DNA from: Candidatus Woesearchaeota archaeon | GTDB lineage: Archaea; Nanobdellota; Nanobdellia; SCGC-AAA011-G17; GW2011-AR20 | Direction: 5' to 3' | Assembly: GCA_018302465.1 (NCBI GenBank) | Contig: JAGVZQ010000005.1 | Coordinates: 1 to 38,166 of the forward strand | DNA: 38,166 nt | Shown: one piece after another, positions 1 through 38,166 of the stretch | Position numbering within the stretch: position 1 is the stretch's first letter | How the letters are laid out: the number at the start of each line of letters is the position of its first letter | Translations under genes and position numbers: made by a program | The notes under the pieces: generated by a model | Told to the model about the DNA's origin: nothing | Database searches by the model: none | Seen by the model: the letters and a program-made list of their open reading frames with translations, nothing else

Positions 1-66
1 CATACTTCTGCGGGAGAATTATATTATAAAATCAAATTACTCCCTTGACCACGCAAACAAGTTTGC
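1..66. repeat. 66-bp direct repeat, copy 1 (with hicA 3' remnant)
   Basis: Bases 1-66 are identical to 1206-1271. On the minus strand, 37-66 repeats the last nine codons and the stop of the hicA gene at 1242-1484, after which the similarity ends abruptly. This copy is therefore a hicA tail without the rest of the gene. Because it starts at base 1, it may be a genuine duplication or an assembly end that stopped in a repeat. Confidence 0.9.
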
Positions 67-108
67 TCTCACTTAGTTCGGGGTGTCTAACACAAATTAG
101 GTAAAATA

Positions 109-369
109 TTACTCGAGAGTGCCTAACTCCCTATAGCTGTACTTACGAGGAAGAAGCCTAATAATAGTCACTTTATCTCCCTTAAACCTATAAATTATTC
201 TATATCTGTCAATACGAATAGACCAATAAGGAGAATTTACTAATTTCTTTCCAACAGGACATCTATCCTTTAATTGCTCTATTTTTTGATGAATAGTTTT
301 AAGTGTAGAATTATCTTTAACTATTTTCAATGATTTAAAGAAATCTTCTTTTATTTCAATAGTATTCAT
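109..369 (-). CDS. RelE/ParE-family toxin
   Basis: The 86-residue product has the size and pattern of RelE/ParE-superfamily toxins, which are ribosome-dependent mRNA endonucleases or gyrase poisons. It has an N-terminal helical pair (about 1-45), then a basic beta-sheet region. There the stretch around WSIRIDRYRIIYRF (about 49-62) and the following IIRLLPRK strand match the family core, in which Arg residues contact RNA. Its start overlaps the stop of the upstream gene by four bases (ATGA), the usual antitoxin-toxin coupling. The family call is confident; whether it acts as a RelE or a ParE toxin cannot be read from the sequence. Confidence 0.8.
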   Translation of the reverse strand: MNTIEIKEDFFKSLKIVKDNSTLKTIHQKIEQLKDRCPVGKKLVNSPYWSIRIDRYRIIYRFKGDKVTIIRLLPRKYSYRELGTLE

Positions 370-563
370 CTTATAGAAGAGAAGAACTTAGGATATTTCT
401 TTTTGGCTTCTTCCTCTGTTAAACTCTTACTTTCTTCAGCTTTTTCCAATAGCTTCAATTCTTCTTTGCTTAAGCCTTCTTTATCTATTATCATATCTAA
501 TTCCTTCGCTTTCTGCTTAAGGTCTTCATATTCCATTTTAAGAATAGTAATAGTTTGAGTCAT
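366..563 (-). CDS. Antitoxin partner of the RelE-type toxin
   Basis: This 65-residue acidic, helical protein lies directly upstream of the RelE-type toxin and overlaps it by four bases. Residues 10-55 are rich in Glu and Lys and look like one long helix or a helical hairpin, with the toxin-wrapping segment probably at the C terminus. I see no clear ribbon-helix-helix or AbrB signature, so the antitoxin class is open. It is called from its position, size and composition. The pair would be autoregulated from the promoter just upstream. Confidence 0.7.
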   Translation of the reverse strand: MTQTITILKMEYEDLKQKAKELDMIIDKEGLSKEELKLLEKAEESKSLTEEEAKKKYPKFFSSIR

Positions 564-585
564 ATTATAAACATAATTCTTGGCA

Positions 586-600
586 TTTATATATATTTCG
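586..600 (-). promoter_or_regulatory. BRE/TATA promoter of the RelE-type TA operon
   Basis: Read on the minus strand, CGAAA (BRE-like, 596-600) is followed by an ATATATAAAT TATA element. Its centre is about 27 bases from the antitoxin ATG at 563, so the transcript would be close to leaderless. The HicBA promoter has the same CGAAA plus TATATAA arrangement. Confidence 0.6.
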
Positions 601-783
601 GCACTCTCTCCGTCATACTAAAAATCTTAATATCTTCACAATTTTTTGCAAAGGTTCAGAATTAATGATTTTGGTTTTTCTCTGTACTCGAAAAACTTAC
701 CTAACAGTGATTAGTTTCAATTCCCAAAACAAGCTCCCCTAGAGAGGAGAAAGTTTTTTAAGCATCCCCTCCATCCCATATTT

Positions 784-990
784 ATGATAAAGAAAAATAC
801 CAAAGTTATCTTTGAAGATGGAAAGGAAGAGCAGATGGATGGAGGGATGCCCCTAACTAAAGGCGAAACAATCCATATGCATAAAGGAAATAAAATTGTT
901 GACTATGAAGTCAAAGATAAAATTATTGATTGTTTCTTAGATGAAAAAGACCAAGTTGTAAATATAACTTATGTTCTCAAAAAGAAATAA
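784..990 (+). CDS. Small hypothetical protein
   Basis: The 68-residue product is not recognised. It is lysine- and acid-rich with alternating hydrophobic residues that suggest several beta strands (around 5-12, 35-50 and 55-66), perhaps a small beta-barrel. There are no Cys pairs or membrane segments. A TATA-like TTTTTTAA at about 753-760 sits roughly 26 bases before the ATG, which fits a leaderless transcript and is the main reason to accept the gene. The first codons overlap one arm of an inverted repeat (762-776 against 837-850). It is flanked by two toxin-antitoxin pairs and could belong to the same accessory stretch. Confidence 0.55.
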   Translation: MIKKNTKVIFEDGKEEQMDGGMPLTKGETIHMHKGNKIVDYEVKDKIIDCFLDEKDQVVNITYVLKKK

Positions 991-1205
991 AAAACTTTCT
1001 CTAATACGATTAACTGGCTTGCCCACCACCAAGCCCCCGACCACCCGTGCTTGTTTTGTAAACTCTTCACTCACAATATTCTTTGTTCGTTCGTCGTTTC
1101 AGGAGTGTTCCTTCCAGCCAGAATTATTTCCAAGAATTCGGGTCAGTCACCTCGAAACGAGAAACTAACATAATTATACACAATATCCCTTCGCTGATGC
1201 TCAGG

Positions 1206-1271
1206 CATACTTCTGCGGGAGAATTATATTATAAAATCAAATTACTCCCTTGACCACGCAAACAAGTTTGC
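1206..1271. repeat. 66-bp direct repeat, copy 2
   Basis: This is identical to bases 1-66. It covers the last codons and the stop of hicA plus 36 bases downstream. Within it, GGGAGAATT (1217-1225) can pair with AATTACTCCC (1237-1246) with one bulged base, a hairpin spanning the hicA stop codon that may serve as a 3' end structure. Confidence 0.9.
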
Positions 1272-1484
1272 AAACTCTTCTCGAGTCATTTGAAGGTCGT
1301 GCTTAATAATCTTATTTAGAAGCCCTCTATCAATTTTTTCTCCAGGATGATTCGGAATAACAGTGGTTCTCCCATCAGAATGGTCAAAGAACATATGACT
1401 GCCTTTTTGTCTTATAAACTTAAACCCAATTTTTTCAAGAATTTTAGAAACTTCTCTTGCAGTCATTAGAGGCAGTTTTGCCAT
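1242..1484 (-). CDS. hicA: HicA-family toxin (mRNA interferase)
   Basis: HicA toxins are double-stranded-RNA-binding-fold ribonucleases that cleave mRNA. The 80-residue product carries the family core: a first helix ending in IGF, then RQKGSHMFF with the catalytic His at residue 30 in the Gly-Ser-His motif. PNHPGEKIDRGLLNKII follows, as in typical HicA proteins. It lies one base downstream of a HicB-type gene. Here the antitoxin precedes the toxin, a common variant of the locus. The C-terminal nine codons are duplicated at the start of the window. The family call is secure; activity is inferred. Confidence 0.92.
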   Translation of the reverse strand: MAKLPLMTAREVSKILEKIGFKFIRQKGSHMFFDHSDGRTTVIPNHPGEKIDRGLLNKIIKHDLQMTREEFANLFAWSRE

Positions 1485-1485
1485 A

Positions 1486-1695
1486 TTATACCTCTATTTG
1501 TTGTAACCCGACAAATTTTACCATTGGCTGTTTTAATTTTTTAACATCTATATATAGTTCAATTGCCTCTCTTGTTCTTTTAACTAATTCATCGTAAGTC
1601 TTAGCCTGAGTATGACATCCTGGAAGCTCCACTACATCAGAAATAAGATACCCATCTTCCCCTTGTTCCACAATAATATTATACTTGTTCACCAT
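1486..1695 (-). CDS. hicB: HicB-family antitoxin
   Basis: The 69-residue product has the short HicB RNase-H-like fold: YNIIVEQGEDGYLISDVVELPGC (about 5-27) followed by a Thr-Arg-Glu-Ala-Ile-Glu-Leu-Tyr helix (about 40-48). It lacks the C-terminal DNA-binding domain of longer HicB proteins. Repression would therefore need another surface or partner. It sits just upstream of hicA, separated by one base. Its promoter has a TATA element about 26 bases before the ATG. Family membership is well supported by the LPGC-x-T/S-x-A motif. Confidence 0.9.
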   Translation of the reverse strand: MVNKYNIIVEQGEDGYLISDVVELPGCHTQAKTYDELVKRTREAIELYIDVKKLKQPMVKFVGLQQIEV

Positions 1696-1718
1696 ATACT
1701 TATAGGGATTATTAGCAC

Positions 1719-1732
1719 TTATATAACTTTCG
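1719..1732 (-). promoter_or_regulatory. BRE/TATA promoter of hicBA
   Basis: On the minus strand CGAAAG (BRE-like) is followed directly by TTATATAAG. The centre is about 27 bases from the hicB ATG at 1695, so transcription would start at or next to the start codon. The arrangement matches that of the RelE-type TA operon. Confidence 0.6.
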
Positions 1733-1818
1733 GCGGATTTGTAAACTCAAAACTCTCATTACATTCAAGTTTTGCCTCGACTTCGTCTCGGTCACTTAAC
1801 AGTGATTATGTCCAATAA

Positions 1819-2076
1819 TCAAGCGGGTTGATCAGTACCAAGAATTTTATCAATCTTTTGGATTAAAGCGTCTTCTGGACCTTTATATCTGTCAACTTCT
1901 CTACCTACTTTATCCCCTTGTTCACCAGAAAGATTATCATAAGTTCTAACATGGTCTAATCTAAGGGTTTCTCTTTCCTCCAATGTTAAAACACGGTCAA
2001 TAACCCACATATATACACTGTTTGAAGCTGTTACAGATCCGTTTCTATACAATATCCCAAAAAACTTATATTCCAT
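1819..2076 (-). CDS. Small hypothetical protein
   Basis: The 85-residue product is not recognised. The first 30 residues read as short beta strands (KFFGILYRNGSV), the middle is rich in Arg, Asp and Glu, and the C terminus (about 65-80) is a probable helix. No metal-binding or membrane features are seen. The ATG start at 2076 is preceded on the minus strand by an AT-rich stretch with TATA-like elements. The codon use looks coding and the reading frame is clean. It may be part of the accessory region at the left end of the window. Confidence 0.5.
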   Translation of the reverse strand: MEYKFFGILYRNGSVTASNSVYMWVIDRVLTLEERETLRLDHVRTYDNLSGEQGDKVGREVDRYKGPEDALIQKIDKILGTDQPA

Positions 2077-2192
2077 AGTAGTTACTATTATAAATTAACT
2101 ATTTAAATCTTTTGATTATTTACTACTATTAAGTCAATACTTAACTAAATCTGAGCCCCAAACTCTAAAATATAATAGAGGATTCCTAAACT

Positions 2193-2912
2193 TCATTCCT
2201 TATTCAGCTTAATATAAATATCGCCAAAATGCTCTACCTGGTTTAACTCCACCTTGCCATCATTATCCAAGTGCAGTAAAGGCAATATTGTTAATATCTT
2301 ATCTTCCTTTCTATCACTTTTAACCAGCATGCTGAATGTTAACTCTCCCTTTTCATTAGTCTCAAAATGCCCCACTACTCTGGAATAAACATCTTTTATT
2401 AAAGCAGTAATATCAATTTCCTTAACAGGAATTTCCATATCAATGCTTAATGAATATTCCTTCTTGCTTACTTTTCTCTGGTTAACTTCTAAAGCTTTCT
2501 GCAAAGCCCCCATTAAATCAGATAAAGTAACTCTCCTTTTTCTTGCCTGTGGAGTTTTTATTGTTAATTTTACTTTTTCTCTCTGAGGAGCAGGAGCATC
2601 CAAATAAGCTTCCATCTCCATAGGATCTAATTCCTCAGGTGGATACATTAAATTATCAAAATGAGCAATATCCTCATCCATAAACTTATCAGATTTAATC
2701 CTTAACAGCAAAGCACTTGCTAAAATCATTTTTCCAGAAACAAAGAAATTAAATTTCTGCATCTCTTTTATAGAATCTAAATATTTTCTAGCCAGTAAAG
2801 AAACATCAATATCCCATGGATCCATTTCCTCGCTTTTTATTAAATCCATTAAAAGACTCTGCCATGTAATTTCATCCTTATTAACAATTAAATTATATAA
2901 ATCATCCAGCAT
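2193..2912 (-). CDS. scpA: Segregation and condensation protein A (kleisin)
   Basis: ScpA is the kleisin that bridges the heads of the SMC dimer in chromosome condensation and segregation. The 239-residue product shows the family N terminus with EEMDPWDIDVSLLARKYL (about 29-46), followed by helices that contain LASALLLRIKS (about 64-74). It has a central charged linker (about 95-125) and a C-terminal winged-helix-like part that ends in the VEHFGDIYIKL region. The length is normal for archaeal ScpA. No smc or scpB gene is adjacent in this window. A probable 42-codon gene lies directly upstream on the same strand. The start at 2912 gives the expected N terminus. Confidence 0.93.
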   Translation of the reverse strand: MLDDLYNLIVNKDEITWQSLLMDLIKSEEMDPWDIDVSLLARKYLDSIKEMQKFNFFVSGKMILASALLLRIKSDKFMDEDIAHFDNLMYPPEELDPMEMEAYLDAPAPQREKVKLTIKTPQARKRRVTLSDLMGALQKALEVNQRKVSKKEYSLSIDMEIPVKEIDITALIKDVYSRVVGHFETNEKGELTFSMLVKSDRKEDKILTILPLLHLDNDGKVELNQVEHFGDIYIKLNKE

Positions 2913-2954
2913 ATTATTTTTAGTTTTATAGTATATTTAAATTTTCCTTTTATT

Positions 2955-3083
2955 TTAATTATTCGCCTCTAAAAATTTTTTCCATTCTTTATCATCCTTT
3001 TCATTATCCCACATTTTTTTCATTGATTTCCCAACCAAAATCATCCATCCTATTTTTTCCTTTTTACCGTTTAATCTGTTCAT
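2955..3083 (-). CDS. Short hypothetical protein upstream of scpA
   Basis: A 42-codon open frame encodes a basic N-terminal segment (MNRLNGKKEKIGW) followed by KKMWDNEKDDKEWKKFLE. It is accepted for three reasons. A TATA-like element (TATATAAATT, about 3103-3113 on the minus strand) lies about 25 bases before the ATG. The product is rich in Trp and charged residues in a plausible helix. The gene fills the only space between this divergent promoter region and scpA. I do not recognise the family. It could be cotranscribed with scpA. Confidence 0.55.
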   Translation of the reverse strand: MNRLNGKKEKIGWMILVGKSMKKMWDNEKDDKEWKKFLEANN

Positions 3084-3102
3084 AAATAAACTCTAATTTT
3101 AA

Positions 3103-3136
3103 AATTTATATAGCTTTCTACAAAACTTTAAATAAT
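3103..3136. promoter_or_regulatory. Divergent promoter pair
   Basis: A TATA-like TATATAAATT on the minus strand (about 3103-3113) points at the 42-codon gene and scpA. A CTTTAAATAAT on the plus strand (3126-3136) points at the gene that starts at 3156. Both lie about 25 bases from the start codons, so both transcripts would be nearly leaderless. Confidence 0.55.
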
Positions 3137-3155
3137 AAAACAACAATGGAAAATT

Positions 3156-3638
3156 ATGCTTTATGATGAGTATAGAGTAGATTTTAATGGAAAAAGAGCG
3201 ATTTTTAATTCTAGAGCAAGAGAAATAGTAGTAATAGATTTAAGTACAGAATTGGTAATAGAACCAATACCAGAAGAGCAAGCTGGTCTGCTTTATTGTA
3301 TCTTAAAAAGAGAAAAGGAAGAGCTTGAAGGAAGAGTAAATAAAGAAGTAAGAACGATGGAAGGAGCAGTATCTTGTGTTTTTATTCCATGGGAAGGTGA
3401 CATTGAACTAGGGAAGTTAGAATACAGGATAATTAACCTATGGCGTAGATATAGTCTAAAAGATATAGATATAAAAGTACCAAGAAAACTTCCAAGAAGA
3501 GAAGTAGTAGAATTAACACCAATTCCCGAAGGCACTAATTATCTGTCAGATGGGAAGTTTAGTCAACTGATAAGTGATTGGGTAAAAGGAAGATTAGCTC
3601 ATACAGTAATTCCTTATGAGACCGAAGAAAGGTTATAG
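3156..3638 (+). CDS. Hypothetical protein, tandem paralog 1 (possible winged helix)
   Basis: The 160-residue product is not a recognised family, but it is a diverged paralog of the next gene. Both start with Y-x-EYR followed by short strands. Both have a mid-protein helix pair and a region KVPRKLPRREVVELTPIPEG (about 107-126) that aligns with DPRIRKVRRITIRPPIGATV of the neighbour. The order is strands, a helix, a charged insert, a recognition-like helix (IINLWRRYSLKDI), then a C-terminal hairpin. This resembles the OmpR-type winged helix (a Trans_reg_C-like layout), but no receiver domain is present. Fold and function are inference. It has its own TATA element. Confidence 0.7.
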   Translation: MLYDEYRVDFNGKRAIFNSRAREIVVIDLSTELVIEPIPEEQAGLLYCILKREKEELEGRVNKEVRTMEGAVSCVFIPWEGDIELGKLEYRIINLWRRYSLKDIDIKVPRKLPRREVVELTPIPEGTNYLSDGKFSQLISDWVKGRLAHTVIPYETEERL

Positions 3639-3668
3639 ATTTAAGAGTTTTTAGTTTAATATAATCCT

Positions 3669-4133
3669 ATGAATTATTTGGAGTATAGAATAGAATACGG
3701 AGACAGGGAAATCTTCTTTGAGACTGTTGATAGATGCATCACAGTTAGAGATAAAAAAACAAAGGAAAATGTATCATTAACTCAGAGAGAAGAACTAAAT
3801 GTCTTGCTTCATCTATACATACTCGAGGCTTACGAGAGAGAAGGAAATGATTCAAAACCGGAAGAAATATTTATAGTTGATGAAGAGGAAGACCAAAACG
3901 AAACAGTTGAGGATCTTATACATGCAATAGAAAGAACCAAAAGAGTTTATGGGTTAGAAAATATAAACATTTTAGACCCAAGAATAAGAAAAGTAAGAAG
4001 AATCACAATCAGACCCCCAATAGGAGCAACAGTGTTTCCAGAAGGATGGCAGAATTATCCAGATGATGAGAAAATGCAGTTATATTTAGATTTCATAGGT
4101 GGAAAATTAGATTATTTACATGTAGAAATATAA
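3669..4133 (+). CDS. Hypothetical protein, tandem paralog 2 (possible winged helix)
   Basis: The 154-residue product follows its paralog by 30 bases on the same strand and is probably cotranscribed with it. Residues 20-60 (ITVRDKKTKENVSLTQREELNVLLHLYI) resemble the start of an OmpR-like winged helix, where L-T-x-x-E precedes the first helix. VEDLIHAIERTKRVYGLENI (about 80-99) would be the recognition helix, and VRRITIRPPIGATVF (about 111-125) the wing. The acidic stretch IFIVDEEEDQNE (about 66-77) sits where the transactivation loop would be. No sensor domain is attached. The fold is inferred by eye only. Confidence 0.7.
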   Translation: MNYLEYRIEYGDREIFFETVDRCITVRDKKTKENVSLTQREELNVLLHLYILEAYEREGNDSKPEEIFIVDEEEDQNETVEDLIHAIERTKRVYGLENINILDPRIRKVRRITIRPPIGATVFPEGWQNYPDDEKMQLYLDFIGGKLDYLHVEI

Positions 4134-4137
4134 GAAA

Positions 4138-4563
4138 TTAGGAAGATTCAACAACTTTTATTTTAAATGTTAAATCTTTCCCGGCCAAAGGATGATTCAA
4201 ATCTAAAGTTATTTCTTTATTTAAAACTTCTATAATTCTTGCAGGAATTCTCTGTCCATTTGGCAGTCCAATAACTAAAACCATTCCTTCTTTTATTTCC
4301 TGTTTTTGAGGTAATTGTTCTCTTGGAACTTTCTTTATCAGTTGAGGATTTGACTCACCATAAGCGTCTTTTGCTTTTATCTTAACTTTCTTTTCCTCTC
4401 CTTTTTTCATTCCTCTCACAGCATTATCAAACCCTTTTATTACATTTCCTTCTCCAACTATAAACTCTAAAGGCTGCCCATGTTTCTTGGAGCTGTCAAA
4501 TATAGTTCCATCATCTAACATTCCTTCATATTCAACTTTTACTTTATCTCCATTTTTTATCAT
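4138..4563 (-). CDS. FKBP-type peptidyl-prolyl isomerase (short archaeal/SlyD-like)
   Basis: This enzyme catalyses cis-trans isomerisation of peptidyl-prolyl bonds and usually also acts as a chaperone. The 141-residue product has the archaeal FKBP layout. The first half of the FKBP barrel is at about 1-65 (GDKVKVEYEGMLDDGTIFDSS, then VIKGFDNAVRGMKKGE). A flap or chaperone insert follows at about 66-120. The closing strands hold the conserved DLNHPLAGKDLTFKIKV (121-137). There is no C-terminal His tail like that of bacterial SlyD and no signal peptide, so the protein should be cytosolic. It converges on the paralog pair, leaving four bases between the stops. Confidence 0.93.
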   Translation of the reverse strand: MIKNGDKVKVEYEGMLDDGTIFDSSKKHGQPLEFIVGEGNVIKGFDNAVRGMKKGEEKKVKIKAKDAYGESNPQLIKKVPREQLPQKQEIKEGMVLVIGLPNGQRIPARIIEVLNKEITLDLNHPLAGKDLTFKIKVVESS

Positions 4564-4638
4564 ATTTTCTCCATTAAATTAATATATTTAAGAGTTTGGA
4601 TTTAAAAAAATTAATTAAAAATATAAAAAAAGACAACT

Positions 4639-5202
4639 TTATCTCTCAATAAATATCTTATATCTATCCTCCCCTTTCAACTCAGAAATTATTCTCTTAA
4701 CTATAGCTTTCTCAGGATCAGACATTAATTTAACTCTTTTCTTAATGTCTTCAAAACTATCAAATTCTTTTTCCTGCCTTTTTTCTAAAATGTCCCACAT
4801 ATGCTTCTTCCCAACCCCAGGAATTAATTCAATCTGGTGCATTCTTGTGCTTATAGGCCCTGCTTTATTAAAAAAGTCAACAAATTTCTTTTCATCTTTC
4901 TTGACCATTTCCTTAATCACTTCAGCAGCTTCAGCTTTAGCAGTCTCAGTTAATTTATCATAAGCAACTTTGCCATAAATATGATGAATTTGATCTCTTT
5001 TCCCTTCTCCAATATAAACCTCATCTAAAGGTTGCAGAAATACTCCTTTCTTAGGCACTAATTCCAAAAGTACAAAATGTTTTTTCCCTATAGCTTGCGC
5101 TATTGGTGTCTTCAGATGTCCTGGTCTTGAATCGAACGCATGGCCATGCTGAAGAAAATCCAAAATAATTGCATTCTCTTCCTTTATTACATTCCTTAAC
5201 AT
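4639..5202 (-). CDS. DUF655 helix-hairpin-helix protein
   Basis: The 187-residue product matches archaeal DUF655 proteins, which are putative nucleic-acid-binding proteins usually encoded next to eL21 and RNA polymerase subunit F, as here. The N terminus (about 8-70) contains AIILDFLQHGHAFDSRPGH and a short beta-rich OB-like part. A helix-hairpin-helix element is at about 123-140 (IELIPGVGKKHMWDILEKR). No catalytic residues are evident. It is the last gene of a unit with eL21 and rpoF. The start at 5202 leaves 30 bases after rpoF. The function in transcription or RNA metabolism is inferred from context only. Confidence 0.9.
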   Translation of the reverse strand: MLRNVIKEENAIILDFLQHGHAFDSRPGHLKTPIAQAIGKKHFVLLELVPKKGVFLQPLDEVYIGEGKRDQIHHIYGKVAYDKLTETAKAEAAEVIKEMVKKDEKKFVDFFNKAGPISTRMHQIELIPGVGKKHMWDILEKRQEKEFDSFEDIKKRVKLMSDPEKAIVKRIISELKGEDRYKIFIER

Positions 5203-5232
5203 TTTCTCGTTTTTGGCAATAGTATTTTAGTC

Positions 5233-5562
5233 TCATTTAATCACTGAAATTATTTTGTCTAAGTCTTCTTGTTTTAGCGTCAAATTTTCCCCACTAAATA
5301 TCATTTTTAGTGAGTCCATATCTTTTGGCATTATATCTAAGATTTTTTTAACATGCCTGTCTCTCAATCTTGGAATATCTAATCCCTCTAGCTTCTTAGT
5401 AAGCTCCGTTCCTTTTTTAGCATCAACAAATCTCTTCAGATATTCATCTGTTTTATTAGCTCTTGCATCAAGTTCTTTATCTCTCTTCTTGATCTGCTCT
5501 AATTTCTCATTCATTTCTATTAATGAAAGGGGTTTTTCCTCAATTAAATCTATATTTCCCAT
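5233..5562 (-). CDS. rpoF: DNA-directed RNA polymerase subunit F (Rpb4-like)
   Basis: Archaeal RpoF pairs with RpoE to form the stalk of RNA polymerase, which assists initiation and RNA binding. The 109-residue product begins with the LIEEKPLSLIEMNEKLEQIKKRDKELD segment typical of archaeal Rpb4. The family HRDC-like helical part follows (about 60-109), with LEGLDIPRLRDRHVKKILDIMP and a final LDKIISVIK helix. It lies one base downstream of the eL21 gene. The order eL21, rpoF, DUF655 is widespread in archaea and supports the call. Confidence 0.92.
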   Translation of the reverse strand: MGNIDLIEEKPLSLIEMNEKLEQIKKRDKELDARANKTDEYLKRFVDAKKGTELTKKLEGLDIPRLRDRHVKKILDIMPKDMDSLKMIFSGENLTLKQEDLDKIISVIK

Positions 5563-5563
5563 T

Positions 5564-5854
5564 TTATCCGTATTTCAAATGCACAGGATGCACAACTAAT
5601 TCTTTAGTTTTTCTTCCATCCTTTATTGTAACTTGATAACAATTCCCCTTTTTGCCTTTGACTATGCCTGCTAAACCATGAAATCTTGGAAAGTACATGC
5701 CTTTCTGAACCGCAGGCTCAGCGCTTAATACAACTCTGTCATTCTCCTTGAATTCCTGAAAATACCTGGTTAAACTAATCTTTCCCCTTCTTCTGATATT
5801 CTTTTTCAGCTTATCCCTGGTCTTTCTTCTAAATCCACCTATTCTTTGTGTCAT
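5564..5854 (-). CDS. rpl21e: Large-subunit ribosomal protein eL21
   Basis: The 96-residue product is an archaeal/eukaryotic-type L21e. It has a very basic N terminus (GGFRRKTRDKLKKNIRRRGKIS) with the SLTRYFQEF motif, followed by an SH3-like barrel (about 38-96). The barrel includes DRVVLSAEPAVQKGMYFPRFHGLAGIVKGKKG, where the segment FPRFHG is close to the family consensus. It leads the unit with rpoF and the DUF655 gene. A TATA-like AT-rich element is present just before the ATG at 5854. Confidence 0.97.
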   Translation of the reverse strand: MTQRIGGFRRKTRDKLKKNIRRRGKISLTRYFQEFKENDRVVLSAEPAVQKGMYFPRFHGLAGIVKGKKGNCYQVTIKDGRKTKELVVHPVHLKYG

Positions 5855-5889
5855 AGTTTTATATCCTAAAAATTAACTTATAAAGGTTT

Positions 5890-6207
5890 CTAAATCTCCC
5901 CAAGTATCTTATCCATTGCCCTGCTCATAGCAAAAAACAGGTTAAAATCAGTTACCTCTGCATTATAAGCCTGCCCGTTTGCTGCAAGCTTTGCCTGAAT
6001 CTCAAACTCAGAGTTATGCACTGTTTTAAGATGGACTGAAACTTTCTCAAAATTCTGCACTCTATCTTCCATCTTTTTAACATAATTACCTATTATTTTC
6101 TTCACAACAACCATCTTTCCAGGCTCTACACTATTAAAACCAGAAAGAGTGATTTTCCCCCCAAGCTCAATATTTCCTGTGCTTTGCTCATTCATTCCTT
6201 CAGCCAT
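5890..6207 (-). CDS. Conserved-looking small protein with an HPF/RaiA-like pattern
   Basis: The 105-residue product is not assigned by a clear motif. From residue 18 its pattern is strand, long helix (VVVKKIIGNYVKKMEDRV), two strands with alternating residues (FEKVSVHLKTVHN, FEIQAKLAANGQAYNAEVTD), then a helix (LFFAMSRAMDKILGEI). This is the beta-alpha-beta-beta-beta-alpha order of HPF/RaiA ribosome-hibernation factors, down to the AE-x-T-D-x-x-x-A-x-x-x-A-x-D-K-(I/L) ending. The gene precedes the eL21 unit. An SD-like AAGGGGGT precedes the ATG. An alternative start four codons in is possible. The ribosome role is inference. Confidence 0.65.
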   Translation of the reverse strand: MAEGMNEQSTGNIELGGKITLSGFNSVEPGKMVVVKKIIGNYVKKMEDRVQNFEKVSVHLKTVHNSEFEIQAKLAANGQAYNAEVTDFNLFFAMSRAMDKILGEI

Positions 6208-6329
6208 TTCTATACCCCCTTACTAAATAATCAAAGAACAAGCTTAAATAAAAAGTTTTCTATTATTGCGTTGTAAAGTTAAAAGTAAATCGTTTTTCAA
6301 GGCATCACAACTAAAAGAAAAACAGAAAG

Positions 6330-6381
6330 ATTTATAAACACTTGTTATATAATTATATCAAATGTTACAAAATTATAACAA
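6330..6381 (+). promoter_or_regulatory. Promoter and possible operator of the MNT/HEPN unit
   Basis: A TATA element, TTTATAAAC (6331-6339), lies about 26 bases before the ATG at 6362. Exact 8-base inverted arms, TTGTTATA (6342-6349) and TATAACAA (6374-6381), flank the start region and could be an operator for the HTH domain of the first gene. The arms are AT-rich, so the match may be chance. Confidence 0.45.
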
Positions 6382-6886
6382 ATACAAATTACTGAAAATA
6401 TTCCTGGAAAACCCAACAGAAAGTTTTAGGTTAAGAGAGTTATCAAGATTATCTAAGATCTCACCTCCTTCTGTGTTAAATTACTTAAAGGAATTTGAAA
6501 AAGAAGGTTTAATTGAAAGATACGAAAAAAGAGAAGTTCCATTTTACAAAGCTGAATTAGACAATGAAGACTTTAGAGAGTACAAAAAAATAAGTATATT
6601 GTTTGAGCTTCACGATTCTGGCCTGATAACTTTTTTATGGGAAAACATTTCTCCAGAAGCAATTATCCTCTATGGAAGCCAGATAAAAGGCGAATCGACA
6701 GAAAGTTCTGACATAGATCTCTTTATAATAGGAAAAGAAAAAAATATCAATATTGAAAAATTTGAAAAAAAACTTGGGAGAGAGATCCATATAATTTTTG
6801 AAGAGAATCCTAAAAATATTCCAAAAGAACTTAAAAATAATTTAATTAATGGGATAGTGTTAAAAGGATATCTGAATTTATTTTAA
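6362..6886 (+). CDS. Winged-helix plus minimal nucleotidyltransferase (MNT) protein
   Basis: The 174-residue product fuses an N-terminal winged helix (about 8-60, with LRELSRLSKISPPSVLNYLKEFEKEGLIER) to a minimal nucleotidyltransferase domain (about 97-170). The MNT core GS-X10-DXD is present as G105-S106 and D117, D119. In type VII toxin-antitoxin systems, MNT antitoxins AMPylate the partner HEPN toxin. The next gene, one base downstream, is a HEPN-like candidate. The fused DNA-binding domain suggests that this protein also controls the operon. Domain calls are strong; the toxin-antitoxin role is inferred from the pairing. Confidence 0.85.
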   Translation: MLQNYNKYKLLKIFLENPTESFRLRELSRLSKISPPSVLNYLKEFEKEGLIERYEKREVPFYKAELDNEDFREYKKISILFELHDSGLITFLWENISPEAIILYGSQIKGESTESSDIDLFIIGKEKNINIEKFEKKLGREIHIIFEENPKNIPKELKNNLINGIVLKGYLNLF

Positions 6887-6887
6887 A

Positions 6888-7280
6888 ATGATCAAAAAAG
6901 TGTTTAAGGATAAAGAGAAAGTAAAATCATTGTTAAAACTTATAGAAGAAAGAGAGAAATTTCTGGAGCTTGACATAAAATTTCCAACAATAATTGTTGA
7001 AACTTACTATGAAATAATCAAAGAACTTTCAGTAGCATCTTTATTGTTGGATGGATTAAAGGCTATAGGAGAAGATGCTCATAAAGAGATGCTGGATTAT
7101 CTGATAAATTATAATGAGTTCTCAGCTTCAGATGTAGTGCTTTTACAGGACTTAAGGAAAAAAAGAAATAAAAGCATGTATGAGGGAAAACAAATAGAGC
7201 CTAATTACCTCGAAAATAAAGAACAAAACTTTAAAAAAATAATTAGCAAGCTAAAAAACAACATAAAAACTAGATTATAA
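6888..7280 (+). CDS. HEPN-like protein, partner of the MNT gene
   Basis: The 130-residue all-helical product has the HEPN layout. Its last long helix pair carries LRKKRNKSMYEG (about 106-117), which corresponds to the family RN-x-x-x-(H)Y signature. The His of the usual R-X4-6-H ribonuclease motif is replaced by Met, with Tyr kept. HEPN proteins next to MNT genes are RNA-targeting toxins or structural partners. The lost His makes an inactive or altered nuclease possible. Its stop codon overlaps the remnant of the elp3 3' end on the opposite strand. Confidence 0.75.
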   Translation: MIKKVFKDKEKVKSLLKLIEEREKFLELDIKFPTIIVETYYEIIKELSVASLLLDGLKAIGEDAHKEMLDYLINYNEFSASDVVLLQDLRKKRNKSMYEGKQIEPNYLENKEQNFKKIISKLKNNIKTRL

Positions 7281-7337
7281 CTCCTTGCTCATATAAGGTC
7301 CTTCTCTTTCATACCCTAATTTCTCAAAATACAGTCC
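7275..7337 (-). pseudogene. Displaced 3' end of elp3 (orphan C-terminal exon remnant)
   Basis: On the minus strand this stretch encodes GLYFEKLGYEREGPYMSKEL followed by a stop codon, and a stop codon lies directly upstream in frame. It aligns with the C terminus of the Elp3 encoded at 8471-10093 (EYFRKFDYQNEGPYMMKTL), with 11 of 19 aligned residues identical. Its ending closely follows the usual archaeal Elp3 C terminus. It therefore looks like the original end of elp3, now separated from the gene by the homing endonuclease. The DNA of the two copies is only partly similar, so this is not a recent duplication. Confidence 0.85.
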
Positions 7338-7385
7338 CTAATCTATATTTTCAACTCACTAGTCCACCGGACAACCCCTCGCACT

Positions 7386-7396
7386 AGATTTATAAG
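7386..7396 (+). promoter_or_regulatory. TATA element of the homing endonuclease gene
   Basis: AGATTTATAAG is centred about 26 bases before the ATG at 7418, which predicts a leaderless transcript and indicates that the endonuclease has its own promoter. Confidence 0.6.
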
Positions 7397-7417
7397 TAAA
7401 ATTAGTAAAATTAATTT

Positions 7418-8497
7418 ATGTATCACAAAATTCATTGGTGGAATTTTCCAGAAGATATTCGCATTTTGATAGATGATAAGGGGTATAGAAAGTCTATTTT
7501 CAGAGAAACAAGCGCAAAAATAGCCAAAAAGCTAGGGGTATCACGTACATGGTTGGTTCACTGGAGAATTGGGAAAAAAGGCAAATCCTGTTATATTCCA
7601 GTAAGTAAATTAAAAAAACTACATGAGATATACAAAATTCCTAAAAGTAAGACAGAAAATTTTATTACATCATATCGTACCTCTTGTGGTAAATGCATAG
7701 ATAATCCTATTTTACCAATTTTAGAGTCTCCTGAACTTTTCCAAATAATCGGTCACTTATATGGAGATGGATCGGTCACGAAAGATAAATATTCATCTAG
7801 CTATTGTAATACTTCTAATGAAACTAGAGCAAATATTAGACATATGATCCATTTAGTCTTTGGTAAGGCAGAATTAAAAGAATACCATAAGAGTCACATA
7901 ATAAAAATACCAAGTGCCATTTCTAAGATAGTAATGTACCATTATAAAATAGATACCTTTTATACTTTTTCTTCAAAGATACCTGAGCAAATCATAAAAA
8001 AAGAACCTTCATTAGTAAAAGGGATTATAAAAGCATTCATAATTGATGAAGGGTCTATTAAAGACAGCAATATTGATATCTATTCTGCAAATTTGAATCT
8101 TATGAAGGACTTACAAAATATTTGTTTAAAATTAAATTACAATCATAGTCCAATTAAAAGAGGATCTGGTTGTTTCTATTTCAAGATATATGCAGAGTCC
8201 ATTAAGAAAATAGCTAAAGACTTAATTCCATTACCTCATACAAAGAAAAATGAACAACTACTTTTTATTATAAAAAAACAAAAGAGAAGTTGGAACCATA
8301 AAAATGTAGGACGCACAAAAAAAGATATATTGGAATTACTATCAAAAAAGTCAATGACTGCATATGAACTTGGCTTAAAATTATTAATATCTTCAAAAAC
8401 AATAAGGGAACACCATCTTAAAAAATTAGAAAAAGAAGGCAAAGTTATAAAAAATGGAACACAAAGAAAATTAATCTGGTCGCTTAGTAAGTTCTAA
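7418..8497 (+). CDS. Free-standing LAGLIDADG homing endonuclease with flanking HTH domains
   Basis: LAGLIDADG enzymes cut long DNA sites and copy their own gene into them by repair. The 359-residue product has both motifs: IIGHLYGDG (about 110-118, acidic D117) and IIKAFIIDEG (about 203-212, acidic D210). These mark a single-chain two-repeat enzyme. Residues 31-78 (SAKIAKKLGVSRTWLVHW) form an HTH often seen in archaeal and intein-derived endonucleases. Residues 300-356 form a second, winged-helix-like domain (YELGLKLLISSKTIREHHLKKLEKEGKV). No intein splicing motifs or intron structure are seen. The gene converges on elp3 and overlaps its 3' end by 27 bases, while the old elp3 end lies on its other side. 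Confidence 0.9.
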   Translation: MYHKIHWWNFPEDIRILIDDKGYRKSIFRETSAKIAKKLGVSRTWLVHWRIGKKGKSCYIPVSKLKKLHEIYKIPKSKTENFITSYRTSCGKCIDNPILPILESPELFQIIGHLYGDGSVTKDKYSSSYCNTSNETRANIRHMIHLVFGKAELKEYHKSHIIKIPSAISKIVMYHYKIDTFYTFSSKIPEQIIKKEPSLVKGIIKAFIIDEGSIKDSNIDIYSANLNLMKDLQNICLKLNYNHSPIKRGSGCFYFKIYAESIKKIAKDLIPLPHTKKNEQLLFIIKKQKRSWNHKNVGRTKKDILELLSKKSMTAYELGLKLLISSKTIREHHLKKLEKEGKVIKNGTQRKLIWSLSKF

Positions 8498-10093
8498 AGT
8501 TTTCATCATATATGGACCTTCGTTCTGATAGTCGAATTTTCTAAAATATTCTTTTGCCCCTATTCCTGAAATAACTATCATTTTATTTTTTCTGAACTCA
8601 CTTTTAGAAATTTCTTCAGCTTTCTTTAATAATTTTTTCCCCAAACCCCTATGCTGAACATCTCCCTTCTCTCCAATTGCAGCAGCAGTTCCATAAACAT
8701 GCATCTCTCTAACAACAGCGGTATTCTCATTAATCTCTTCTCTAAAAGATTCTTCAGGTATTCTCAATCTCAAAAATCCTAAAATTATATCATTTTTAAC
8801 ATCTTCAAAACTCAAAAATATCTCTTTTCCCTCACAATTATCATAATCAATCCTGTTTAATTTAACATTAGCCCAATTAACTGTTTTATTCATTGGCTCC
8901 CTGCATCTTATACAATCGCATTTAACATTCTCTTTTTTCATTTTCTCATGGATTATTTGTCTCAAGTTAGTTCTATCTACACCAGCTTCTCTCCTATAGG
9001 TAGGAATATCTCTCTGCACCCTCATAACCCTACAATACTTTGGAATATATTTTTTCATTTCAACAATTCTTAAAGCAGCTTCTTCAGTTGTAACAGGCTC
9101 AAAATCTCCCCTTTCCCATATCCTATACAACGGAGTATTCTTAAAAACCATGCAAGGGTAAATCTTCAAAGCATCCGGTTGATAATCTTTATTAGAAAAC
9201 AATTCTTTAAACATTTCAATATCTTCTTCCCTAGAAACACTAGGCAATCCAACCATCCAATGAAATCCAACTTTATACCCCGAATTTTTTAATAATTTTA
9301 TAGCTTTTTTAGTATCTTCTAAATTATGCCCCCTATTAATAAATTTCAAAACATCATCTTTTAATGTCTGAACTCCCAATTCAACTCTGGTAACTCCCTG
9401 TTCTAACATAATGTTTATTTCATTCTCAAAACACCAATCAGGTTTTGTCTCTACCACAATAACCAAGCACCTTATCCTAGCTTTCTCATTTCTTTCCTGC
9501 TCTTTCTCTAATGTGCTTTCTTTTTTATACTCTAATAATTTCTTTTTAATTCTCTCAACTCTTTCATTATTTTTAAAATCTCCAGGCAATTCAAAAAATT
9601 TCATAAATTTCTCTCTGTCAAACTCTCCTTCAAGAAATAATTCAGAAAAATCATTCATAGCCTGTAAGGCTTCTTTAATAAACTCATTCTGATATTCAAC
9701 ATCAAATGAAGGAAAAGTCCCACCCATTATTATTAGTTCAATTTTATCCACTTTCTTCCTTAAAGCATAATATTGCTCTAACCTATTCATAACTTGCAAA
9801 TAAGCGTTATATTCATTTCTTATAGCCCTCATAGAAGCAGGCTCTTTTCCAGTATAAGACATAGCAACTCCCTCTTTTATGTAATCAGGGCACATTATAC
9901 ATGCTCCATGCTTGCATCTTATTGGTTTACTCATTATAGCAACAGGAGCAACTCCAGACATGGTCCTTATTGGTTTTATGCTTAAATTATTATCAATTTC
10001 TTCAAAATTAACCTCAAAATTCCTTGGAATGCTCTTTAATCCATATTTCTTAGATAGCTTGATTTTAAGGTTATTTAGCTTTATATTGTCCAT
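8471..10093 (-). CDS. elp3: Elp3: tRNA U34 carboxymethyltransferase (radical SAM / acetyltransferase)
   Basis: Archaeal Elp3 uses radical SAM chemistry and acetyl-CoA to form the carboxymethyl group on wobble uridine of tRNA. The 540-residue product has the 4Fe-4S triad C60, C65 and C68 (CKHGACIMCPD). A TIM-barrel radical SAM core follows (about 55-380), with ELGVQTLKDDVLKFINRGH and VGFHWMVGLP, and then a zinc-type cluster (CDCIRCRE, about 410). A C-terminal GNAT domain (about 420-530) includes HRGLGKKLLKKAEEIS. The C terminus is unusual: after GPYMMKTL, where relatives stop, it runs on for seven residues. This tail appears to be a replacement brought by the adjacent endonuclease gene. Confidence 0.96.
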   Translation of the reverse strand: MDNIKLNNLKIKLSKKYGLKSIPRNFEVNFEEIDNNLSIKPIRTMSGVAPVAIMSKPIRCKHGACIMCPDYIKEGVAMSYTGKEPASMRAIRNEYNAYLQVMNRLEQYYALRKKVDKIELIIMGGTFPSFDVEYQNEFIKEALQAMNDFSELFLEGEFDREKFMKFFELPGDFKNNERVERIKKKLLEYKKESTLEKEQERNEKARIRCLVIVVETKPDWCFENEINIMLEQGVTRVELGVQTLKDDVLKFINRGHNLEDTKKAIKLLKNSGYKVGFHWMVGLPSVSREEDIEMFKELFSNKDYQPDALKIYPCMVFKNTPLYRIWERGDFEPVTTEEAALRIVEMKKYIPKYCRVMRVQRDIPTYRREAGVDRTNLRQIIHEKMKKENVKCDCIRCREPMNKTVNWANVKLNRIDYDNCEGKEIFLSFEDVKNDIILGFLRLRIPEESFREEINENTAVVREMHVYGTAAAIGEKGDVQHRGLGKKLLKKAEEISKSEFRKNKMIVISGIGAKEYFRKFDYQNEGPYMMKTLELTKRPD

Positions 10094-10135
10094 AAACAGG
10101 CTAAAATTTATTGTTTTATAAAGCTAATCATAAAG

Positions 10136-10145
10136 CTTATAAGTA
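10136..10145 (+). promoter_or_regulatory. TATA element for the 10166 gene
   Basis: CTTATAAGTA is centred about 25 bases upstream of the ATG at 10166, consistent with a leaderless transcript. The start of elp3 is divergent at 10093, so this 70-base gap serves both genes. Confidence 0.5.
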
Positions 10146-10165
10146 GGAATCTTTGAATTATTTTT

Positions 10166-10474
10166 ATGACAGAAATCACCGAATTTAGAAATGAATTAAT
10201 AAGAAGATTAACTAGTTCATTAAGCGCAGTTTTGCCTGGAAATAAGTTTATTCCAGTTGTAATAACCAGCGAAAGAAGAGGGGTCATAAAATTAGCTGAA
10301 GGAGAGGAAGGCATAGAAGATCATATCCCCGTGGTTTTATTTGATATAGGGAATAGAGTTTACAGAGTTTTTCCTATTGCAACAGGGTGTTCTCCAGAAA
10401 AAGAAAGAGTATATTCAGCATCACTACCTTTAATTGAACAGGATTTAACCTCTCAGGGATACCGTCAATTTTAA
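10166..10474 (+). CDS. Hypothetical protein upstream of the thermosome
   Basis: The 102-residue product is not recognised. It has an amphipathic N-terminal helix (EFRNELIRRLTSSLSAVL), then alternating strands (KFIPVVITSERRGVIKLA, IPVVLFDIGNRVYRVFPIA) and a C-terminal helix. This is a compact alpha/beta pattern. A single Cys is present and there is no membrane segment. The TATA position and clean coding pattern support the gene. It ends 26 bases before the thermosome gene on the same strand, but that gene could have its own promoter. The function is unknown. Confidence 0.7.
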   Translation: MTEITEFRNELIRRLTSSLSAVLPGNKFIPVVITSERRGVIKLAEGEEGIEDHIPVVLFDIGNRVYRVFPIATGCSPEKERVYSASLPLIEQDLTSQGYRQF

Positions 10475-10500
10475 AAATTTAACTCCTATTATAATCTAAA

Positions 10501-12117
10501 ATGACAAATCAAATCCAGCCAATATTTATTTTGCCAGAAGGCACACAAAGAACTACTGGCAAGGATGCTCAGAGGAATAATATAGCTGCAGCTAAGGCAG
10601 TAGCAGAAACAGTCAGAACTACTCTAGGTCCAAAAGGAATGGATAAAATGCTTGTTGATTCTATGGGTGATGTTATAGTTACAAATGACGGAGTAACAAT
10701 TTTGGAAGAGATGTCAATTGAACATCCAACAGCTAAAATGATTGTAGAAGTAGCTAAAACTCAGGAAAATGAAGTAGGAGATGGCACAACCACAGCAGTT
10801 GTTTTAGCTGGTTCATTATTAAAACAAGCTGAAGAGTTATTAGATGATAACATTCATCCAACTATAATAGCAAAAGGTTACAGAATGGCAGCTGAAAAAG
10901 CTCAGGAAATTCTAAACAAATTAGCAGAAGACATAGATGAAAAAGATATTGAAACTCTAAAAAAAGTTGCAATGACAGCAATGACAGGAAAAGGGGCTGA
11001 AGGGAATAAACTTATTCTATCCTCATTAGCAGTTGAAGCAGTCAGGTCTGTAATGGAAGATGATATTGACTTAGAAACAATAAAATTTGAAAAAAAGACA
11101 GGAGATAATATAGATAATTCTGAATTAATAAAAGGTATAATGCTTGATAAAGAAAGAGTTCATAGCGCAATGCCAAAAAAAGTTAAAGACGCAAAAATTG
11201 CATTATTAGATACAGCATTAGAAATAAAATCACCAGAGTCAGATACAAAAATTGAGATTAATACACCTCAACAGTTGCAGGATTTTATTGATAGAGAGGA
11301 AAAAATATTAAAAGACATGGTTGAGAAAGTAAAATCATCAAAAGCAAACGTTGTTGTATGCCAAAAAGGAATTGATGATTTAGCTCAGCATTATTTGGCA
11401 AAAGCAGGGATATATGCTGTTAGAAGAGTTAAAAAATCAGATATGGATAATTTAGCAAGAGCAACAAGAGGTAAAGTTGTTACAAATTTAAAAGAATTAT
11501 CTGCAGAAGACCTAGGTTATGCTGGAATAGTAGAAGAAATAAAAGTTGGAAATGAATTAATGACATATGTAAAAGAATGCCAGAACCCTAAATCCGTTAC
11601 AATTTTAATAAGAGGCGGGACTCAGCATGTTGTTGATGAAATAGAAAGAGCTGTTAAAGATGCTATAGGAGATATTGCAGCTGTATTGAAATCAGGAAAA
11701 GCAGTTGCAGGTGCGGGCTCAGTTGAAGTTGAAACAGCTAGACAATTAAGATTATACGCAAACTCATTATCAGGTAAGGAACAATTAGCAGTTTTAGCAT
11801 TTGCAGAAGCATTAGAAGTAATCCCAAGAACTCTTGCTGAAAACGCAGGTTTAGACCCAGTAGACATTGTTACAGAATTAAAATCAAGACATGATTCTGA
11901 AGATGGAAAATGGGCGGGAGTTAATGTTTTTACAGGTGAAATAATGAATGCATGGGAAGAAGGAGTAATAGAGCCTTTAAAGATAAAAACTCAGGCCATA
12001 TCCAGTGCAGCAGAAGTAACAGAATTAATTCTAAGAATAGATGATGTTATTGCATCTTCCGGAGGTTCAAAACAGCCTTCTCATCAAATGCCTCCAGGAA
12101 TGGACGGGATGATGTAA
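10501..12117 (+). CDS. thsA: Thermosome subunit (group II chaperonin)
   Basis: Group II chaperonins form double-ring ATP-driven folding cages in the archaeal cytosol. The 538-residue product is full length. Equatorial-domain motifs include [17 protein letters not shown] (about 36-52), [12 protein letters not shown] and [17 protein letters not shown] (about 93-109). Apical and intermediate parts are in order, and the [13 protein letters not shown] and [11 protein letters not shown] segments close the equatorial domain. The C-terminal tail is Gly/Met-rich ([10 protein letters not shown]), as is common in the family. A 67-codon gene begins directly after its stop, so the two are likely cotranslated. 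Only one subunit gene is seen in this window, so homo-oligomers cannot be concluded. Confidence 0.97.
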
Positions 12118-12321
12118 ATGAGCTATGAACCAAAATTTAAAATAGTAAGTCAGTTATTTGGATATTGTGAAGATGGACAAACAGCTTATGAAATATTAAG
12201 AAAAATTCAAGAAATTGATCCAGATGTTGTAGGGGTTGAATTAATAGAAGATGCAAGAGCTTTCGTAGCTGATAGATTTAGTTCTGAAGGATTAGAACTT
12301 AAAGTTGAAACTCTCAGATAA
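12118..12321 (+). CDS. Small protein cotranscribed with the thermosome gene
   Basis: The 67-residue acidic product is not recognised. It starts at the base after the thermosome stop (TAA then ATG), implying translational coupling. The sequence shows a strand-helix-strand-helix-strand pattern (KIVSQLFGYCEDGQTAYEILRKIQEI, VVGVELIEDARAFVADRF, LELKVETLR), a ferredoxin-like or ACT-like miniature fold. It carries one Cys. The tight link hints at a role with the chaperonin, such as an adaptor or regulator, but this is inference from position only. Confidence 0.75.
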   Translation: MSYEPKFKIVSQLFGYCEDGQTAYEILRKIQEIDPDVVGVELIEDARAFVADRFSSEGLELKVETLR

Positions 12322-12329
12322 TAAAGTAA

Positions 12330-12381
12330 ACTTTAAATAGTTCTTAATTACCTTTAATATTCAAGAGGTGTTTATTAATTG
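12330..12381 (+). promoter_or_regulatory. Promoter, ribosome-binding site and TTG start of the 12379 gene
   Basis: A TATA-like CTTTAAATAG (about 12331-12340) is followed by AGAGGTG (12364-12370), a strong Shine-Dalgarno match eight bases before a TTG codon at 12379. No ATG occurs in a comparable position, so TTG is the likely start. Unlike most promoters here, this one has a leader with a ribosome-binding site. Confidence 0.65.
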
Positions 12382-12696
12382 GTTCAAAAAAATTCATCTT
12401 CTCAAGGATTAATGGAACAGGTAATAGAGCATAACATTGCTTTGCAAAAAAAAGATGTAGAATTAATTTCTAATATCAATAAACTAGTTCAGAGAATAGA
12501 CAAATTAATTAGTATATTTGAAGAAGCTTCTAAGCATGTAGCAGAGGTCGGAGATGATAAAAAGATCATAGAATTAGCAGATAAACTTGAAGAATTATTA
12601 AATCAGAATAAAAACTTGGCTAAAGGTCTTGTAATGCTTGAGCAGTATGTGAGAACAAAATCTCAGTTTGAATCTCCAATGCAAAGAAGAATATGA
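12379..12696 (+). CDS. Coiled-coil protein, first gene of a two-gene unit
   Basis: The 105-residue product is almost entirely helical. Heptad-like spacing of Leu and Ile runs through LMEQVIEHNIALQKKDVELISNINKLVQRIDKLISIFEEA (about 11-50) and again at about 60-92, giving two coiled-coil segments separated by a short acidic loop. It has no membrane segment or Cys. It starts with TTG behind a good ribosome-binding site. It overlaps the next gene by four bases, so the two are translationally coupled and may form a complex. I do not recognise the family; a scaffold or adaptor role is only a guess. Confidence 0.75.
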   Translation: MVQKNSSSQGLMEQVIEHNIALQKKDVELISNINKLVQRIDKLISIFEEASKHVAEVGDDKKIIELADKLEELLNQNKNLAKGLVMLEQYVRTKSQFESPMQRRI

Positions 12697-13214
12697 CAAT
12701 TGAATTTCTTTTAGATGATATGTCTGATAAAGACAAGAAAAGAATAAAAGAAATAATAAAGACAATAAGAAAAAGAAGTACTAAACCTGCTTCAAGAGAA
12801 GCCTTATTTTTAAGAAATTTTACTCTTGCATTAATGAAAAAATATAAGATAGCACCCCTATTAAAAAAATCAAGTTTTCCGCAGTTAAAAGTTTCTATAA
12901 ATCAGATAATGAAGCAGCAGTTTGAAGCGCCCATGCCATTAGATTTCAAAGATAAGATTAGTCAAGCTCCAGAACCTTTGAGCTTTCAAGATACAATTTC
13001 AGAGCCATTAGAAATAAAAGAAATAATACCTGAGCCTTTATCTTTAGAAGAGAATATACCAGAGCCATTAGAAATGGAAAATCATTTAGAAGTGCCTTCT
13101 CCAATAGATACAGATAGTTTAGACATTCCCTCTCCTAAAAAATTAAGAGTTCCAGACCCAAATTCAGTAAATGAAGCAATAAAAAGAGAATTAAAAGCAC
13201 CAATGCCTAATTAA
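12693..13214 (+). CDS. Protein with Pro/Glu-rich repeated tail
   Basis: The 173-residue product has a basic helical N-terminal domain (about 1-70; KDKKRIKEIIKTIRKR, then FTLALMKKYKIAPLLKK). A long low-complexity tail follows (about 75-173) with an approximate 10-12-residue repeat built on PEPL. Instances are APEPLSFQDTI, SEPLEIKEII, PEPLSLEENI, PEPLEMENHL and degenerate later copies. APMP recurs near the start and at the end of the tail. Such tails are usually disordered and act as binding or spacer segments. The gene overlaps the coiled-coil gene by four bases. The family is not recognised. Confidence 0.75.
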   Translation: MTIEFLLDDMSDKDKKRIKEIIKTIRKRSTKPASREALFLRNFTLALMKKYKIAPLLKKSSFPQLKVSINQIMKQQFEAPMPLDFKDKISQAPEPLSFQDTISEPLEIKEIIPEPLSLEENIPEPLEMENHLEVPSPIDTDSLDIPSPKKLRVPDPNSVNEAIKRELKAPMPN

Positions 13215-13280
13215 TAGCAGTCCAGAATGGAATAAGATATACCTCATAGACTTAAATATTAGTCCAGATTAAATAACATA

Positions 13281-13706
13281 ATGAAAAAGGAGCACTATTT
13301 AATTATTGGAGTTCTTTTTATTTTAGGTGTGTTTATTATATGGGGGTATGCCCAGCAAATAAATTCCTGTGAAAAACTTGCTAAAAATTTAGACAAAAAA
13401 ATTGTCGACACCAATAATCCTTCAGGAAGGTTTATTATAAGTGGATATACTGGGATGGTTGGTGGAACATTAATAAATATAAAAAATAATGGTCAGGATA
13501 GAAATTCAAATTCATATACACTAACTTTTAAGGGCATTAATTCTGAAGGAAATTTATATTTAATAACCTCATCAAACTCAGAATTACCTTATAAAATAGG
13601 ACAGTTCTACAGATTTGATTTAAAAAATAAAAATCAATATTCTGCTGCAGTTAGTGGAAGTTTCATTGACCACGAATTAGACAAGCTTACTCCAATCAGT
13701 TGTTAA
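13281..13706 (+). CDS. Membrane-anchored extracytoplasmic protein
   Basis: The 141-residue product has one N-terminal hydrophobic helix (about 6-24) after MKKEH, so it is a signal anchor or uncleaved signal peptide. A polar beta-rich domain follows on the outside. The outer domain has Cys at about 30 and at the C terminus (residue 141), which could form a disulfide. The segments RFIISGYTGMVGGTLINIKNN and YTLTFKGINSEGNLYLITSS read as beta strands. I do not recognise the family. It is a single gene with its own AT-rich upstream region. Confidence 0.7.
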   Translation: MKKEHYLIIGVLFILGVFIIWGYAQQINSCEKLAKNLDKKIVDTNNPSGRFIISGYTGMVGGTLINIKNNGQDRNSNSYTLTFKGINSEGNLYLITSSNSELPYKIGQFYRFDLKNKNQYSAAVSGSFIDHELDKLTPISC

Positions 13707-13749
13707 TAATAAAACCCTGTCTATTTACCTGTAACTGAATAATAAACTT

Positions 13750-14721
13750 TCAACCATCTATCCTCCAATTAGAATTAATATCAACTTTTTTAATATCTAA
13801 ATTATTATAATATTTTTTATTTCTTTTATATTCTAAAACTCCCTGCCAAGCAATCATAACTCCTTGATCCCCGCTATATTCAACAGGAACAACATAAAAT
13901 TTAGCCTTTCTTTCATTGCACATAATAGTTAACATCTCAATTAATCTTTTATTAGCAGCAACACCTCCAATTAAAAGTAATTCTTTTTTTCCAGTATGCG
14001 CCATAGCTCTCTCAGCAACCTCCGTTAGCATAGAAAATATTGTTTCCTGAATTGAAAAGCATAAATCTTCTTTCTTAGCTCCTTTTTTATATAAATTAAC
14101 AGCATGAGTAACAATGCCTGAATACTCTACATCCATTCCTTTAACAACATACGGCATTTCAATATATTTTCCTTTCTTGGCTAATTCTTCTATTCTTGGA
14201 CCAGCAGGGAATCCTAAATCAATATTCCTGCCAAACTTATCTAGAGCATTTCCAACTGCAATACTTAGACATTCTCCAAATATTCTATACTTTTCTCCTT
14301 CAAAAGCAATTATCTGTGTATTAGCTCCAGTTGCTAGAATAAACACAGAATCTTTAGCTTTCGTAAATATTTTTCCGATTTCTAAATGAGAAATTAAATG
14401 ATTAACCCCAACTAAAGGCTTCTTATATTTCAAAGCTAACTCTTTAGCAAAATCCTTTCCAACAACTAAACAAGGAGGCAAGCCAGGACCTTGAGAAAAA
14501 GAGATTATATCCATATCTTCAATTCTTAATTTAGCTTCTTTCAAAGCCCTTTCTAATATTTCATTCTTTAACCTTAAATGGTGCTCTTTAGCCTCAGTTG
14601 GTAAAATACCACCTTTCTCTGTTTTATACATATCTTTAGCATTAGCTAATACTTCTCCCTTATCATTTATTATACCAATTCCAAATGTATGGGCCGTGCT
14701 TTCTACGCCTAAAGATATCAT
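13750..14721 (-). CDS. kae1: Kae1: tRNA N6-threonylcarbamoyladenosine (t6A37) transferase subunit of KEOPS
   Basis: Kae1 transfers threonylcarbamoyl to A37 of ANN-decoding tRNAs within the KEOPS complex. The 323-residue product starts with the actin-like ASKHA phosphate loop (LGVESTAHTFGIGI). It has the EHH motif (H47-H48), metal-binding His pair NHLISHLEIG (H108, H112) and the C-terminal GDQGVMIAWQG segment. The length fits Kae1 alone: the Bud32 kinase domain that is fused in many archaea is absent, so Bud32 must lie elsewhere. The start at 14721 matches the usual N terminus. Confidence 0.96.
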   Translation of the reverse strand: MISLGVESTAHTFGIGIINDKGEVLANAKDMYKTEKGGILPTEAKEHHLRLKNEILERALKEAKLRIEDMDIISFSQGPGLPPCLVVGKDFAKELALKYKKPLVGVNHLISHLEIGKIFTKAKDSVFILATGANTQIIAFEGEKYRIFGECLSIAVGNALDKFGRNIDLGFPAGPRIEELAKKGKYIEMPYVVKGMDVEYSGIVTHAVNLYKKGAKKEDLCFSIQETIFSMLTEVAERAMAHTGKKELLLIGGVAANKRLIEMLTIMCNERKAKFYVVPVEYSGDQGVMIAWQGVLEYKRNKKYYNNLDIKKVDINSNWRIDG

Positions 14722-14755
14722 AAAAATTATTTAGAAACCCAGTTTTTAAGATTAA

Positions 14756-15235
14756 CTACTCTAACCATTTATTATTCTTAACTAATTTTTTCCATTCTTT
14801 CCCAAAACCAAGGTAATCTCCTGCTTTTGTAAATGTAATTAATAATAAAACTATCAAATAAATAATGTGCTCATCTAAAAATAGATGATGCTCTAATGGC
14901 AATGAAGCTAGCCACATTAAAAATAATAATAAAACTCCGGAATAACTTGCTAAATTTACAACAATTCCTAAAACTAAAACTAAACCTATTAATAATAAAC
15001 CAAGCATAAACAACCAGTCAACCAAAACACTTCCTGCTAAAGGATTAAACACAGAGCTAAACCATCCATTTAAACTTGATAAAAATCCAGATGTTGGAGA
15101 GTTTCCCAATAACCAGGATTTATCTCTTGCAGTATTAAATCCTAATCCAAATAATTTATCAAAAAAAGCCCATAAAAATATTAAACCTAAAGCAATTCTT
15201 AAAACTCCTAAAGTATAATTCACCTCTTTAGACAT
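14756..15235 (-). CDS. DoxX-like small membrane protein
   Basis: The 159-residue product has four hydrophobic segments (about 9-26, 68-88, 92-110 and 120-138). It begins with LGVLRIALGLIFLWAFFDKLFGLGF, a signature seen in DoxX and TQO small-subunit-like proteins. The loop after the first helix carries polar residues (NTARDKSWLLGNSP) as in the family, which is associated with quinone-linked oxidoreductases or membrane redox functions. No partner oxidase subunit is nearby, so the specific role is open. It is encoded between kae1 and an AI-2E-type transporter on the same strand. Confidence 0.75.
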   Translation of the reverse strand: MSKEVNYTLGVLRIALGLIFLWAFFDKLFGLGFNTARDKSWLLGNSPTSGFLSSLNGWFSSVFNPLAGSVLVDWLFMLGLLLIGLVLVLGIVVNLASYSGVLLLFLMWLASLPLEHHLFLDEHIIYLIVLLLITFTKAGDYLGFGKEWKKLVKNNKWLE

Positions 15236-15265
15236 ATTAACTAAGAAACAAGCTTGTATTTAAAT

Positions 15266-16264
15266 CTATTTCAAATCCCTGTTATAAAATTTTAATAAAG
15301 TTAATAAAACTGCCAAAATAACAGGACCAATAATAAATCCCATAAGGCCTATTAACTTCATCCCCCCTAAAAATCCCACTAATATAACTGCAGGATGTAT
15401 ATTCGTCCTTTTACTAATCAATTTAGGTCTTAAGATATTATCAATATTCATGACAATTAATCCTCCATACAATAAAATCCCAAAACCAGAAAAATAATCT
15501 TTTGACAGAATTTCAAGTATACCTGCAGGCAGCCATACTATTGTAGTCCCCAATAAAGGAATTATTGCTAATATCGTCATGATAAATCCCCAGAAAATAG
15601 GATTAGGTATGCCAAAGATAAAAAAGCCTATACCACCCAAAACACCCTGGATTATTGCTGTAAGAACCTGCCCATCTATCACTCCTCTTGTTACATTGTC
15701 TATCTCTTCTATTACTCTTGTTTTATACTCAGGATTTAAAGGTATAAGATCGCTAAGGCTTTTCTTGATAGTATCTCCATCTTTGATTAAATAAAACAAA
15801 ATAAAAAACATAACAAAGAATCCAAGAACTATCCCTGAAACAGATTCAATAAACTGAGGAATAGAATTAATAATATAATTCTTTATTTCTGAAAAAGAAG
15901 CTATGATATAATTATTAACATCAACATCCTTTCCTGAAGCTTCTGATAAAAATATTGATATTTCATTAATTGTCTCAGGATCAAAGCTTTTGTAAACGCC
16001 CGATGTCTGGCTTATTAAAGAGCCAACCATATAACCCATAGGAACTATAAGAATTAAAAAAACTAAGCATATCATTACCAATGCAACCACAGTTTTATTC
16101 TTTATCCTTTCATTAAACCTTGCTGTTAAAGGATAAATAGCAGAAGCCAGAATAAATGCCAGTACAATATAAGGTAAAAATGGCCTAATAGTCAAAAATG
16201 AAAGATATAATATTAGTAATAACAGAACTACAAATGTATATTTGCCAAATTTATTGTTAGCCAT
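15266..16264 (-). CDS. AI-2E family transporter (PerM/YdiK-like)
   Basis: The 332-residue integral membrane protein has the AI-2E/PerM family pattern. Paired N-terminal helices (about 9-50) are followed by a helix at about 58-80. A soluble amphipathic region (about 85-135) precedes the conserved half with VLTAIIQGVLGGIGFFIFGIPNPIFWGFIMTILAIIPLLGTTIVWLP. The final PAVILVGFLGGMKLIGLMGFIIGPVI is also typical. Members are proposed exporters, with Na+/H+ exchange or AI-2 release shown for some. The substrate here is unknown. It ends 30 bases before the DoxX-like gene. Confidence 0.9.
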   Translation of the reverse strand: MANNKFGKYTFVVLLLLILYLSFLTIRPFLPYIVLAFILASAIYPLTARFNERIKNKTVVALVMICLVFLILIVPMGYMVGSLISQTSGVYKSFDPETINEISIFLSEASGKDVDVNNYIIASFSEIKNYIINSIPQFIESVSGIVLGFFVMFFILFYLIKDGDTIKKSLSDLIPLNPEYKTRVIEEIDNVTRGVIDGQVLTAIIQGVLGGIGFFIFGIPNPIFWGFIMTILAIIPLLGTTIVWLPAGILEILSKDYFSGFGILLYGGLIVMNIDNILRPKLISKRTNIHPAVILVGFLGGMKLIGLMGFIIGPVILAVLLTLLKFYNRDLK

Positions 16265-16318
16265 CCTCTTTTAATTTACTAAAAATCATAGATATTTAAA
16301 ACTTTTGAACCTGTTATT

Positions 16319-18268
16319 TTAATCAATCTTTTTTTTCTTTAGTAAATTTGCATTTGACACCACAGTAATGGAAGACAAAGCCATTGCAATCTCTGCTACA
16401 ACTGGATGTAGAACCCCTGCAACTGCCAAAGGTATAGCTATAACATTATAGGCAAAAGCCCAGAAAAGATTCTGTTTTATTTTTTTAAAAGTTGCTTTTG
16501 ATAGGTTAATTGCCTGAACTACCCCAATAAGGGAGCCATTTACCAGAACAATATCCCCAGATTCAATAGCTATATCTGTTCCAGTGCCCATTGCTATTCC
16601 AACATTGCTTTGCTTAAGAGCAGGAGCATCATTAATTCCATCACCTATGAAAGCAACCATTCCAGAAATTTGTAATTCCTCAACTTTTTTAGCTTTATTT
16701 TCAGGTAAAACATTTGCTATTACTTCTTTAATTCCTACTTGATTAGCTATTGCTTTTGCTGTTCTTTCATTATCTCCAGTTATCATAACTGTTCTGTATC
16801 CATAGCTATTCAGTTTTCTAATTGCTTCTTTCGAATCTTCTTTTACAGAATCTGCTACTGCAATTACACCTAAAACTTTTTTATTCATTGTCACAATCAT
16901 TGTTGTTTTTCCATCTTCCTCAAAGTCCTCTATTGATTTATTTATTTTTTCAAGTTTTATTTTCCTTTCTTTCATTAAAGTTTGGTTTCCAATAATTACT
17001 ATACTCTTCCCGATTTTACCCTCAACACCTCTTCCTCTTAATACCTTAAATCCAGTTACTTTCCTATAGCTCTTTAAAGCAGCTTTGTTAACAATTGCCC
17101 TTGCTATTGGATGCTCAGAAAGTTTTTCTAGACTAGCAGAAATATTTAGTAATTCTTTTTCTTTTATTCCTTTTATTGTATTTATATCTGTAACCTCTGG
17201 TTTTCCTTTTGTTATTGTTCCTGTTTTATCAAACACAACTATCTTAACTTCCTTCATTGTCTGAATTGCTTCTCCTTTCCTGATTAAAATCCCCCTCTTA
17301 GCTCCCATGCCAGAACTGACCATCAAAGCTGTTGGTGTTGCCAAACCTAAAGCGCAAGGGCAGGCAATAACTAAGACCGCTATTCCAACCCCCAAAGATC
17401 TGCTTATATCTCCCGTAACTATAGCCCAGCCGATAAAGGTTAATGCTGATAATATCAAAATTACTGGAACAAAAATACTTGTTATTTTATCTGCAAGCTT
17501 TTGAATTGGAATCTTTGTTCCCTGTGCTTCTTCAACTAATTCTATTATGTGCGCTAAAAATGTATCTTTCCCGACTTTTGTAGTTTTAACATATAAAATT
17601 CCATCCTGGTTTATTGTTGCCCCTATTACATTCATGCCTTTTGCTTTTTCTACCGGTAATGATTCCCCAGTAACCATTGATTCATCAACAGAACTCTCTC
17701 CTTTAATTACAACTCCATCTGTAGGTATTTTTTCTCCTGGTTTAATTAATAATATATCTCCAACCTGAACCTCAGTTATAGGAATATCATATTCCTTATT
17801 CCCCTTTACAATTCTTGCAGTCTTTGCCCCTAATTCAAGGAGTTTTCTTATTTCCTGAGAAGACCTGCCTCTTGCTTGTGCTTCAACAAATTTCCCAGTG
17901 GTAAAGAAAGCCATAATCATTGCAGCAACACCAGAATAATCCTGTATTACCCCTGTAAATGCAATTAATCCTGTTAAATATGCAATAACAGTTCCCAAAG
18001 AAATTAAGGAATCCATATTAAAATAAAATGTAACCAATCCCCTTATCCCTGCTTTTATAGTTGGCCATCCAAAAATGAAAACTACTGGAAAAGCTAATAT
18101 TAAGATTAATATTGACTGATACGGCATTTCAACAATAGAAAGGTCAAATATTCTTTCAAGGAGCATAATGAAAGCTATCGGAACTGTAAATATCCAGCTC
18201 CAAATTAGCTTTGATTTCCAGCTTTTTATCTCGCTATCTTCAATTTTTTCTTCGTGATTATGGTCCAT
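16319..18268 (-). CDS. copA: P1B-type heavy-metal (copper) translocating ATPase
   Basis: This ATPase pumps Cu+ or a similar ion across the cell membrane. The 649-residue product carries TGES (200-203), the ion-binding CPC motif in helix 6 (C303-P304-C305, [12 protein letters not shown]), DKTGT (347-351), SEHP (384-387) and a late [10 protein letters not shown]. The CPC plus the C-terminal membrane segment with VVSNANLL (N, then MxxS-like SSI) fits the P1B-1/Cu group. Unlike most CopA proteins, it has no N-terminal HMA domain, only a short His-containing leader (MDHNHEE). The HMA domain is encoded separately, two bases upstream. It is the last gene of the metal island. Confidence 0.94.
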
Positions 18269-18269
18269 T

Positions 18270-18482
18270 TTATTCTATTTTTATTAGTTTATATCCTGCT
18301 CTTGATACTGCCTTTTCAATATCTTTATCAGAAACCACATCTTCAGCTTCTACAAATCCCTTCTTAGTCATCACACTAACTCTTGCATCATTAACCCCAG
18401 AAATTTTTTTCAAAGACTTTTCTATATTTGATGCGCATGAAGCGCAATGCATTCCTTCAATTGTTAATTTTAATTTTTTCAT
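18270..18482 (-). CDS. HMA-domain metallochaperone (CopZ-like)
   Basis: The 70-residue product is a single heavy-metal-associated domain with the GMHCASC site (C13, C16) and a full beta-alpha-beta-beta-alpha-beta length. It ends in AGYKLIKIE with the aromatic residue typical of Cu(I) chaperones. It would bind Cu(I) in the cytosol and hand it to the adjacent ATPase, which lacks its own HMA domain. The gap of one base and the strong ribosome-binding site (GGAGGA before the ATG) support coexpression. Met before the first Cys is the usual form. Confidence 0.93.
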
Positions 18483-18496
18483 TTCTTTCCTCCAGA

Positions 18497-18628
18497 TTAT
18501 CTTCTGCGCTTAGGGGTTTGCAGTTCTCTAATTAACCAGACTATCAATAAGATTAATATCACAGTTATTAATACCATAAATACAAATCCAAAGTATCCCA
18601 TCCCATATCCTCCATAATATCCCATCAT
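18497..18628 (-). CDS. 43-residue Gly/Tyr/Met-rich membrane mini-protein
   Basis: A 43-codon frame encodes MMGYYGGYGMGYFGF, then one hydrophobic helix (about 13-33), then a basic end (TPKRRR). The gene is supported by a near-perfect ribosome-binding site (AAAGGAGGT, complement at 18637-18646) eight bases before the ATG. It also sits between the cupredoxin and HMA genes with no room left over. Positive residues at the C terminus place the C end inside and the Gly/Tyr/Met-rich N terminus outside. The family is not known to me; a metal-related or complex-assembly role is inferred from context. Confidence 0.75.
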   Translation of the reverse strand: MMGYYGGYGMGYFGFVFMVLITVILILLIVWLIRELQTPKRRR

Positions 18629-18644
18629 TTTATTCTACCTCCTT

Positions 18645-19052
18645 TTATTCAACTATTAATGTTCCTGTTCCCATACCCATGCTGCAGGCAAAAGTATAAG
18701 TCCCTTTTTTATTAGGTGTAAATTCAACAGTATCTTCTGGAGTCTTTAAATATTTCCTAATCCCAAACTCCCTTATTGTAAAATCCCTTAAACAGCCAGA
18801 AACAGTTTTATCCAAGCTCATGCTTACTGGTTGATTTACTTTTACTTTTATAGTATTCGGGTAATAATTATAATTTTTCATGCCTATCACTACTTTTTGT
18901 ATCTCTCCTTCATTAGCTACAGCAACATTTCCAACAATTTCTTTATTGCTATTTTCACCATTTCTTAAAATAAAAAACCCTGCAAAAATTACTATTATAA
19001 TAATTCCAAGTATATATAAAGTAGACTTTTTAATTTCTATATTTTCTTTCAT
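18645..19052 (-). CDS. Membrane-anchored cupredoxin-like protein
   Basis: The chosen start (19052) gives 135 residues. It overlaps the upstream stop as ATGA and has a GGAGTG ribosome-binding site, so the longer reading frame upstream is not used. One N-terminal helix (about 11-28) anchors an external cupredoxin domain. GMKNYNYYPNTIKVKVNQPVSM begins the barrel. Two likely Cu ligands follow: a Cys in VSGCLRDF and a Cys in TFACSMGMGTGTL. The second lies in the position of the usual Cys/His/Met copper loop, with Met residues close by. The ligand set differs from plastocyanin, so the site type is uncertain. Confidence 0.85.
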   Translation of the reverse strand: MKENIEIKKSTLYILGIIIIVIFAGFFILRNGENSNKEIVGNVAVANEGEIQKVVIGMKNYNYYPNTIKVKVNQPVSMSLDKTVSGCLRDFTIREFGIRKYLKTPEDTVEFTPNKKGTYTFACSMGMGTGTLIVE

Positions 19053-19732
19053 TGTAAAAGCACACTCCTTGGTCCAAATACCATTATCAAAATAGTGATT
19101 GTTGTAAGTACAAAACTCCATACAATTATAAAAAACTCACTATCCTTATGCTTTCTCTCTTCATTTCTTGTTTCCTTATATATCATAAAATTCAACCCAA
19201 TCATAATAACTGCTGATACAAGGAAAACTATAACTCCCGCTGCTTTTAGATTATCATTAAGCATCATTATAGCTGTCATCGCCCCCATCAACCCACCCAT
19301 AAACCCTGCAGTTATGCCTTCCATAAAGCCCATTACCCCACAGCATTTTCCATTTAATACTCCAAAGGTTATTCCTACTAAAATTCCAAAAATACTCCCA
19401 TAAAACATGCCGTTTGTCGAACTTATATAGAATCCAGCTAAAAAGCCAGATATCATTCCAATTGTCATCCCTATCATCATTCCAGTCATGCATGGGAATT
19501 CTTTATATGCTCTAACCTGCCTTATCGAAGGTAATATCAAAGAATAGCTTAGTATTGCAAAAAATAGATAAAATCCATATTTTGGAATGAAATTTTCTAC
19601 ATACCTTAGTTTTAAGAGATAGAATAATCCAAATATTGCAAAAGACGTTATTAAGGATATAAAAACTGTTTTTATTATCTCGCCTTCCACACCATCATTT
19701 GACAATGATTTCATAAATTCTTTGAATGACAT
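19049..19732 (-). CDS. Met/Gly-rich polytopic membrane protein
   Basis: The 227-residue product has about six hydrophobic segments. Two are extremely rich in Met and Gly: CMTGMMIGMTIGMISGFLAG (about 81-100) and the stretch from CCGVMGFMEGITAGF to GAMTAIMM (about 130-157). These Met clusters plus the Cys pair could line a Cu(I) path. I do not recognise a named family. Its promoter carries the palindrome shared with the first gene of the island and a TATA element 25 bases from the ATG. It appears to open the second transcription unit (this gene, cupredoxin, mini-protein, HMA, ATPase). Confidence 0.8.
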   Translation of the reverse strand: MSFKEFMKSLSNDGVEGEIIKTVFISLITSFAIFGLFYLLKLRYVENFIPKYGFYLFFAILSYSLILPSIRQVRAYKEFPCMTGMMIGMTIGMISGFLAGFYISSTNGMFYGSIFGILVGITFGVLNGKCCGVMGFMEGITAGFMGGLMGAMTAIMMLNDNLKAAGVIVFLVSAVIMIGLNFMIYKETRNEERKHKDSEFFIIVWSFVLTTITILIMVFGPRSVLLQ

Positions 19733-19752
19733 TTCAAATTTTATATAGGTAT

Positions 19753-19763
19753 AATATATAAGC
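19753..19763 (-). promoter_or_regulatory. TATA element of the second island unit
   Basis: On the minus strand GCTTATATATT lies about 25 bases before the ATG at 19732. The island palindrome ends seven bases upstream of the GCTT, the same distance as at the 23789 promoter. Confidence 0.6.
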
Positions 19764-19770
19764 TATTTGG

Positions 19771-19784
19771 TGAAACTAGTTTCA
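19771..19784. promoter_or_regulatory. Palindromic operator, copy 1 (TGAAACTAGTTTCA)
   Basis: This is a perfect 14-base palindrome placed just upstream of the BRE/TATA element of the Met-rich membrane protein gene. The identical sequence occurs at 23827-23840, and in both places seven bases separate it from GCTT(A/T)TA on the minus strand. Location upstream of the core promoter suits either activator binding or a repressor blocking TBP/TFB. Confidence 0.8.
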
Positions 19785-19793
19785 ATTATTTTG

Positions 19794-20057
19794 TTATCTA
19801 ACCTTATTATAAACCATTGCAAACAAAGCGCCAATAAGCCAGCTAATAATAGCTCCCGTAATTAAACTAACTAATGAATAGCTAAAACTTCTTGCAACAA
19901 CAAGATTGGTTATATCTATTCCGTGAAACAAGTAACTCCCTAATGTTGTAGTCAGTCCAGGAGCAACCCATTTAGCAAGTATGCAAACCAAGTAAATAAT
20001 GGCTGTAGTAACTGCCAAGCTATTTGCTACTTTAGTTATCTTCAATTTATTATTCAT
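19794..20057 (-). CDS. DUF5676-like small membrane protein
   Basis: The 87-residue product has two hydrophobic helices (about 14-31 and 61-80) joined by a loop with APGLTTTLGSYLFHGIDITNLV, and it ends with WLIGALFAMVYNKVR. This pattern matches DUF5676 proteins, which often occur with copper and heavy-metal genes. It is the last gene of the first island unit and begins 18 bases after the next upstream gene. Its role is unknown. The family assignment is from memory of the FHGID and WLIGALFA motifs. Confidence 0.75.
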   Translation of the reverse strand: MNNKLKITKVANSLAVTTAIIYLVCILAKWVAPGLTTTLGSYLFHGIDITNLVVARSFSYSLVSLITGAIISWLIGALFAMVYNKVR

Positions 20058-20075
20058 TTTACACCTCTTTTATCT

Positions 20076-20285
20076 TTATGTCAAACATTCTTTATATATG
20101 TTTAGATGATGACTCATATGCTCTTTCCAGGATTCCTCAGTATACCCTGGAGCCGGGTTGCATTTTTCTTCTGTTGACTTACCAGAATCTTTCCATGCCT
20201 GGATACTCCCCGGAAAAAATGTTAAAACCAAAAGTCCAATAACAAGTATTCCCGCTATTATATACATGATAATCTGTTTATCCAT
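20076..20285 (-). CDS. Single-TM protein with external Cys/His segment
   Basis: The 69-residue product has one helix (about 6-24) and a C-terminal external tail with Cys at 42 and 67 and a His pair. Its key part is EKCNPAPGYTEESWKEHMSH (about 40-59), followed by HLNIYKECLT. The arrangement C-x-PAPGYTEESWKEHM-x-HH-x4-Y-x2-C is reminiscent of small proteins found in archaeal metal clusters. It may bind a metal ion or form a disulfide hairpin. It starts one base after the DUF302 gene, so it is translationally linked. No named family is claimed. Confidence 0.7.
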   Translation of the reverse strand: MDKQIIMYIIAGILVIGLLVLTFFPGSIQAWKDSGKSTEEKCNPAPGYTEESWKEHMSHHLNIYKECLT

Positions 20286-20286
20286 T

Positions 20287-20670
20287 TCATAAACCTCCCA
20301 TAACTTTTTTTAGTTTTTTATCAACTAGGATAGCAATATCTTTTAATTTAGGATTATCGACTACTTTCATTGCTTCTATAGGATTAATCAAAGAAATAAC
20401 AGTCTCACCATTAGTAGAATAAACTATTACATTGCAAGGCAATAAAAGGCCTATCTCTTTCTCACATTGCAGGGCCTTGTAAGCAAGTGAGGGATTACAC
20501 GCACCCAAAATTATATAATTCTCATAATCAACATTTAATTTTTGCTTCAAGTTATCTCTAACATCAATTTCTGTTATAACGCCAAATCCTTCTTTTTTTA
20601 AAGATTCCTTGATCTTAATAATTGCTTCATCATAACTTATCTTAACTTTTTTACTATGCCCATAACTCAT
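20287..20670 (-). CDS. DUF302 protein
   Basis: The 127-residue product is a clear DUF302 domain. It has a first helix with SYDEAIIKIKESLKKEGFGVITEIDV, then NYIILGACNPSLAYKALQCEKEIGLLLPCNVIVY, where the G-A-C-NP and LLPCNV motifs are diagnostic, and a final helix. DUF302 proteins are small alpha/beta proteins of unknown activity, often near copper and sulfur genes. The two Cys (in ACNP and PCNV) are conserved in the family. It has no signal peptide. It overlaps the upstream membrane gene by four bases. Confidence 0.9.
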   Translation of the reverse strand: MSYGHSKKVKISYDEAIIKIKESLKKEGFGVITEIDVRDNLKQKLNVDYENYIILGACNPSLAYKALQCEKEIGLLLPCNVIVYSTNGETVISLINPIEAMKVVDNPKLKDIAILVDKKLKKVMGGL

Positions 20671-21104
20671 TTTTTTACACCTTTCATTTTATTTTTATGC
20701 CTTATTAATAAAGTTATCCCAATTATATTGGACAATATGCCAATAGCTAAAAACCGCGCTTGATACTTTGTTAAAGTCACTGCTAAGCCTGATATTCCTA
20801 TAAATGGTATAACCTGCAGTAAAAAATGGCTGCAACAAGCAACCATTGATCCTCCTGAAATTGCTCCAGTAGCAGCAACTGTTCCTGTCATTTGTGCAGT
20901 GTACTTTATGGAAGTATAAAGACCAATCTGCACTCCAAATCCAATAGCTAGGGGAAAAATCAAATACCACATGCTTCTTAAATTCAGGAAAGCAAACTCG
21001 ACCCCCTGAAAAATGCTTACAATTGTCAGATAGAACAGCAACAATCCGATTCCAGATAATACCCCATACAGAACTGAATTATTTCTTACCATCTTTTGCA
21101 GCAC
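20667..21104 (-). CDS. Membrane protein with ACCSHF motif
   Basis: The 145-residue product has about four hydrophobic helices. The third region reads GAISGGSMVACCSHFLLQVI (about 80-99), followed by PFIGISGLAVTLTKYQARFL. A vicinal Cys pair followed by Ser-His inside a helix, then a Gly-rich turn, recalls small metal-cluster membrane proteins with ACCAHH-type motifs. It probably handles a soft metal ion or a thiol in the membrane. No named family is assigned. It overlaps its neighbours on both sides (DUF302 gene by four bases, upstream gene by 19). Confidence 0.75.
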   Translation of the reverse strand: MLQKMVRNNSVLYGVLSGIGLLLFYLTIVSIFQGVEFAFLNLRSMWYLIFPLAIGFGVQIGLYTSIKYTAQMTGTVAATGAISGGSMVACCSHFLLQVIPFIGISGLAVTLTKYQARFLAIGILSNIIGITLLIRHKNKMKGVKK

Positions 21105-21526
21105 TCAACTAATTTTCTTGCTATATTTTCTAATTTTCCATTATCTTTAAACGAATAGATAATAAAAAATAATCCCCAAATTAAAACTAAAAAATATACA
21201 ATATTAAAAGAATAATTAAATCCTTCAATAAAAGTATATCCAATTAAGATTAAAGTCAAAAGAAAAGGCAGTCCAAATAGTTTAAGCTCTTCTTTCACCT
21301 TATTCTCAATTAAATAAAAAATTCCAAGCGTGCTTTCTCCAATTAAAATTGCCAGAATTGTCTTGTCTAAAAACTTCCCCTTCCAGAATAAAATCAAAAA
21401 GAAAATCCAGGAAATAAAAACACTGGCGCAAATCACACATATTTTATTTTTCTTAAAAATCGGTTTAATTAAAAGAAAGATAAAAAATAGTACGGTTATT
21501 AATAATAAAACACTGAAGAGATTCAT
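21086..21526 (-). CDS. Polytopic membrane protein of the metal island
   Basis: The 146-residue product has about four hydrophobic helices (roughly 1-20, 26-48, 80-100 and 108-126) and a Lys/Glu-rich loop (about 68-77). Cys occur at about 31 and 34 (CVICAS) in the second helix and at the C-terminal end (ECCKRW). This makes paired Cys a recurrent theme of the operon. The family is not recognised. It is flanked by genes on the same strand with one-base and overlapping junctions, so it is clearly part of the operon. Confidence 0.65.
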   Translation of the reverse strand: MNLFSVLLLITVLFFIFLLIKPIFKKNKICVICASVFISWIFFLILFWKGKFLDKTILAILIGESTLGIFYLIENKVKEELKLFGLPFLLTLILIGYTFIEGFNYSFNIVYFLVLIWGLFFIIYSFKDNGKLENIARKLVECCKRW

Positions 21527-21527
21527 T

Positions 21528-22052
21528 TTAAATAATAATTTGAATAATTCCTCCTAAAATTATTAATATCAAGAATGTTAAAACAATGCCTTGGAAAGGT
21601 ATTAATTTCCCATTTCTTATTTCAGTTATTTTTTTACTTAAACTTGGAGAAATAAAAACAATTAATCCTCCTATTAAAGCTGAAACAAGTGAATAATCAA
21701 ATGCATACGTCTTTCCATATTCACCAATAAATGAAAGATACAAAGGTCCAACACTTTCAAATATCGGCATTAAAGGCCATACAGTAAGCGCAAAAATAGT
21801 TATAATCACTAGAATATTTTGAAAAGGAATATAGTTCCATCTTTTTTCTATAACCCTTGAGAACCACATACCCATAGATATAGCAAAAGCCCCTATAAAT
21901 AATGCAACAACTATCTTACTTACACCAAGCCAAACAGCTCCAGCAGCAGCAGCTCCAGCACCTATTGTACAAAGAGGACAATGAGCCATTACTGTTGGGG
22001 TTAAGAATAGAGTAAATATCCCTAATAAAAATAAAATAATTTTTTTTGGCAT
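21528..22052 (-). CDS. Membrane protein with signal peptide and HCPLC motif
   Basis: The 174-residue product begins with a signal-peptide-like segment (about 3-22, ending VMAH). HCPLCTIGAGAAAAGAVWLGVS (from residue 23) follows. After cleavage, a His-Cys-x-x-Cys site would sit at the new N terminus, outside and next to a Gly/Ala-rich helix. Four further hydrophobic helices follow. A site of this form suits a soft-metal or redox function. The gene lies one base downstream of the DUF411 gene. No named family is assigned with confidence. Confidence 0.75.
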   Translation of the reverse strand: MPKKIILFLLGIFTLFLTPTVMAHCPLCTIGAGAAAAGAVWLGVSKIVVALFIGAFAISMGMWFSRVIEKRWNYIPFQNILVIITIFALTVWPLMPIFESVGPLYLSFIGEYGKTYAFDYSLVSALIGGLIVFISPSLSKKITEIRNGKLIPFQGIVLTFLILIILGGIIQIII

Positions 22053-22053
22053 C

Positions 22054-22539
22054 TTACAATCTCATCCATTCTGTATAGCTCCCATCATTATTAACAGCAT
22101 AAATCACAAAATCCCCTGTTTTTGCTCCAGGCATTCCAGGACTTCCAGAAGGCATTCCAGGCATTGCTATGCCTTTGATATCTGGTTTTTCAGTTAATAA
22201 TTTATTAACAGCTTCTAAAGGAACATGGCCTTCAACAAAATAGTTGCCCATAATTGTTGTGTGGCAGCTCTCCATAGCGCTTGGAATTCCATATTTTGTT
22301 TTTATTGCTTGAAGATCCTGTAAATCAACAACATTTATTTTAGGATTTCCTTTGCTTTTGAAATAAGTTGAATATACCCCACAACAACCACAGCTCCCAG
22401 ATTTATAAATCACCATATCATCTTCGAAATTACTAACAGCTTCAAGGCTGCTTACATCCTTGCTTCCAAAAGAAAAAAATATGATTCCTAAAAAAATTAC
22501 AAAGATTATTCCTAAAATAAGAAATGTTTTTTTGGCCAT
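22054..22539 (-). CDS. DUF411 metal-binding protein, membrane anchored
   Basis: DUF411 proteins are exported copper/heavy-metal-binding proteins. The 161-residue product has an N-terminal helix (about 5-23) and then the complete domain. It includes GSCGCCGVY with C50, C52 and C53, the GIPSAMESCHTTIMGNYFVEGHVP segment with C92, H93 and H105, and the terminal GIAMPGMPSGSPGMPG (about 129-144). The Met-Pro-Gly stretch and Cys/His residues suit Cu(I). The helix lacks a clear cleavage site, so the protein is probably tethered outside. It follows the GMVGGC-tailed gene by six bases. Confidence 0.93.
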   Translation of the reverse strand: MAKKTFLILGIIFVIFLGIIFFSFGSKDVSSLEAVSNFEDDMVIYKSGSCGCCGVYSTYFKSKGNPKINVVDLQDLQAIKTKYGIPSAMESCHTTIMGNYFVEGHVPLEAVNKLLTEKPDIKGIAMPGMPSGSPGMPGAKTGDFVIYAVNNDGSYTEWMRL

Positions 22540-22545
22540 TTTAAC

Positions 22546-22788
22546 CTAACATCCTCCAACCATACCTGATCCTGTTAATCCACCTGATGAACTGCCCTGA
22601 GCTCTTGCAGGGATTGTTCCGTGCATTTCATAATTCATTATTTCATTATCTGTCCAACCCCTTGTGTCTATTGCATTACCTCTTACTGTGTTTCCAGTTA
22701 TACTTGATGCTTGATATGTCAAAAAAAGTGCTATTAAAAACAATGCACCTATAACTACAATCATCAATGTATTCCTTTTTATTTCCAT
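22546..22788 (-). CDS. 80-residue membrane-anchored protein with C-terminal GMVGGC
   Basis: The product has one N-terminal hydrophobic helix (about 8-27), then an external part with GWTDNEIMNYEMHGTIPARAQG (about 44-65). A Gly/Ser spacer follows, and it ends in GSGMVGGC, with Cys as the last residue. The same final hexapeptide occurs in two neighbours. Met, His and the terminal Cys could form a metal site. The start codon follows the stop of the preceding gene directly (TGA then ATG), and the GGAGG within that gene's last codons is at the right distance to act as its ribosome-binding site. The family is unknown to me. Confidence 0.8.
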   Translation of the reverse strand: MEIKRNTLMIVVIGALFLIALFLTYQASSITGNTVRGNAIDTRGWTDNEIMNYEMHGTIPARAQGSSSGGLTGSGMVGGC

Positions 22789-22959
22789 TCAGCATCCTCC
22801 AACCATTCCAGACGACACTATGCTTCTTGATGTATCTGTTATTGCCTGTGCAGCTTCAACATTTCCTAAACCTGCTCTGAAAGTTAAAACTAATGCAGCA
22901 ACAAAAAGCACACCTATTGCTCCCCATAGAATCATTCTTGTATCTATTTTCTTGCTCAT
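22789..22959 (-). CDS. 56-residue membrane mini-protein with C-terminal GMVGGC
   Basis: This 56-codon frame encodes a basic start (MSKKIDTR), one hydrophobic helix (about 9-27), a short Ala/Ser-rich segment and the terminal SSGMVGGC. It is supported by its ATGA overlap with the upstream mini-gene, by its abutting the next gene, and by the shared C-terminal hexapeptide. The orientation should place the tail outside. No family is recognised. The DNA of the final codons contains ATGGTTGGAGGATG, identical in all three genes with this tail. Confidence 0.8.
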   Translation of the reverse strand: MSKKIDTRMILWGAIGVLFVAALVLTFRAGLGNVEAAQAITDTSRSIVSSGMVGGC

Positions 22960-23069
22960 TTTCTTTTAGCCCCCTTCAATTTTTTAGATGGTTTTTGTCT
23001 ATTGAAAAAACCTGATTTATCCATGTCCTTGCAACATCCTTTATTATTTTTTGTTTCACAACATTCCAT
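22956..23069 (-). CDS. 37-residue Cys-rich mini-protein (CC-X7-CC)
   Basis: This 37-codon frame encodes MECCETKNNKGCCKDMDKSG and a very basic tail (KKLKGAKRK). The paired cysteines (C3-C4 and C12-C13) suggest a metal-binding hairpin. Evidence for translation is a GGAGG ribosome-binding site (complement near 23074-23078), an ATGA overlap with the next gene and a fit to the gap. A second frame over the same DNA is open for 62 codons but lacks a ribosome-binding site and coupling. The absence of a hydrophobic segment places it in the cytosol. The function is inferred. Confidence 0.7.
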   Translation of the reverse strand: MECCETKNNKGCCKDMDKSGFFNRQKPSKKLKGAKRK

Positions 23070-23114
23070 TTTTCCTCCATTTTAAAAAAGGGAAAAAGAT
23101 GCAAGAAATAAAAT

Positions 23115-23789
23115 CTAGCATCCTCCAACCATTCCGCCTGAATTTGCTGCTTGCCCTTGCTCAATCCCTCTGTACAAATTACTTGCCAAATTGATGTAAT
23201 TTGATGAGTCTATCCCATTAGCTTCTAAAACTTGGGCTTTCTGCTCGTGTATTCCTGGAAAGAAAAGAACTTTCCATTTTCCTAATTCATTAAGAATTTC
23301 CTTATCAGCCATATCAGGGTGTTTTGTCAATAGATATTTTGCCAGTCCTCTCATTGCATAGCTATGTGCGCATCCGCAAGCCCTTTCACCATTAGAAAAG
23401 ATTATTGCTTTTGCACCGCAGCAATACTCGCAGCTTATACTTGAGCCTATTTTAATATACCTGTCCATTTGCTCTGAATTAAGTTGCATATCTTCATACT
23501 GCGTTAATTTAGCAATGGTTGCATCTGCAAGTGTAGGGTTATTCGGCGAAACATCGTCATAAAAAACCCCTATTTCCTTTCCATAAACTGATGGAATTCC
23601 CTTAGGAATAATCTTCGAAGCAGAAACAGCAGTTATCCCTGTCGCAAATCCTCCTGCTTCAGAACCCGGAGATGAGTAAATTTTACCAACATTAAAAGTT
23701 ATCACTAACAATAATATAGCAATAATTCCTAATTGCACGTAAAATTCAGTGTTGGTTTTCTCTTTTGTTTCATAATTCTTATTTTCCAT
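23115..23789 (-). CDS. Membrane-anchored Cys/His-rich protein with C-terminal GMVGGC
   Basis: The 224-residue product, first in the island operon, has an N-terminal helix (about 17-34), then an external domain. Its core carries SCEYCCGAKAIIFSNGERAC (C120, C123, C124 and C138), then GCAH (C140, H142) and RGLAKYLLTKHPDM. This recalls the PCYCGC-type Cys clusters of secreted metal-related proteins, though that is only a resemblance. It ends in NSGGMVGGC, with the same last six residues as two downstream products. The stop is TAG. Its promoter has the shared palindrome and a TATA element about 25 bases from the ATG. Confidence 0.8.
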   Translation of the reverse strand: MENKNYETKEKTNTEFYVQLGIIAILLLVITFNVGKIYSSPGSEAGGFATGITAVSASKIIPKGIPSVYGKEIGVFYDDVSPNNPTLADATIAKLTQYEDMQLNSEQMDRYIKIGSSISCEYCCGAKAIIFSNGERACGCAHSYAMRGLAKYLLTKHPDMADKEILNELGKWKVLFFPGIHEQKAQVLEANGIDSSNYINLASNLYRGIEQGQAANSGGMVGGC

Positions 23790-23810
23790 GCATTTCTAAT
23801 AATTCAAAAC

Positions 23811-23840
23811 TATAAAAGCACTTTTGTGAAACTAGTTTCA
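23811..23840. promoter_or_regulatory. Operator copy 2 and divergent island promoters
   Basis: The perfect palindrome TGAAACTAGTTTCA lies at 23827-23840. On the minus strand, seven bases on, GCTTTTATAG (about 23810-23819) is the TATA region of the leftward operon. On the plus strand a TATA-like CTTCTTAAAT (23851-23860) lies about 26 bases before the regulator ATG at 23882. A single site could thus control both the island and its regulator. Confidence 0.8.
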
Positions 23841-23881
23841 ATAGCGAAAACTTCTTAAATAGAGCTTTTTTGGGTTAATTT

Positions 23882-24373
23882 ATGGAAAATAAATATGTAG
23901 GATATCTACTGCTTGGAGTTTCAATATTAATTGTAGTCTTAATACTGCTATTTAATTCAACAATGAAAAGCTTTGTCGATGAAACATGCTCTCTGGAACA
24001 CGGTTTGTCATGTCCTATGTATGAAGCGATATCAAAACAAACTTATCTTGCTTTGGGGGTTATAGGATTGCTTATCATAGTATCCGTTGCTTTGATCTTC
24101 TCAAAACCTCAAAAGGAATTTATCTTTAAAACAAGAACAATTGAGAAAAAAATACAAAAGAAGAAACTAGATATCTCTGATCTAAAAGAAGAGGAAAAAC
24201 AGGTCTTAGAACTAATTCAGTCTAACAAAGCAGTATTCCAGTCAGATTTGATCGAAAAAACAGGATTTGGGAAAGCCAAAATGACAAGGATTATAGACAG
24301 ATTAGAAGGTAAGGGTTTTGTAGAAAGGAAAAGAAGAGGCATGACTAATGTTGTAGTTTTAAAAGATATTTAA
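23882..24373 (+). CDS. Membrane-anchored winged-helix transcription regulator (probable metal sensor)
   Basis: The 163-residue product has TM1 (about 6-25), an external loop, TM2 (about 54-73), a basic coiled linker (about 80-100), and a MarR/DUF7343-like winged helix (about 103-163; VFQSDLIEKTGFGKAKMTRIIDRLEGKGFVERKRRG). The loop DETCSLEHGLSCPMYE places C36, H40, C44 and M46 together, a set suited to Cu(I). This is a one-component sensor that could read external metal and act directly on DNA. It is divergent from the island, with the shared palindrome between them. The 3' end overlaps the phosphoesterase gene by 15 bases. Metal specificity and operator binding are inferred. Confidence 0.85.
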   Translation: MENKYVGYLLLGVSILIVVLILLFNSTMKSFVDETCSLEHGLSCPMYEAISKQTYLALGVIGLLIIVSVALIFSKPQKEFIFKTRTIEKKIQKKKLDISDLKEEEKQVLELIQSNKAVFQSDLIEKTGFGKAKMTRIIDRLEGKGFVERKRRGMTNVVVLKDI

Positions 24374-25045
24374 TTTCCCGAACTTATACACTTTATCTTC
24401 AATAATATAAACTTCAATTTCTTTAGTTTTATCTAAATAAGGGCTTAAGAAATTTCCTTTAGTAATATCAGAGCCAGGAACAGCTTTATTCATAGAGGGC
24501 ATTACAACAATATCAGCTTTCTTATATTTCCCTTTCAGAAAGCATTTGTATTTGTGTGTAGGTCTTTCTTTAAAACTTACAGCAGGATGCTCATGCCCTA
24601 TTAAAATAACTTCAGCTTTCTCATTAATAATAGCATCACCATGAGCAAATAATACTCCATTTTCAGAATAAAAAGTTTTTATCTTAACATTTCTTTTCTT
24701 AGTTATAGGCTCTAAAATAACATCATGATTTCCTTTTACAATTATTAATTCAGCTTTCTCTCTTAAAAAATCAATTAACTGTAGAACATTCCTCCATTCC
24801 TGCTCAGAAATAGTTCCAAACTCATGTTTTATATCCCCAACAATGACTATTTTCTTAGGTTTTACTTTAGAAATAGTCTTTCTTAATTCCTTCATTAAAT
24901 CATCAAACTGAAACCTGGGCATTAATACTCCCTGCTTATTCAAAGATTCCTCAAATCCTAAATGCAAATCCCCTATAACTAATATCTTCTTATCTCTAAT
25001 AAACAAGGTTAATCCGCAAATTTCTATGTTTTTTAATATCTCCAT
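24359..25045 (-). CDS. Lhr-associated metallophosphoesterase
   Basis: The 228-residue product is a calcineurin-like metallophosphoesterase. It has the metal-binding motifs GDLHLG (about 25-30), GDIKHEFG (about 70-77), KGNHD (about 104-108) and GHEHP (about 155-159). The order and spacing fit the archaeal group encoded beside Lhr-type helicases, as here, where it is divergent from the Lhr gene across 70 bases. Members are thought to act in DNA repair or RNA processing with Lhr. No signal peptide is seen. Confidence 0.92.
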   Translation of the reverse strand: MEILKNIEICGLTLFIRDKKILVIGDLHLGFEESLNKQGVLMPRFQFDDLMKELRKTISKVKPKKIVIVGDIKHEFGTISEQEWRNVLQLIDFLREKAELIIVKGNHDVILEPITKKRNVKIKTFYSENGVLFAHGDAIINEKAEVILIGHEHPAVSFKERPTHKYKCFLKGKYKKADIVVMPSMNKAVPGSDITKGNFLSPYLDKTKEIEVYIIEDKVYKFGKLNIF

Positions 25046-25114
25046 AATATCTCCTATTATTTATTTTTTAAATAGCTTTTTAAACCATTATATTTCTCCT
25101 AATTATTTAGCAAA

Positions 25115-27694
25115 ATGATAGAATATCTAAAAAGTAAAGCAAGTAATGAAGATGTATTTAAGGTCATAAACCCTGTTGTTGGAAACTGGTTCAAAAACAA
25201 ATTTAAGGGGTTTAGTGATCCTCAGAAGTATGCAATTATCCCTATCCATAATAAAGAAAATATTTTAGTCAGTGCTGTAACTGGCTCAGGAAAAACTTTA
25301 ACAGCATTTACATCCATCTTATCAGAATTAATTACTTTTTCAGAAAATGATTTATTAGAAAATCAGATATATGCAGTCTATATTTCTCCCCTTAAAGCAT
25401 TAAGCAATGATGTTGAGTTTAACTTAAACCAGCCATTAAAAGAAATGGAATCTGAATCAAAGAAAGATTTCAACATCAAGGTTGCAGTAAGAACTGGAGA
25501 CACAACCCAGTCCGAAAAGTCAAAAATGCTCAGAAAAACTCCCCATATCTTAATAACAACCCCAGAATCATTTTCAATTGTCTTAACATCTCCAAAATTA
25601 AAGGAAAAATTAAGAAGCGTAAAATGGGTTATAATAGATGAAATTCATGCTTTAGCTGAAAGCAAGAGAGGAGTTCATTTATCATTAGCTTTAGAAAGAT
25701 TAGAAGACCTATCCCAAAATTTTACTAGAATAGGTTTAAGCGCAACAGCAGAGCCTATAGAAGATATTGCCAGGTTTTTAGTTGGCTCAAAAAGAAAATG
25801 CAAAATAGCTAAAGTAGAGCTAAAGAAAAATATGGATATTAAGGTATTATCTCCAGTTCCTGATTTAATAAACGTAACACACAAACAAATGCATAATGAA
25901 ATGTACGACTTAATTGATAATTTAATTCAGGAGCATAAAACAACATTAGTTTTCACAAACACAAGATCTGCAACTGAAAGAGTTGTCCATCATTTAAAAG
26001 AAAGATTCCCTAAAAAATATACAGAAAATATCGGCGCCCACCATGGTTCCTTATCAAAAGAGCATAGGCTTGATATGGAAACCAGAATGAGAGAAGGTAA
26101 ATTAAAGGCCATAGTCTGCTCAACATCTTTAGAGTTAGGAATTGACATTGGTTATATTGACTTAGTTATCTTATTAGGCAGCCCTAAATCTGTTGCAAGA
26201 TGTACTCAAAGGTTTGGAAGAGCAGGGCATAGGCTTCATGACACAATTAAAGGAAGAATTATTGTTCTAGACAGAGATGATTTAGTTGAATGCTCTATTT
26301 TATTAAAAAATGTTATAGAAGGCAAGATAGACCGAATTCATATTCCTGAAAACTGTTTGGATGTTCTTGCTCAGCAAATTTACGGAATTGCAATATCAGA
26401 AAAAATATCAGAAAAAGATTTATGGAAAATGATTACTTCCAGTTATTGCTATAGAAACTTAAAATATTCTGAATTCCTGGAAATTCTTGATTACTTATCT
26501 GGAGAATATACTAAACTGGAAGACAGGCATGTCTACGCAAAAATCTGGTATGATAAAGAAAGTGGTATGATAGGAAAAAGAAGCAGGTTAGCAAGAATGA
26601 TTTACATGACTAATATTGGTACAATTCCAGATGAAACTCATGTGCAAGTTAAAATAGGAGAACAAGTAATAGGTAAAATAGATGAAGCATTCTTAGAGAG
26701 GTTAAAAAGAGGAGATGTTTTTGTTTTAGGTGGAAACAAATACGAATTTTTATTCTCTCGTGGTATGACTGCACAGGTAAAAACAGCAGAAATGAGGCCT
26801 CCAACAATTCCATCATGGTTTTCAGAAATGCTCCCATTATCTTTTGATCTAGCAAATGATATTTCTAAATTCCGTGGCTTAATGGAGAAAAAATTCAATA
26901 ATGAAGACTCAAAAGAAGAAATCATGGCTTTTCTAAGTAAATATCTATACTTAGATAAAAATGCAGAAAATGCTATATATGAATATCTAAGGCAGCAGTA
27001 TTTGTTTGAAGAGCTTCCAAATGATAAAAAAATATTAGTGGAAGAATACAAAGAAGATAATAAAAAATTCATAGTCTTTCATACATTATACGGAAGAAAG
27101 GTCAATGATGTATTATCTAGAGCAGTAGCTTATATTATAGGAAGATTATACCATATTGATGTGGAAATAGGAATAAGCGATAATGGCTTCTATGTTTCCT
27201 CTGAAAAAACAATTATAGTTTCTCAGGTATTTGAGCATTTAAAGCTAAAAGATATAGACTCAATAATGAAGAATGCAATTGACAAGACTGAAGTTCTGAA
27301 AAGAAGATTCAGGCATTGCGCAGTAAGATCATTAATGATACTAAGAAATTATGGTGGAAGAACAAAACGAGTTGGAAGGCAGCAGGTAAGCTCAATGCTA
27401 TTATTAAATGCCGTAAGAAGAATCTCAGAAGATTTTCCAATTTTAAAAGAATCCAGAAGAGAAGTTCTTGATGATTTAATGGATTTGGAAAATGCAAAAA
27501 TTATAATTGAAAATATAGAAAATAAAAAAATAGAAGTTAAAACATTCCAGACAAAAATTCCAAGTCCTTTCGCATTTAATTTAGTCTTAGAAGGTTATAT
27601 AGATATCATGAAGATGGAGGATAAAGTAGAATTTCTAAGAAGAATGCATCATTTAGTTCTTGCTAAGATTGGAAAGACTAAGAAAATAGAATAA
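25115..27694 (+). CDS. lhr: Lhr-family ATP-dependent helicase
   Basis: Lhr proteins are 3'-5' superfamily 2 DNA/DNA-RNA helicases implicated in DNA repair. The 859-residue product has Walker A AVTGSGKT (54-61), SPLKALSND (motif Ia), TTPES, a DEIH box in WVIIDEIHALAESKRG, SATAEP (motif III), TLVFTNTRSATERV, CSTSLELGIDIG and QRFGRAGHR (motif VI). A winged helix and the family-specific Lhr core domain (about 440-850) follow. Length is normal for Lhr-core proteins. A nearby divergent metallophosphoesterase is the usual partner. Confidence 0.95.
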   Translation: MIEYLKSKASNEDVFKVINPVVGNWFKNKFKGFSDPQKYAIIPIHNKENILVSAVTGSGKTLTAFTSILSELITFSENDLLENQIYAVYISPLKALSNDVEFNLNQPLKEMESESKKDFNIKVAVRTGDTTQSEKSKMLRKTPHILITTPESFSIVLTSPKLKEKLRSVKWVIIDEIHALAESKRGVHLSLALERLEDLSQNFTRIGLSATAEPIEDIARFLVGSKRKCKIAKVELKKNMDIKVLSPVPDLINVTHKQMHNEMYDLIDNLIQEHKTTLVFTNTRSATERVVHHLKERFPKKYTENIGAHHGSLSKEHRLDMETRMREGKLKAIVCSTSLELGIDIGYIDLVILLGSPKSVARCTQRFGRAGHRLHDTIKGRIIVLDRDDLVECSILLKNVIEGKIDRIHIPENCLDVLAQQIYGIAISEKISEKDLWKMITSSYCYRNLKYSEFLEILDYLSGEYTKLEDRHVYAKIWYDKESGMIGKRSRLARMIYMTNIGTIPDETHVQVKIGEQVIGKIDEAFLERLKRGDVFVLGGNKYEFLFSRGMTAQVKTAEMRPPTIPSWFSEMLPLSFDLANDISKFRGLMEKKFNNEDSKEEIMAFLSKYLYLDKNAENAIYEYLRQQYLFEELPNDKKILVEEYKEDNKKFIVFHTLYGRKVNDVLSRAVAYIIGRLYHIDVEIGISDNGFYVSSEKTIIVSQVFEHLKLKDIDSIMKNAIDKTEVLKRRFRHCAVRSLMILRNYGGRTKRVGRQQVSSMLLLNAVRRISEDFPILKESRREVLDDLMDLENAKIIIENIENKKIEVKTFQTKIPSPFAFNLVLEGYIDIMKMEDKVEFLRRMHHLVLAKIGKTKKIE

Positions 27695-27741
27695 GAGAGA
27701 GGTAATAAAGTTTATTAACTTATTTAATAATATTAAATCCT

Positions 27742-28077
27742 ATGAACCCAGTATATGACAAAAAGGTTGGAGCATATGTGCTGAAATGGCCCGTCCGGTT
27801 TAATTTTTACGTTCCGGGTAGATTTGCTTCATGGCCATTTTCCAGATTAAAATTATTTAGGAAATATTTGGTGATTAGTATACTAGGAAAGGATTTTACT
27901 ATAAAATATAAAGATATTGACTTCATAGAAAAGAAGTTTTTCAGAATTGTAATCCACCATCATGCAAAATCTATAGATAAATATGTGTATCTTGGCGGCT
28001 CAGGAACAGGGAAATTTTTATTTAAAGAGATTAAAGATGTTATCCAGAAAAATAAACTGCCAATCAAGATTAAATGA
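27742..28077 (+). CDS. Hypothetical protein, possible PH-like fold
   Basis: The 111-residue basic product is not recognised. From about residue 40 it reads as strands (KYLVISILGKDFTIKYKDIDFIEKKFFRIVIHHH, KYVYLGG) and ends in a helix (KFLFKEIKDVIQKN). This is the order of bacterial/archaeal PH-like domains. It is aromatic-rich with no Cys and no clear membrane helix. It lies between the two helicase genes, 47 bases after lhr, and may be cotranscribed or independent. The fold is a guess from pattern only. Confidence 0.65.
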   Translation: MNPVYDKKVGAYVLKWPVRFNFYVPGRFASWPFSRLKLFRKYLVISILGKDFTIKYKDIDFIEKKFFRIVIHHHAKSIDKYVYLGGSGTGKFLFKEIKDVIQKNKLPIKIK

Positions 28078-28081
28078 ATTT

Positions 28082-28333
28082 TTATTTCTTAGCTATCTTC
28101 TCAACCTTAATCTTGTATTTTTCAAGAAATTTTATGATTTCATTTACACTTATCCCATCCCAGTAAGTAACTTCAAGAAAACTATTCTTAGGACCAATAT
28201 GGGCAATAAATTTCAAAATATCCTCTTTACCTTCACCTTTTACTTCATCTCCAAAACAGTGTAAATCATTATGATACTTTTTCTTTAGAATAGGGCCTTT
28301 ATCCAATACTTTAAATCTTACTTTGTTTATCAT
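28082..28333 (-). CDS. Hypothetical protein
   Basis: With the ATG at 28333 the product has 83 residues (MINKVRFKVL...). A longer version would need a TTG at 28351. The TATA element on the minus strand (TTTTTATAAAGG, about 28353-28364) lies about 26 bases before the ATG, which favours the shorter form. The sequence shows strand-rich segments (INKVRFKVLDKGPILKKKYHN, SFLEVTYWDGISV) and a helix at the end (EIIKFLEKYKIKVEKI). No family is recognised. It converges on the PH-like gene with only four bases between stops. Confidence 0.6.
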   Translation of the reverse strand: MINKVRFKVLDKGPILKKKYHNDLHCFGDEVKGEGKEDILKFIAHIGPKNSFLEVTYWDGISVNEIIKFLEKYKIKVEKIAKK

Positions 28334-28383
28334 TCTTTTGTCAATAAACAAGCCTTTATAAAAATATTTACTCTATACTAAAT

Positions 28384-30483
28384 ATGCACAGAATTCCTAA
28401 AGAAATAAGAGAATTAATAAAAGATATAAAAGAATTAAGACCTTCCCAGTCAAAAGCATTAGATGCAGGTCTATTAAATAATAAAAATTTAATCATTTGC
28501 ACTCCAACATCATCAGGTAAAACTCTAGTGGCAGAAATAGCTTTTCTTAATCATTTCCTTAAAAAGAAAGGAAAAATTATTTACACATGTCCATTAAAAG
28601 CTTTAGCAACTGAAAAATATAAAGATTTCAAAGCTAAATACCCTCAATTAATAGTTTCTTTATCAATAGGAGACCCAGATACAAAGGAGCCTTATTTAGC
28701 TAATTCAAATATAATAGTCTGCTCAAATGAACGCTTAGACTCTTTAATAAGGCAGGAATCTCCTTGGATTAATGAAATTTCTTTGTTAATTATAGATGAA
28801 ATCCATTTATTAAATGATGTCTCCAGAGGTCCAACTTTAGAAGTAGTCATTACATTATTAAAAAAATTAAACCCAAAACTACAAATTCTAGGCTTAAGCG
28901 CAACTATCGGTAATCCAGATGATTTAACAAAATGGCTGAATGCAGAATTAGTAAAAGATGACTGGAGACCTGTTAAATTATATAATGGAATTTATACAAA
29001 TAGTGAAATAGATTTTTTTAATGAAAAAGAAAATATAAAATTAGAAGAAGTCTCTCCAGATTCAACATTAAATTTAGCTCTATCAACAATAAATGAAAAC
29101 AAACAAGCATTACTATTCGTAAATACAAGAAGATCAGCAGAGTCAGTAGCTGAAAAATTAAGCCATAGATTAAAGCATAATGATGAATTAAAAGAATTAT
29201 CTAATAAAATTTTAAATTCCTTATCAACACCAACAGAGCAGTGCAAAAAAATCTCAGATATTGTAAAAAAAGCAGTTGCCTTCCATCATGCAGGATTAAT
29301 GCAAAAACAAAAAGAGCTAATTGAAGAAAATTTCAAGTCTGGAAAAATAAAAATAATTTGCTGCACGCCAACTTTGGCTTTTGGATTAGATTTGCCAGCA
29401 TTTAGATCAATTATAAGGGATGTCAAACGCTTTGGCACATTAGGCATGCAATATCTCCCGGTCTTAGAAATAATGCAGATGTCAGGCAGAGCAGGCAGGC
29501 CATCATATGATACTTACGGAGAAGCAATTATAATAGCAAAAAGCGAAGAAGAAAAAGAGGAATTATTCAATAAATACTTAACAGGAATTCCTGAAAACAT
29601 TTATTCAAAATTAGCAGTTGAGCCAGTATTAAGAACATACTTATTAAGTCTAATCTCAATTAATTTTTTAACAACTAAAGAAAAAATATTTAATTTCTTT
29701 GATGAAACCTTCTGGGCTTACCAGTTTGAAGACAGAGAAAAGCTGCATTATATAATAGAATCAATGCTAGAATTACTAAAAGATTTTGAATTTATTGTCT
29801 TAGATAAAGAAATAAAGCCAACTAAATTAGGAAAAAGAGTCTCTCAATTATATATAGATCCATTAACAGCTAATTTCTTGATAGAAAACATACAAAAAGC
29901 GCAAAAACAGGAATATGATGATTTCTCTTTAATTCATTTAATCTGCAGCACATTAGAACTAAGGCCTTTATTAAAAGTTAAAGCTAATGAATATGAAGAT
30001 ATAGAATCAGAAGTATTGCAATATAAATTGCTGCATAAAGATGAATTCTCAGATGATTTTTTAGATTCAGTAAAAACTTCCTTAATGTTCACTTCCTGGC
30101 TAAATGAAGAAACAGAAGATATAATACTAAAAAAATACAAAGTTCCTCCCGGAGAATTAAAATATAAAATAGACATAGCTAACTGGTTATTATACAGCTT
30201 GCAGGAATTATCCAGATTATTAGAATACACAGAAACTGCAAGAGATGTTAAAACTCTAAGAGTAAGAATGAAACATGGTATCAAACAGGAATTACTGCCA
30301 TTAATAAAATTAAAAGGCATAGGACGAGTGAGAGCAAGAAAATTATTTAATAATAAAATAAGGACATTGCAGCATTTAAAAATAATAAATTATGAAGTTT
30401 TATCAAAATTAATAGGAAGAAAAACAGCAGCTTCAATTAAAGAACAGTTAGGTGTTCCTATTGGAAGTTTAAAAGATTATTAA
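28384..30483 (+). CDS. hel308: Hel308-type Ski2-like helicase
   Basis: Hel308 helicases unwind DNA at stalled forks with 3'-5' polarity. The 699-residue product has a Q-motif-like LRPSQSKAL, Walker A TPTSSGKT (40-47), PLKALATEK, a DEIH box (LLIIDEIHLL), LSATIGN, a LLFVNTRRSAE region, CCTPTLAFGLDLPA and QMSGRAGRP (motif VI). The Ski2-like winged helix, ratchet-like helices (about 400-630) and a C-terminal helix-hairpin-helix (LIKLKGIGRVRARKLFNNKI, about 638-657) follow. This matches Hel308 rather than eukaryotic Ski2 or Brr2. Its proximity to lhr forms a small DNA-repair neighbourhood. Confidence 0.92.
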   Translation: MHRIPKEIRELIKDIKELRPSQSKALDAGLLNNKNLIICTPTSSGKTLVAEIAFLNHFLKKKGKIIYTCPLKALATEKYKDFKAKYPQLIVSLSIGDPDTKEPYLANSNIIVCSNERLDSLIRQESPWINEISLLIIDEIHLLNDVSRGPTLEVVITLLKKLNPKLQILGLSATIGNPDDLTKWLNAELVKDDWRPVKLYNGIYTNSEIDFFNEKENIKLEEVSPDSTLNLALSTINENKQALLFVNTRRSAESVAEKLSHRLKHNDELKELSNKILNSLSTPTEQCKKISDIVKKAVAFHHAGLMQKQKELIEENFKSGKIKIICCTPTLAFGLDLPAFRSIIRDVKRFGTLGMQYLPVLEIMQMSGRAGRPSYDTYGEAIIIAKSEEEKEELFNKYLTGIPENIYSKLAVEPVLRTYLLSLISINFLTTKEKIFNFFDETFWAYQFEDREKLHYIIESMLELLKDFEFIVLDKEIKPTKLGKRVSQLYIDPLTANFLIENIQKAQKQEYDDFSLIHLICSTLELRPLLKVKANEYEDIESEVLQYKLLHKDEFSDDFLDSVKTSLMFTSWLNEETEDIILKKYKVPPGELKYKIDIANWLLYSLQELSRLLEYTETARDVKTLRVRMKHGIKQELLPLIKLKGIGRVRARKLFNNKIRTLQHLKIINYEVLSKLIGRKTAASIKEQLGVPIGSLKDY

Positions 30484-30501
30484 AAATAAAAGAAAGAAGA
30501 A

Positions 30502-30711
30502 TTATCTTCTTCTCTTTCTTCTAGTAGCTCTTACTACTTTTTTTGGCGCACTAGATTTAACCTTCTTCATGCTGCATTCTTCACATTTATCATTGCTGAT
30601 ATAGATTAATATTACAGCAATTGTAACTACTATAGGTGCCCATAGTAAATTTAGCCAGGCAAATATAACAGCTACTAACGCCAATACTCCTTTAGTCCAA
30701 CAAGTATGCAT
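30502..30711 (-). CDS. Small basic membrane protein
   Basis: The 69-residue product has two short hydrophobic segments (about 8-22 and 24-38) or one long hairpin, then NDKCEECSMKK with a C-x-x-C pair (C43, C46), and a strongly basic tail (ATRRKRRR). The start is fixed by a strong ribosome-binding site (AAAGGAGGTG, complement at about 30716-30725). It lies 15 bases after the PAC2 gene and is probably cotranscribed. The CxxC could bind zinc and the tail could contact nucleic acid or membrane. No family is known to me. Confidence 0.65.
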   Translation of the reverse strand: MHTCWTKGVLALVAVIFAWLNLLWAPIVVTIAVILIYISNDKCEECSMKKVKSSAPKKVVRATRRKRRR

Positions 30712-30726
30712 ATTTACACCTCCTTT

Positions 30727-31419
30727 TTATCCGAAATAGTCTAGCTCTTTTTTTGTTTTCTGATCTGTTGCATCTTTAGTTCTCTCTGCTAATTCTTTTA
30801 ATTTGTCTTCAAATTCCTCTGCTTTTCTGAGCAAAGGCTTGAAATCAACATTCAAATTCAGATAAGAGTCAAGTACTTCAATTATTTTTGCTGCTGCTCT
30901 CGAATCTGGCAGAGATGAATGAGTCTCTGCAAAGATGCAGGAAATAGGAAAATCTGATCTCAATAATAAAGCTCCTGTAACCCCCATAACAATCCCTTCT
31001 TTTAAATCCTCAGCTTCAATTTTATCTTTAGCTTTTTTATTGGTGTAATAAAAAGCTCTTGGCTCACCTAGAGAAGTGGAAGCAATCCCTTCTAAACTGA
31101 TAATTCTCTTAGCTTTTAATTTTTTACATAATTCAGCAACAACTTTAGCTATTTTCCATTCTAATCCCTGAATATTGCTTATAGCATGAACAAAAACTAA
31201 ATTTTTTTTCTTTGAGTAATAAATGCTTAAAGGCTCAACAATTTCTGAATTATGAACTGCAGCTACAGGAATAATATCATCACTCTTAATCCTTCCTATC
31301 TTTTCAGCATTTAAATGCTCAATAAGAAATTCAACAGATATAGTTCCAACAAACCCAAAACCTGGAAACCCCTCTATTATTGTAACCCCTTGAGGTTTTT
31401 TATCAAGCAATAATTCCAT
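30727..31419 (-). CDS. PAC2 family protein (proteasome assembly chaperone-like)
   Basis: The 230-residue product belongs to the PAC2 family. It has EGFPGFGFVGTISVEFLIEHL (about 16-36), IPVAAVHNSEIVEPLSIYY, NLVFVHAISNIQGLEWKIAKVV and the GVTGALLLRSDFPISCIFAET segment (about 149-169), then a helical C terminus. Archaeal members (PbaB-like) assist 20S proteasome assembly or act as ATP-independent chaperones. No proteasome gene is in this window. Its length and motifs are standard. Confidence 0.92.
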   Translation of the reverse strand: MELLLDKKPQGVTIIEGFPGFGFVGTISVEFLIEHLNAEKIGRIKSDDIIPVAAVHNSEIVEPLSIYYSKKKNLVFVHAISNIQGLEWKIAKVVAELCKKLKAKRIISLEGIASTSLGEPRAFYYTNKKAKDKIEAEDLKEGIVMGVTGALLLRSDFPISCIFAETHSSLPDSRAAAKIIEVLDSYLNLNVDFKPLLRKAEEFEDKLKELAERTKDATDQKTKKELDYFG

Positions 31420-31548
31420 TATCTAAATTAGTTAGATTAAGTCATTTATAAGTTTTTTCAATCTGAAAAAATTGATTTCTCTAGGAAGTAAGCACAAAAA
31501 GTTTTTATACTCAAAAGAAACGAGAAAGCCGCTTTGAAGGAGAAACAT

Positions 31549-32910
31549 ATGGATTTACAATCTTGGAAACAAAAGAAAAAGTCAGTAGAAAAGGAAACAA
31601 ATGAATCTAAGATAAAAAAGAGCCTCAAATACTCGATATTAGACGCAAGCTTTTACTCAGCTATGGTTGGCTTTGGAGAGTCTTTTTTTTCAGCATTTGC
31701 AGTATTCTTAAAGTCATCTAACTCCCAGATAGGTCTTCTAGGTTCACTGCCGCAAACACTAGGCTCAATAATCCAGTTATTCTCTGAAAAACTCCTAAAC
31801 CTCTTGAACTCAAGAAAAAGATTTGTCTGCATCAGTGCATTCCTCCAAGCTTTAATGTACATTCCAATTGCCCTTGTTTTCTTTTTCGGGGAATTCAGCC
31901 CCTATATGTTAATCTTATTCGTATGCTTCTATTTCATCTTTGGAATGATTGCAGGCTCTGCATGGAGCAGTTGGATGGGAGACATGGTCAATGAAGAAGA
32001 GCGAGGTTCTTATTTCAGCAAAAGAAACACAATTGCAGGCTTTATCTCATTTATTGCATTATTAACAGCAGGTTATTTACTGCAAAACTTTGATAAAACT
32101 CAATACTTAGGCTTCACAATAATCTTTATTCTTGCTTTCCTTTTCAGGATAATCTCTGTTATCTATCTATCATTAAAATACGAGCCAAAGTATATTGCTC
32201 AAAAAGATGATAAAACAAGCTTCATAGATTTTATAAAAAAAGCAGGCTCAAGAGACTATGGAGTATTCATCTTATTCCTCTGTTTAATGAATTTCTCAAT
32301 TTACATAGCAGCTCCATATTTTGCTGCCTATATGCTGTATGATTTAAGGTTAACATACATCCAGTATACTATCTTAATCGCTGCAGCAGTAATCTCAAAA
32401 TATCTCTCAATGATGATGTGGGGAAAGGCAGTAGATAAATATGGAACAAAAAAAGTCTTAACTTTATCCGGATTTTTAATGCCCTCTGTTTCACTTTTAT
32501 GGATTTTCTCTCCAAGTTTAAATTATTTAATATTAGTGCAGATGTTCAGTGGCTTTGTATGGGCAGGATTTGAAATAGCCTCATTTAATTTCTTTTTTGA
32601 TACAATTATACCTCAAAAAAGAGCCAAATATATCTCTTATTACAATGTGTTAAACGGTATTGCACTATTTACAGGAGCCATGGCAGGGGCATTATTAATA
32701 AAATATAACATGTTTTCGTGGCCTAAATACTATACTGTATTCTTATTAAGTGGAATTTTAAGATATCTAATGGCTTTCCTGTTTATCCCTCGTTTAAAAG
32801 AAGTAAGAAATGTAGACAAAATAACTTATCCGAGGCTTTTATTTGATATATTAACTACTAGTACAACTAGCTTAGTCTATGGAATAGCAACATTCAAGAA
32901 AAAAAGATAA
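31549..32910 (+). CDS. Major facilitator superfamily transporter
   Basis: The 453-residue product has about 12 hydrophobic helices and MFS features such as SSNSQIGLLGSLPQTLGSIIQL (about 47-68) and an internal symmetric half after about 220. The start is placed at the ATG at 31549, because AAGGAGAAA (31537-31545) is a good ribosome-binding site for it. A TTG five codons earlier falls within that site and is less likely. The N terminus is Lys/Glu-rich and cytosolic. No substrate motif can be read. A TATA-like TTTTTATACTC precedes it at about 31501-31511. Confidence 0.88.
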   Translation: MDLQSWKQKKKSVEKETNESKIKKSLKYSILDASFYSAMVGFGESFFSAFAVFLKSSNSQIGLLGSLPQTLGSIIQLFSEKLLNLLNSRKRFVCISAFLQALMYIPIALVFFFGEFSPYMLILFVCFYFIFGMIAGSAWSSWMGDMVNEEERGSYFSKRNTIAGFISFIALLTAGYLLQNFDKTQYLGFTIIFILAFLFRIISVIYLSLKYEPKYIAQKDDKTSFIDFIKKAGSRDYGVFILFLCLMNFSIYIAAPYFAAYMLYDLRLTYIQYTILIAAAVISKYLSMMMWGKAVDKYGTKKVLTLSGFLMPSVSLLWIFSPSLNYLILVQMFSGFVWAGFEIASFNFFFDTIIPQKRAKYISYYNVLNGIALFTGAMAGALLIKYNMFSWPKYYTVFLLSGILRYLMAFLFIPRLKEVRNVDKITYPRLLFDILTTSTTSLVYGIATFKKKR

Positions 32911-32940
32911 GTTTAAATTAAGAAAAATCCTTGCATCATT

Positions 32941-33408
32941 ATGAAATCAGGTTCAAACTATATCTATGTTGGCATAGTTTTGTTAATTTATATTCCTCTG
33001 GTATTTATGGGAGCAAATGTATTTTTTCCAAAATATACTGGACCAAACAGTTATTATCCTTATCAGGAATGTTCAGTAAGCACGCCAGATGCGACAAGAA
33101 TAGACAAAATTTGTATAAATGAACAGGAAGAAAAAAGAATCCAGTTTGAAACTGAAAAAAATTTATACAACTCAAACAAATATATTTTTATTATTGTTTT
33201 AAGTTTAGTCTCATTATTAATAGTCTCTTTCTTAAACATTGAAAATATAATAAAATTAGGAATATTCATAGGCGCAACTATAAACACGTTTGTATCAACT
33301 TTAATCTACTTTGACACTAAATCAAAGATAGGATTTGGAATATTAGTTTTAATTTTCATTTTAATTGTGTATTATATTAATAAAAATAAGAATAAAATGT
33401 TATTATAA
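32941..33408 (+). CDS. Hypothetical membrane protein
   Basis: The 155-residue product has a first helix (about 8-27), an external loop with a Tyr-rich segment (YYPYQEC) and two Cys (about 44 and 59), and three more helices (about 82-97, 102-119 and 125-146) with a basic C terminus. The loop Cys could form a disulfide. No family is recognised. It follows the MFS gene by 30 bases on the same strand. Confidence 0.65.
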   Translation: MKSGSNYIYVGIVLLIYIPLVFMGANVFFPKYTGPNSYYPYQECSVSTPDATRIDKICINEQEEKRIQFETEKNLYNSNKYIFIIVLSLVSLLIVSFLNIENIIKLGIFIGATINTFVSTLIYFDTKSKIGFGILVLIFILIVYYINKNKNKMLL

Positions 33409-33413
33409 TCTAT

Positions 33414-33839
33414 TTACCTTACATAAACCCCAACAGATTGAGATAGCTCAAGCAAAGTTGCTTCAGCCTGGGCATATCGCATTCCTACACTTTCCAATCT
33501 GTCAATTTCTGTGTCTGGAATGGATAAAGCTCTATCTAGAAATAATCTCCTTCTTCTTATACTGTCTTCAAAATAATCTAGGTCTTCTTCTGAACACCTA
33601 AAACTCGGATGAACATCAGGTCTAAGAGCCATGCCAGGCATCCCACCCCTAGCTAATGGAACATCAACAAAAGGACCCAGAACAAATCTGCATGGAACGA
33701 ATAAGACATAATCTACTTCAACACTCATAATCTCAGCAAACCATTTTCTTTTTACATCCCTATAAAAAAATACACTAGGTTCTCTTTCAATCCCATTAGA
33801 AGCAGAAATTATCTCATATGCAACGTCTCTTATAGTCAT
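33414..33839 (-). CDS. Hypothetical protein
   Basis: The 141-residue product is not recognised. The N-terminal half contains likely strands (KWFAEIMSVEVDYVLFVPCRFVLGPFVDVPLARGG) and the C-terminal half is helical (EEDLDYFEDSIRRRRLFLDRALS, then ERLESVGMRYAQAEATLLELSQ). It is less AT-rich than most neighbours. There is a TATA-like AT-rich element just upstream of the ATG at 33839. It converges on the membrane protein gene with a gap of five bases. Confidence 0.65.
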   Translation of the reverse strand: MTIRDVAYEIISASNGIEREPSVFFYRDVKRKWFAEIMSVEVDYVLFVPCRFVLGPFVDVPLARGGMPGMALRPDVHPSFRCSEEDLDYFEDSIRRRRLFLDRALSIPDTEIDRLESVGMRYAQAEATLLELSQSVGVYVR

Positions 33840-33872
33840 AGATTTTATATATTAAAAAAGGTTATAAATCTT

Positions 33873-35073
33873 TCATTTCCTGACAACTAATTCAATCACA
33901 TCATTATTCTTTAAAACATGTTCTTTCCCAACAGTTCTTTTTGTTTTAACATCAATAGCTCTAATAAAATTCTTTCCAAAATCAGTATGTAATTTAAAAG
34001 CAAAATCCAAAGCAGAGCTTCCTTTCTTCATTAAAAAACAATCAGGTAAAATATTCCCATCTTTATCTTCTAGCTTATTAACACCGCCAGGATATACACA
34101 GATATAATATAAAATATTAAAAACAACTTCATTAATAACCTCCTGCACACCACTACTCTCATTTTCATCTAAAAATGTTTTAATAAATTTAAGGCCTTTC
34201 TTCTTATTTTCATCAACTTCTTTTAATATTTTAAACTCTTTTTCACCAGGAACATACTCAATTATTTTGCTCTTATTAGCTTCCCTTAAAGCCAGTTCAA
34301 TTTCAGCACTGCATGGAATAATATTATATTTCTCTTTCAATCTTTCAAAATTCTCTTTAGCACCAGCAACATCAATTTTATTTCCAGCAATAATCATGGG
34401 CTTGCTTTTTTTTCTTAAAGAAGAAGCTAATTCTAGCAACTCTTTTTGATTCCATTCTAAGGGATTATCTTTTAATTTTAAAGAATTAAAAGTTTCCTCA
34501 ACCATTTCTTCAGTTACTCTCAACCCAGAAAGTTGTTTAGCAATTGCTTTTTTAACATCTAATCCTTCTTGTTTAACAGTTCTGGAAAACCTATCCCATC
34601 CTTTTTTAATAATTCTCAGATACCACTGGTCTAATTCATTCTCTAAAAATTTTATATCCTTTTCAACATCATAATTACTAACAGCATTCCCTTCAGCATC
34701 CGTCCTCCCAGACAAATCAATTACCTGTATTAATGCATCTGCTTCATTTAAATCATCCAAGAACTGATTCCCCATACCTTTTCCTTCACTAGCACCAGGA
34801 ACTAACCCAGCAACATCAATCAGATCAACAGGTAGAAATCTTTTATGGTTTAAACAAAAACCAATTCTTGGATTGCATTGAACTTTAAATTCCTTATCAA
34901 CGCAATTATTCTTAGCAAACCCAGTTCCATGATTTGGCTTAATAGTTACAAAAGGTCTATCTCCTATCTCAACTACAAAAGGTCTATCTCCTATCTCAAC
35001 CTCTGCTAAAGTAGCAGCTTTAAAGAAAGTACTCTTACCTTTATTAGGCGCGCCGAACTAAACCGATTAACAT
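33873..35073 (-). pseudogene. ychF: YchF-type GTPase/ATPase gene with frameshift at codon 7
   Basis: YchF is a ribosome-associated P-loop NTPase with a C-terminal TGS domain. Read from the ATG at 35073, the start is MLIGLV. One extra base at 35055 then shifts the frame. After it the sequence continues GAPNKGKSTFFKAATLAEVE, LIDVAGLVPGASEGKGMGNQFLDDLNEADALIQ, NKIDVAG and the TGS ending HVLKNNDVIELVV. Without the extra base the product would have about 399 residues, close to the usual 390-400. Within it, nine codons (VEIGDRPFV) are repeated in tandem by a 27-base duplication (34947-34973 and 34974-35000). A sequencing error or a true lesion is possible. The intact-looking part from the ATG at 34775 lacks the P-loop. 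Confidence 0.88.
34947..35000. repeat. 27-bp perfect tandem duplication inside ychF
   Basis: Two identical 27-base units abut (34947-34973 and 34974-35000). The length keeps the frame and repeats VEIGDRPFV just before the TIKPN segment. Related YchF proteins would have a single copy. Confidence 0.95.
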
Positions 35074-35392
35074 CGTCTCCCCCCTACACTATAAAGAAAA
35101 TTTCTTTTGTACATACCTTTCTTCATTATTTTCCCACCATTTTCCAAATTGTGAACATGAAACCTTACGCCCTGTCTTGTCATATTAACTTTATTTGCCA
35201 GCTGATTTACTGTTAAATCTTCTATTTTTAAGTAGTTTAATATTAAATCTGAATTTCCTTTAGATTTATAAATTGGTCTATTATAAATTTTAAATCCATC
35301 TTCTATTTTTTTATGTAATTTTCCAAAATATGCCTGTGGGTATTTCTTAATTAAATTTTGGTAATCTCTAAATAATTTATAAATTTTTCCAT
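35067..35392 (-). pseudogene. Winged-helix protein gene with a one-base deletion
   Basis: From the ATG at 35392 (preceded by GGGAG) the frame reads MEKFINYL, then meets a stop soon after. One base later the frame is open for about 100 codons and reads RDYQNLIKKYPQAYFGKLHK onward. It includes an HTH-like stretch, LTVNQLANKVNMTRQGVRFHVHNLENGGKIMKKGMYK. Adding one A near 35367 would join the two into a 108-residue protein. The stop codon overlaps the ychF start (ATGTTAA), so the two form an operon. No ATG begins the second frame before the HTH, which supports a broken gene. Confidence 0.7.
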
Positions 35393-35504
35393 TTTATCTC
35401 CCAACTAGTCCAAAAATATCATTAACAAAGCATTATTAATATGGTTTCCCTTATATTTCAGAAACAATTTAGCAAATCTATTAACCCTAAACTACTATTC
35501 AAAT
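35393..35504. other. Short gap with no clear gene
   Basis: On the minus strand a 23-codon open stretch without a start codon (RFAKLFLKYKGNHINNALLMIFLD, given here only as key parts RFAKLFLKYKG and NALLMIFLD) ends just before the winged-helix gene. It may be the end of a decayed gene. Nothing else is evident. Confidence 0.3.
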
Positions 35505-35830
35505 TTATTTCCCTAACTTAACTGCAGTCCCATAAACTAAGATTTCAGCAGCTCCCTGCATAACTTCAGAAGTAACAAATCTGACATTAACAACAGCATC
35601 AGCTTTTAATTTCTTAATTTCTTAGCTTCCCCAATCATCCTGTCATAAGCCTCTTCCCTAGAGTCTGTAATCATCTTAGTATACCCCTTAATCTCTCCCC
35701 CAACTATCTGCCTCAACCCAGCCATAATATCACTGCCAATATGTCTTGCCCTTATAGTGTTTCCTTTTACAATTCCAAGAATCTCTTTAATATTCTTTCC
35801 AGGAACAGTTTCAGTTGTAGTAATAATCAT
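35505..35830 (-). pseudogene. YbjQ/UPF0145-type protein gene broken by an 8-bp tandem duplication
   Basis: The first 74 codons read MIITTTETVPGKNIKEILGI, then VKGNTIRARHIGSDIMAGLRQIVGGEIKGYTKMI and so on to IGEAKKLRN, then a stop. In the other frame the rest of the family follows: KLKADAVVNVRFVTSEVMQG, then AAEILVYGTAVKLGK. The junction holds two abutting copies of AATTTCTT on the plus strand (35608-35615 and 35616-35623). Removing one copy restores a 105-residue protein, the normal UPF0145 length. Proteins of this family form pentamers and are of uncertain function. The truncated product would lack the C-terminal strand pair. Confidence 0.88.
35608..35623. repeat. 8-bp tandem duplication (AATTTCTT twice)
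   Basis: Two abutting identical 8-base units shift the frame of the YbjQ-type gene. Removing either unit restores the family sequence EAKKLKADAVVNV. Confidence 0.9.
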
Positions 35831-35879
35831 AATTATATAAATTTAAAAGAATATAAATACCTATCGAAAATAAAAAACA

Positions 35880-35889
35880 TTTTAAATAC
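35880..35889 (+). promoter_or_regulatory. TATA element of the tRNA pair
   Basis: TTTTAAATAC is centred about 28-30 bases before the first base of the first tRNA at 35915, a usual spacing for archaeal tRNA promoters. The second tRNA begins six bases after the first and is probably cotranscribed. Confidence 0.55.
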
Positions 35890-35914
35890 TGTTAAAACTC
35901 AATATTAGTTATAT

Positions 35915-36060
35915 GGGCCCATAGCTCAGCCTGGTTAGAGCGCTGTAGTCTAACTGCGCAAGTCTTATAAGAGCTTCATTGCAACAGTAAAAAAGCAATG
36001 GGGTGCTAAGCCAGCCAGAGGTTTGGCTAAAGGTCGGGAGTTCAAATCTCCTTGGGCCCA
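35915..36060 (+). tRNA. tRNA with a large insertion (intron); isotype unresolved
   Basis: The ends are clear: acceptor arms GGGCCCA and TGGGCCC with discriminator A, D-arm GCTC-AGCCTGGTTA-GAGC, variable loop AGGTC and T-arm GGGAG-TTCAAAT-CTCCT. Between the D-arm and the variable loop lie about 88 bases, where a tRNA needs about 18, so one or two introns totalling about 70 bases are implied. The insert contains a strong hairpin (GCTTCATTGC against GCAATGGGGT). Counting from the D-arm, position 33 is T and the triplet 34-36 is CTA. However, the anticodon stem does not close well in any register, so I do not assign an anticodon. Confidence 0.8.
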
Positions 36061-36066
36061 CTTAAT

Positions 36067-36155
36067 GCCCCGTTAGTCTAGCCCGGTCAATTTAATAACC
36101 GAGAGGATACAGCCCTTTCAAGGCTGTGACGCGAGTTCGAATCTCGCACGGGGCA
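36067..36155 (+). tRNA. tRNA-Glu (UUC) with about 14 extra bases in the D-loop
   Basis: Acceptor GCCCCGT pairs with ACGGGGC plus A. The anticodon arm is ACAGCC-CTTTCAA-GGCTGT, with anticodon TTC, so it reads GAA. The T-arm is GCGAG-TTCGAAT-CTCGC. The D-arm GTC-TAGCCCGGTCA is interrupted by about 14 bases (about 36090-36103, ATTTAATAACCGAG) before AGGAT. Removing them leaves a standard 75-base tRNA-Glu. The inserted part can pair as CGGT with ACCG, so it may be a tiny intron, or it may be an insertion that disables the gene. Confidence 0.88.
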
Positions 36156-36220
36156 AACTTTTATTTTAAAAAATTTTTCTTTACAATAATTTTAAAAGTC
36201 TTTTTATTATAAGCTAAGTA

Positions 36221-37020
36221 ATGGTATTAGGATACAATCAAAAAAGGCCAACAGCAGAGAATTATCAAGATTTTTTGAATAAAATAGTTGGAGGATTAGG
36301 AAGTCTAAGTGGATTAAGCTTAATGTTGTATGGTTCTTTTGTAAGAGAAGATTATGACCTAGGGAGAAGCGACATAGACTCTGTATTAACTTTTCCGCAT
36401 GATGTTGTAATTCCAAGAGAATTTATGCATGAAGCTTCTGTCATTGTTCATGAAGCATTAAAAGGAAATAATGTTCCATTTCAGGTTTCTCCAGTAGATA
36501 TTAAAACTATGAAGGATGGAAGATTTAATTCTTTTACAGATGATTTTTATGACTATTTTAACCAAGAAGGTATAGTAGTTGTAGGTCTGGACTATAGAAG
36601 AGAAATGGTTTGCTTACAATATAAAGGGGGGAAGAAAGTGTATTAAGTCATAACCTAAGAAAAACAAGACAAGGATTATTATTCTCTGAACATTATAGGA
36701 ATGAAGATTATGAAAAACTTCTAGAAAGCTTTGGAGCAACATTAAGATCTGCAAGCAGAGGTTCTAAGCAGTTATTATTTTTAGCTGATGGAGAATTGAG
36801 ATTAAACAGGTTTTCTGCTTTAAAAGAATTGCCAAAGCATTTTCCGGAGGTAGATGTTTCTCCTCTAGAAAAAATTAGATATTTGTTTACAAATCCAGAA
36901 AAATTAGATGATTTATTTAGAAGCCCAGATGAACTAATGGATGTCTGGTATTCTGCTGAAGCTTTTTTTGAGGAAGTTATCAGAAGTTATATTAAAAAAT
37001 TTCCTAGAAATTCTACTTAA
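36221..37020 (+). pseudogene. Nucleotidyltransferase-domain protein with a frameshift at a G run
   Basis: The first 141 codons encode a nucleotidyltransferase domain: LMLYGSFVREDYDLGRSDID with G38-S39 and D51, D53. The frame ends after KGGKKVY, just past six G (36626-36631). In the next frame, EESVLSHNLRKTRQGLLFSEHYRNED leads into a helical domain that continues to IKKFPRNST at 37020 without interruption. Seven G would give one 266-residue protein. A missing base in a homopolymer is the likely cause, though a -1 ribosomal slip is formally possible. Family relatives would be MNT-HEPN-like or kanamycin-nucleotidyltransferase-like. The substrate is unknown. Confidence 0.8.
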
Positions 37021-37393
37021 ACCAACTAAAAAATTTCTCTCTTTCTACTTTTTTAATAAATACAAATAATTTTCTGCTTAATTTATCAATTCTCTCACTA
37101 ACATCATCATATGATTTCTTTTTAATATATCCAAGATCTTTGCTCAATTCAATTAATACCTGCACTTCCCTAATGCTTCCATAAGCATATTGTAAAAACT
37201 GTAAATAACTTTTTTTAGTAAATCTGCTTGTTCCCTCAGCTATATTCAATGGTATAGAAGTAGCTGCCCTTCTGATTTGAGAAGTAAGATTGTTTTGTTC
37301 ATGCTCAGGAAAACTTTCAGTTAATTTATATAAAATAAGCGTCAATTCATACCCTAATTGTCATACTTCAAGGTTATTATAATTTCTCGCCAT
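37013..37393 (-). pseudogene. S23/IVP-type four-helix-bundle protein with an internal TGA
   Basis: From the ATG at 37393 the frame reads MARNYNNLEV, then TGA (37361-37363), then QLGYELTLILYKLTESFPEH and on through IRRAATSIPLNIAEGTSRF to the end. The motif LEVWQ-x-x-x-x-L is typical of the family, so TGA stands where TGG (Trp) is expected. Other genes in this window end in TGA, so a general recoding is unlikely. Either a nonsense mutation or an error is implied. A shortened protein could only start downstream, for example at the TTG in YELTLI. Proteins of this family occur as rRNA intervening-sequence proteins and as chromosomal four-helix bundles. Confidence 0.82.
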
Positions 37394-37446
37394 ATATTTT
37401 AGAACATAGAAAGATATTTAAATACAACAAATTCAACTTTATAAAA

Positions 37447-37788
37447 ATGATAAATGAAAGCGCAATAAAACAGGCATTTTCAAAAGTAAGAGAAGATTTT
37501 GAATTATTAAGAAGAGAATTAACAGAAATAAAGTCTAAAAATAATGGAACATCAGATATTCAAGATTTAAAAACTAAATTGGAAGAATTAAAAACACAGT
37601 TAACAGAAGTAGTATCTCCAGAAACAGTATATAAAACTAATTCTACAAAACAAAAAAAAGAAGTTTTAAAAGAGATAGTTAAACCCCAGGAAGTTATATC
37701 TGCTGAAAGCATACAAGTTTCAGAAGATACAAAAACAATAGAGGAAGATCTACAAGAAGTTAATACATTAGCTGATGAATATTATTAA
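37447..37788 (+). CDS. Coiled-coil protein
   Basis: The 113-residue product is helical. A probable coiled coil runs over about 3-54, including VREDFELLRRELTEIKSKN and DIQDLKTKLEELKTQL. A low-complexity Glu/Lys/Ser/Thr-rich segment follows (about 60-113). There is no Cys and no membrane segment. The family is unknown; it could be an adaptor. The TATA-like TTTAAATAC (about 37417-37425) lies about 26 bases before the ATG. It lies directly upstream of the eL41 candidate. Confidence 0.7.
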   Translation: MINESAIKQAFSKVREDFELLRRELTEIKSKNNGTSDIQDLKTKLEELKTQLTEVVSPETVYKTNSTKQKKEVLKEIVKPQEVISAESIQVSEDTKTIEEDLQEVNTLADEYY

Positions 37789-37790
37789 AA

Positions 37791-37892
37791 ATGAAAAGAA
37801 GCTCTAGACGTTGGAAGAAGAAAGGTCAAATGCGTTGGAAGTGGCAACGTAAAAAGATGAGAAAAGAAAAGAAGAAAAGAAGAATCAAATAA
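37791..37892 (+). CDS. rpl41e: Probable ribosomal protein eL41
   Basis: The 33-codon frame encodes MKRSSRRWKKKGQMRWKWQR followed by KKMRKEKKKRRIK. The inner part beginning MRWKWQRKKMRK closely resembles archaeal eL41, a single basic helix of about 25 residues that contacts both ribosomal subunits. The start could be the first ATG (37791) or the internal one (37830). It begins two bases after the stop of the coiled-coil gene. The all-basic composition with Trp and the stop position support the call, but short basic proteins can mislead. Confidence 0.65.
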   Translation: MKRSSRRWKKKGQMRWKWQRKKMRKEKKKRRIK

Positions 37893-38166
37893 GTTTTATA
37901 TTTTTTTGTAATATTTATTTCATGGAGATTAAATAGATTTCAGAAATGTGATAGTTGATTAAATTAAAGGTTAAAAATAGATAACTAAATCTGGCACCGG
38001 TCTTACCCATTATGAAATTTAATATTTAATTACTCAAATATAGTCAAATTTTTAATAAAACATCAATAGGGTGCGTTCAAAAAGTATAAATTAATTAAAA
38101 GAACATTGTAGGCGATAGCCCTACAATATACTTCTGCTCTTTGAGCAGAAAACTTAACTGAGCTAA
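37893..38166. other. Non-coding right end with a possible structured RNA
   Basis: No convincing open frame is seen. A TATA-like AGTATAAATT (about 38083-38092) is followed at about 25 bases by two perfect hairpins. The first has arms ATTGTAGG (38105-38112) and CCTACAAT (38120-38127) with a 7-base loop. The second has arms TTCTGCTC (38132-38139) and GAGCAGAA (38143-38150) with loop TTT. They could be the start of a structured RNA, or an end structure of an insertion element that continues beyond the window. Confidence 0.5.

Follow-up and report, generated by a model that had tools for sequence, protein, structure and literature searches.

A free-standing LAGLIDADG endonuclease gene lies between two elp3 gene ends in a woesearchaeal genome and probably carried one of them in

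Integrative elements at the 3' ends of tRNA genes supply the gene end that they overwrite, relying on an integrase and on att repeats that are nearly identical. In fungal mitochondria, mORFs replace the C-termini of Allomyces macrogynus atp6 and of Glomus sp. atp6, atp9, cox2 and nad3, the Allomyces case having been described earlier than those from Glomus sp.; the native C-terminus is left downstream and a foreign one stands in frame with the host gene (PMC3630166). The free-standing endonucleases of phage T4 (seg, mob) carry out intronless homing, with cleavage away from the insertion site (PMC2988022).

The window analysed here, a stretch of 38,166 nucleotides from a Candidatus Woesearchaeota archaeon (GCA_018302465.1, contig JAGVZQ010000005.1; genome G000 below), holds a free-standing LAGLIDADG homing endonuclease gene at the 3' end of elp3 (Table 1). 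Like the elements at tRNA 3' ends, this element appears to supply the overwritten gene end, but no integrase is present and the ends are diverged. As in the fungal mORFs, which are mostly of LAGLIDADG type, the endonuclease ORF lies near a gene 3' end, the host frame is completed by a presumed foreign C-terminus diverged from the native one, the native end is displaced beyond the ORF, and close relatives have the uninterrupted allele. Unlike the mORFs, the archaeal elements are chromosomal, are found at gene 5' ends as well, overlap the host gene with the 3' end of the endonuclease gene, and have tRNA-modification, tRNA-splicing, DNA-repair and metabolic genes as hosts. Since an mORF runs in the same direction as its host gene, and the 3'-end cases described here, with one exception (G075), are on the opposite strand, the element in the window is said to work like an mORF and is not filed as one. 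With T4 seg and mob it shares a free-standing gene beside a conserved gene, ORF overlaps and co-conversion of the flanks; the T4 enzymes cut at a greater distance from where they are inserted, a displaced gene end is not described in the review, and in phage Aeh1 nrdA, unlike elp3, the gene is split with no replacement end (PMC2988022). The synthetic home-and-rescue drive HomeR is likewise placed in an essential gene and rebuilds it with an end of diverged sequence, but HomeR is engineered and CRISPR-based, whereas the archaeal element is natural and its activity predicted (PMC7968924). The first-pass annotation called the arrangement unusual, which stands insofar as a literature search of incomplete coverage found no report of gene-end replacement by such elements for archaea or for gene 5' ends, but not for fungal mitochondria, where mORFs do likewise (PMC3630166). 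The principle is thus known; what is new is its archaeal, chromosomal and mostly opposite-strand setting and the use of both 5' and 3' gene ends.

Table 1. Coordinates of features at the elp3 locus of the window.
Feature	Position	Strand	Remarks
Native downstream neighbour of elp3	5890-6207	minus	105 aa; directly after elp3 in G047 and G042
MNT-type nucleotidyltransferase with HTH	6362-6886	plus	PADLOC PDC-M05A, E=1.8e-16
HEPN-like partner of the nucleotidyltransferase	6888-7280	plus	PADLOC PDC-M05B, E=6e-9
Putative displaced original elp3 3' end (remnant)	7275-7337	minus	homologous part 7278-7331; in-frame TAG upstream
Spacer, remnant to endonuclease gene	7338-7417	plus	TATA-like element at ~7389-7396, by inspection
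Free-standing LAGLIDADG homing endonuclease gene	7418-8497	plus	359 aa; family profile and conserved acidic residues
elp3	8471-10093	minus	540 aa, full length; last 7 residues (ELTKRPD) are extra
Inferred replacement tract of elp3	8471-8671	minus	~residues 475-540; identity break against sister G047

The endonuclease consists of an N-terminal part, the LAGLIDADG motifs LYGDG (D117) and IIDEG (D210/E211), and a C-terminal winged HTH. It is 24-38% identical to 19 relatives, and D117, D210 and E211 are invariant or nearly so in the resulting 20-sequence alignment; no close relatives were found in GTDB contigs or IMG/VR. The family profile matched PI-PfuI (1dq3, E=8.7e-13), PI-PkoII (E=1.3e-6) and I-DmoI (E=1.4e-3). 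Because a Pfam scan of the single protein placed the HTH domains alone above the cut-off and LAGLIDADG below it, the LAGLIDADG assignment was based on this family profile; a single-sequence structure model of the protein had a pLDDT of 39. The motifs are intact, and cutting and homing activity are predicted. An intein or self-splicing intron was ruled out by the opposite strand, the gene's own start, the lack of any Rfam (intron RNA) match within 6000-10200 and the lack of a splicing domain in the protein by Pfam. The TATA-like element lies ~20 bp before the ATG, and other related endonuclease genes show similar TATA placement.

The TIGR01211 match to the Elp3 protein (614 bits) covers residues 3-533, so that the C terminus overruns the family end, as the first-pass annotation had noted. 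The codons of the overrun and the stop (8471-8494) sit within the endonuclease ORF, near its 3' end, and the reported 27-bp overlap of the two opposed genes was confirmed at 8471-8497. Extended Elp3 C-termini are also present in G082, G045 and G021. The current tail reads KEYFRKFDYQNEGPYMMKTL, and the far side of the endonuclease gene (minus strand, 7337-7275) reads GLYFEKLGYEREGPYMSKEL followed by a stop, which overlaps the stop of the HEPN-like gene; the counterpart of this segment in elp3 is 8495-8548. That the segment is a second Elp3 end was borne out by a profile of 75 Elp3 C-termini, from whose construction the segment was excluded (E=6e-6 among 18,766 six-frame segments), and by a 28-column Elp3 profile (E=1.8e-8 genome-wide), except that similarity begins at the Y codon (7331) and GL falls outside the match. 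The remnant is short, at 18 codons. The segment stays outside the translated elp3 on account of an in-frame TAG immediately upstream. The two tails are identical at 36/54 nt (67%), and the earlier claim that the remnant fits the family ending better than the current tail proved correct: it matched 12/18 residues of the Elp3 end of the congeneric sister genome G047, against 9/18 for the current tail, and on average 10.9 against 8.6 of the 18 residues in 79 relatives.

In the sister genome the 105-aa gene comes directly after elp3, with neither endonuclease nor MNT/HEPN pair between them, and the order is the same in the family member G042. The endonuclease gene and the MNT/HEPN pair are therefore both insertions, the latter a separate one (~6265-7274) absent from relatives; homology of the window to G047 resumes at ~6264. 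No elp3-end repeat flanks MNT/HEPN in the window. The first-pass annotation had expected the HEPN gene to abut elp3 in relatives, and this failed, G047 and G042 having no HEPN at this site; because MNT/HEPN is itself an insertion, the underlying replacement model is left standing. Its other expectation, that elp3 would end like the remnant where the endonuclease is missing, agrees with G047, whose Elp3 end is nearer to the remnant than to the present tail.

The current elp3 gene is a mosaic. It is 82% identical to that of the sister overall, with a nucleotide identity of 83% up to ~residue 475 and 67% beyond; this break was the strongest among 12 close elp3 pairs examined, and the tail divergence had a residual z of -3.1 against 400 pairs. 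The closest match to the current tail was a member of another family (f3, 71%), while the nearest relatives within its own family (f1) matched at just 55-62%. The break is what insertion at the YF codons (residue 516) and conversion of ~40 codons upstream would leave. In a tree built on the tail, residue 428 onward, window and sister were not resolved from one another, perhaps because native and replaced sequence are mixed in that region. Taken alone, the elp3 comparison makes a good case, short of proof, for the direction of replacement, because the sister's tail is itself divergent relative to G041 and G042, and recombination in the sister may be an alternative source of the difference.

For ~40 related endonuclease genes, the end of the adjacent gene was compared with the far side of the endonuclease, host gene families being checked with Pfam and expected numbers taken from a control of mismatched gene-end pairs. 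Displaced ends were found at nreA (score 81, 16/25 residues), elp3 (63 and 35, two loci), an nfo-like AP endonuclease gene (49), ppsA (40), an alaX-like gene (38) and endA (37 and 36, two loci, 6-12 residues each). Over 76 tests, eight scores of at least 35 were seen against 0.8 expected, and three of at least 49 against 0.03. In endA, nreA and ppsA the 3' end is affected, and in the nfo-like and alaX-like genes the 5' end. At endA, nreA, ppsA and alaX the endonuclease lies between the two gene ends, and at nfo, together with a 38-aa antitoxin-like ORF. The majority of endonuclease loci with an adjacent gene had no detectable remnant, among them ftsY, rps11 and three of five endA loci, where none was clear, so end replacement is perhaps not universal.

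On sequence comparison, nfo is the cleanest case of gene-end replacement, and it lies in the window's own genome (contig C25). Its remnant, MDKLRFGTAGI, is letter for letter the nfo start of the uninserted relatives G047, G041 and G042, and follows the upstream gene by 32 bp, the native spacing as in G042. The current gene starts KKIDRLRFGTAGI, and in the part common to both (LRFGTAGI) 5/8 codons are synonymously changed in the current gene. The identity of the remnant to the uninserted relatives fixes the direction of the process for nfo, and hence for the mechanism. The genomes compared are mostly draft assemblies; as the arrangement recurs in genomes assembled independently, an artefact of assembly is unlikely.

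Endonucleases from different genomes that share a host gene are mutual nearest relatives, across families. Same-site identities are 39-63% at endA (five loci in five families), 55% at ftsY, 56% at rps11, 65% at alaX-like and 42% at ychF-like genes, compared with ~25-35% between sites. The 3' end of the endonuclease gene overlaps the adjacent gene in 25/37 cases and the 5' end in 4/39; some of this may simply be gene overlap of the kind usual in operons.

A census of 378 genomes of the class returned five with a second Elp3 tail adjoining elp3 (the window's genome, G075, G009, G171 and G346), and in all five an inserted mobile-type gene, or the relic of one, lies between the tails; second tails on separate contigs in G008, G053 and G095 were left out as contig-edge copies. 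G075 has a different LAGLIDADG gene, on the same strand as elp3, its C-terminus fused in frame to a displaced tail, YKYDGVYMSKKL and stop, after which the next gene starts immediately. By anatomy this is an elp3 case; the current tail fits the body of its own gene, the tail fused to the endonuclease has a foreign look, and either may be the original. In G009 the current tail is separated from a remnant, placed 36 nt before pcm, by a decayed endonuclease C-terminus (PTCGLA, resembling the L011/L014 clade), and relatives such as G008 have elp3 likewise close upstream of pcm. Endonuclease genes or their relics were thus present at other elp3 ends, which the first-pass annotation had proposed to test, but they came from other endonuclease lineages. 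The lineages at elp3 are not closest kin, and the elp3 end has therefore been targeted repeatedly. In G171 and G346 the elements between the tails are nucleotidyltransferase-type (MNT-type) and not endonucleases. That of G171 is flanked by a 26-bp perfect repeat of the elp3 3' end. The 105-residue remnant of G346 is 67-69% identical to three relatives, compared with 60-65% for the current tail, and groups weakly with two of these, of its own family, in the residue-428 tree. An MNT-type element also lies at the nfo 3' end of G041, with an ~80-bp near-perfect repeat. These nucleotidyltransferase cassettes with direct repeats are a separate class that uses elp3 and nfo 3' ends.

An unlikely alternative holds that the current elp3 tail is native and that the endonuclease landed just past the stop and brought along, on the side away from elp3, a piece of foreign elp3. 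In favour of this account, neither tail is free of divergence from the sister at the codon level, and in G075 it is the tail inside the intact gene that fits its body. It is opposed by the identity break at residue 475, which falls inside the intact elp3, and by the remnant, which is closer than the current tail to sister and family. Elsewhere, the G009 remnant retains the native spacing to pcm, and the nfo remnant of the window's genome matches uninserted relatives exactly.

It is less likely still that an integrase-like or cassette insertion driven by MNT/HEPN duplicated the elp3 3' end, the endonuclease having come as a passenger or at a later time. MNT/HEPN adjoins the remnant in the window, and MNT-type elements are flanked by host 3'-end copies at elp3 (G171, G346) and nfo (G041), but the two tails of the window flank the endonuclease rather than MNT/HEPN, no elp3-end repeat surrounds the latter, the tails at 67% are not perfect repeats, and at the other host genes too it is the endonuclease that separates the ends. 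An integrase-type element at a gene 3' end was ruled out by the same divergence (36/54 nt identical) and by the lack of an integrase among the window's ORFs. Unrelated decay, with a C-terminal scrap surviving from an old second elp3, tandem or horizontally acquired, and an endonuclease that is there by coincidence, is very improbable: whole-gene elp3 replacement does occur, the elp3 body of G009 being unlike its family, but the adjacent second tails of the census flank mobile-type genes or a relic in 5/5 cases and the same anatomy recurs at several other genes.

The preferred reading, for which the probability is high, is that a homing element persists within a core protein gene because it brings its own substitute for the gene end that it interrupts. 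The proposal of the first-pass annotation that the insertion supplied its own diverged elp3 end is supported by the empty sites, the mosaic tail and the recurrence, including nfo. The conserved 3' codons of an empty elp3 are presumably the site that the LAGLIDADG endonuclease recognises and cuts, and repair from an element-bearing copy would insert a diverged, functional Elp3 C-terminus and the attached endonuclease gene in one step, with conversion reaching ~40 codons upstream of the cut, as the break at residue 475 suggests. The recipient's codons beyond the cut would remain on the far side as the untranslated remnant seen in the window. The new elp3 end should resist recutting, because its DNA differs from the target, and since the host gene stays whole the insertion would be tolerated in a core gene. 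Related endonucleases appear to follow the same design at endA, nreA and ppsA 3' ends and at nfo-like and alaX-like 5' ends.

On balance we lean towards a broader statement, that Woesearchaeota and related archaea hold a large family of free-standing LAGLIDADG endonucleases living by gene-terminus replacement, each clade targeting the conserved codons at the start or the end of one housekeeping gene, restoring it with a diverged, cleavage-resistant end and leaving the old end as a scar. Such a family, if real, would be the natural equivalent of home-and-rescue gene drives and would bring foreign ends into core genes. The preferred reading itself extends a mechanism of fungal mitochondria to archaeal chromosomes and gene 5' ends and accounts for the mosaic termini and gene-end overlaps of these genomes, and a displaced gene end with an overlapping endonuclease serves as a signature for annotating such elements. 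The predicted targets, uninserted elp3, nfo and endA ends, offer a ready test system. On this reading a selfish endonuclease with neither intron nor intein can inhabit conserved cellular genes by repairing its own damage.

Nucleotidyltransferase-type elements found in three of the genomes compared (G171, G041 and G346) constitute a second class of gene-end insertions, and no integrase was recognised in these elements at the elp3 and nfo 3' ends (L133, L207 and L134). The MNT/HEPN pair of the window was absent from both relatives with an empty elp3 site, the congeneric G047 and the family member G042. This pair matched the PADLOC candidate defence pair PDC-M05A/B, and its stop codon overlaps that of the elp3 remnant, the displaced original 3' end of the gene. 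In G009, a genome of family f3, the remnant behind elp3 looked f3-like; on sequence affinities, this locus is a whole-gene replacement of elp3 at the same site.

Coordinates of features at the window and compared loci
Feature	Locus	Coordinates	Strand	Remarks
MNT/HEPN pair	window	6265-7280		insertion directly after elp3 stop codon
elp3 of G009	L198	3891-5513		full gene nearer families f18/f48 than own family f3
Nucleotidyltransferase-type element, G171	L133	1769-2943		flanks are a perfect 26-bp repeat of elp3 3' end
Nucleotidyltransferase-type element, G041	L207	2110-3340		flanks are a ~80-bp near-perfect repeat of nfo 3' end
Nucleotidyltransferase-type element, G346	L134	2174-6294		flanks are a long diverged copy of elp3 3' end
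VapB-like antitoxin ORF, 38 aa	L210 (G000:C25)	267-383		between displaced nfo start and nfo HEG
ppsA adjoining HEG	L025	2647-4077	-	intein-like sequence inside

Promoters of the homing endonuclease genes (HEGs) at L013, L015, L017, L019, L025 and L029 shared a TATA-like box ~20-30 bp ahead of the ATG. Short motifs repeated in tandem precede this box, such as TGTCAAGTATGTCAAG at L019 and TATGTCGAGTATGTCGAG (host strand) at L025. These motifs are possibly autoregulatory sites bound by the HTH domains of the HEGs themselves.

Two kinds of homing element appear to occupy one gene in ppsA at L025. Across the whole 0.75 Mb genome to which the window belongs, LAGLIDADG_3 gave 21 matches, several of them in ORFs that exceed 700 aa and have the appearance of genes with inteins.

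Follow-up and report, generated by a model that had tools for sequence, protein, structure and literature searches.

Why should three neighbouring genes with products of different length close with the same six residues? In the window, by which the whole analysed stretch of 38,166 nucleotides from a Candidatus Woesearchaeota archaeon is meant, a sequence check identified three minus-strand open reading frames that end in GMVGGC directly before the stop codon. P0001 (23115-23789; 224 residues) consists of an N-terminal membrane helix, a Cys5-His domain, a linker and the C-terminal GMVGGC, whose codons, stop included, are GGAATGGTTGGAGGATGCTAG at 23115..23135 (-). P0002 (22789-22959; 56 residues) has one membrane helix and a flexible linker before GMVGGC (codons with stop at 22789..22809, -). 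P0003 (22546-22788; 80 residues) has one membrane helix, a GWTxNExMNYEMHGTIPAR segment and a linker before GMVGGC (codons with stop at 22546..22566, -). The first-pass annotation had reported the exact common ending with Cys as the last residue and a helix at each N-terminus, and both claims were confirmed, each product having one N-terminal hydrophobic helix. Two of the three tails are identical over 19 bases, GGAATGGTTGGAGGATGCT. A degenerate pattern for GMVGGC followed by a stop codon matched only three places in the whole source genome (748,631 bases, 97.7% complete), and the reversed control gave no match.

The bodies of the three products had been described as unlike. This held for P0001 and P0003, between which MVGGC was the only meaningful aligned stretch, but not for P0002 and P0003, where a weak similarity over the N-terminal helix (33% identity, E=0.001 in a single comparison) indicates anchors that are probably paralogous. 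When the large family was compared with the small one by profiles, the helix region alone aligned. Common descent of these anchors is possible and no firmer than that, because in such a region composition alone can yield similarity. A Cys-rich open reading frame of 37 residues (22956..23069, -; CC...GCC), beginning MECCETKNNKGCCKD, overlaps the start of P0002. Its sequence is like the N-terminal extension found in several relatives of P0002, which begin MAVKMDCCKTKNHDGCCKDL or MECCNTKEKEGCCEDK, and in relatives such as those at L069 and L071 a similar stretch is fused to the small carrier.

The ending is not a peculiarity of this genome. MVGGC followed by a stop codon was found in 99 of 371 genomes of the phylum, usually as two to four adjacent copies on the same strand, a recurrence far beyond chance given three control matches in total over all 371 genomes. 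A homologue of P0001 was present in 102 of the 371. All 99 genomes with the ending carry such a homologue, and none of the 269 genomes without the homologue has the ending. The three genomes with the domain and no MVGGC have related endings, namely QVGGC in both partners (G011 and G316) and IVGEC (G078, where a small partner was looked for and none was found). The search for QVGGC also gave four single matches: the one in G212 is not followed by a stop codon, and for those in G311, G238 and G334 no open frame of 30 residues ending in QVGGC was present in the short loci examined. No relative was found in the viral contigs and plasmids searched.

Members of the family occur in Woesearchaeota, Pacearchaeota, Aenigmatarchaeota, Micrarchaeota, Diapherotrites and Patescibacteria. 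In the last phylum the domain was detected in six of 145 genomes searched, all of them metagenome bins, so that a mis-binned contig is possible for any single one. The ending is MVGGC in G436, G500, G501 and G508, likewise in G491 at a contig edge, and MVGDC in G380; in G436, G501 and G508 the large gene is accompanied by a small MVGGC partner and then a thioredoxin-like protein. A lone MVGGC-stop in a further patescibacterial genome, G393, closes an open stretch of 16 residues in the absence of the domain gene and was taken as a chance match. At L240:1660-2400 (Candidatus Yanofskybacteria, of the same phylum) a P-type ATPase-like gene comes immediately after that of a domain protein ending in MVGDC, and a small VGGC carrier was not seen at this locus.

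The tail itself is strongly conserved. In 47 diverse small proteins M-V-G-G-C was invariant and no other column was conserved in at least 90% of the sequences. Among the 197 distinct tails collected every Val codon occurs, as does every Gly codon at either Gly, both Cys codons and each of the three stop codons, and selection for a shared function is almost certainly acting on the peptide. Of 102 domain proteins, 84 end in MVGGC, one in MVGAC and one in MAGGC, while 16 are tailless; beside these 16, the adjacent small protein ends in MVGGC in 14 cases and in QVGSC in two. Partners within a locus tend to change together, as far as the three loci on which this covariation rests can tell. Val is replaced by Ala on both partners at L153 (MAGGC), and Met by Gln on both partners in two separate clades (G011 and G316), with different codons in the paired tails. 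G011 clusters with G190 and G270, congeners in which the tail retains Met (97/95 support), and G316 with G058, which keeps it too, at weaker support (81/57) and on a fragment. One locus, L084, breaks the covariation by pairing MVGAC with MVGGC. None of the tailed variants seen lacks the terminal Cys, whereas Met, Val and the second Gly each give way to another residue now and then; the essential chemistry is therefore most simply that of a thiol and its carboxylate, presented in a V-G-x-C frame that is recognised. The view of the first-pass annotation that the extreme C-terminus reflects a common function is strongly supported by this conservation, by the covariation of partners at a locus and by the fact that the ending co-occurs with a single domain family only.

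In two alignments of the large family C120, C123, C124, C138, C140 and H142 of P0001 (C120xxC123C124 ... C138xC140xH142) were invariant, and the MVGGC columns were conserved in at least 90%. No family was found for P0001 in Pfam or NCBIfam, a search with 55 homologues against known families gave only scattered weak matches of single members, and the family had no convincing match among PDB sequences. AlphaFold2 modelled the single chain with a mean pLDDT of 89, the tail block lying at 71-77, and Foldseek found no PDB fold matching this model with E<=0.001. After the helix, 84 of 102 large proteins contain six Cys, which are the five of the domain and that of the tail. The positive charge is greater before the helix than after it in 77% of the large proteins, which supports a C-terminus directed outward. 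Two of the tailless domain proteins, L135:924-2150 and L113:9989-11311, bear a fused membrane domain of several helices at the N-terminus, which contains a CPVC motif, an arrangement suggesting that there the domain may receive metal or electrons from a membrane transporter.

All 111 of 111 small proteins contain exactly one Cys after the helix, that of the tail, and the linker is rich in Ser, Ala, Gly, Pro and Gln. Each small gene that was assigned to a domain gene, 111 in all, lies downstream of it on the same strand, with a median gap of 45 bases. The topology of the small proteins is less certain than that of the large ones, since only 50% of them have more positive charge ahead of the helix than behind it.

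The genes that follow on the minus strand include copper genes. A membrane-anchored DUF411 protein (22054..22539; Pfam PF04214, E=1.1e-24) is followed by a multi-helix membrane protein with the sequence A-H-C-P-L-C after a signal-like helix (21528..22052; the HCPLC protein), a membrane protein of 146 residues in the same operon (21086..21526), a membrane protein of 145 residues with a CC pair (20667..21104), a DUF302 protein (20287..20670; PF03625, E=8.2e-25), a cupredoxin-like membrane-anchored protein with weak nitrosocyanin and plastocyanin matches below the cut-off (18645..19121) and a copper-type P-type ATPase (16319..18268; TIGR01511, 583.5 bits at a cut-off of 397). On the plus strand lies a divergent membrane-anchored MarR/winged-helix-like regulator (23882..24373, +) with weak winged-helix matches below the cut-off. 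Its two membrane helices with a Cys pair between them and its winged-helix-like end suggest a membrane-bound metal or redox sensor. A23, H24, C25 and C28 of the HCPLC protein were invariant in 56 sequences; its model (mean pLDDT 90) had no PDB fold match with E<=0.001, and no meaningful Pfam match was obtained. If the protein is cleaved after the Ala, an N-terminal His-Cys would be exposed and might form a copper site, at the end of the chain opposite to the one used by the VGGC arms.

Two types of locus could be distinguished. Type A, counted over 41 loci with the window included, has the copper-associated P-type ATPase (21 loci) and DUF411 protein (23), together with the regulator (39), the HCPLC protein (32), the 145-residue protein (27, or 21 in a second clustering) and the 146-residue protein (15). 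In type B (40 loci) the neighbours are a thioredoxin-fold (multi-thioredoxin) protein in 35 and a DsbD-like membrane protein in 30, a combination that the window does not have. The multi-thioredoxin protein was considered as a universal reader of the tail and rejected, being absent from the source genome, which is of type A. Among Patescibacteria, L263 brings the pair together with a thioredoxin-like protein, an HMA-bearing P-type ATPase, a DUF411 protein and an HCPLC protein, and CsoR-family repressors are encoded near the pair at L261 and next to the large gene at L264. The tail is preceded by LPx in 38 of 46 large and 51 of 54 small type B proteins, and in 0 of 38 large and 1 of 57 small type A proteins, counts that are approximate because the sorting into types relied here on a simple pattern in the sequence. 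Small proteins resembling lipoproteins are encoded beside the carriers, at L143:9410-9604 and at ten other loci, mostly of type B; their VGGGC(G) motif is situated near the C-terminal half. They make up a third family with a motif resembling VGG-Cys, which stands at the very end in two cases.

The preferred explanation for these observations is that the tails may act as membrane-tethered cysteine arms. Each carrier would be fixed by its N-terminal helix, and the flexible linker would reach outward and present a specific recognition end, [MQ]-V-G-G-C-COOH. The arms may cooperate with the large protein's Cys5-His domain, in cis through that protein's own tail, in trans through the small neighbours, or both, in a handover of Cu(I) or an exchange of thiols at the outer face of the membrane. 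The domain is the most economical partner, since at least one tail is present in cis or trans at 102 loci and no tail was seen without the domain. Judged by the neighbouring genes, the chemistry is likely to be Cu(I) transfer or thiol exchange. In type A the arms would feed the copper-handling set of DUF411 protein, HCPLC protein and P-type ATPase; in type B they would be coupled to the DsbD-like protein and the multi-thioredoxin protein, which could supply electrons. Our confidence in this explanation as a whole, with extracytoplasmic Cu(I) or thiol handling by the domain and its arms, is evenly balanced. Against it speaks that a ubiquitous partner encoded elsewhere would yield an identical co-occurrence, and that the strict conservation of Val and both Gly exceeds the need of a simple thiol carrier.

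Of the three suggestions made in the first-pass annotation, docking to a common partner is the best fit. In a rival form of it, an extracytoplasmic protein other than the Cys5-His domain would read VGGC and gather the carriers into one complex, whether or not the Cys is chemically active. The conservation of all five residues at the exact terminus, the covariation of tails within loci and the LPx context common to large and small type B proteins fit such a tag. However, the domain family and the small carriers are the only families common to nearly all loci of both types, so that no third family presents itself as the reader, and the tail never occurred without the domain in 371 genomes. A separate reader is considered unlikely.

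A second suggestion was a Cu(I)-binding Met/Cys tail, in which Met and the terminal Cys would bind copper directly and ferry it to the ATPase or the DUF411 protein. The copper gene context, including the CsoR-family repressors in Patescibacteria, and the Met found in the great majority of tails agree with this. The two residues are not both kept, however: Met is replaced by Gln in both partners of two genomes and in the QVGSC variants, and by Ile in a third genome, which weakens a site made of Met and Cys and disfavours Met as an obligatory ligand. In addition, the related VGGGC lipoproteins have no Met at the equivalent place and the conservation of V-G-G is left unexplained. A Met/Cys site is judged improbable; copper binding by the Cys only is possible and is covered by the tethered arms.

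The third suggestion, a processing or attachment signal, would make the terminal VGGC a substrate for cleavage, lipidation or cross-linking, and conservation of the full motif at an exact C-terminal position on unlike bodies speaks for it. It was weakened by the lack of a shared processing or transfer enzyme in the loci: among the families shared by them, several of which are membrane families of unknown function, no peptidase- or transferase-like family was recognised. Moreover, the carriers are already anchored by the N-terminal helix, they are few per genome and nearly all adjoin the domain gene, and tailless domain proteins occur. This reading, too, is quite doubtful. Finally, the 19 identical bases and the weakly similar anchors of P0002 and P0003 might suggest that the genes were duplicated locally, or converted, in the recent past and have no function in common. 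This origin, which would leave similarity along whole genes, was rejected as exceedingly improbable, given that the tail spans several archaeal phyla and Patescibacteria with varied codons and diverging bodies and that partner tails differ in codons where both have changed together.

Returning to the tethered arms, the evidence suggests that tiny symbiont-like archaea and some equally tiny bacteria handle copper or thiols at their surface with a machine not described before. With middling confidence it is put forward as a metal/thiol relay on the extracytoplasmic side of DPANN archaea and Patescibacteria, whose Cys5-His domain would read a [MQ]VGGC-COOH code in cis and in trans on several arms. 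A five-residue ending that is invariant, or changes in step, on neighbouring proteins across several DPANN phyla and Patescibacteria is a rare and clean case of a peptide code that seems to have a reader. Through it the management of copper and thiols at the surface of gene-poor, partner-dependent cells becomes accessible, and a domain family that has no known fold match is added. The MVGGC peptide is easily synthesised and suited to direct binding tests. Should the carriers prove to be ordinary Cu(I) chaperones, the system would fall within a familiar class.

Known C-terminal sorting tags include PGF-CTERM with archaeosortase, GlyGly-CTERM with rhombosortase (PMC6219818) and MYXO-CTERM with myxosortase (PMC11980579). 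In these, a short C-terminal signature is common to otherwise different surface proteins, as with VGGC, and MYXO-CTERM shares with it an invariant Cys (PMC11980579). In CTERM tags the motif precedes a hydrophobic helix at the C-terminus and then positive residues, is served by a dedicated membrane protease and is carried by often dozens of proteins. The VGGC carriers, in contrast, have Cys as the last residue and are few and clustered. A motif followed by a hydrophobic helix and a positive cluster was not found in them, the clear helix of the small carriers being N-terminal, and no sortase or rhomboid-like protease was recognised among the families shared by the loci. By title and abstract, no paper on the MVGGC tag was found in the open literature searched, a scope that leaves most subscription journals outside, and nothing on point was found there on copper in DPANN archaea or on C-terminal motifs of this kind. 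What is new about the system is an undescribed domain together with a C-terminal Cys code in which the sorting-tag features tested for were absent.

Genes of copper-handling loci (P-type ATPase, DUF411, DUF302, cupredoxin, CsoR) recur in type A loci and, to some extent, in those of Patescibacteria. What sets the latter two apart is the presence of the Cys5-His domain, of VGGC carriers and of the HCPLC protein, none of which has a meaningful Pfam match. Type B loci, with DsbD-like and multi-thioredoxin proteins beside the carriers, resemble the DsbD/CcdA-thioredoxin systems that export reducing power, although we know of no described member of these with C-terminal VGGC carriers or a Cys5-His domain. 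Mobile Cys segments that ferry metal or electrons to an active site are represented by the C-terminal Cys pair of mercuric reductase and the C-terminal redox tail of thioredoxin reductase. Those enzymes are cytosolic and use two redox residues, whereas the VGGC arms have a single terminal Cys, are borne on separate membrane-anchored carriers and present the Cys in an invariant V-G-G context.
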